Positions 1 to 30,996 of a stretch of 30,996 nt of DNA are shown here, piece after piece. The stretch lies in the IMG/VR virus record IMGVR_UViG_3300032006_001967, positions 1 through 30,996 of that record; one strand, given 5' to 3'. The notes beneath the pieces are model-generated. The model ran no database searches and had not been told where the DNA came from. It was given only the letters and a program-made list of their open reading frames with translations. The DNA comes from a virus. The first letter of the stretch is position 1; each line of letters begins with the position of its first letter. Made by a program: the position numbers and the translations under genes.

Positions 1-357
1 TCTTGGCTTGTAGTAGAAATGATCAGGGTGATTGGACAGAGAAACCAGAGAAAGAAGATCCTTCCACCCCTCCGAGTTTTTGGCAATTACAACCTGATGC
101 AAAAGACTCTTGTTGTCAGGGTGTCGATCCGCAGCGTTGCCGTCTTTGCAGATGTAAAATTCACATCCTAAAATAGGCTTTTGGGAGGACGCCTTGAGCG
201 TCTGGTAGAAATCAACAGCCCCGGACACAGTTCCATGGTCTGTGAGGGCACAGACGTGCGTCTCTGTTTCCTCTATTCTTTTAGATATTTGAGAGGTCTT
301 AGAAAGCCCATCGAGCAAGCTATACTCCGAGTGGACATGTAGTGGCACAAATTTCAT
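1..357 (-). CDS. dnaE: DNA polymerase III alpha subunit, N-terminal part (cut by window edge)
   Basis: The first 119 codons of a C-family replicative DNA polymerase; the rest lies beyond the left edge. I translated this stretch by hand. It starts MKFVPLHVHSEYSLLDG and contains LTDHGTVSGAVDFY and KPILGCEFYI, the hallmark of the PHP domain that opens DnaE proteins. The HxH pair (His7, His9) and the Asp-His of LTDHG are metal-ligand positions of PHP domains, so the domain may be an active proofreading exonuclease (inference). The ATG at 355-357 is preceded by a GGAAAA-type ribosome site and overlaps the end of the upstream nuclease gene by 38 bases. As the phage replicative polymerase it would work with the helicase, primase and SSB encoded further right. 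The assignment is secure; polymerase motifs cannot be checked here. Confidence 0.93.
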   Translation of the reverse strand, partial: MKFVPLHVHSEYSLLDGLSKTSQISKRIEETETHVCALTDHGTVSGAVDFYQTLKASSQKPILGCEFYICKDGNAADRHPDNKSLLHQVVIAKNSEGWKDLLSLVSLSNHPDHFYYKPR

Positions 358-913
358 CTGCTTTTTCCGGATTGTTTAGGCTCTCAAGAGCAGGGCTTAT
401 GTCTGATATCGTCATATTATACATGTCAACATGCGTTTTAAAATTATTGGACGTATCGATTCGTCCACTTTTCCAAAATTCGGCCCCCTCCCAAAAAACT
501 TTAGCGGACATATATCCGCATAGCCAAGCGTTACGCAACCCATAATATTTCTTAGGATGACTTTTGGTTGCCCGTTCAAATTCCAAGCTGACGAACGCAT
601 AGAGATCGGGTCGTTGATGCCCGCTGGTTTTTGCTACAGAAACGTCATAGTGCGATCTAGGCGCCACGGTTCTTCTTTTTGTTTTAACTTCCATTCGGCG
701 TCCATCTGGGAGCACAAGGTCGTAATTATATTTCTCTCGTCCCCTGTCGTTGCTAACAATTTGAGCCCCGAGGTGGCACGCCACGGCCTCCTCGCCTAGA
801 TAGCCAGCGAGATTTCCACCCCCTTGGGTGATTGAATCTCTAATCCATCCTAAAGATTCCGCCTTCGAAATAGCGCTATCTATCATTTCCTGAGTTACTT
901 CAATTTTTATCAT
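320..913 (-). CDS. putative PD-(D/E)XK family nuclease
   Basis: A 197-aa soluble protein. Near the N-terminus it shows GYLGEEAVACHLGA, then YNYDLVLPDGRRMEVKTKR. The order Glu, then Asp, then Glu-x-Lys fits the catalytic core of PD-(D/E)XK nucleases, where Asp and Glu bind metal and Lys is catalytic. I do not recognise a named family. I chose the ATG at 911-913 because AGGAA lies 8 bases upstream; a longer reading frame opens with TTG at 940 but would overlap the upstream gene more. The 3' end runs 38 bases into dnaE, so the two are probably translated together. With the neighbouring Cas4/RecB-like nuclease it may process replication or recombination ends, or degrade host DNA; its substrate is unknown. 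Confidence 0.7.
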   Translation of the reverse strand: MIKIEVTQEMIDSAISKAESLGWIRDSITQGGGNLAGYLGEEAVACHLGAQIVSNDRGREKYNYDLVLPDGRRMEVKTKRRTVAPRSHYDVSVAKTSGHQRPDLYAFVSLEFERATKSHPKKYYGLRNAWLCGYMSAKVFWEGAEFWKSGRIDTSNNFKTHVDMYNMTISDISPALESLNNPEKADEICATTCPLGV

Positions 914-1409
914 CGCGTGATTCCTGTGCCTTGAGGCCAAATCTATAAGTTTTAATTATTCTTCTGAACGGCTTAACCATGTAATGCCCTATGAACCCAC
1001 CTATTCTGGACATCCCAAGAGACGTTCGTAGGTAATTTTCCAGTCGCGTGAGCGGACAGACTTCTCTGGTAAAGGTTACCGTTAAAATGAAGCTGTTAAG
1101 GGGCATCCATACCCAGAGAGGGTAAATAAACGGCAGCAAGAAGAAGGCTGCGATGTTTACGAATATTACAAAGAAGTGAAAGACAATCACAGAGTACAGA
1201 AATACAAGTTTAACGTGCTCTTTTCGGATCGGTCGGCGCTCATAAAATTCCCTTAAGGCTTTAAGGCGATTTTTTAGATCCTTGTCGCCATTTTTATCTG
1301 CCACCTCCTGTTCTAGTCTAGCAACCAGCTCGCGAGCCTGCTCCTCCTCTAAAAAATCATCCAGTATCTCCATAATACCTTGTATTTCTTTGGAGGCCGC
1401 ACGAGACAT
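900..1409 (-). CDS. small membrane protein with cytosolic N-terminal helix region
   Basis: A 169-aa protein. Residues 1-60 are charged and probably helical, followed by hydrophobic stretches around residues 66-95 and 97-114 that should form two or three membrane segments. After them comes CPLTRLENYLRTSLG, which resembles the conserved CPLT-x-x-E-x-x-LR signature I associate with DUF2784 membrane proteins; this is recalled, not searched. The start is clear: AAGGAG sits 6 bases before the ATG at 1407-1409. It lies 10 bases after the Cas4/RecB-like nuclease gene and overlaps the next gene by 14 bases, so it belongs to the replication operon. Function unknown. Confidence 0.75.
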   Translation of the reverse strand: MSRAASKEIQGIMEILDDFLEEEQARELVARLEQEVADKNGDKDLKNRLKALREFYERRPIRKEHVKLVFLYSVIVFHFFVIFVNIAAFFLLPFIYPLWVWMPLNSFILTVTFTREVCPLTRLENYLRTSLGMSRIGGFIGHYMVKPFRRIIKTYRFGLKAQESRDDKN

Positions 1410-1419
1410 CTTTATCTCC

Positions 1420-2490
1420 TTAAATTTCTCCGGGGGACTTGTAGGTTCCTATGGAATGTTCTGGATTTGAAAGATTATTGTTAGCCCAGTCTATACCATA
1501 CTTATCGACCATGTAGCGTGTTTGTTCGCACTTTGTCATGGTCTCACCGTATTTTGTTCTTTTTCCAACTCTTCGCTCGGTGAGAGGCTTTACATTTGTT
1601 CCTTCAAACGTAGTCTTTCCTTGATGGCAAAGCTTAGAACATTTCCAGCATTGAGACGGATTGAGATCGGGTAAAGTTTGAGGCTCCGTTGTATTTTTAA
1701 TAAACTGAAACTTATTTTTTAACATCTCCTCGGTTTTGGGAAGGTCCTCGTCTTGGAAATGGACTGTGTAAGCTCCTCCATCATTAATGAAATACACCGT
1801 TACAAGAAAAGTTTTCACATCTGGGTACAGATTCTTGATAGCATAATGATACAGCCGGAGCTGGGGGTCTTTAAACAGGTCTTTTTGCTCTTTCTTGTCA
1901 CCAGTAGCCCAGTCAAGCCGTCTTCCAGTCTTCCAGTCTATAACTTCGTATACCCCGTCTCCAAGGTCAGTAATGAGGTCAACAGTTCCCTTCAGGGCAA
2001 GGTTTCCTGAGATGGTTTCCCCGTCTATCTCGTAACTATACGATGACCATTCTTTATCAATGGAGATATCAAAATGCGGTTCCGCCGCTATCACATTTCG
2101 GTTGCGGGGATCAAACATTCCGTCGTTGTACTCAAGAGCCTTCCATACCCACTTGACGCAGTCCTTCTTGTCTTTTTCTGTCCAGTTATGATGAGGGGTT
2201 CCCTCCGTATACTTTTTATAAACACGAGATATAACTTTCTCAAGATATTTGGGGTCCGGGTTGGAAGTGCTTACGCGACCGATGAAGTCGTCTACCACAA
2301 TCTTTTTGCCCTCTTGAGCCCCCTTTTTACATATAGCTGCTATCTCAAGAACTTTGTGGACTATGGTGCCCTTATCTGCTTTTTGGCCCGAAGGTCCTCT
2401 CCACCCCAGCGTATATTCTAGATAATATTGCATCGGACAGAACCGATGACAATTGAATGAGGACGATCTAAAATATACTATTGGAATCAT
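1420..2490 (-). CDS. RecB/Cas4-like PD-(D/E)XK exonuclease with probable Fe-S cluster
   Basis: A 356-aa protein of the RecB-type nuclease superfamily. Visible in order: an N-terminal Cys region (NCHRFCPMQYYLEY), motif I His in GTIVHKVLE, the metal-binding Asp in GTVDLI, the D-x-K in VIDWKTGRR, and QLRLYHYA, the QxxxY motif. A C-terminal cluster CWKCSKLC gives three more cysteines. One N-terminal plus three C-terminal Cys is the arrangement that holds a 4Fe-4S cluster in Cas4 and AddB. Probable role: ssDNA or dsDNA end resection during phage recombination or replication. No cas genes or CRISPR array are nearby, so an adaptation role is not supported. Its ATG overlaps the stop of the HAD gene (ATGA). 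Confidence 0.88.
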   Translation of the reverse strand: MIPIVYFRSSSFNCHRFCPMQYYLEYTLGWRGPSGQKADKGTIVHKVLEIAAICKKGAQEGKKIVVDDFIGRVSTSNPDPKYLEKVISRVYKKYTEGTPHHNWTEKDKKDCVKWVWKALEYNDGMFDPRNRNVIAAEPHFDISIDKEWSSYSYEIDGETISGNLALKGTVDLITDLGDGVYEVIDWKTGRRLDWATGDKKEQKDLFKDPQLRLYHYAIKNLYPDVKTFLVTVYFINDGGAYTVHFQDEDLPKTEEMLKNKFQFIKNTTEPQTLPDLNPSQCWKCSKLCHQGKTTFEGTNVKPLTERRVGKRTKYGETMTKCEQTRYMVDKYGIDWANNNLSNPEHSIGTYKSPGEI

Positions 2491-2891
2491 GAGCGGTTAC
2501 CATAGCGATCTTTGCCAGCCAAATCAGAAACCTCATGCCAAACCTGAGACCAGCCGTCGTCGTCGTCCCCTGTAACGCGGGCGGCCTTGTCGTCGATGTA
2601 TATGGCGCCAGCAGGCTTCCCCATGTATGCATGGTGGTATTTTACTCCGTGCTTCTCCAGCCAGTCCGTCCACTCTCGGTATCCACGCCCGTATTGCCTA
2701 TGAATATTGCCATGCTCTCGATCCCCATAGCGGGCGGTGAAGAGAATGATGGTATAGCCCATGTCGTATAGCCTATTTACTTGCTCGATACCATGAGGAA
2801 GCGGAGCAGCCTTTTCGTATTCGCCACCATTGGCTTTATCGGCAATCACCCCGTCGCAATCTACGACAATGCTATTCGAAGAGTCGGTCAT
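2487..2891 (-). CDS. HAD-superfamily phosphatase
   Basis: A 134-aa small HAD hydrolase. Motif I is VVDCDGVIAD, with nucleophile Asp11 and acid/base Asp13. Motif II is ILFTAR, motif III the Lys of MGKP, and motif IV the Asp pair in IYIDDKA. All catalytic elements are present, so it should be an active phosphatase. The short inserts resemble small polynucleotide- or sugar-phosphate phosphatases found in phages; the substrate cannot be read from sequence. It is in an operon directly downstream of the dNMP kinase gene (9-base gap) and overlaps the next gene by 4 bases. The neighbouring kinase makes a nucleotide substrate plausible, but that is inference. Confidence 0.85.
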   Translation of the reverse strand: MTDSSNSIVVDCDGVIADKANGGEYEKAAPLPHGIEQVNRLYDMGYTIILFTARYGDREHGNIHRQYGRGYREWTDWLEKHGVKYHHAYMGKPAGAIYIDDKAARVTGDDDDGWSQVWHEVSDLAGKDRYGNRS

Positions 2892-2900
2892 TGTTAATTT

Positions 2901-3653
2901 TTACTCCCATTTTGGAAAAATATTTAAATGTTTTGTTGCGTTATAAATTTTTTCATTTTGATCTGGAATGGCGAGGTCTTGATTATCTACAATCGCATCA
3001 CATAATTCCAAACACCTATCTACGCGTGTCTCGCTATCGTGCATGTCGTTACTATGCTTTTGCCGAGTAAGACCCACCACGTACCCTCCGGCCTCCTGTA
3101 TCGCCAAGACTTCATTTTCGAAACGAACGTCGGAAATAAGGGCGATTTCGGGGGATTCATGCTTTATCTGAGCCAAGCAGCTATCTACCCAGATATTGTC
3201 GGACATTTTTCGGAAGATGTCGGTGCCCACGTACTGGAGAACCTCTCGGATGCTCATTCGACCCTTTTGGGAAGGGCCCGTGGGCATGTCTTTCCATAGA
3301 AGGTCCGTCTTTGTATTTTTATCTTTGTCACTTCCAAAAACTAATTTTGGATCAAGATTAAAAAGGTCTATGGAAAGTTCTTTTAGCTTTTTTGCGAACG
3401 AATATACTCGTATAAAGGCTCCAAGTCTGTCTTTAAATAATGCACCAGTGTCTACGTCGGGAGATGAAAAGGAAAACCACTCTTTTTCAGGCACTTTCTC
3501 ATTAAGAACGTCTGTGACTTCGATAGAGCCGTTATCTGCTAGTCTGCTGCTCCTAGCTATACCTAGTTCGACCAACTTTACCGCTAGAATAAAGTTGCAT
3601 GCGGTATCCTTTCCCGCTTGCTTTCTTCCTGTGAAGCCTAAAATTTGAGTCAT
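2901..3653 (-). CDS. deoxynucleoside monophosphate kinase
   Basis: A 250-aa P-loop kinase opening with MTQILGFTGRKQAGKDTACN. Residues 9-17 (GRKQAGKDT) form the phosphate-binding loop seen in phage T4 gene 1-type dNMP kinases. It would phosphorylate dNMPs to dNDPs using ATP, feeding dNTP supply for replication. A later DVRFENE segment (ISDVRFENEV) is also typical of this family. It is located among replication genes: the ATG overlaps the stop of the 80-aa gene, and a HAD phosphatase follows after 9 bases. It fits the window's dNTP-synthesis set with NrdJ and dCMP deaminase. Substrate range is unknown. Confidence 0.88.
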   Translation of the reverse strand: MTQILGFTGRKQAGKDTACNFILAVKLVELGIARSSRLADNGSIEVTDVLNEKVPEKEWFSFSSPDVDTGALFKDRLGAFIRVYSFAKKLKELSIDLFNLDPKLVFGSDKDKNTKTDLLWKDMPTGPSQKGRMSIREVLQYVGTDIFRKMSDNIWVDSCLAQIKHESPEIALISDVRFENEVLAIQEAGGYVVGLTRQKHSNDMHDSETRVDRCLELCDAIVDNQDLAIPDQNEKIYNATKHLNIFPKWE

Positions 3654-3892
3654 CTAACAAGCCCTTCTAGGGTGTCAAGAACTCCATCGGCATCAGAGAG
3701 GTCCTGCAAGAGCTTAATGCACTCCTCAACGATATCGGGGTGCTCGCCTATGCCAGCCGGGTTGTTGAGGTAGTTGTTAAGATTGGCAACCGCCTTATCT
3801 CTTTTTGCGACGAAGTGAGACCTCACCGCCGTGATAAGATTCTGCTGAAGGGTGGCGTATTGAATTTCATCTTGTGCGTTGGTTTCTTCCAT
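3650..3892 (-). CDS. hypothetical protein, 80 aa
   Basis: An 80-aa acidic, mostly helical protein with no family I recognise. Its ATG is interlocked with the primase stop (TGATG) and its own stop interlocks with the dNMP kinase start (ATGA), so translation is very probably coupled and the gene is real. No cysteines, membrane segment or catalytic motif are visible. Its place between primase and dNMP kinase suggests a replication-associated role, but nothing in the sequence shows it. Confidence 0.75.
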   Translation of the reverse strand: MEETNAQDEIQYATLQQNLITAVRSHFVAKRDKAVANLNNYLNNPAGIGEHPDIVEECIKLLQDLSDADGVLDTLEGLVR

Positions 3893-5043
3893 CAGTAAAC
3901 TCCTTCTATTTTAGAAATTAAAGGTTTGATATCGTTTGTAACCGCATCTACGTTCATGTCAGCCACATCATTAGTGTTAAGGGTAGGGAAATAGATTCTA
4001 TACATCTTAGAGCACATCTCTTGTATTTTTTTTGATCCAGTTACCCCGGCGTCGTCATTATCAAGCAGACATACTATTGACAATGCCCCAGACTCGTCTA
4101 TAATTTTTTTCTGGTTTTGGTTAAGGTGGGTTCCGAAGATAGCCACAGAGTTGTGTATGCCCGCCTCTTCTAATCGCCAGACATTCCCCGGAGATTCTAC
4201 TAGTATTATAACCCCTGTATCTAGAACGTGATCCTTGGCGTACCAATAATTATACAGGCAGTTCTCCTTGTTGAAGCCAGCCGTATGTCTCCATTTGGGA
4301 GAAAAACCACATTCTTTTTTAGGGTCATGATAGTGTGCGCACTCGGAGCATTCATCAAATACGCTTCTTCCTGTAAACCCGAGGATGCTCTCGGCGTCCT
4401 CGTCATAGATCGGAACGACAGCTCTTTGGTATAGGGTCTTTCCCCTCCTCTTGCACGTTCCAACGTCATATTTATCCAAAACTTCGATAGAGAACCCTCT
4501 TTGGAGATAGTAGTGAGACGGTATCTCAACATGCTCCCTGTAAAACTCTCTAGTTATCCCCGTCTTTTTTTCGTCAGGCCTGTCAAAGCCATTTACCATT
4601 CCGCAGAATTTTGTTTTTTCTAGGTCTCCTAGCTTCTCTGGATCGATTGCAGAGAAGTTCTGATTAAAAAACCCTAAAAGGAACTCTACAGACTCATTAA
4701 AGGAGGCTTCGCGGTCCCCCACAATTCTCCATTTATATTTAAACCTCGAAAGAGCTCCTCTAATTAAACTTATTAACGAAGACCCGAAGTGATCTTCACA
4801 CTGGTGAGTTCTGCACTTGTAGTGGACTCTAATGTCTGCATTATAGTAAAGGTTGAGAGCTGTTGGGTTGTCTCCTCCGTGTATAAAGCATTCAGACTTC
4901 ATAAGGGTGTTGTTTTTATACGAGGGTTCTATCCCAAAGTATTCGTAAAGACTGTCTATATGCTCAGCTGCTAGGGCTGTTAGTGCATTAAGCTTTCCTT
5001 GGTCGTCGTATTTATACGAAGGGGATGTCGTCATCGCCATCAT
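3892..5043 (-). CDS. DnaG-type DNA primase
   Basis: A 383-aa primase, shorter than cellular DnaG (about 580 aa). An N-terminal CHC2-type zinc finger is visible: Cys52 and His55 in ECFIHGGDNP, then Cys77 and Cys82 in KCRTHQC. The TOPRIM core follows in the C-terminal half, with Glu in ILVESPGN and the Asp cluster in CLLDNDDAG, the metal-binding residues for primer synthesis. It lacks an obvious C-terminal helicase-binding domain, as phage primases often do. It directly follows and overlaps the DnaB-like helicase by 32 bases. Several ATGs lie close together (5043, 5040, 5034); AGAGG just upstream suits the first two best. Confidence 0.92.
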   Translation of the reverse strand: MMAMTTSPSYKYDDQGKLNALTALAAEHIDSLYEYFGIEPSYKNNTLMKSECFIHGGDNPTALNLYYNADIRVHYKCRTHQCEDHFGSSLISLIRGALSRFKYKWRIVGDREASFNESVEFLLGFFNQNFSAIDPEKLGDLEKTKFCGMVNGFDRPDEKKTGITREFYREHVEIPSHYYLQRGFSIEVLDKYDVGTCKRRGKTLYQRAVVPIYDEDAESILGFTGRSVFDECSECAHYHDPKKECGFSPKWRHTAGFNKENCLYNYWYAKDHVLDTGVIILVESPGNVWRLEEAGIHNSVAIFGTHLNQNQKKIIDESGALSIVCLLDNDDAGVTGSKKIQEMCSKMYRIYFPTLNTNDVADMNVDAVTNDIKPLISKIEGVY

Positions 5044-6466
5044 CTACCTCTGTCATGTCGTTGGTTGTATTAACGCCGTCTTCAAGCTCAAAAGCAGTTT
5101 GGCCTTCAATGAGCTTGCCATATTTCCCTATCATATTGACGTTAATGTAGTCTCTATCTTCAAGTCCCTCCCCATGTCGTGCAATAAGAGGGACTAACTT
5201 GCGATTTCCGTTTTCTGGGCCATCTTTAGCTATCTCTTCGTCCGACTTTCTTTTATAAATTGTGAAATTACTGCACAGCCAGATAATCCTGTCAGAGCCG
5301 CTCGCGGTATCGGTAGACTCTTTTGTTATTCCATCGCGATTAAGCTGTATAAACGCAAGGATAGGAACTTCGTATCGGATTGCAAAGTTATGAAGAGAGG
5401 TCATCAAAAAGCCAAGGGCTTGATACTCTTTCATATCTCCTTTGATTTCCGCAGCATCCATAATCTTTAAGTAGTCATAAATAATTACGCAATCTTTTGC
5501 TTTTCCCTGATGATTAAGCCCCACTTCTTTTGCCAGCCAGCGACGCATAATCGATAGCTGGTCTTCGAGCGGTTTGCCACCTATCGTTTTATGATAATAG
5601 GGAATGTTCTTAACCTGTTGCGCCATGTCTCTTAGTTTTTTGTCTTTATAGGCGCTATTGGCAAACTGCCCCGTTTCAATCTCATTAATAGGAACTTCGG
5701 TTAACATAGCTATTCCGCGATCCTGATGGTCCTGACGCATCATTTCTGTGTCAAGATTTAAGACTGGTATGTTTAGCTCTTTGGCTATATGTATGCCTGT
5801 ATTTTCAGCGAAGAGGGTCTTCCCAACTTTAGGCCTAGCGCCTATGACATTTACAGTACCTCTTCTTAGCCCCCCACCGATGGCAAAGTCATATCTATCA
5901 AACCCCGTGGGAATTCCCACTTGGTCCAGAGGGCTTTCTGAAAGCTCATCTAGCCTCTCGTCTATGTCTCCAAAAACCTTTTGAGGCGAGTCTTCGTTAT
6001 CATTGAGAAGGCCCGTGAAGTCAAAGATTGACTCTTCTGCTATTCCTAAGATGTGGGAGATCGACTCGTCCCCCTTTACCTCTAGGTATTGCTCCTTGGT
6101 CACCTCTAGTTGGTCGTGCATCATTCGCGCGATTTGAAGCTTGCGAATTTTTGCCGCAAAGGGCCTTGCATTTTTTAGCAAGACGGGGAATTTCATAATT
6201 GCAGAAAGATGCTGAACCTCGTGCTTGTCGGACACTAGGTCTTGCACTCCGACCTCTTTAGCGCTTGACAAGATGGTCGGAAGATCTATGGATTTGGAGA
6301 CATCTTTGTCCATGACATGCTTTAAACACGCATAGATCATAGAATTGGATTCTATAGTAAAGCTTGTTTCATCAATGATGTCGGCAACGTCGTGATAAGC
6401 CTCTGAGCCATAGCGACAAATGGCAGATAGAACTGCCCTCTCAGCAGGCGCGTCGGATAGAATCAT
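5012..6466 (-). CDS. dnaB: DnaB-like replicative DNA helicase
   Basis: A 484-aa protein, about the usual length for DnaB. Residues 1-150 carry the N-terminal helical domain, starting AERAVLSAICRYG. The RecA-like motor follows from about residue 184 (GIPTGFDRYDFAIGGGL), with Walker A GARPKVGKT at 209-217, LNLDTEM, Walker B VIIYDYL, and FIQLNRDG corresponding to the DnaB H4 motif region. The acidic tail DDGDDDIPFV resembles the SSB C-terminal tip, which is curious. It should be the hexameric 5'-3' helicase at the fork, paired with the overlapping primase gene. Its ATG overlaps the stop of the 111-aa gene (ATGA). Confidence 0.93.
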   Translation of the reverse strand: MILSDAPAERAVLSAICRYGSEAYHDVADIIDETSFTIESNSMIYACLKHVMDKDVSKSIDLPTILSSAKEVGVQDLVSDKHEVQHLSAIMKFPVLLKNARPFAAKIRKLQIARMMHDQLEVTKEQYLEVKGDESISHILGIAEESIFDFTGLLNDNEDSPQKVFGDIDERLDELSESPLDQVGIPTGFDRYDFAIGGGLRRGTVNVIGARPKVGKTLFAENTGIHIAKELNIPVLNLDTEMMRQDHQDRGIAMLTEVPINEIETGQFANSAYKDKKLRDMAQQVKNIPYYHKTIGGKPLEDQLSIMRRWLAKEVGLNHQGKAKDCVIIYDYLKIMDAAEIKGDMKEYQALGFLMTSLHNFAIRYEVPILAFIQLNRDGITKESTDTASGSDRIIWLCSNFTIYKRKSDEEIAKDGPENGNRKLVPLIARHGEGLEDRDYINVNMIGKYGKLIEGQTAFELEDGVNTTNDMTEVDDGDDDIPFV

Positions 6467-6798
6467 TTTCTAGCCCCGTTTAGTGTGGAAGCAGAAACAG
6501 ACCCGGCTTTCTTGGCCTTGTCGTGTATCTCCGCGCATTCAGGACAATTCCAAGCTGGCTTGTTGTGTGGTTTGGCATAATGGAACACCCTAATCATAGT
6601 GTCCATAATCGTATAGAGTCTCGCGCTGTCCGAGACCATGAGGGTGTATACGTCTTCTGCGTTCCCCTCCACATCGGAATGGAGATCGACCAAGTCCTGC
6701 CTCATTTCTTGTTGATTTTGAAACAGCACTACGCTTTGGGCGGTGAAGGCCGCCGTCATCAAGACTAGCATTCCCACAACCACTTTGTTGTCTTTCAT
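6463..6798 (-). CDS. small membrane-anchored protein with CPEC motif
   Basis: A 111-aa protein with one N-terminal hydrophobic segment at about residues 5-26, followed by a helical charged region and a late WNCPECAEIHD motif (Cys-x-x-Cys plus His), possibly a metal site. Signal-anchor topology is likely. The start is supported by GGAG about 6 bases before ATG. It sits directly upstream of the helicase with an ATGA overlap. No family recognised; a link to membrane-associated replication is only speculation. Confidence 0.7.
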   Translation of the reverse strand: MKDNKVVVGMLVLMTAAFTAQSVVLFQNQQEMRQDLVDLHSDVEGNAEDVYTLMVSDSARLYTIMDTMIRVFHYAKPHNKPAWNCPECAEIHDKAKKAGSVSASTLNGARK

Positions 6799-6807
6799 AA
6801 TTTCTCC

Positions 6808-7269
6808 TTACCCTGCGCTACAGCAGCAGGAGTTGCATTTAAACCTGTCTTTTTCAGGTGGGACTAGGCCCGGAGAGACCCTCTCTGCCTTCCCACAAAC
6901 TCTACACCGCATTTCTATTCTATTGTCACCCTTGTTTACTTTTACGGGACGCTCTCGCGGCTCGTGAGCCCCCATTTCCTTGTCCGACTTAGAGGCTTCT
7001 TCAAGCTGTTTTTTCTCCTCCACGGTCAACCTTAGCCCCTCAAGAAAATCTTCGTCGCCGGGGGCTTTCTCCTGTTGAGGCGACGACTTTTGCTGCTCTT
7101 CTCTAGCCTTTGCAGCTTCTCTTCTTTTACGTCGCCTTTTACCTCTTCGCTTTTTTTTCTTAGTATCTCTAGATGTAACTGAAGATTTCTGCAATAAGGA
7201 TTGAAGTTCTTCTATTTGCTCAGGTGACAACGAGTCAAGCAGCGATTGAAGTTGTTCTTTTTTATCCAT
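6808..7269 (-). CDS. basic zinc-ribbon protein, 153 aa
   Basis: A 153-aa protein in three parts: an N-terminal helix (MDKKEQLQSLLDSLS), a very basic stretch around residues 37-52 (KKKKRRGKRRRKRRE) suited to nucleic-acid binding, and a C-terminal Cys4-type site with CRVCGK and CNSCCC. It could be a DNA/RNA-binding or transcription-associated factor; zinc-ribbon proteins with basic tails are often that, but no named family is evident. It overlaps the upstream gene by 8 bases. The last residues contain an unusual run of cysteines (CNSCCCSAG). Confidence 0.72.
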   Translation of the reverse strand: MDKKEQLQSLLDSLSPEQIEELQSLLQKSSVTSRDTKKKKRRGKRRRKRREAAKAREEQQKSSPQQEKAPGDEDFLEGLRLTVEEKKQLEEASKSDKEMGAHEPRERPVKVNKGDNRIEMRCRVCGKAERVSPGLVPPEKDRFKCNSCCCSAG

Positions 7270-7750
7270 GTTTCATTGCCTTTGTTCTTTGGACTGCTAA
7301 AAATATGTCGCTAATATTTTTAATTGAGGATGCCAAATACGTAAGTCTGTCGGCACGCTGCTGGGCATATTTCTGAATAGCCAGCATCTTGCATGCATAT
7401 CCATCTTCCCTCACCGCCTGATTAAACTGACTGTCCCATGACCCCTTGTAGGACTGCTCCCTGCCAGAGACTGTCGACTTAAGAGTCTGCTTAGCCCAGT
7501 TTACGCGAGCAACTTCCCGATTATAGGCTCTTTGCATATGAAACGATAGCGAGCCTAACAGCAGGGCCGCCTCTGCGCATTCTGATGGGGTGAGCTTCTC
7601 TATTTGACCACGCGAAAGAGCCATGTATCTTTTTGCCGAGCCGTCATGAAATTCGTCATTAAATTCAGGAATTCCGAGCGAGCGTTCGTATTCGTCCAAA
7701 ACAGCGTCAAGTTTTTTTAGCTGGTCTGAGGCTGTATTCTTAGCTTCCAT
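7262..7750 (-). CDS. hypothetical protein, 162 aa
   Basis: A 162-aa soluble, mainly helical protein. No catalytic motif or membrane segment is seen. It lies between a PD-(D/E)XK nuclease and the basic zinc protein within the recombination/replication block, and overlaps the nuclease gene by 34 bases at its 5' end. Short helical proteins in this position can be recombination mediators or loaders, as in T4-like phages, but I see no specific match. The chosen ATG at 7748-7750 has only a weak ribosome site (GAAGA); no later Met is near. Confidence 0.7.
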   Translation of the reverse strand: MEAKNTASDQLKKLDAVLDEYERSLGIPEFNDEFHDGSAKRYMALSRGQIEKLTPSECAEAALLLGSLSFHMQRAYNREVARVNWAKQTLKSTVSGREQSYKGSWDSQFNQAVREDGYACKMLAIQKYAQQRADRLTYLASSIKNISDIFLAVQRTKAMKHG

Positions 7751-8133
7751 TCTTCAACGCTTTCATTAAAAGGAAGTTCTACGTAGTTTAGATTGTTGAG
7801 CTCACACCACTCCACTAGGGCTGCATCCCGCTTCTTTTGGTTGACAAAGTCCTGCGCACTAGTATGATAGAGTGTGTTGAACTTATAGTGCTGCGACCCG
7901 TGAACCTCGACTACTGTCTTTATAGTGTTAATGTAGAAGTCGAGGAAGCCAGACTGATTCCTGCGTAGCTGAAAAGGGACCTCCTCCATAATTTGGAGTG
8001 CCGGATAAAGGTCTTTCAAGAGGCACCTAGCTTTGAGGTGAAGCTTGGAGCGGGGACGCTGATCGTTTGAGCGAACAACGTGCCCCGCCGTTCTCCAAGT
8101 ATATATATTGCCGTCTAGGTCTTTAATCTTCAA
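7717..8133 (-). CDS. Vsr/DUF559-like nuclease, TTG start
   Basis: A 138-aa protein with the fold signature of very-short-patch-repair-like (DUF559-type) PD-(D/E)XK nucleases: an early Glu in MEEVPFQLRR, Asp in GFLDFYINT, and E-x-H in VVEVHGSQHYKF, followed by a helix (QKKRDAALVEWCELNN) and NYVELPFNE. The reading frame is open upstream to 8262 inside the protease gene, but the first plausible start is the TTG at 8131-8133, giving MKIKDLDGNIYTWR. AAGG lies 8 bases ahead and the overlap with the protease stop is then only 11 bases. Probably nicks or cuts DNA during recombination or repair; target unknown. Confidence 0.78.
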   Translation of the reverse strand: MKIKDLDGNIYTWRTAGHVVRSNDQRPRSKLHLKARCLLKDLYPALQIMEEVPFQLRRNQSGFLDFYINTIKTVVEVHGSQHYKFNTLYHTSAQDFVNQKKRDAALVEWCELNNLNYVELPFNESVEEWKLRIQPQTS

Positions 8134-9091
8134 TGGGTCGCCTTGGCAAAAATGGTGAGATCTGCTCAGGAGTTGTAGAATGTCGAAAAAGGAAGGGGAA
8201 TCTAGCGGAGCCCGGCGAAGACTTGCCTTTCTTCCCGCCCTTCGAATCAATTGTACCCTCAATAGGCAGCTTTAGAATGTCCTCATAGGACGGAGTGGCT
8301 GCGTTTTGATCAAGAGCCCATAGAACGCCGTTTGACTTAGCATATTTACGCATACGTCTGACGGGAACGATAAGATTAAACGTTTCTCCCGCTCCTCTCA
8401 CGAGCATCCCAACGTAGTGACCCTCGTGTCCCTTGGTCCTTTCCGAAAGAAAAACGCCACCTCCTGACGATCCGGGGAAGCCGGGGCACGACGTTTGGTC
8501 AAAGATGACTCCGTCACCAGTCCCTAGGTCCAAAACTCTGCCAATTTGTGACAAAATTCCTCGCGTCATCGAATTACTGCCCACTTGGCCGAGCAGACTA
8601 CCTACGTGGTAGAGCTCCGTCCCAATGGGTACAGAATCGTCTGATGCATGGAAGATCGTGGTCTTATCGATGAAGCCCTTCTTTCTAATCATTAGGAGGG
8701 CCAAGTCTTCGCCGTTATCAGCATCAGAATATTTGATAACCTTGGCTTCCATTTTGATTTCGCCAACACGCCTGCCATTTTCAACAAGCTCCTTGACAAT
8801 CTGTGCATCTTTAAATTCTACAATCTTGGTGGTACGCCCGTCCTTAATGACCGTTCTTACAGAGCGAAGGCCATCTACAACGTGTGCGGCGGTCCAGACA
8901 AAATTGACCTTCTCCTTTTTTCCGCTTGAGTTCGTGACCTCTCGCGTAACAATAACTCCAGATCCCTCTCCGGCGAAGCTCTTAACCGTCACAGAAACGT
9001 CCTGTAAGTGTTGATAGAGGTCCTTGTTGGGGGCCTGAGCCATAGAGGTACTCGCAAACAAAATAACCAGCGTCAAGCTCTTTCTAATCAT
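8123..9091 (-). CDS. secreted trypsin-like serine protease
   Basis: A 322-aa protein with a clear Sec signal peptide (MIRKSLTLVILFASTSMAQA, cut after about residue 20), then an S1/HtrA-type protease domain. The triad is visible: His70 in WTAAHVV, Asp129 in NGEDLALLMI, and Ser209 in PGSSGGGVF. No PDZ domain follows; the tail from about residue 280 is basic and Pro/Ser-rich. The product should act outside the cytoplasmic membrane. That is unexpected because it is encoded directly behind recA and before a nuclease, in the replication operon. The ATG at 9089-9091 has AGG 7 bases upstream and starts 4 bases after the recA-like stop. Substrate unknown. See the 773-aa protease at 24967-27288. Confidence 0.88.
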   Translation of the reverse strand: MIRKSLTLVILFASTSMAQAPNKDLYQHLQDVSVTVKSFAGEGSGVIVTREVTNSSGKKEKVNFVWTAAHVVDGLRSVRTVIKDGRTTKIVEFKDAQIVKELVENGRRVGEIKMEAKVIKYSDADNGEDLALLMIRKKGFIDKTTIFHASDDSVPIGTELYHVGSLLGQVGSNSMTRGILSQIGRVLDLGTGDGVIFDQTSCPGFPGSSGGGVFLSERTKGHEGHYVGMLVRGAGETFNLIVPVRRMRKYAKSNGVLWALDQNAATPSYEDILKLPIEGTIDSKGGKKGKSSPGSARFPFLFRHSTTPEQISPFLPRRPIED

Positions 9092-9095
9092 GGTA

Positions 9096-10073
9096 TTACC
9101 TTTCTATTCCTACCATAGAGAAAATTTCATCTTCAAATTTTTTGTATTCGTCAGGGTTGTCTTCTAGATATTTAGCCAGATTGTTTTTCCCCTGAACTTT
9201 CTCTTCGTTGGGAAGCTTGAACCAAGCTCCACTTTTTTGCACAAGTCCGAAGTCCACTAGGAGGTCTGCCAGCTCCATTTCTTTCCATATTCCACGACCG
9301 TATTTGATATGGCTAGATACTTTCTGTCCCGGCGCCCCTATGGCCGAAGTAACTACTTGCCAGTGAACAGTCTGTCCTATTTGTGTATCCCCTTGCATAA
9401 TCGCTTGAGAGTGAGTCGCGTGAAGCTTTACATCCACCTGATACTTAAGGGCGCTGCCCGACTTCTCCACTTTGGTTTTACCTCTCCCGAAGCTAGAGAC
9501 ATTGGCCATCAGGTGGGTTATTCCAACTACTGTCACCTTGTTAATCGGAAGAACGTTGGATATCCGCCTGCAAAACTTGGCCAAAACTTTCTGAACGCTC
9601 ATCACCTGATTGTCAGTGATGTCGCCTGTTAATTCCGACTCGCTGGACAATGCGGAAAAGGAATCTACGACACAAATGCAGTTGGGCTGAGTGTGGATGA
9701 GGTTGTCAAAAATGCCAAGGTATTTTTCCGCTGACAAGATATTACCCTGTGTTGAGCCGATGATTTCTAGATTATCAGACTCCATACTGAGGCCCACTAT
9801 TCCTTCCAAGTCTCTCTTTTTTAGTCTTCCCTCGATATTACCATAATATACCTTTCTTTCAATATCTTGGCAGTTGGCACAAAAGGTTAGGGCGGTGACG
9901 GTTTTACCTACTTTTTCTGGACCTGTCATGATGAATAGCGAGCCTTCGGGAACGCCGCCCCCAAGAGCGATGTCGATTTTTGGACTTACTGGTATGACGG
10001 ACAGCTCCGTGTCCGTGATGTACGAAGGATCGTGAAGAACATCTCCGTATTCCTTGATGATATCCTTTGTCAT
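9096..10073 (-). CDS. RecA/UvsX-like recombinase
   Basis: A 325-aa protein of the RecA family. The core starts with SPKIDIALGGGVPEG, then Walker A GPEKVGKT (51-58), Walker B-like CICVVDSFSAL, a VTVVGITHL strand, and KSGSALKYQVDVKL, matching the RecA region after loop L2. The C-terminal part is short. It should form filaments on ssDNA for strand exchange and replication restart. It is closer in general look to phage UvsX-type recombinases than to bacterial RecA, judged by eye only. Its ATG overlaps the stop of the 167-aa frame upstream (ATGA). Confidence 0.9.
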   Translation of the reverse strand: MTKDIIKEYGDVLHDPSYITDTELSVIPVSPKIDIALGGGVPEGSLFIMTGPEKVGKTVTALTFCANCQDIERKVYYGNIEGRLKKRDLEGIVGLSMESDNLEIIGSTQGNILSAEKYLGIFDNLIHTQPNCICVVDSFSALSSESELTGDITDNQVMSVQKVLAKFCRRISNVLPINKVTVVGITHLMANVSSFGRGKTKVEKSGSALKYQVDVKLHATHSQAIMQGDTQIGQTVHWQVVTSAIGAPGQKVSSHIKYGRGIWKEMELADLLVDFGLVQKSGAWFKLPNEEKVQGKNNLAKYLEDNPDEYKKFEDEIFSMVGIER

Positions 10074-10507
10074 TCCAAGTCCTCTAGGTCCGAAAGTATC
10101 GAGCGCTTCCTGTTGTTGCTAGAAAAATTTTCTTTGCCGTCAAAGTCGTAGTTGGTATTTTCCTTAGTGTCCCTTGTTTCTTTTTGTTGTTTTTCGTAAT
10201 GCTCCTCTATAATAGGTGTGAGAAACGGAGCTCTTAGGGAATAGGTTTTGTAGCAGCGCCTGTCTCTAAGAGCTGCTATTACCGCTCCTTCTCCATATTT
10301 TTTTACAAGAGAAGTGGCAAGGGTTATCTGATAGCGATAGAAGCTTCGCCACTCTTTAATCTCCCAAAATCTTATAGGAAGCTCCTTGCCTTCCTGCTGG
10401 GCTTTCTTTTCACATATAAGCTCTGTTATATACTGATACGAGGAGACCCACCCTTTCGGAGAATACCGAGAGGGATAATTGCTTTTATCCGATCTAAGGT
10501 TTGTCAT
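10070..10507 (-). CDS. hypothetical phage protein
   Basis: A basic, mostly helical soluble protein of 145 aa from the ATG at 10505-10507 (MTNLRSDKSNYPS). The frame extends to an ATG at 10571-10573, but that would overlap the upstream gene by 80 bases; neither start has a good ribosome site, so the start is uncertain. The C-terminal third is hydrophilic and acidic. The WEIKEWRSFYRYQITLA region with aromatic residues may be a nucleic-acid or protein contact. No family recognised. It precedes the RecA-like gene with an ATGA overlap. Confidence 0.7.
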   Translation of the reverse strand: MTNLRSDKSNYPSRYSPKGWVSSYQYITELICEKKAQQEGKELPIRFWEIKEWRSFYRYQITLATSLVKKYGEGAVIAALRDRRCYKTYSLRAPFLTPIIEEHYEKQQKETRDTKENTNYDFDGKENFSSNNRKRSILSDLEDLE

Positions 10508-10805
10508 ATATCGTGTGAACCCACTTGCTTCTTTGAGTAGACTTTTTCGGGGCGTCCTGAGATCGCGCTGCATCAACTTTCATGGATGCTGCCTCGGTCA
10601 TAGCTACAACGCCACCCTCTCCTTTGGCGGTCTTTCGCACCATCAGCTGATCTCTCGCTGCCTCTTCGGTGATTCGCTTTACTTCTTTTTCTACAACAGA
10701 AATGCTTCGATCAAGTTGTTTGGCCATATCCTCTTCCGGCACCTTGTCCGCAACCATTCCCTTGATGCATGCAATTTCTGTAGATGTAAGCTTACCCTTT
10801 TTCAT
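10494..10805 (-). CDS. small protein with HTH-like N-terminus
   Basis: A 103-aa protein. The first 45 residues (ACIKGMVADKVPEEDMAKQL then DRSISVVEKEVKRI) read as a helix-turn-helix of the type that recognises DNA, as in sigma-region-4-like or Fis-like small phage proteins, and the rest is low complexity and basic. Start at the ATG 10803-10805 with AAGAGAG upstream. It overlaps the next upstream frame by 4 bases. A transcription-factor role is an inference from the helix pattern only. Confidence 0.65.
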   Translation of the reverse strand: MKKGKLTSTEIACIKGMVADKVPEEDMAKQLDRSISVVEKEVKRITEEAARDQLMVRKTAKGEGGVVAMTEAASMKVDAARSQDAPKKSTQRSKWVHTIYDKP

Positions 10806-11206
10806 GATAACTCTCTTTCTGCATTGTTTATATAAAACAAGTTCTTCGTTCTTAAAAAATTTACATAGAAATTAAAAACCTTTTCCTTTACTTCTTTGAG
10901 CTCCCACTCAAGCCTTCCTGCGTGGCGTTTAATTCTAGACTCCTGTCCCTCACTATAAAGACCAAGGGGATTGAAAAGCTTGCCGTAAGCCCCGCGTTTC
11001 ACAAAGAAGCGAGTTCCGGCCTCCCCTTCGATCTTCATGGCATGAGCATATGGGTTGCTCTTTGCCTCTTCTAGAGCAACTTGAAGGCAGGGAAGTCCGG
11101 AGCCTTCTTCTATGTAATCTTCCTTTCCAATCATAGTGTAGACAGTCCCTGTACGCTCCTCTGGGGGTTCTTTAGAGGGGTCGATTACAAAAACATCCTG
11201 ATGCAT
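10802..11206 (-). CDS. hypothetical protein, 134 aa
   Basis: A 134-aa soluble protein with no family I recognise. An alpha/beta N-terminal half is followed by a helical C-terminus with LEWELKEVKEKVFNFYVNFL and RTKNLFYINNAERE. Start is well supported: AGGAG lies 6-8 bases before the ATG. It lies in tandem between the FmdB-type protein and the HTH-like protein and overlaps the latter by 4 bases. No metal, membrane or catalytic motif is visible. Confidence 0.72.
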   Translation of the reverse strand: MHQDVFVIDPSKEPPEERTGTVYTMIGKEDYIEEGSGLPCLQVALEEAKSNPYAHAMKIEGEAGTRFFVKRGAYGKLFNPLGLYSEGQESRIKRHAGRLEWELKEVKEKVFNFYVNFLRTKNLFYINNAERELS

Positions 11207-11590
11207 TTATTTTCTCCTACGCGGCTTTCTTTTTGTCTTACCCTCTTTTGTCCATTGCGGATTGCTGGAGGGTTTTTCCATCCGACTCATGCCTTCGGGA
11301 AGGTCTTCGTGAGAAGAGACTCTTTTGGTCTTGAAGTTTCTTTTCATCTCTTCAACCTGATCTTTACTGTACTTACCAGTTTGCTTTTCTGCATAGTGGC
11401 CGAGGGTTTTGCACTCGGATAGAGAGAGGACAACGGAACCTTGGATATTGTCAAAAGACATGTCTCGAATACCTTTCTTGTTGCACTCAGGACACTTGAC
11501 AGACTTTTTTTTGGTGGTATATTCGGACATGCTGCAAGTTATTGAAAAATGAATTTCACACTTATCGCATCTAAATATATATTCAGGCAT
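11207..11590 (-). CDS. FmdB-type zinc-ribbon protein
   Basis: A 127-aa protein starting MPEYIFRCDKCEIHFS, the canonical opening of FmdB/CxxC_CxxC zinc ribbons, with Cys8/Cys11 and Cys33/Cys36 (CPEC). In bacteria this family is annotated as putative regulatory proteins. The C-terminal half is basic and ends KTKRKPRRRK, so nucleic-acid binding is plausible. GGAGG sits 5 bases before the ATG. It directly precedes the 134-aa gene with a zero-base gap (11207/11206). Function is otherwise unknown. Confidence 0.82.
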   Translation of the reverse strand: MPEYIFRCDKCEIHFSITCSMSEYTTKKKSVKCPECNKKGIRDMSFDNIQGSVVLSLSECKTLGHYAEKQTGKYSKDQVEEMKRNFKTKRVSSHEDLPEGMSRMEKPSSNPQWTKEGKTKRKPRRRK

Positions 11591-11622
11591 CGTTTCCTCC
11601 GGTAAATTTTACCCCCGATTCG

Positions 11623-11943
11623 TCACGGGGAGCTAAAAAGATAGATTAGAAGAAGAATTTGAGCAACGGCTATAATGGAGGTGATCAGGACGGTGTGACG
11701 AAACCTGAGCCTCTTTAAGGTCAAGATAATATAGAGAGCAGCCATTGTTCCGGCAAACTTAGCCGCCATAAAGAGAGAAACGTCTCCTCCGTCCAGCCCT
11801 ATAAGATAGGTGCCGACCGGATTCTGCTCATGCTCTGCTATCACTGATCGCGTTTTACCTATCCAGTATAGATCTATAGCTGAGATGATCCCTATGATGA
11901 AACAGAGAGAATCGACGACGACATCACCCTTCTTTAGTTGCAT
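11623..11943 (-). CDS. small polytopic membrane protein
   Basis: A 106-aa protein from the ATG at 11941-11943 (MQLKKGDVVVDSL). Three hydrophobic segments are seen, around residues 10-28, 54-75 and 82-103. Between the first two is QNPVGTYLIGLDGGDVSLF, which recalls small DUF5658-like membrane proteins; not verified. It overlaps the 3' end of the ribonucleotide reductase gene by 10 bases, so is likely co-translated. Function unknown. The 32-base gap to the next gene contains the next gene's ribosome site only. Confidence 0.7.
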   Translation of the reverse strand: MQLKKGDVVVDSLCFIIGIISAIDLYWIGKTRSVIAEHEQNPVGTYLIGLDGGDVSLFMAAKFAGTMAALYIILTLKRLRFRHTVLITSIIAVAQILLLIYLFSSP

Positions 11944-14462
11944 TTTGAATATCCGCACTGAGTACAGGCTATGCAACCCTCCTGCCTAATAAGTGAGTCC
12001 TTTCCGCACTCCGGACACTCTCCCTTTTCCTCAGAGCCGTCCGGAATATACTTCTTAAGAGCCCTAGCCATGCACTTGGCAAAGGAGGTCATATCTCCTT
12101 TTACTTTTTCCAGCTGCTGAACTACATACTGGATACAAGCGCCGTGTCTCAGAGCAGTAGAGGTCATTCTAGTAAGGGCGTCCTCTTCCTCCGTGCATGT
12201 AGCATTTACGGGAGAAATCTCCAGACCATCTTCTAGTATAGCCTTGTAGACCCCCTTGGGTCGCATAAACTTAATCAGGATACCGTCCTTTATGGACTTT
12301 CCTATGAAGCCATTTTTACCGGCAAAGATCTCATAGGGGTCTCCCTCATGCATTCCCACTAAGACAAAGTAGGGCTCCCCTTTGACAGTTATATGATGTA
12401 CATTACAGGGAAGCTCCCGAGGTCTCTCTGGTGCTTCTGTTTTTACTATTCTGGAAGGGGAATCGTCTCCTCCGAGAGATGAGGACTCGGCTAGTACGGA
12501 GGTCATGGTGCCTGTTCTGTAAGTAGTGAAGCCTTTAATTCCTCTTTCCCACGCCTTCATGTAAACAGACTTAAAGTCTTCGTAAGGATAGTTGTTGGGC
12601 AGGTTGATTGTCTTACTAATTGCAGAGTCTACCCACTTGGCAAAAATAGACATAGTGTCAATATGTGACTGCACATCTAAGTTCATTGCGCACGCTCCCC
12701 ATGAAGCGTTTTCTTTCCACAGCCCGATCTTTTTCAGTTGAGACACGCCGTAATCCTCTATCCACTCTTCCTTAAGAAGCCCCCTTACTTTGTCCATCTT
12801 CCAGACTTTGCCGTCGTTAAGCTCGATTGCGAGAAGGTTCTCGTCCCCTTCGCGTACCCACTCCCACGCCGCCGCATCTTCTGCATTGTCATAGGTGTAT
12901 TTTTTCTTTTCCCAGTCTATAAAATCGGGCGAGCTCAAGCCCTCTGGGTAATGCTGTTGTACAGATGTTCTAATATAGCCATGCATAAAGAGTGGTTCCA
13001 ATCCCCCACTCACTAAGTTCGCGAAGACGGAGCCATTCCCGGTGGGCTGTATGGATGTAACATGAGAGTTCCTCATGCCGTTCATAGAAATTAGTTGTCG
13101 AGTTTCGCGACTTAACCGTTTGATAAAGGAGCCGCTGATATACTTATCCCTATCATAGAGGGGGAAAGCCCCCTTCTCTGCCGCAAGCACAGTTGAGGCT
13201 TGGTACGCCTGATTTGTTATAAATTCCATTAGGCTCTCAGTCATGAGGAGGGCCTTCTTACTTCCGTATTTTACCCGAGCCATCAGTAGGGCTGAGGCAT
13301 AGCCCATAACCCCGAGCCCTATCCTTCGTTTGCTTTGAAGTTGATCTTTCTGTGCCTTTAGGGGCACCGACGTTTTGTCATTTACGTTGTCCATTAGTCT
13401 TACAGCGGTAGCGATAGTGCTCTTTAACTCGTCATATTTCCAATCTTTTTTGTCAGTATCTATAAAATGGACTAGATTAAGAGAGCCAAGTAGGCAAACA
13501 CCTCCGATAGGAAGAACCTGCTCTCCACACGGGTTTGTGGCGCTGATATGCTCTTCGTAGTAGAGGTTGTTCATATTGTTCATCGTGTCGCAAAAAAGAA
13601 CGCCGGGTTCATTTCGCCCATAGGTATTTGACATGACAAGGTCCCACAACTCTCTTGCGGAATCGAACGTGTAATAAGACTTTAGCCCGCAGTCTGAGTC
13701 GGTCGTGCCGATTAGACTTTTCCATGCGTCTAGGTCTCCGCTCCATGAGCTTTTGTATTCCTTCGGGTGTCTCTCATGGTCTGGGAATACAAGCTCCCAC
13801 GGAGCATCGTCTATAACAGCAGTCATAAATTCGTCGGTGCATAAAACCGACATATTGAACTTGCTTAAGACTCCCGGTGTTTTTTTTGCATTGATAAACT
13901 CCACAATGTCCGGGTGCCAGCACGACAGGGTCACCATCTGTGCCCCTTTACGTATGAAGTTTTTTTCATCCTTCCTAGATTTTTTTCCGCTACCAGCCGT
14001 GATAATTTCAGAAGACTTGTCCCAAAGCTCTAAGAACTTTACAGCGCCGGGAGATTGATTTCCAATACCACCGATGTGAGAGCCTCTGGGTCGCATTACG
14101 TCGGCACAAAATCCGTAGCCCCCCTCGCTCTTTAAAATTTGAGCCTGTCGCGTAATAGTGCGATAGATGCCCTCAATTGAGTCTTGATCATTACCGGTAA
14201 AGCCATCAACAAAGCAGTTGATATATGTAGTCCCCTTAAGGCCTGAACCTGCGTTGGAAGTTATTCTGCCGCCGGGGACGAATTTAAACCCCTCTAGGAT
14301 GGAATAAAATTCCTTCTCCCATTTTTTCTTACCCTTCTTTTCTACGGATGCAAGATCTCTGGCAACCCTAGACCACGTGTCTTCTACCGTCTGGTCATTT
14401 TCTAGCTTGTATTTTTGAAACCAAGTTTCTTCACTGAAAGAGTTTGTGAAAGCTCCTGACAT
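11934..14462 (-). CDS. nrdJ: adenosylcobalamin-dependent (class II) ribonucleotide reductase
   Basis: An 842-aa enzyme converting ribonucleotides to deoxyribonucleotides. Diagnostic residues: Cys83 in YINCFVDG (redox pair), Cys312 and Glu314 in ATNPCGEQ (radical thiol site), and Cys323 in GVCLLGSLNL (redox partner), as in class II/NrdJ enzymes. The C-terminus holds a zinc-ribbon-like CPECGKD with CxxC and CGYSKC, the tail that shuttles electrons. No small subunit is encoded in the window, consistent with class II. It needs adenosylcobalamin, so the host must make or import it. Start: ATG 14460-14462 with GGAG 6 bases upstream. It follows dCMP deaminase by 12 bases. Confidence 0.95.
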   Translation of the reverse strand: MSGAFTNSFSEETWFQKYKLENDQTVEDTWSRVARDLASVEKKGKKKWEKEFYSILEGFKFVPGGRITSNAGSGLKGTTYINCFVDGFTGNDQDSIEGIYRTITRQAQILKSEGGYGFCADVMRPRGSHIGGIGNQSPGAVKFLELWDKSSEIITAGSGKKSRKDEKNFIRKGAQMVTLSCWHPDIVEFINAKKTPGVLSKFNMSVLCTDEFMTAVIDDAPWELVFPDHERHPKEYKSSWSGDLDAWKSLIGTTDSDCGLKSYYTFDSARELWDLVMSNTYGRNEPGVLFCDTMNNMNNLYYEEHISATNPCGEQVLPIGGVCLLGSLNLVHFIDTDKKDWKYDELKSTIATAVRLMDNVNDKTSVPLKAQKDQLQSKRRIGLGVMGYASALLMARVKYGSKKALLMTESLMEFITNQAYQASTVLAAEKGAFPLYDRDKYISGSFIKRLSRETRQLISMNGMRNSHVTSIQPTGNGSVFANLVSGGLEPLFMHGYIRTSVQQHYPEGLSSPDFIDWEKKKYTYDNAEDAAAWEWVREGDENLLAIELNDGKVWKMDKVRGLLKEEWIEDYGVSQLKKIGLWKENASWGACAMNLDVQSHIDTMSIFAKWVDSAISKTINLPNNYPYEDFKSVYMKAWERGIKGFTTYRTGTMTSVLAESSSLGGDDSPSRIVKTEAPERPRELPCNVHHITVKGEPYFVLVGMHEGDPYEIFAGKNGFIGKSIKDGILIKFMRPKGVYKAILEDGLEISPVNATCTEEEDALTRMTSTALRHGACIQYVVQQLEKVKGDMTSFAKCMARALKKYIPDGSEEKGECPECGKDSLIRQEGCIACTQCGYSKCN

Positions 14463-14474
14463 TCTTAACTCCAA

Positions 14475-15086
14475 TTATAATATAGCTTCATCGTATTCGA
14501 GAAGCGAGGTTTGACTGTGTGCGTAGAGCCATCTTGCCTCGGGTTGATAGTCTTCTTCTTGCTTGAGGCAGTAGACCGACCTGATGCCAGCGTTGATAAT
14601 AGATCCCGTACATTGTATGCACGGCACCCCACACCAACAGAACATCACAAGGCCCTTGGCTGGTATGGGCAATTTGCTCAAAGCGTTTCTTTCTGCATGC
14701 TGGCATGAACACAATTCGGGCCTTTTTCCACCAGAGTATCCCAGCATATTGCGAGGGCAGCTGTTCTGGGTGGAGATATATTCGCATATCTGATGACGAC
14801 TACTCTTTTCAGAGCTTTTCTCCCACCACCAAGAAGAATCAATCATTGACTCATATAGATTCTTCTTTTCTTCTTTGGTAAGCTGTGGCCAGAAAAAGTT
14901 TTGCAGAAAGCTGACCTCGTTGCAGTGAGGGCTTCCTTCGGGAGGCCCATTGTAACCGGCTCCTACTATTCCGTTGGTTGAGGGGTCTACGACTATCACT
15001 CCTACCTCGCGAGAGAAGCAGGGGTTGCGGTCAATAGCAATCTGACGCGCCAAGCGCATATATTTTCCTACGAACTTCTCCTTCAT
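14475..15086 (-). CDS. dCMP deaminase
   Basis: A 203-aa zinc-dependent deaminase. The zinc site is complete: His130-Ala-Glu132 in CQHAERNAL and Cys156-x-x-Cys159 in GVPCIQC. N-terminal YMRLARQIAIDRNPC and VGVIVVDP are typical of dCMP deaminases, which turn dCMP into dUMP for dTMP synthesis. An insertion of roughly 70 residues (about 54-125) lies between the first strands and the catalytic His and carries several Cys/His, similar to the extra zinc site of T4-type enzymes. It precedes nrdJ in the same operon. It should feed the thymidylate pathway, but see the TS-like gene at 17556. Confidence 0.9.
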   Translation of the reverse strand: MKEKFVGKYMRLARQIAIDRNPCFSREVGVIVVDPSTNGIVGAGYNGPPEGSPHCNEVSFLQNFFWPQLTKEEKKNLYESMIDSSWWWEKSSEKSSRHQICEYISTQNSCPRNMLGYSGGKRPELCSCQHAERNALSKLPIPAKGLVMFCWCGVPCIQCTGSIINAGIRSVYCLKQEEDYQPEARWLYAHSQTSLLEYDEAIL

Positions 15087-15111
15087 TCCTGTCGGTCCTT
15101 CCAGATATTTT

Positions 15112-15324
15112 CTAGCCGTACAGCTTCATATTACGAGTGACACACTTGCAATACGTATACGTTTTGTGGTTTGTGGTCCCCTTTTGGAACTTAACACCAT
15201 CGGCGGGGAGGTAGGAGACAAAATACCCCTTTCCGTGGCATTCCTTGCACTTCCTACTATTATACATTCGGGCAATAGAGAGATCCACCGTGGTCGTGTA
15301 AAAAAATTCTTTTTCTTCTGACAT
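15112..15324 (-). CDS. small DnaJ-like zinc-finger protein
   Basis: A 70-aa protein (MSEEKEFFYTT) with CKECHGKGYF (one CxxCxGxG repeat, as in DnaJ zinc fingers) and a later YCKC, enough for one metal site. The ATG at 15322-15324 is chosen because AGGA lies 5 bases upstream; the ATG at 15330 abuts its only ribosome site, and the open frame to 15432 lies inside the hydrolase gene. No J-domain is present, so it is not a chaperone proper. Role unknown; possibly a small binding protein. Confidence 0.72.
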   Translation of the reverse strand: MSEEKEFFYTTTVDLSIARMYNSRKCKECHGKGYFVSYLPADGVKFQKGTTNHKTYTYCKCVTRNMKLYG

Positions 15325-15331
15325 TTCCATC

Positions 15332-15964
15332 CTACCAATCTTTTTGTAAAGTAAACTGATATTTAAACAACGCTGATCTGGCCAAGTCCGCAGGGCTAAC
15401 CGAGGAGTCGGATAGGTACGGAACCGGGTCATAGTAAGCTGAGCGATACGAAAAGGCTACGGCGGTACTGCACACAAAGACTTCGCTAGGAGCCGTGTCC
15501 TTTACGTTTTGCTCGGCAAGTCTAAAAAACGGGGCGTAGTGCTTTGCTAGTTTAAAAAAATTCTTCCACCCATAGGGAAGCCCTGTCAGGTCCATCATAG
15601 TGCCTGTGACCTTCTGGGCTATGTCGTCCGTGAACTCTAGAGACATCTTACCTGTAACGTCTCCGGAGAGTTCTGACATCGCAAAAGAGTCATACCGAAG
15701 GCTATCGACGACCCTAAAAACGTCAATGGTGTCTGGATGACTTTCCACTTGAGTCTTTAGCGAAACTGATCGGCCTCCTTTAAATTCTCGAAACTCCACA
15801 CACTGGATATGTTCCCCGTCGCGGTGAATCATACCCGCATGACTATGGATACCGCCGCTATATCTCTTTATAGCCCAGCTAACCGCACCAACCCCGCGAA
15901 ACAAAAGCACATCTGCTTCTTTCAGGTGGGGAAGAGCCTTGGAAAATGGAACTAAAATGGTCAT
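15332..15964 (-). CDS. NlpC/P60-like (permuted papain fold) hydrolase
   Basis: A 210-aa protein of the YiiX/permuted NlpC-P60 type. ADVLLFRG near residue 17 is the usual strand; His40/His42 in GIHSHAGMI and Cys165 in VFVCSTAVAFSY are the likely catalytic His and Cys. Such enzymes hydrolyse peptide or amide bonds, some in peptidoglycan. No signal peptide is seen. The gene follows a small one-TM protein with an ATGA overlap, an arrangement compatible with a holin-endolysin-like pair or with a virion hydrolase; neither is proven. Several YiiX relatives act on lipids or proteins instead. Confidence 0.78.
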   Translation of the reverse strand: MTILVPFSKALPHLKEADVLLFRGVGAVSWAIKRYSGGIHSHAGMIHRDGEHIQCVEFREFKGGRSVSLKTQVESHPDTIDVFRVVDSLRYDSFAMSELSGDVTGKMSLEFTDDIAQKVTGTMMDLTGLPYGWKNFFKLAKHYAPFFRLAEQNVKDTAPSEVFVCSTAVAFSYRSAYYDPVPYLSDSSVSPADLARSALFKYQFTLQKDW

Positions 15965-16287
15965 TGGTCTTTCTCTTCTAGCTTCTTCTCTATTCTGTCC
16001 AAGATGTCAGCTATTCGACGCTGATCGTTAACTATTTGGATCATAACCTGCTGCATCTCTTTCTGTGTTTCAGCCCAGCTTCTGGGGACATATACCAGAG
16101 GTGTTCCATCCGAGTCTTGTCTGGAGATTACTTTATAGGTGTGTTGTATCCAGTCTCTTTCCTCGTCCACCAGAATGCTCTTAGAGGGAAGGGCCCTTAG
16201 CACCAGAAGTTCGATAACCTTACCTAAGCCAACTACAATCGCTACAATAGCAGCCAAAACTGGAACGGAAAGGAGTTCGGATTCCAT
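15961..16287 (-). CDS. single-pass membrane protein, holin-like in position
   Basis: A 108-aa protein with one hydrophobic segment near the N-terminus (about residues 8-32) and a charged, coiled-coil C-terminus (MIQIVNDQRRIADILDRIEK). GAAAGG lies 5 bases before the ATG. It is the first gene downstream of a strong terminator and overlaps the NlpC/P60-like gene by 4 bases. One TM plus coiled coil suits a holin, a spanin-like anchor, or a simple membrane tether. The assignment is positional only. Confidence 0.68.
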   Translation of the reverse strand: MESELLSVPVLAAIVAIVVGLGKVIELLVLRALPSKSILVDEERDWIQHTYKVISRQDSDGTPLVYVPRSWAETQKEMQQVMIQIVNDQRRIADILDRIEKKLEEKDQ

Positions 16288-16325
16288 GACAGCCTTTCGG
16301 AAAGGGGAATGATAAAAGGAAAGTT

Positions 16326-16361
16326 AAAAAAAGGGGCCTTGGTGGATGCCCAAGACCCCTT
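16326..16361 (-). terminator. Rho-independent terminator
   Basis: Read on the minus strand, a 12-base stem (AAGGGGTCTTGG pairing CCAAGGCCCCTT, with one G-T pair) and a 7-base loop are followed directly by a T-run. It lies 18 bases after the stop of the 206-aa gene, so it ends that transcript. It implies that 16287 and the genes beyond begin from a separate promoter or from read-through. Confidence 0.85.
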
Positions 16362-16379
16362 CCTTGAAGTCGCACTACG

Positions 16380-17000
16380 TTACCAGTTGTAGCGTGCCGC
16401 GTAGCCAGTGTTGACCGGATTCGGACTTCCCTGCTGGAAGGTCAGGCGCCCCGGTTGGCTTTGACTAGGATTGGCAGCAACATCAACGCCAGAAGCCCGC
16501 ATGGTTCCCGCGTTGTCTACTTCGTTGTCAATGTTCCACGCGCCAGAGGAGGCGTTGCTTGGAACACTGGTTTCCCACGTGCCATTGAACTCGTTCCAAT
16601 AGTTGTTGCGAACGGCAAATTTGTAGTAGTACGTTCGAAGAACATCTAGCTGGAGTGGAGTGTAGGCCACGTTAGCAGTATCGGACGAGCCACCCTGAAG
16701 AAGGGTGTTGGACTCGCCAGCGATTGTGGTCTGCGCTCTAACAATAACTTGGAGACCAGAGTTGAAAACTCCGGGGACTGCGCCTTCTACAGGCCCAACG
16801 CCGGAAACAATCGTTGTGATAGGATTGCCTTCGCCAAGAGAAGAACTGGCAAACTTGCCGGTCTCGGAGATGTTTCCAGCAAACCTAATGTTACCCTGAT
16901 CGTTGTCAATCTGGCTGGGGTAACCATCGGGTCCATACACGCCGGTTAGCGGGGAAGTACCAGTCGTGAACGGCCCTGTAATGTTTGTAATAAACGCCAT
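16380..17000 (-). CDS. probable virion/beta-rich protein, 206 aa
   Basis: A 206-aa protein rich in Gly, Ser, Thr, Asn and aromatic residues, with few charged ones and no cysteine, as in phage fibre, decoration or capsid-associated proteins. N-terminal MAFITNITGPFTTGTSP and C-terminal GYAARYNW. It has its own ribosome site (GAGG 8 bases ahead), a 73-base leader gap, and a strong terminator immediately after, which suggests independent, abundant expression. No signal peptide. No named family recognised; structural role is inferred. Confidence 0.72.
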   Translation of the reverse strand: MAFITNITGPFTTGTSPLTGVYGPDGYPSQIDNDQGNIRFAGNISETGKFASSSLGEGNPITTIVSGVGPVEGAVPGVFNSGLQVIVRAQTTIAGESNTLLQGGSSDTANVAYTPLQLDVLRTYYYKFAVRNNYWNEFNGTWETSVPSNASSGAWNIDNEVDNAGTMRASGVDVAANPSQSQPGRLTFQQGSPNPVNTGYAARYNW

Positions 17001-17073
17001 AGTAAATACCTCGTTACACGAAGCTCTCTGTTCCTTTCAGTCCGAACATATTGAGGTCCTTTCCTACTACTTA

Positions 17074-17547
17074 TTACACCAAATCATTTTCATGCGGATC
17101 TCTTTTTTGAGATTTAACATGTTCTATCATATTGTCTCTTACTCGACTCATGACAGTGCGGTCTACAAACATTTTGCCAACACCTATCCGGAAGCGATAA
17201 GGGGTCAAAATGTCGAGAGTTTCCACGCCTTCGGTGGGGCCGATAATATTATAATAATCTTCCGTAAGTCTAAAGTTGGAGTGTCCAACCCAAAATTTAA
17301 ACTTTCTGCTTGCTAGGGTGTCATCTGTAAGAGGTAGCATCCCATAAGGGGTCATTACCCCCTTTATGGGCACTAGCGACTCGCTTTCCTGATGCTCAGC
17401 TTGTGCGTCAAAATCGGTATCTGACCACCCTTCCTCTTCTTCTGAGTCCTCCTGAAGGTTGTCAATTACGTCTTCTGCCAATTCAAACGCATCCATCCAT
17501 TTTTCCCAGTAAACGTCATGTCCGGTCGGGGGGGGAGGAGTAGTCAT
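17074..17547 (-). CDS. hypothetical protein, 157 aa
   Basis: A protein starting MTTPPPPTGHDVYWEKW, with an acidic middle (QEDSEEEEGWSDTDFD) and a predicted alpha/beta C-terminal half. The ATG at 17545-17547 is chosen because GAGGTG lies 4 bases upstream; an ATG 12 bases earlier lies inside the TS-like gene's last codons. It starts 8 bases after the TS-like gene ends. No family or motif recognised. Confidence 0.7.
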   Translation of the reverse strand: MTTPPPPTGHDVYWEKWMDAFELAEDVIDNLQEDSEEEEGWSDTDFDAQAEHQESESLVPIKGVMTPYGMLPLTDDTLASRKFKFWVGHSNFRLTEDYYNIIGPTEGVETLDILTPYRFRIGVGKMFVDRTVMSRVRDNMIEHVKSQKRDPHENDLV

Positions 17548-17555
17548 GTCGCACC

Positions 17556-18314
17556 TCACATCAAAATAGGGCTGAAATCAAGGCGGGGATGTGGATTGTA
17601 ATTGTGAACTGTCGCGTGTTTTCTAGACCATTTAAAAATGCTGTCATTAAAGCCGCTCGTAACAATGGGAAGTTCTCTCGGGAATCTCTTTATCTGACTT
17701 TCCGCATCATCGATATGGGCTTCTCGGATATAGCAGTCTGCGAACGTTCCGTGTAACGCTCCGGGTTTCAGACCGCTAGCCTCGGAGAGTAAGAGCAGCA
17801 GCGTGGCGTATAATGCTATATTGATGGGGAGCCCACGCGCAAGCTCCGCACTTCTCTGATACCACGCAAGATTAAGGGTATCGTCGGACACTACTACATT
17901 CCAAAGAATGCGGTAGGGCTTGAGAGACATCTTATCCAGCTGCGAAGGATTCCATGAGGTGCAGAGCAGGGTTGGGTCAGCCGGGTCTTTTTGTAAAGTG
18001 TCAATTATTCGCTTTAGTTGGTCTACGCCGATATTGGCAGGCGTTTCGTCTTCAGGCCCCCACGATTGGTTGAACTTTCTCCATTGATAGCCGTCTATAG
18101 GTCCGAGCTTTGGGGATGTGACTCCATGAATAAGACCCTCTAGACCAGCCCACGCTAGGTCAATCGGAACTTCATTTGTGGTGAGAAGGGGAAAGCCACC
18201 TGACATATGATGTCTAAAAGATTCTCCGAAATAGCTGAGAACTCTGCCATTTTCAGATTCTTTCCAGCGCCCGTTGCTCAGCGTATTGTCCAGAATGTCG
18301 AGGTAGTTTTTCAT
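17556..18314 (-). CDS. thymidylate synthase-like protein lacking the catalytic Cys
   Basis: A 252-aa ThyA-family protein, slightly shorter than E. coli ThyA (264). The TS landmarks are present: LGPIDGYQWR (Arg near the folate side), YQRSAELARGLPINIALYA (Arg154, Ser155 phosphate ligands, Asn165), and ALHGTFADCYIREAHID. But the catalytic motif PCHxxxQ reads PYRILWN, giving Tyr134 and Arg135 in place of Cys and His, confirmed in the nucleotide codons TAC CGC. By my alignment the sugar-contacting His and Tyr near residues 195-197 are also changed (Tyr, Arg). It cannot use the standard TS mechanism; it may have a different activity or be a binding protein. Overlaps the 155-aa gene by 4 bases. Confidence 0.88.
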   Translation of the reverse strand: MKNYLDILDNTLSNGRWKESENGRVLSYFGESFRHHMSGGFPLLTTNEVPIDLAWAGLEGLIHGVTSPKLGPIDGYQWRKFNQSWGPEDETPANIGVDQLKRIIDTLQKDPADPTLLCTSWNPSQLDKMSLKPYRILWNVVVSDDTLNLAWYQRSAELARGLPINIALYATLLLLLSEASGLKPGALHGTFADCYIREAHIDDAESQIKRFPRELPIVTSGFNDSIFKWSRKHATVHNYNPHPRLDFSPILM

Positions 18315-18742
18315 GACTCAGGCCTCATCCGATAGAAGCTAAAGACATCTTTGGGGTCTACGGCATCTTTACTAGAGGACTCTATTTCATGGTCGTACAC
18401 CTGTTTCCAGCAAGTGATGGAATCTAAGACGAACTTTATCTTATCTTCGTCGCCTTCAGAGCAAAGGCGAAGGGCTTCCACAAAATAATCCGATAGCATT
18501 CCTGCATTTAACAGATAAAGGGTCATCCCCAGAAATTCAGCATATTCTTTTTGTGTAGAAAAGCAATCAGCCCCTATCGCAAAGTTTCCGTTTTGATCAA
18601 CCTGAACCACAAACTCAACTATGGGATCGTCTATTATATTTTCTTGAGAAATAGGCGTATCGCTAGAAGAAATTTTATTAAACTTTTTTCTTACGGTAGA
18701 AAGAATTTTTGCGAGCATCTTGAGCCTTTTATACCGGGACAT
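18311..18742 (-). CDS. hypothetical protein, 143 aa
   Basis: A soluble protein with a basic N-terminus (MSRYKRLKMLAKILS) and a mixed helical C-terminal body; no family recognised. Two starts are possible: ATG 18740-18742, 4 bases after the guaC stop, or ATG 18716-18718 (MLAKILSTVRKK), which has the better ribosome site (AAAGG, 6 bases away). It sits between GMP reductase and the TS-like gene and overlaps the latter by 4 bases. Function unknown; operon position suggests nucleotide metabolism or regulation. Confidence 0.65.
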   Translation of the reverse strand: MSRYKRLKMLAKILSTVRKKFNKISSSDTPISQENIIDDPIVEFVVQVDQNGNFAIGADCFSTQKEYAEFLGMTLYLLNAGMLSDYFVEALRLCSEGDEDKIKFVLDSITCWKQVYDHEIESSSKDAVDPKDVFSFYRMRPES

Positions 18743-18746
18743 GGTA

Positions 18747-19883
18747 TTATACACCCAAATCGCCGGTGCTCTGGTCAAAGTGGGTGCGATTCACACGCAC
18801 GAACTCTGAGCATTTTGCCATATCTTTCAAGCATGTGGCTCCAATGTAGGAGCAGGCTGAGCGTATACCTCCTAGAAGGTCCTGCACTACAAGCTTTACG
18901 GGACCTTTGTATGGAATCTTTTTAACACGACCCTCCGAGGCGCGATAATCTTTAACATCACCACCGTGCTTCTTCTGTGCAGAGTGAGATGACATCCCGT
19001 AAAAACACAGGGCCGTTTTAACCATCTTCTCACCCAAAGTAAACCCCCCTTGGGGGTTGGGTCTCATTTCACGACTCTCCTCCCAGTCCCCTTCGCACTC
19101 GGCTGTCCCAGCGAACATGCCGCCCAGCATCACAAAGTCTGCGTTAGCACCAAAGGCTTTGCAAACATCTCCTGCCGTTCGACATCCTCCGTCAGCACAA
19201 ATAAGACCCATCCTTTTTTCGTCTGACTTAAGGCCGTGTGCGGCATGAGCACACTCTTCAATTGCTGAAAGCTGTGGGTAGCCTACTCCTGTCTTTAGCC
19301 TAGTTGTACAGACTGAACCGGGGCCGATTCCTATTTTGACTATATCTACTCCTCCGTGCAAAATGAGCTCCTGTACCATTTCAGGGGTACAAACATTTCC
19401 GGCCATTATAATAGATGATGGAAATTCTTTTCGAACGCTGTTGCAAAAGTTAACAAAGTCATCGGTGTATCCATTCGCCACATCTATGCAGATGTTGGGG
19501 CAAACTTTTGAGAAGGCCACAACTTCCCTAAGCTTTTTAATGTCGCCATCTTTGATCCCCATACTAAACCAGCAATTTTCAAGTGGGATGGAGGTTTTCA
19601 TGTCTATGTAGCTATTTGAAAAAAAGGTAGCTAATTCTTCACTATCATAGTGCTTGTGGAGGCATGTAATCATTCCAAAAGTTTTTAACACCAAAGACAT
19701 GGCGATGGTTCCAGTCGTATCCATGTTTGCCGCCATAATTGGCGTGCCCTCCCAGACTCTTTGGCTATGATAAAATTTAAAGAATCTATTTAGATCGACA
19801 TTTTTTCGAGACGCAGTCTTGGTTCTGTGCGGAACCAGTAATACATCATCAAAGTCTAGCTTTGTCTCTTGATTAATCTTCAC
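18747..19883 (-). CDS. guaC: GMP reductase
   Basis: A 378-aa enzyme of the IMPDH/GMPR family, reducing GMP to IMP and ammonia with NADPH. Diagnostic: LDFDDVLLVP at the N-terminus and the catalytic loop GIGPGSVCTTRLKTGVGYPQ, where Cys192 is the nucleophile; GVGYPQ rather than GVGVPQ, with no CBS domains and this length, points to GMP reductase instead of IMP dehydrogenase. The start codon is GTG (19881-19883) with AAGGA 8 bases ahead, overlapping the glycosyltransferase stop by 11 bases. It would drain guanylate into the adenylate branch. Phages seldom carry this gene. Confidence 0.9.
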   Translation of the reverse strand: MKINQETKLDFDDVLLVPHRTKTASRKNVDLNRFFKFYHSQRVWEGTPIMAANMDTTGTIAMSLVLKTFGMITCLHKHYDSEELATFFSNSYIDMKTSIPLENCWFSMGIKDGDIKKLREVVAFSKVCPNICIDVANGYTDDFVNFCNSVRKEFPSSIIMAGNVCTPEMVQELILHGGVDIVKIGIGPGSVCTTRLKTGVGYPQLSAIEECAHAAHGLKSDEKRMGLICADGGCRTAGDVCKAFGANADFVMLGGMFAGTAECEGDWEESREMRPNPQGGFTLGEKMVKTALCFYGMSSHSAQKKHGGDVKDYRASEGRVKKIPYKGPVKLVVQDLLGGIRSACSYIGATCLKDMAKCSEFVRVNRTHFDQSTGDLGV

Positions 19884-20943
19884 CGATTGATTCCTTTATT
19901 TTTTGGGCCGTCTTGTCCCAAGAGAAGTCGACGGCTGTCTGTACGCCGCCCTCATTTACCAGAAGTCTAGACTCTCGCCATTCATTATAAACGCTTCGCA
20001 TGTGGCTCACGATAGAATCAAAGGGGTTCCCCTCTAGAGACGCCCATTCACCCACTTCTCCGTTAAACCATTTCCCGTCATAGGCATCCTCCATAGAGTC
20101 GATCTCCACTAGGAGAGAGTTCTCTTGAGTACAAAACTCAGTGTGGGCTGAATAGTTAGTGGTTATGACGGGCTTTCCGCACGACATCATTTCAAGCAAT
20201 TCTAAATTCCACCCCTCTGCCCTACTGGGGAATATCCCACAAGTGGACTGCTTCATTATGGAGGCTACCTCCGCATGGCTCCCAAGCCTATCTATAATAT
20301 TTACACGGGGGTCTGATCTGTAGAAAACTTCCCATTCAGATTTCTCTTTAGGGCTCAGAAATGGATTTGTGGGCAGCATGCATAGTAGTACGTCCTCTTC
20401 TGAGGGGAAGGCTGCTTTAAACGCTCTTAGTAAGACATCATGGCCCTTGCGAACCTCCCACTTTCCACAGTTTAAAAAGATGCATTTATCTGTAGGTGTA
20501 TTTCCATTCTCATTAAAGACGGTTCGGTCCACTCCCAGAGGGCAAACGTGTACCGGCACCGCCCCCTTAATGTTGTCGTTGACTACCGAGGCCGCCCATT
20601 TGGACGCCACTATAACGCCATCGGTGGATTTTAGATGGTGTATTCTCTTATCGTCAAACTTAGTGATTTCAAAAAAGGGAAAGCCGAAGAGAGCTCCTCT
20701 CCCTATCCTTTCGGCCATGTCAAATTCATGCCATACCTTTAAGCATGGAGCATTGTAGTCAAATACCCCTCTTCTGGAAATAGCCTCCTGAACAATGTTT
20801 GCGTCTTCTTGAGTAGATAGATCCGGATTTCCGATGGGGAAACACGCTACGTTTGTTGTACGGGACAAAGATTTTAGTATGTTTAGACCCGCAACTCCGT
20901 AGCCCAGACTATTGATGGGGGTCATCAGGTTCATATTCTTCAT
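19873..20943 (-). CDS. GT4-type glycosyltransferase
   Basis: A 356-aa glycosyltransferase of the GT-B, GT4 group. It starts MKNMNLMTPINSLGYGVAG; the C-terminal donor-binding half shows GKWEVRKGHDVLLRAF and, later, SRAEGWNLELLEMMSCGKP, including the typical E-x7-E pattern and a CGKPVI(T) strand. No signal or membrane segment, so it is cytosolic. Start: ATG 20941-20943, GAGGAA 7 bases upstream. Possible acceptors are DNA bases, a virion protein or host surface glycan; the sequence does not decide. The sugar-nucleotide genes at the right edge could supply its donor. It overlaps guaC by 11 bases. Confidence 0.87.
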   Translation of the reverse strand: MKNMNLMTPINSLGYGVAGLNILKSLSRTTNVACFPIGNPDLSTQEDANIVQEAISRRGVFDYNAPCLKVWHEFDMAERIGRGALFGFPFFEITKFDDKRIHHLKSTDGVIVASKWAASVVNDNIKGAVPVHVCPLGVDRTVFNENGNTPTDKCIFLNCGKWEVRKGHDVLLRAFKAAFPSEEDVLLCMLPTNPFLSPKEKSEWEVFYRSDPRVNIIDRLGSHAEVASIMKQSTCGIFPSRAEGWNLELLEMMSCGKPVITTNYSAHTEFCTQENSLLVEIDSMEDAYDGKWFNGEVGEWASLEGNPFDSIVSHMRSVYNEWRESRLLVNEGGVQTAVDFSWDKTAQKIKESIGED

Positions 20944-20985
20944 GCTCAGATTCCTCAATAAAATGTGAACCAATATAGGCAGAAA

Positions 20986-21013
20986 TTGCCAATTGTATTA
21001 TTAGATCTATCAT
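20986..21013 (+). promoter_or_regulatory. candidate sigma70-type promoter for the plus-strand gene
   Basis: TTGCCA, a 16-base spacer, and TATCAT lie upstream of the 55-aa gene, whose ribosome site is at 21045-21050. Hexamers match consensus at four to five of six positions. AT-rich DNA gives such matches by chance, so this is a candidate only. It would fire opposite to everything else in the window. Confidence 0.35.
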
Positions 21014-21053
21014 TAGAAGGTGTATTAAAAAGAGGTAATAGTTTGGAGGGGTT

Positions 21054-21221
21054 ATGAAAGACTGCTTTGTGGGGTTTTTGATAGGCGTTGGGCTGTGCTT
21101 GTCCACGTATATATGGTGGGAAAATTACAGGCACGTTCCTGTTATCATAAAAGAGATAAAGATACCGGTTCCTGTGCCAGTTCCGGTGCCCCCTTCTCAT
21201 CCAAAAATGCCAGTGGCGTAA
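21054..21221 (+). CDS. small membrane protein with Pro-Val tail, only plus-strand gene
   Basis: A 55-aa peptide, translated by hand: MKDCFVGFLIGVGLCLSTYI with a hydrophobic segment at residues 5-22, then WWENYRHVPVIIKEIK and a repeated Pro-Val tract (PVPVPVPVPP), ending MPVA. GGAGGG at 21045-21050 lies just ahead of the ATG, a strong ribosome site. The TAA at 21219-21221 abuts a terminator hairpin. It faces the ssb gene. Single TM plus a rigid proline tail is a form seen in small phage membrane proteins such as spanin-like or regulatory peptides, but the role is unknown. Confidence 0.75.
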   Translation: MKDCFVGFLIGVGLCLSTYIWWENYRHVPVIIKEIKIPVPVPVPVPPSHPKMPVA

Positions 21222-21257
21222 AAAGAAAGAAGCCCCCTTGCGACTAGAGGGCTTCTT
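21221..21257 (-). terminator. Rho-independent terminator after ssb
   Basis: Stem AAGAAGCCC/GGGCTTCTT (21227-21235 with 21249-21257), 13-base loop. Read on the minus strand it is followed by TTCTTTTT-type T-rich sequence, so it ends the ssb transcript. On the plus strand it follows the 55-aa gene directly and could act on that too, although no long T-run follows on that side. Confidence 0.75.
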
Positions 21258-21279
21258 ATGAGATTCCTCATGAAGAGTA

Positions 21280-21699
21280 TTAGAACGGAACCTCTTCCTC
21301 CACCTGAACCTTCTTCTTTTTCCTTGTTTGGGAAGGTGCAGGGTCGCTAGCAAAACCATTTCCGCCGGGAGTTCCCCCCGGAGTGAGGTTTACCTTTTCG
21401 GCAGTAACAGTAAGCTTGCTACGCTTGTCTCCCTCGTCGGTTTCCCACTTGTTGAGCTTAAGCCTGCCGGTTAGCATGACGTGACGCCCTTTTGTGAGGT
21501 ATTTCGCAAGAGATTCAGCTTGCTTGCCCCAGATGGTGACATCTACAAAAGTCGCTTCTTCCTGCTTATCGGAATCTTTTGACCAGATTCTGTTCGAAGC
21601 AACAATGATGTCAGTAACAGCAGTGCCCTGCGGTGTGTGTCGGAGCTCTGCATCTCTGGTGAGCCTTCCACTAATAACAACTTCATTCAGATCACTCAT
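21280..21699 (-). CDS. ssb: single-stranded DNA-binding protein
   Basis: A 139-aa OB-fold SSB. It opens SDLNEVVISGRLTRDAELRH and continues with the family strands VTIWGKQAESLAKYLTKG and VMLTGRLKLNKWE; the C-terminus is the acidic tip EEEVPF used to recruit partner proteins. A short Gly/Pro linker joins the two. It coats ssDNA at the fork and in recombination, alongside the RecA-like and DnaB/DnaG proteins. It follows a 75-aa basic gene by 15 bases and ends at a terminator. Confidence 0.96.
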   Translation of the reverse strand: MSDLNEVVISGRLTRDAELRHTPQGTAVTDIIVASNRIWSKDSDKQEEATFVDVTIWGKQAESLAKYLTKGRHVMLTGRLKLNKWETDEGDKRSKLTVTAEKVNLTPGGTPGGNGFASDPAPSQTRKKKKVQVEEEVPF

Positions 21700-21714
21700 A
21701 GCGTAAATTTCTCC

Positions 21715-21942
21715 TTACTTCATTAGACCGCGATAGCGTAGAGCTTTTCGCGTAAGACTTCGTGCGTAGGTAGTTCCATAATTTCGAACGAGCTTCCTGA
21801 ATTCGCCAGCTCTTGGAGTGTTGGCAAACTTAGATGTAACTGCCCGTGTACTCTCGGCCCCTGTCGCAAAGCTATTAAGCGTTTTAACCGCACACTTGCT
21901 TGACAGAAGAGAGTTCCAATTGGTTTTTTCGGAAGATGACAT
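21715..21942 (-). CDS. small basic protein upstream of ssb
   Basis: A 75-aa protein from the ATG 21940-21942 (MSSSEKTNWNSLL), chosen because AAAGGAG lies 6 bases ahead. The C-terminal 40 residues are basic and helical (SLTRKALRYRGLMK), suiting nucleic-acid or protein binding. No family recognised. It is first in a two-gene unit with ssb (15-base spacing), downstream of the candidate promoter at 21988-21993. Confidence 0.68.
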   Translation of the reverse strand: MSSSEKTNWNSLLSSKCAVKTLNSFATGAESTRAVTSKFANTPRAGEFRKLVRNYGTTYARSLTRKALRYRGLMK

Positions 21943-21987
21943 TTTTTTCTCCTTTAAACTTTCCTGCAAACCTTGTTGACATATCCT

Positions 21988-21993
21988 ATTATA
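21988..21993 (-). promoter_or_regulatory. candidate -10 box ahead of the ssb unit
   Basis: A perfect TATAAT on the minus strand lies in the 78-base gap between the 366-aa gene and the 75-aa gene. No good -35 hexamer is found at 17 bases, so recognition by a phage-modified polymerase or chance occurrence are both possible. Confidence 0.3.
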
Positions 21994-22020
21994 CCTCCCC
22001 TTTTTGTGACTCGGGCAATT

Positions 22021-23121
22021 TTACAGGGTGTAGACCTGTATTTCGTCGCCGGAGGCAATGGCGGTGGTGGCTCCTACTACCGCTGCGGTAGAGTATTGGC
22101 CAACGTCCGCTCCCACTTCTGTTGAGGGGAAGTAGTGGGGGGAGAACTCGCCAGACGGACGTTCAGCAAAATTCATCCAGACCCCCTGAGTGTTGTTTTT
22201 TACAGAGACAGAAGCCTGTCTACCGTACCCTACTCCGGTTTGTTCCTGTCTTCCGAAGGTGAACACAAAAGAGGGGCCACTGTCTGAAACGGTTTTTGTG
22301 GGTGTCCAGCTTCCGCTTGAACCAAGGTCGCTCCACGTTGTAAGCTGGCCTGTTTCGGCAGCAGACGCGCCTAGACCTAAGTTAAGGATAGCTATATAGG
22401 TATACGTTGAGGTTGCGCTAGTGCTGTCATCAATATTTTTTATATGAAAGCTTTCGCCAGAAGCAAAATTGTAAACGCCCCCTAGAAGAACCTGATTGTT
22501 ATCTTGGACATCTACCGCATAACGAGAACCGCTACTCACAAGTGTTGAGTCCCGATACAGCCCCAGCTTTGTGGGGGTGCCATCTCCTCCGTATACTTTC
22601 GCCGTCCCCAAGACTAAGCAACTTCCTCCTGTAATCCTTGGGGTAATGCTCTGTAGAGTTCCCCCAATACCGACTGTCCGATTACTATAGTCAACTTTTG
22701 CGTCGAATGGAAAAGTATCATTCCCAATATCTGTAATGTCTACTAAGAACGTCTGCCCCGCCTTAGTTATTTCGTTTTCCCCTCCGTCTTCAAGCATTAC
22801 CCTGTATAGACCGATGGGGAGGCTTGGGTCAGGGGCCGTGATAGAGCCTAGATGGACTATGGCAAGACCGGAGCTGTTAGAGTCGTATCTTTCCTGAGTG
22901 GAGCCATCGAGATCAGACCCTCCTATAAAGGCCCATTTTGTGCCCCCATCATTCGTTCCGGGGCTAAGACAATTGGCCCACGCGTAAATCATGTAGGTAC
23001 GACCGGCTACAAGTTGGCTTGCGGGTATGACTTCGCGTTGAAGCTCCCACGCTGTTGAGCGTGTAGAGTGGGTTGTGGTTTGTTCGGTCAGTTCCCACGT
23101 CATATATTTACTGCTAGGCAT
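22021..23121 (-). CDS. probable structural protein, beta-rich, 366 aa
   Basis: A 366-aa protein low in charged residues and rich in Gly, Thr, Ser and aromatics, without cysteine-rich or catalytic motifs, as expected for a tail, fibre or carbohydrate-contact protein. Start MPSSKYMTWELTEQT with AGGA 7 bases ahead. Repeats of short strand-turn patterns are seen along its length (for example GGGTLQSI-like and SGSWTPTK). No signal peptide. Structural role is inferred from composition only. It is 9 bases after the matrixin gene. Confidence 0.72.
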   Translation of the reverse strand: MPSSKYMTWELTEQTTTHSTRSTAWELQREVIPASQLVAGRTYMIYAWANCLSPGTNDGGTKWAFIGGSDLDGSTQERYDSNSSGLAIVHLGSITAPDPSLPIGLYRVMLEDGGENEITKAGQTFLVDITDIGNDTFPFDAKVDYSNRTVGIGGTLQSITPRITGGSCLVLGTAKVYGGDGTPTKLGLYRDSTLVSSGSRYAVDVQDNNQVLLGGVYNFASGESFHIKNIDDSTSATSTYTYIAILNLGLGASAAETGQLTTWSDLGSSGSWTPTKTVSDSGPSFVFTFGRQEQTGVGYGRQASVSVKNNTQGVWMNFAERPSGEFSPHYFPSTEVGADVGQYSTAAVVGATTAIASGDEIQVYTL

Positions 23122-23130
23122 TTTAAATTC

Positions 23131-23742
23131 CTATATACCGTATAGGTCTTGTATTCTTATAACATCATCAATTACTTGTGGCTCAGTCACTTCGGGAGTG
23201 TAGTAGGGGAACATAAGGGCCCCCTCATAAGGGGAGTGGTCTAGGCCTAGAAGATGCCCAATCTCGTGAGCTGCTACGTTTTGTAATAATACATCTTGTC
23301 TTGGGTTATCGATTTCTGTAACCCATTCTTCTGATTTGTCAAATTTAGTTAAAAGCTGGCCGTTCCAGTCTGAAGTGGAAGGGAGAAAGGCCCACGCGAG
23401 AATGTCACCCCTTACGCCAAACCCCTCATCTTTGTCCTTACTAACGTCAATTATAATATCTGCACCATCGTCGTCGTAAATTTTTTCAAAGCTTAAAGGC
23501 GTTATGTCGGACCATGACTTAAAAGCTTTTAGCCAGCACCTATCCCACTCATGCCTCTTCATATCTCCCGTGTCTCTGCCTTTTATGTAGTAAGTCAGGT
23601 GGCTTTTACCCCACTTGGCTGCCCCTGTCGCAGACTTAAGAGACGATCTTATGGGGCACCTGTATCGGTAGGAAGGGTCAGCTCCCAAGCTTAGACCGCA
23701 GCACATAGCGAGGGAAAGGCTCAGGAACTGTCGACGTTTCAT
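23131..23742 (-). CDS. secreted matrixin-type zinc metalloprotease
   Basis: A 203-aa M10-family metalloprotease. The zinc site is AAHEIGHLLGLDHS, with His159, His163, His169 and catalytic Glu160; a Met-turn follows at about residue 177 (EGALMFPYY). The N-terminus MKRRQFLSLSLAMCCGLSLGAD is a signal peptide with RRxFL, a Tat-like twin-arginine motif, so it may be exported folded. It lacks the pro-domain and hemopexin domain of animal MMPs, as bacterial matrixins do. GGAG lies 5 bases before the ATG. With two trypsin-like proteases in the window it forms part of an exported protease set; target unknown. Confidence 0.88.
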   Translation of the reverse strand: MKRRQFLSLSLAMCCGLSLGADPSYRYRCPIRSSLKSATGAAKWGKSHLTYYIKGRDTGDMKRHEWDRCWLKAFKSWSDITPLSFEKIYDDDGADIIIDVSKDKDEGFGVRGDILAWAFLPSTSDWNGQLLTKFDKSEEWVTEIDNPRQDVLLQNVAAHEIGHLLGLDHSPYEGALMFPYYTPEVTEPQVIDDVIRIQDLYGI

Positions 23743-23778
23743 TGGGACTCCAGTTTTATCTTGAGTGGTTATTGCCTT

Positions 23779-23795
23779 ATGTTAGACCCTAACAT
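23779..23795. repeat. short perfect inverted repeat (possible operator)
   Basis: ATGTTAG and CTAACAT flank a 3-base centre in the 66-base gap between the 140-aa gene and the matrixin gene. There is no T-run beside it, so it is a weak hairpin at best and may be a protein-binding palindrome. Could be chance. Confidence 0.35.
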
Positions 23796-23808
23796 TAAAT
23801 TACACATT

Positions 23809-24231
23809 TTAGAGCTCTACATAGTTCGAATAGTATCCGGGATCATCCATGTCGCTAGAAGCGTCAGAATTAGGGTGACTTGGGGGTCCGAAAACACCAC
23901 AGGTTTTGAGCTCGCCATGATCCATGTCCGCTCCAACCTCTCGGAGAGCACGCATAATTTTAGCTCCAAGGAAAAGGTATCTGAACCATCCCAGCTCTTT
24001 GCGAACTATTTTTTTTAGACCGCCAAGATCCAAGAGGGAGGGGTTGCGTATTACATCTTCTCGCTCAGAGTTTGACTTCTTGCAATTCTTAATGAGAACT
24101 ACAGCCTTTATAAGAATTTTTCCTATTAGCACTGCCGTAGCAGGATCTATGGCTACTTCTTGAGACCCCTTATGCTCATTGATTTTAGCACACACTCTAT
24201 GGCTAACGATATTTTGAAGGTATTGACTCAT
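23809..24231 (-). CDS. hypothetical protein, 140 aa
   Basis: A 140-aa protein from ATG 24229-24231 (MSQYLQNIVSHR), preceded by AGGAGG at 6 bases. Residues about 28-45 form a hydrophobic stretch (DPATAVLIGKILIKAVVLI), perhaps amphipathic or membrane-touching, followed by KNCKKSNSERED. The rest is helical and basic, the tail acidic. No family recognised. It begins only 12 bases after a terminator hairpin. Confidence 0.7.
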   Translation of the reverse strand: MSQYLQNIVSHRVCAKINEHKGSQEVAIDPATAVLIGKILIKAVVLIKNCKKSNSEREDVIRNPSLLDLGGLKKIVRKELGWFRYLFLGAKIMRALREVGADMDHGELKTCGVFGPPSHPNSDASSDMDDPGYYSNYVEL

Positions 24232-24242
24232 GCGAGGCCTCC

Positions 24243-24277
24243 TAAAAAGATAAGGGGGCGGGGAATTCCCCACCCCC
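24243..24277 (-). terminator. Rho-independent terminator, possibly leaky
   Basis: Minus-strand GGGGGTGGGG pairs with CCCCGCCCCC around an AATT loop, followed by TTATCTTTTT. It sits between the 214-aa gene and the 140-aa gene, whose ribosome site overlaps the downstream edge. Expression of the genes beyond therefore depends on read-through or a promoter not identified. Confidence 0.8.
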
Positions 24278-24302
24278 TCTGGGTTTGCAGCTCAGAAGAG
24301 TC

Positions 24303-24947
24303 TTAGACTCTGCCAGCCCTGAAAGTTCCGCCCTCTTCAGATGGAAGAGTTCCTGTTGGAACGTCACTGCGGTTTACTTCTCCACCCTTACGCTGAGTTA
24401 GAGTATAGAGAACATTAAGTAGTGATCTCATCATTACTGACTCATACTTCGTAATTGCGTAGGGCTGATGACGACTATCGAGCCGAGTTAGCTCAACAAA
24501 AAAGTTGTCTAAGGCGGCAACAAAGGTTCTTGCGTAGTCATTGGGGCAGTTTTGTGGAGCTAGCTGCGGGAGGTCCACATCGGCTCCAGTTAGGTCCCAC
24601 GACAGGGTTCGATTGACGCCAACCGGCATCAGGACATTGTCTTGAGTTAACGCAAACTCATTGTAGTCTTCGTCTAGAGTACGACTTGTGTCTCCCGCCT
24701 GAGCCTCTAGCTCCTCTAGAGTAAAAGAGTCGGGATTATAAGTAATATTTTCTAGAGTGTCTGCAAGCTTTTCGAGCTCTGTTACCATATAGCGGTTAAG
24801 ACCATCGTTCCATCCCGACTGGGATCTGAACTCTTGCCGTACAGTAAGCTGCTTTCGAAACTTAACGATCTCGGCTAGCAAAAAATGGATTCCAAGGTTT
24901 GGGAACTCCAAATTTGCACCGAGAAAAGTATTTTGATATTCTGCCAT
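24303..24947 (-). CDS. hypothetical protein, 214 aa
   Basis: A 214-aa soluble protein with a helical N-terminal region (LAEIVKFRKQLTVRQEF) and hydrophilic C-terminal part. GGAGG lies 8 bases before ATG 24945-24947. No signal peptide, cysteine motif or family is seen. It follows the large protease by 19 bases and ends at a terminator, so it may be its partner or a virion component. Confidence 0.7.
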   Translation of the reverse strand: MAEYQNTFLGANLEFPNLGIHFLLAEIVKFRKQLTVRQEFRSQSGWNDGLNRYMVTELEKLADTLENITYNPDSFTLEELEAQAGDTSRTLDEDYNEFALTQDNVLMPVGVNRTLSWDLTGADVDLPQLAPQNCPNDYARTFVAALDNFFVELTRLDSRHQPYAITKYESVMMRSLLNVLYTLTQRKGGEVNRSDVPTGTLPSEEGGTFRAGRV

Positions 24948-24966
24948 AGTTAGCGCCTCCGATTAG

Positions 24967-27288
24967 TTAGAATTGAAAGCCCATTCTCTTTAAGAATTCG
25001 GTTTTTACCCATTCTTCTATTGAATATGCCATATCTTTATACCCCAATACGTTAAAATCACCCCTTCTTAGCTTCTTTACAGCCTCTTTATACAGGAATC
25101 CTATCATGGCTTCGTGGTAAAGGGCATGACTTTCGATAGTTGCGGTGGATATTCTTTTTAAGAACTGGTCTCTTACATAAGTATCTATAGCGTCTGCTGC
25201 CTTACGCTGATAGTTAACCTTAAGGTTCTTACCCTTGCTCTTTACGATTAGGCGATCTTCTCTAAGAAGAGATATGGCGTCCTTGTAAAGATGAGCATAA
25301 AAGGCCAGCTCTGTGATGCACTCTCCATCGACAGCCTTGAGATCTATAAACTGTTTAATCCTTCCTGTGGCGTCGGGAAATTCAGGATTTGACTTCACTT
25401 CGTCCAATATACTTTCTCCGCAGTCACAGTCACAGTCCTCATGCGTGTCGTGAGGCTGTTCTGGAACCGGAAGGGGGTCTTTTAGGACTCTTCGTGAGTC
25501 CTCGTCTAAAACGACATGAACTTGTTGAGGAGGGGATTCTTTAGGGGGCTGTTGGCGCAATAAATTTAAGCTTATTTCACTATCCAGCTTTTGCTCCAGA
25601 GTGTCCACCTTGTGGTTAACCTCTCCTATTGCCGCTCCTAGTTTTTCATCTAGAATACTACCCACCTTGTCTTGCAGGAAATCAGCAAGGGCTCCCATGT
25701 CAGGTGGTGCTACGGGAGTGGCAACGGGGGGAGGCTCTTCGGGCTCCGGTACGTGAGGCTTGTTGTCGTTTGCAATTTTTTTATTGGGCGGATTGAATGC
25801 TTCGTCCACTTTCTTTTTTCCCCTAATTTTCCAGTAAAGAGAAAAAATCCACACAAGAACCGCTCCGATTCCCCCACTAAACCATCCGAGTCGATTGCGT
25901 TGAGTTCTCACTTCGTCAATTCCTGCCTGCGAAGATTTCTGTAGCTCTTCTATAGTGGAAAGGCTGCCCTGTAGCTCTTTATCCTTATTGGATAGAGACT
26001 CATTAAGTTTTTGAAGATCAGCTAAATGGCTTGAAATTTCTCCTTGTAGCTGCTCAATCTTATCTTGATTTCCAGCAGCGTTTTGCGTTAAAGAGTTTAT
26101 CTCGCTAAGCTTAGATTGGATATCGCCATTAAGTTCGGCAATGGTCTTCTTTAATTCTACCCTTTCCTTTTCAAGCTCCCCGATTCTTTTTTCTAAATCG
26201 GATATCTTGGCCCGTGTGTCGTCGGGAACATAGTTTGGAGGAACTTTACCAAAAGGATTTTCCCCTTCCCCGTCACCTCCCGGTGAGCCATCAGGGTCTT
26301 CATCAGGATTGGGGAAGGGAATGTCTGGGTTGGGGGTGGGGTTGTCAGGAGGGGAAGGGTTCGGGTTTTGAGGAGGTATGAAAGGGGGACAAATGCCGAA
26401 CGGGCATTCGATGTCTAGAAGAACATTCCATTCAACAATCCTAACATTTTTGTGCTCGTTAGGTATGATTACGGACTTCCACTGAACCCCTTGCTTAAAA
26501 GTCTGGAGATAGTAGTAGCCATTAGACCCTCGGGCATAGTAGGCTCGCTTCCTTATAGTCTTTCCTTCTATTTTTTTTGCCTTAGCCGTCTGGGCTTCGC
26601 CTGCAAACTTCCAAGTTGAAGGAACCTTCTCAAACTGGTTCTCGTTGACTTCGCCCTTTATGGCTCTCCAGAAATTAGAAATATGTATCGCGCCCCCTTT
26701 ATCATCATCAACTCTCCACGTAAGGACTGCTGCAAGATGGGTATTCCCATTTATAAGTGTGTAGACGCCAGATCCGCTTTGCCCTCCGAGCGGGGGAGGT
26801 GTGAACAGAACACGGCTTTGCGAGCCAGCAGAAAGGGCGTGCCCCTCCCACAATTGCAACCAGCGACCTTGAGGGCATCCGGCAGACGCAATATAATCGT
26901 CTTTTTTTACAAGGTGGGTCGGTGGCGCTAGAGGAACAATGCGAGGGGGCATGCTTCCGAATAGGGATTTGGGCACTCTTATTATAGCGAAGTCAAGGAC
27001 ACGCTTCTCCGAGTAGGCCCTCCAGATCACCTCTCCCGCAAGGGCAGGAGTCTTACGTCCATACCTAAAAAACTCGCAAGTAACACGACGACTATTTCCA
27101 ACAACGTGAGCGTTGGTGAGGATATAAATAAATTGCTTATCCTGAGCTATTGAGGTGCCGCTCCCTCTTGCGTCGTCAGCATTAACTCTACAAGAGGCTT
27201 CTCCTATTTCGTTAAGGGTCAAAAACTTCGCAGAAGCCGAAGAGCATAGGGCCAAAAAGATACACACGGAGAGAAACGCAAGTCTCAT
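24967..27288 (-). CDS. membrane-anchored trypsin-like protease with coiled coil and cytoplasmic tail
   Basis: A 773-aa multi-part protein. Residues 1-20 are a Sec signal peptide. Residues about 25-215 form an S1-type protease: His61 (TNAHVV), Asp99 (RVLDFAII), Ser171 (GGQSGSGVY). Then come a second small globular segment, a Pro/Asn/Gly-rich linker (about 303-358), a coiled coil (about 359-465), and a transmembrane segment (about 468-487) followed by RGKKK. The rest (about 490-773) is predicted cytosolic, starting Pro-rich, with a Cys cluster DCDCDCG at 619-624 and helical repeats at the end. If the signal is cleaved the protease lies outside and the tail inside. An odd architecture for a phage. 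Confidence 0.85.
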   Translation of the reverse strand: MRLAFLSVCIFLALCSSASAKFLTLNEIGEASCRVNADDARGSGTSIAQDKQFIYILTNAHVVGNSRRVTCEFFRYGRKTPALAGEVIWRAYSEKRVLDFAIIRVPKSLFGSMPPRIVPLAPPTHLVKKDDYIASAGCPQGRWLQLWEGHALSAGSQSRVLFTPPPLGGQSGSGVYTLINGNTHLAAVLTWRVDDDKGGAIHISNFWRAIKGEVNENQFEKVPSTWKFAGEAQTAKAKKIEGKTIRKRAYYARGSNGYYYLQTFKQGVQWKSVIIPNEHKNVRIVEWNVLLDIECPFGICPPFIPPQNPNPSPPDNPTPNPDIPFPNPDEDPDGSPGGDGEGENPFGKVPPNYVPDDTRAKISDLEKRIGELEKERVELKKTIAELNGDIQSKLSEINSLTQNAAGNQDKIEQLQGEISSHLADLQKLNESLSNKDKELQGSLSTIEELQKSSQAGIDEVRTQRNRLGWFSGGIGAVLVWIFSLYWKIRGKKKVDEAFNPPNKKIANDNKPHVPEPEEPPPVATPVAPPDMGALADFLQDKVGSILDEKLGAAIGEVNHKVDTLEQKLDSEISLNLLRQQPPKESPPQQVHVVLDEDSRRVLKDPLPVPEQPHDTHEDCDCDCGESILDEVKSNPEFPDATGRIKQFIDLKAVDGECITELAFYAHLYKDAISLLREDRLIVKSKGKNLKVNYQRKAADAIDTYVRDQFLKRISTATIESHALYHEAMIGFLYKEAVKKLRRGDFNVLGYKDMAYSIEEWVKTEFLKRMGFQF

Positions 27289-27311
27289 AATATTACCTTT
27301 GCGTAAAAGTC

Positions 27312-27464
27312 TTATTCCGATGCGAAATATTCCTGCTTTCGCATGAAATCTTCAATTATTTCCTCTATGTGATAGAGACTTTCTTCCTCGCCTAACTCAT
27401 TCCCTTGAGTGTCCTGAACAGCTAAATAGTTTAGAATCTCTTCTGCTAACTCGCGATACTTCAT
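27312..27464 (-). CDS. hypothetical protein, 50 aa
   Basis: A small acidic, fully helical protein (MKYRELAEEILNYLAVQ, then HIEEIIEDFMRKQEYFASE) too short for a standard ORF list; I translated it from the sequence. It fills the gap between the DUF6582 gene and the protease gene. The start has only a distant GGAG, 13 bases away, so it may depend on coupled translation. Codons read smoothly without interruption. Function unknown. Confidence 0.55.
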   Translation of the reverse strand: MKYRELAEEILNYLAVQDTQGNELGEEESLYHIEEIIEDFMRKQEYFASE

Positions 27465-27473
27465 ATATAAATT

Positions 27474-28592
27474 TCAGTCTCCGTAAACCCATCCGTCTCC
27501 GGGGCCGATATCTCGAATATCGTGGACGTGCCCTTCAGCCTCAAGGATCTCGCCGTCCCTAATCTCATGAACATGGCCCGCCACAATAATGTCCCCAAAA
27601 CTAGTCCGGGCTTTGGAGGTGTACTCGTCGCCCGGCTTGAAGGTATGAAAATGACCGTAGCCATCGCGAGAATCCATGACCATGGATGTGGTCCTGTAGC
27701 CTTCGTAGATCGCCTCTGAAGAGTCGGCAGTCTCTATGCCGAACTTCTTTGCTCGGGATTTGATCTTACTAAGCGCAGACTTCTTAGCTGCTGGTGAAAT
27801 GTCTGTCTGCGACAGTCTGGCCAGAGCGTTTCTGACATGGGCCGCATCATTTATGGGAAGGTGCCGCAGGCTTCTGGGCTCTGTCTTCCCGCTTGCATCT
27901 TTCTTGCCGCCCGGTTCGATATAGGCGAAGTCTGAATCGGGAAGGTCGTTTATTTCCTTTCGAGTCATCTTCGCGCTCTTCGACTCCTCTTTAACGTCTC
28001 GCTTATCCTCTCTCTTGTCTTTTTCTAGGTCCTTTATTTCTCTTTCAAGATTTTTAATAGCATCTTTGTGATGCTTTAGTCTTTCTCGTAGGGTCTCGCT
28101 ATCCATTTCTTTTTTGTCTTGACGATACTCTTTGCGTTCTAGTCTCTTCCTGTCGCTTCTATCGTCAGCCTCTACCCCATTCTTAGGCACACACTTTTCT
28201 GTTTTCTTGTCAAAGACATGGCCTTCGGGACACACCGGACCGCCTTCTTCTAGATAGAGCCATGGGCGGTTCTCGTCTGCCTCTGACTTCTTGTCCTCTT
28301 TTTTCTTTTTCTTTTCTGGCTTGGCCCAATAGGAGAAGAGCAGAGCTGAGGTGGCTACTATTGCACTAGAAGAGTATCCCTCGTCATACATCCACTCTGC
28401 TACCGCTTCGATCTCTTTTTTAGAAAGCTCAATCCCGGCTTCGCGGGCTTTTTGGGAGAACTTTTCCGGACCTTCGATAGCAATACCCTGCTTTACAGCC
28501 TGCTTTTTGGCATCTCTACCGGTGTAGCATTTCCCTTCGCTACCCCATTGCCAGCCATTCTTACCATCAACTACACACTTCTGTAAAGGCAT
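27474..28592 (-). CDS. DUF6582-containing protein with His-rich C-terminal repeats
   Basis: A 372-aa multi-part protein. Residues 1-40 (WGSEGKCYTGRDAKKQAVKQ) match a short module I have seen at the N-terminus of phage virion or capsid-related proteins. Residues about 80-210 are extremely Lys/Glu-rich and coiled-coil. Residues about 216-286 (DSDFAYIEPGG, LPINDAAHVRNALARLSQTD) resemble DUF6582. The tail has three histidine motifs, GYGHFHTF, GHVHEI and GHVHDI, perhaps a metal-binding beta structure. A Cys pair (CPEGHVFDKKTEKC) lies at 121-134. GGAG precedes the ATG by 8 bases. Possibly a head/protease-associated protein; unproven. Confidence 0.72.
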   Translation of the reverse strand: MPLQKCVVDGKNGWQWGSEGKCYTGRDAKKQAVKQGIAIEGPEKFSQKAREAGIELSKKEIEAVAEWMYDEGYSSSAIVATSALLFSYWAKPEKKKKKEDKKSEADENRPWLYLEEGGPVCPEGHVFDKKTEKCVPKNGVEADDRSDRKRLERKEYRQDKKEMDSETLRERLKHHKDAIKNLEREIKDLEKDKREDKRDVKEESKSAKMTRKEINDLPDSDFAYIEPGGKKDASGKTEPRSLRHLPINDAAHVRNALARLSQTDISPAAKKSALSKIKSRAKKFGIETADSSEAIYEGYRTTSMVMDSRDGYGHFHTFKPGDEYTSKARTSFGDIIVAGHVHEIRDGEILEAEGHVHDIRDIGPGDGWVYGD

Positions 28593-28641
28593 TGCTCTTC
28601 TCCACGCATTCTTTATAGGTTTGGGGTCAAATCCGCTATAT

Positions 28642-28669
28642 TTTATACACCGAATAGGGCCTTAGTTAA
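28642..28669 (-). promoter_or_regulatory. candidate promoter upstream of the DUF6582 gene
   Basis: On the minus strand TTAACT, 16 bases, TATAAA (within TATAAAATA) lie in the short gap after the HddA-like gene. Four matches in the -35 and five in the -10. It would start the transcript for the DUF6582 gene and the genes beyond. Chance cannot be excluded in AT-rich DNA. Confidence 0.35.
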
Positions 28670-29624
28670 TAATTTGACTTCCGCTATTGTCAAAAGAAAA
28701 GTCAACAACAGACTTAGAGTATCGAGATATAAAATCCTTCTTGATACCATCCTGTAGGACACACAGAATAAACCCAGAGCCCCCTGTTCCTAGCAGCTTT
28801 CCTCCAATCATTCCGTGTTTTTGTAGGTCGTCATACATGGCTTCAATTTCAGGGGAAGAGATAAGTGGAGAGATTTTCTTTTTTTCTACCCAACTTTGGT
28901 GCAAAAGTGTGGCAATCTGGTCAATATTAGCTTTCTGAAATGCATCATGAGCCTTGTGAGCTATCTCTTGTATCTTTCTTTTTGCTGATTTTGTTTTAGT
29001 GGCGTTGTGTGATTTTGCTATATCAAAAGACTTTCTTTTTCTCCCAGTGTAAAACAATACGCATCGATCTAAAAATTGTTGCTTAAAATCGTTGCTAACC
29101 GGTAAGGGCTTGACCTCAAAGGATCCGTTCGTTTTGATATGAATAGAGTTTAGCCCTCCATAAGCTGCCCATATCTGGTCTTGTATGCCACCCGGCTCTT
29201 TCAGAAGGTGACGTTCAATTTCTATGGCGGTTTCGGCTAAATACTGTGGGGAGGGGGGCTTCTTTTTCATTCTGTGGATAGAATTGATCAAGCCGACTAT
29301 GAAAGAAGAGGAAGAGCCTATGCCGGTCTGGGATGGAAGGTCGCACAAGTGATGTATTTCAACCCCATATTTGATGTTAAAATATTCAAGAACCCCTCGT
29401 ACTCCATTATGCTCGATAGAAGAGTTTTTAGCAACCTTCTCAAGTTTTGAATAACTGACGGCAGTTTTATAATTAAATATTTTAGGGGTTTTTCTGAGTG
29501 TGAGATAGCAATACTTATCCACCCCAAAGCCCAGAATTAGAGATCCGTGCTTCTTGTAGTATGATGGGTAGTCGGTAGAGCCACCAAAAAGGGAGACTCG
29601 GAATGGGGTTTTAGAAATAATCAT
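28662..29624 (-). CDS. GHMP sugar kinase, HddA-like
   Basis: A 320-aa GHMP-family kinase. N-terminal TPFRVSLFGGSTDYP, the phosphate-binding motif LPSQTGIGSSSSF (about 96-108) and GGKLLGTGGSGF near the C-terminus are the three family motifs. The pattern and length are close to D-glycero-D-manno-heptose 7-phosphate kinase (HddA), which makes heptose 1,7-bisphosphate for GDP-heptose; a fucokinase- or galactokinase-like substrate is possible. Start TGATG overlaps the stop of the epimerase gene, so they are one operon. It likely serves a phage-directed glycan pathway. Confidence 0.84.
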   Translation of the reverse strand: MIISKTPFRVSLFGGSTDYPSYYKKHGSLILGFGVDKYCYLTLRKTPKIFNYKTAVSYSKLEKVAKNSSIEHNGVRGVLEYFNIKYGVEIHHLCDLPSQTGIGSSSSFIVGLINSIHRMKKKPPSPQYLAETAIEIERHLLKEPGGIQDQIWAAYGGLNSIHIKTNGSFEVKPLPVSNDFKQQFLDRCVLFYTGRKRKSFDIAKSHNATKTKSAKRKIQEIAHKAHDAFQKANIDQIATLLHQSWVEKKKISPLISSPEIEAMYDDLQKHGMIGGKLLGTGGSGFILCVLQDGIKKDFISRYSKSVVDFSFDNSGSQIIN

Positions 29625-30556
29625 CAGTAGTTCTTAAGTTGAGGCTCTCCCTTGTCGGGATCGAAAGAACAGAATTGCAAAATTTCTTTTATGCCCTTTT
29701 CTAGTCCTATCTTGGGGATATAGCCAAGGTCATAAAGCTTTTGGCTGCTGACAACGTAATCTCGTTTGTCGGGATCTGTTCTGTCCGAGACATTTGAGTA
29801 AGAGGCTCCCGTCACATCACAAATAATTCGAGCTAGAGACTCCTTCGTCATATTGATTGAATCGTTTCCGAGATTGTAAACATTCCCTCTCATTCTGTCT
29901 CTGTTCTGCATGGCAAAGCCAAATCCGGACGCTACGTCTTTGACGTGAATATAGTTACGCCTGAAATGACCATCAAATATCTCAAGAGCCTTAGTTTTAT
30001 TTGCAACAGCCGTCAGGTTGTTTACAAGCAGATCCATACGTGGGCGGTAGGACCAGCCGAAGACAGTCGCTAAGCGAAATACGATAGAGTTGTCGTAAGA
30101 CCCCAAAAGTAGCTCCTCTGCATGCTGCTTGGTCTTTCCGTAAAGAGAGATGGGGTTCATGGGAGTTTCTTCGGTACAAATACTGTCTCCCGTGCTTCCA
30201 TAGCCGGAGTTTGTATTGGGATAAATAACTAGCTGGTTGTCTAGGTAATTTAAAAGCTTCTTAAACCACAAGTAATTAAGATCCTCAGCCATCTCTGCCT
30301 CTTTGTCACACAATGGTGCTCCTACTAACGCTGCCAGAGGGATTATTACATCCGCCTTTTGTATCTCTCTCTTCAAAGAGTCACTCCAGTCTAAGACACT
30401 CTCGTTAAAAAAGCGAAACGATTGGAGGAGGGGGTAAACAAGGGGCCCCTGATTCCAATATAAATTATCGAAGACCGTGATATAGCCGGGTTGATTGCTT
30501 GCGAGGATGGCAGAACCTATGTATCCAGCCCCCCCTGTTATCAGAATTTTTTTCAT
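29624..30556 (-). CDS. NAD-dependent epimerase/dehydratase
   Basis: A 310-aa extended-SDR sugar-nucleotide enzyme. GGAGYIG (8-14) binds NAD(P); the catalytic pair is Tyr139 and Lys143 in ISLYGKTK; RRNYIHVKDVASG and VYNLGND are also typical of UDP/GDP-sugar epimerases. Substrate is not readable. It lies between the DegT-type aminotransferase (ATGA overlap) and the GHMP kinase (TGATG), indicating one pathway making an activated sugar. Confidence 0.88.
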   Translation of the reverse strand: MKKILITGGAGYIGSAILASNQPGYITVFDNLYWNQGPLVYPLLQSFRFFNESVLDWSDSLKREIQKADVIIPLAALVGAPLCDKEAEMAEDLNYLWFKKLLNYLDNQLVIYPNTNSGYGSTGDSICTEETPMNPISLYGKTKQHAEELLLGSYDNSIVFRLATVFGWSYRPRMDLLVNNLTAVANKTKALEIFDGHFRRNYIHVKDVASGFGFAMQNRDRMRGNVYNLGNDSINMTKESLARIICDVTGASYSNVSDRTDPDKRDYVVSSQKLYDLGYIPKIGLEKGIKEILQFCSFDPDKGEPQLKNY

Positions 30557-30996
30557 AGAGAACTCAGGGCCTCCTTCAGAGCGATCTCTATCCTCTTAAT
30601 ATCTTCTTGTGAAAGATACTGGTGGCAGCCGATATGAATACCATTTTCCCCTACCCATTCGGCATTTGGAAAATCTCCAAGAGAATGCCCCATATCAGCA
30701 AAAGCGGCATGCTGTGTAGGAATCGATCCGAAGTTTCTTTTCCAGTGAATATTATAATGATCTAGGCATTTAATAACCTTGTCAATATCTCCCTCTTTCT
30801 TTGCCGTTATACTGAATCCGTGCGGGCAGTTAAAGTCTCTGGCTTCTTCCTCAGAAAACCACACCACATCATCAAAGCCGAGGCATGCCATTCGAAATCT
30901 ATACATTGTATCTTTACGGGTATTGAATGTCTCCCAAAAATGATCTATTCCTTCGAGGCCAATGCTTGCTTCTATGTCATTCATCTTGGAGTTGAT
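30553..30996 (-). CDS. DegT/DnrJ/EryC1/StrS-type aminotransferase, C-terminal part (cut by window edge)
   Basis: The last 147 codons of a protein running off the right edge. The visible start of this part, INSKMNDIEASIGLEGID, matches the family's conserved KMNDI-x-A-x-IG segment; FKEGD-like and GIHIGCHQYLS near the end (compare GIPTxxHY in the family) agree. These PLP enzymes aminate keto-sugar nucleotides. The catalytic Lys and most of the fold are outside the window. An ATG at 30982-30984 is internal, not the start, since the frame continues to the edge with family-consistent residues. Confidence 0.85.
   Translation of the reverse strand: MNSKMNDIEASIGLEGIDHFWETFNTRKDTMYRFRMACLGFDDVVWFSEEEARDFNCPHGFSITAKKEGDIDKVIKCLDHYNIHWKRNFGSIPTQHAAFADMGHSLGDFPNAEWVGENGIHIGCHQYLSQEDIKRIEIALKEALSSL

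What the first reader, a model, noticed from the sequence alone, without database searches (positions are those of the whole stretch)
17556..18314. Thymidylate synthase homologue with the catalytic Cys-His replaced by Tyr-Arg
The ThyA motif PCHxxxQ reads PYRILWN; the codons are TAC CGC, where Cys-His would be TGC CAC. Phosphate-binding QRS and the Asn of LPINIALY are kept, but the dUMP sugar contacts (His, Tyr) also appear changed. Known phage TS-fold pyrimidine hydroxymethylases keep the Cys. So this may be a different base or nucleotide chemistry, a ligand-binding or regulatory protein, or an inactive relic that is nevertheless intact in length and sits in an operon with guaC and a glycosyltransferase.
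Basis: partly seen in the sequence, partly recalled or inferred. Interest (0 to 1): 0.82.

Follow-up and report, generated by a model that had tools for sequence, protein, structure and literature searches.

The report
Dead thymidylate synthase kept as scaffold
An uncultured phage carries a DNA-building enzyme gene (thymidylate synthase) whose catalytic machinery has been almost entirely replaced while the protein's shape is preserved, which points to a former enzyme kept for a new, probably non-catalytic, job that is still unknown.

Summary
Observation confirmed. ORF 17556-18314 (minus strand, 252 aa) is a ThyA homologue (PF00303, E 9e-47) reading PYR where ThyA has PCH. The loss goes far beyond two residues: 16 of 22 conserved ligand/catalytic columns are gone (R21, K48, E58, the I79/W80/W83 folate wall by deletion, Y94, R126, R127, C146, H147, D169 to E, L172, F176, H207, Y209), while 34 of 41 other conserved columns are kept (Fisher p 2e-5). 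AlphaFold gives a confident ThyA fold (pLDDT 95; Z 33.9 to E. coli TS). Two related phage contigs (L041, L057) carry a ThyA with the catalytic set between the same two neighbour genes, a third (L058) has one cut by the contig end; another relative (L003) has no TS. So Tyr-Arg is not a family feature; this copy, almost certainly unable to act as ThyA, arose within one lineage. Simulated neutral decay to the same active-site loss always produced stop codons and more scaffold loss than seen, so a relic is unlikely. Best reading: a TS-fold pseudoenzyme under selection for its fold, with an unidentified binding or regulatory role. No second member was found; ligand and role are untested.

The parts
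17556..18314 (-). TS-fold protein lacking the ThyA active site (TSL), 252 aa
   Evidence: PF00303 E 8.9e-47; AF2 pLDDT 95.3, pTM 0.93; Z 33.9, 1.5 A over 243 residues to E. coli TS; active-site columns lost 16/22
17910..17918 (-). P-Y-R codons CCC TAC CGC at the place of ThyA P-C-H (Y134, R135)
   Evidence: sequence, pattern match ending at 17918, alignment
17850..17858 (-). retained QRS (Q153-R154-S155), phosphate-binding motif of ThyA
17724..17732 (-). Y195-I196-R197 at the place of ThyA H207-x-Y209
   Evidence: alignment; coordinates computed from the residue numbers
18108..18116 (-). point of the in-frame deletion (residues S67-P68-K69) that removes the I79/W80/W83 folate wall; orthologues carry about 20 residues plus a family-specific insertion here
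   Evidence: coordinates computed from residue numbers
18311..18778 (-). small unknown protein upstream of TSL; weak homologues in the same place upstream of the TS in L041 and L057, and in L003
17074..17559 (-). unknown protein downstream of TSL, 4-bp overlap; homologues directly downstream of the TS in L041, L057, L058 and present without TS in L003

Best explanation
TSL descends from the canonical ThyA that sits in the same slot in sister phages. In this lineage the dUMP- and folate-handling residues were replaced and the folate wall deleted, while the fold was kept by selection. It therefore most likely works as a TS-fold pseudoenzyme: a folded, probably dimeric, non-catalytic protein whose opened and re-lined pocket (kept Gln153-Arg154-Ser155 and Asn165; new Tyr134, Arg135, Tyr195, Arg197, Arg160) or surface binds a ligand, nucleic acid or protein partner and so regulates rather than catalyses. 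Shown here: homology, fold prediction, loss pattern, intact syntenic orthologues, rejection of simple neutral decay. Inferred: dimerisation, that it does no chemistry at all, and that it binds something; the ligand is unknown.
For: ThyA homology and confident ThyA fold. Ligand columns lost 16/22 against 7/41 for the other conserved columns, p 2.1e-5; without the deleted columns 13/19 against 7/41, p 2.2e-4. The residues needed for thymidylate synthase or pyrimidine hydroxymethylase chemistry that could be checked (nucleophile Cys, E58, Y94, R126/R127, folate wall) are gone; their roles are from PMC6400193 and PMC6754364. Sister phages L041 (44% identity, same 4-bp gene overlap) and L057 have intact catalytic sets in the same gene order, and the truncated L058 keeps PCH, RR, W80, W83, H207 and Y209. 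Neutral simulation from the L041 gene to the same active-site loss: 0 of 1500 runs without a stop (mean 8.4), scaffold columns lost mean 23.6 (minimum 9) against 4 observed. GC and GC3 match the neighbouring genes.
Against: No second sequence with the same replaced active site was found in IMG/VR, GTDB genomes or INPHARED by the patterns and searches used, so conservation of the new state is untested. No expression, binding or partner evidence exists. The simulation assumes the active-site loss happened after loss of function and uses one simple mutation model; no dN/dS could be made because the nearest full-length syntenic relative is 44% identical.
Confidence: 0.55

Rival explanations
1. Relic: the phage obtained dTMP another way (for example ThyX, present in other phages sharing its guaC), ThyA became dispensable, and TSL is a decaying gene whose frame happens still to be open.
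For: ThyX occurs in two guaC-sharing phage contigs, G003 and G004, and another relative, L003, has no TS in the slot. TSL is a singleton with no known relatives sharing its state.
Against: Losses are concentrated in ligand-contact columns; simulated neutral decay to the same loss gives several stops and much more scaffold loss; confident fold prediction, tight gene overlaps on both sides. G003 and G004 share guaC but gave no DnaB or h17074 match, so they may not be close kin.
Confidence: 0.18
2. Partner of an active ThyA: TSL forms mixed dimers with a host or phage ThyA. Because each ThyA site needs two Arg from the other subunit, which TSL lacks, a mixed dimer would have no active site, giving inhibition or regulation of dTMP synthesis.
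For: TS-fold enzymes take phosphate-binding Arg from the opposite protomer (PMC6400193, PMC6754364); TSL has Pro-Thr there and keeps the overall fold.
Against: No interface test was possible; no active ThyA is known in this phage (31 kb fragment) or its unidentified host; a phage with its own dCMP deaminase and RNR would gain little from stopping dTMP synthesis unless it also has ThyX.
Confidence: 0.14
3. New enzyme: the re-lined pocket catalyses a different, folate-independent reaction on a nucleotide, for instance in base modification.
For: Active-site columns replaced rather than scattered damage; new Arg/Tyr residues cluster at the pocket positions; glycosyltransferase and GuaC genes are nearby.
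Against: No candidate nucleophile or cofactor site; loss of the wall probably leaves the pocket open; the GT and guaC genes occur together in L003 without any TS, so they are not functionally tied to TSL.
Confidence: 0.1
4. Sequencing or assembly artefact in an ordinary ThyA.
For: Single metagenomic record.
Against: About 16 active-site changes and an in-frame deletion, with the frame open throughout and the scaffold conserved.
Confidence: 0.02

Closest known systems
Thymidylate synthase ThyA (PF00303), e.g. E. coli ThyA; nearest in context the phage orthologues L041, L057, L058
   Same: Sequence family, fold, gene position in related phages, QRS and N177
   Different: No catalytic Cys, E58, Y94, R126/R127, D169, H207, Y209; folate wall deleted
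T4-type dCMP hydroxymethylase and other TS-fold pyrimidine hydroxymethylases
   Same: TS fold in a phage nucleotide-metabolism setting
   Different: Those keep Cys148, Glu60, Tyr96 and the cofactor site (PMC6400193; for divergent phage members); TSL keeps Asn at the base-specificity position and lacks the rest
Catalytically dead enzyme paralogues that act as regulators (e.g. trypanosomatid AdoMetDC prozyme, dead deoxyhypusine synthase paralogue)
   Same: Dead copy of a metabolic enzyme kept under selection
   Different: Those have demonstrated active partners and function (abstracts); none is shown for TSL, and none is a thymidylate synthase

Membership tests
Thymidylate synthase ThyA | TS sequence family and fold | tested here: met
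   PF00303 E 8.9e-47; Z 33.9 to E. coli TS
Thymidylate synthase ThyA | catalytic Cys146 (nucleophile on C6 of dUMP) | tested here: not met
   Tyr134
Thymidylate synthase ThyA | R126'/R127' phosphate grip from the other subunit, and R21 | tested here: not met
   Pro114, Thr115, Glu21
Thymidylate synthase ThyA | folate site: E58, I79, W80, W83, K48 | tested here: not met
   Gly57, deletion, Asn47
Thymidylate synthase ThyA | Y94, D169, H207, Y209 | tested here: not met
   Asp74, Glu157, Tyr195, Arg197
Thymidylate synthase ThyA | Q165-R166-S167 and N177 | tested here: met
Thymidylate synthase ThyA | dUMP methylation activity | not testable with these tools
   needs complementation or assay
Phage dCMP/dUMP hydroxymethylase | catalytic Cys, Glu60 and cofactor wall | tested here: not met
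   roles from PMC6400193
Phage dCMP hydroxymethylase | Asp at the base-specificity position (T4 Asp179, E. coli N177) | tested here: not met
   Asn165; role of Asp179 from PMC6400193
TS-fold pseudoenzyme | fold kept with catalytic residues lost | tested here: met
TS-fold pseudoenzyme | a non-catalytic function | not testable with these tools
   no partner, ligand or expression data

The most novel reading that the evidence does not exclude
A thymidylate synthase recast in one phage lineage as a binding or regulatory protein (or a new enzyme) with a remodelled, opened pocket: a TS-fold protein with a new job, evolved in place from an active orthologue.
Probability: 0.6. Interest if true: 0.6.

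Novelty: new variant of a known kind. Interest (0 to 1): 0.5.

Why it matters
ThyA is among the most conserved enzymes, and even very divergent phage TS-fold proteins in the sample keep the nucleophilic Cys. A fold-preserving copy with most of the active site erased, while intact orthologues sit in the same gene slot of related phages, is a clear case of an enzyme turning into something else, and gives a ready pair (TSL and the L041 TS) for testing what the TS fold can do without its usual chemistry.

Tried and rejected
Closest-relative search with P0001 alone found nothing in IMG/VR. Two IMG/VR scans used mistyped patterns (one N too many), so they returned an arbitrary sample of TS genes; these proved useful as controls and contained the syntenic orthologues. 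The corrected pattern for a Phe/Leu/Ser/Tyr codon at the Cys position, with standard spacing and the QRS..GxPxNIA motif, gave only one hit, an ordinary TS in a shifted register. In genomes it gave 7 hits, of which only one was a TS, again ordinary. A W-N..M.L.P-Y pattern gave no TS. The companion pattern for codons beginning A/C/G was not run correctly, so other substitutions in viruses are not excluded. An earlier PYR pattern did not even match the window and is void. The idea that low active-site counts in a few viral TS marked further dead copies was rejected: they keep PCH and look like second exons of split genes or truncated starts. Literature search found no described phage TS lacking its Cys; the library is open-access only.

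Full report
What is there. The window is a 30,996-bp IMG/VR virus record, a linear fragment. The ORF at 17556-18314 on the minus strand encodes 252 aa and matches only thymidylate synthase (PF00303, E 8.9e-47; phage TS family phrog_160; solved TS structures). It overlaps by 4 bp the genes before and after it. It is the only TS match in the record, which has no ThyX match either; as the record is a fragment this says little about the phage.

The active site. Aligned with E. coli ThyA and 101 viral TS proteins, PCH is PYR, and the flanks are ungapped. Of 63 columns at least 85% conserved, 22 are ligand or catalytic positions (list from PMC6754364 and PMC6400193, plus R21, Q165 and Y209 from general knowledge). 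TSL has lost 16 of these 22 but only 7 of the other 41 (Fisher p 2.1e-5). At 95% conservation it keeps all 15 non-ligand columns and loses 10 of 16 ligand columns. The deleted stretch removes I79, W80 and W83. The next lowest viral TS keep 14 or more of the 22, and six of the lowest-scoring ones were read and still have PCH; several look like second exons of split genes or truncated starts. Eleven very divergent phage TS-fold proteins, most of them less similar to ThyA than TSL is, all keep C146, R166, S167, D169, Y209 and E58. H147 does vary among them, so the Cys loss is the telling one, not the His loss.

Structure. AlphaFold2 from 51 sequences gives pLDDT 95.3 and pTM 0.93. The best PDB matches are all TS, with Z 33.9, 1.5 A over 243 residues to E. 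coli TS; the best named viral matches are TS too. The alignment was made of ordinary TS, so the model says the sequence is compatible with the fold; it does not show the pocket.

Relatives. Sampled TS loci contained syntenic orthologues: L041 has upstream small protein, TS, downstream protein in the same order, with the same 4-bp overlap; L057 has the same order; L058 has TS then the downstream protein. Their TS are 37-44% identical to TSL. L041 and L057 have R21, E58, W80, W83, RR, PCH, D169, H207 and Y209; L041 also has Y94 (L057 reads LGPLGYSHGWR there). L058 begins inside the gene at the contig start and keeps E58 and the catalytic residues after it. The upstream protein is only weakly similar between phages, so that flank rests on position as well as sequence. 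A quick tree placed TSL with L057, L152 and L184 (SH-aLRT 99), but TSL is a long branch and the careful search was not finished. L003 (178-kb contig, DnaB 59% identical) has the flanking genes but no TS anywhere in the record. G003 and G004, which share guaC, have ThyX, but gave no match to DnaB or the downstream protein. No relative of the downstream protein is in the INPHARED phage set at the sensitivity used.

Decay or reuse. Starting from the L041, L184 or L152 gene, random substitutions were applied until as many ligand columns were lost as in TSL (1500 runs each). Every run had at least one stop (means 8.4 to 8.8). From L041, scaffold columns lost averaged 23.6, minimum 9, against 4 observed; from L152, P was 0.003. 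This rejects simple neutral decay after inactivation, under a simple mutation model. It does not separate a binding protein from a new enzyme, nor a functional state that ended only recently.

Conclusion. As a thymidylate synthase or known pyrimidine hydroxymethylase the protein is very probably inactive. Selection on the fold with wholesale replacement of the active site fits a pseudoenzyme with a new role. The ligand, partner and role remain unknown. Tyr-Arg is not a family feature: it belongs to this one sequence so far.

Noticed in passing
L041 2124-2795, L057 3874-4548, L003 14359-15027, L058 1300-2001; window near 17000-17074: A ClpP-like protease gene (PF00574 in L057) and a further unknown gene lie between the homologues of window genes 17074-17559 and 16380-17000 in the relatives; both are missing from the window at that place.
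   Followed up: partly
window 18747-20973; L003 8001-10177: guaC and a GT4 glycosyltransferase are adjacent in both phages but in swapped order, and in L003 without any TS.
   Followed up: partly
L003 1171-2475: This relative carries a gene resembling the DUF1501-type proteins I associate with Planctomycetes, hinting at such a host; not tested.
   Followed up: no
window 8123-9091, 24967-27288, 23131-23742: Two trypsin-like protease genes (the first with a 58% identical counterpart in L057) and a matrix-metalloprotease-like gene on one phage fragment.
   Followed up: no
L160, L113, L126, L037, L071: Several viral TS genes look split (second exon only, some preceded by unrelated coding sequence), suggesting intron-interrupted td-like genes.
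   Followed up: partly
BFVD fold search: Distant TS-fold matches include proteins of avian herpesviruses and uncharacterised phage proteins; whether they keep the catalytic Cys was not checked.
   Followed up: no
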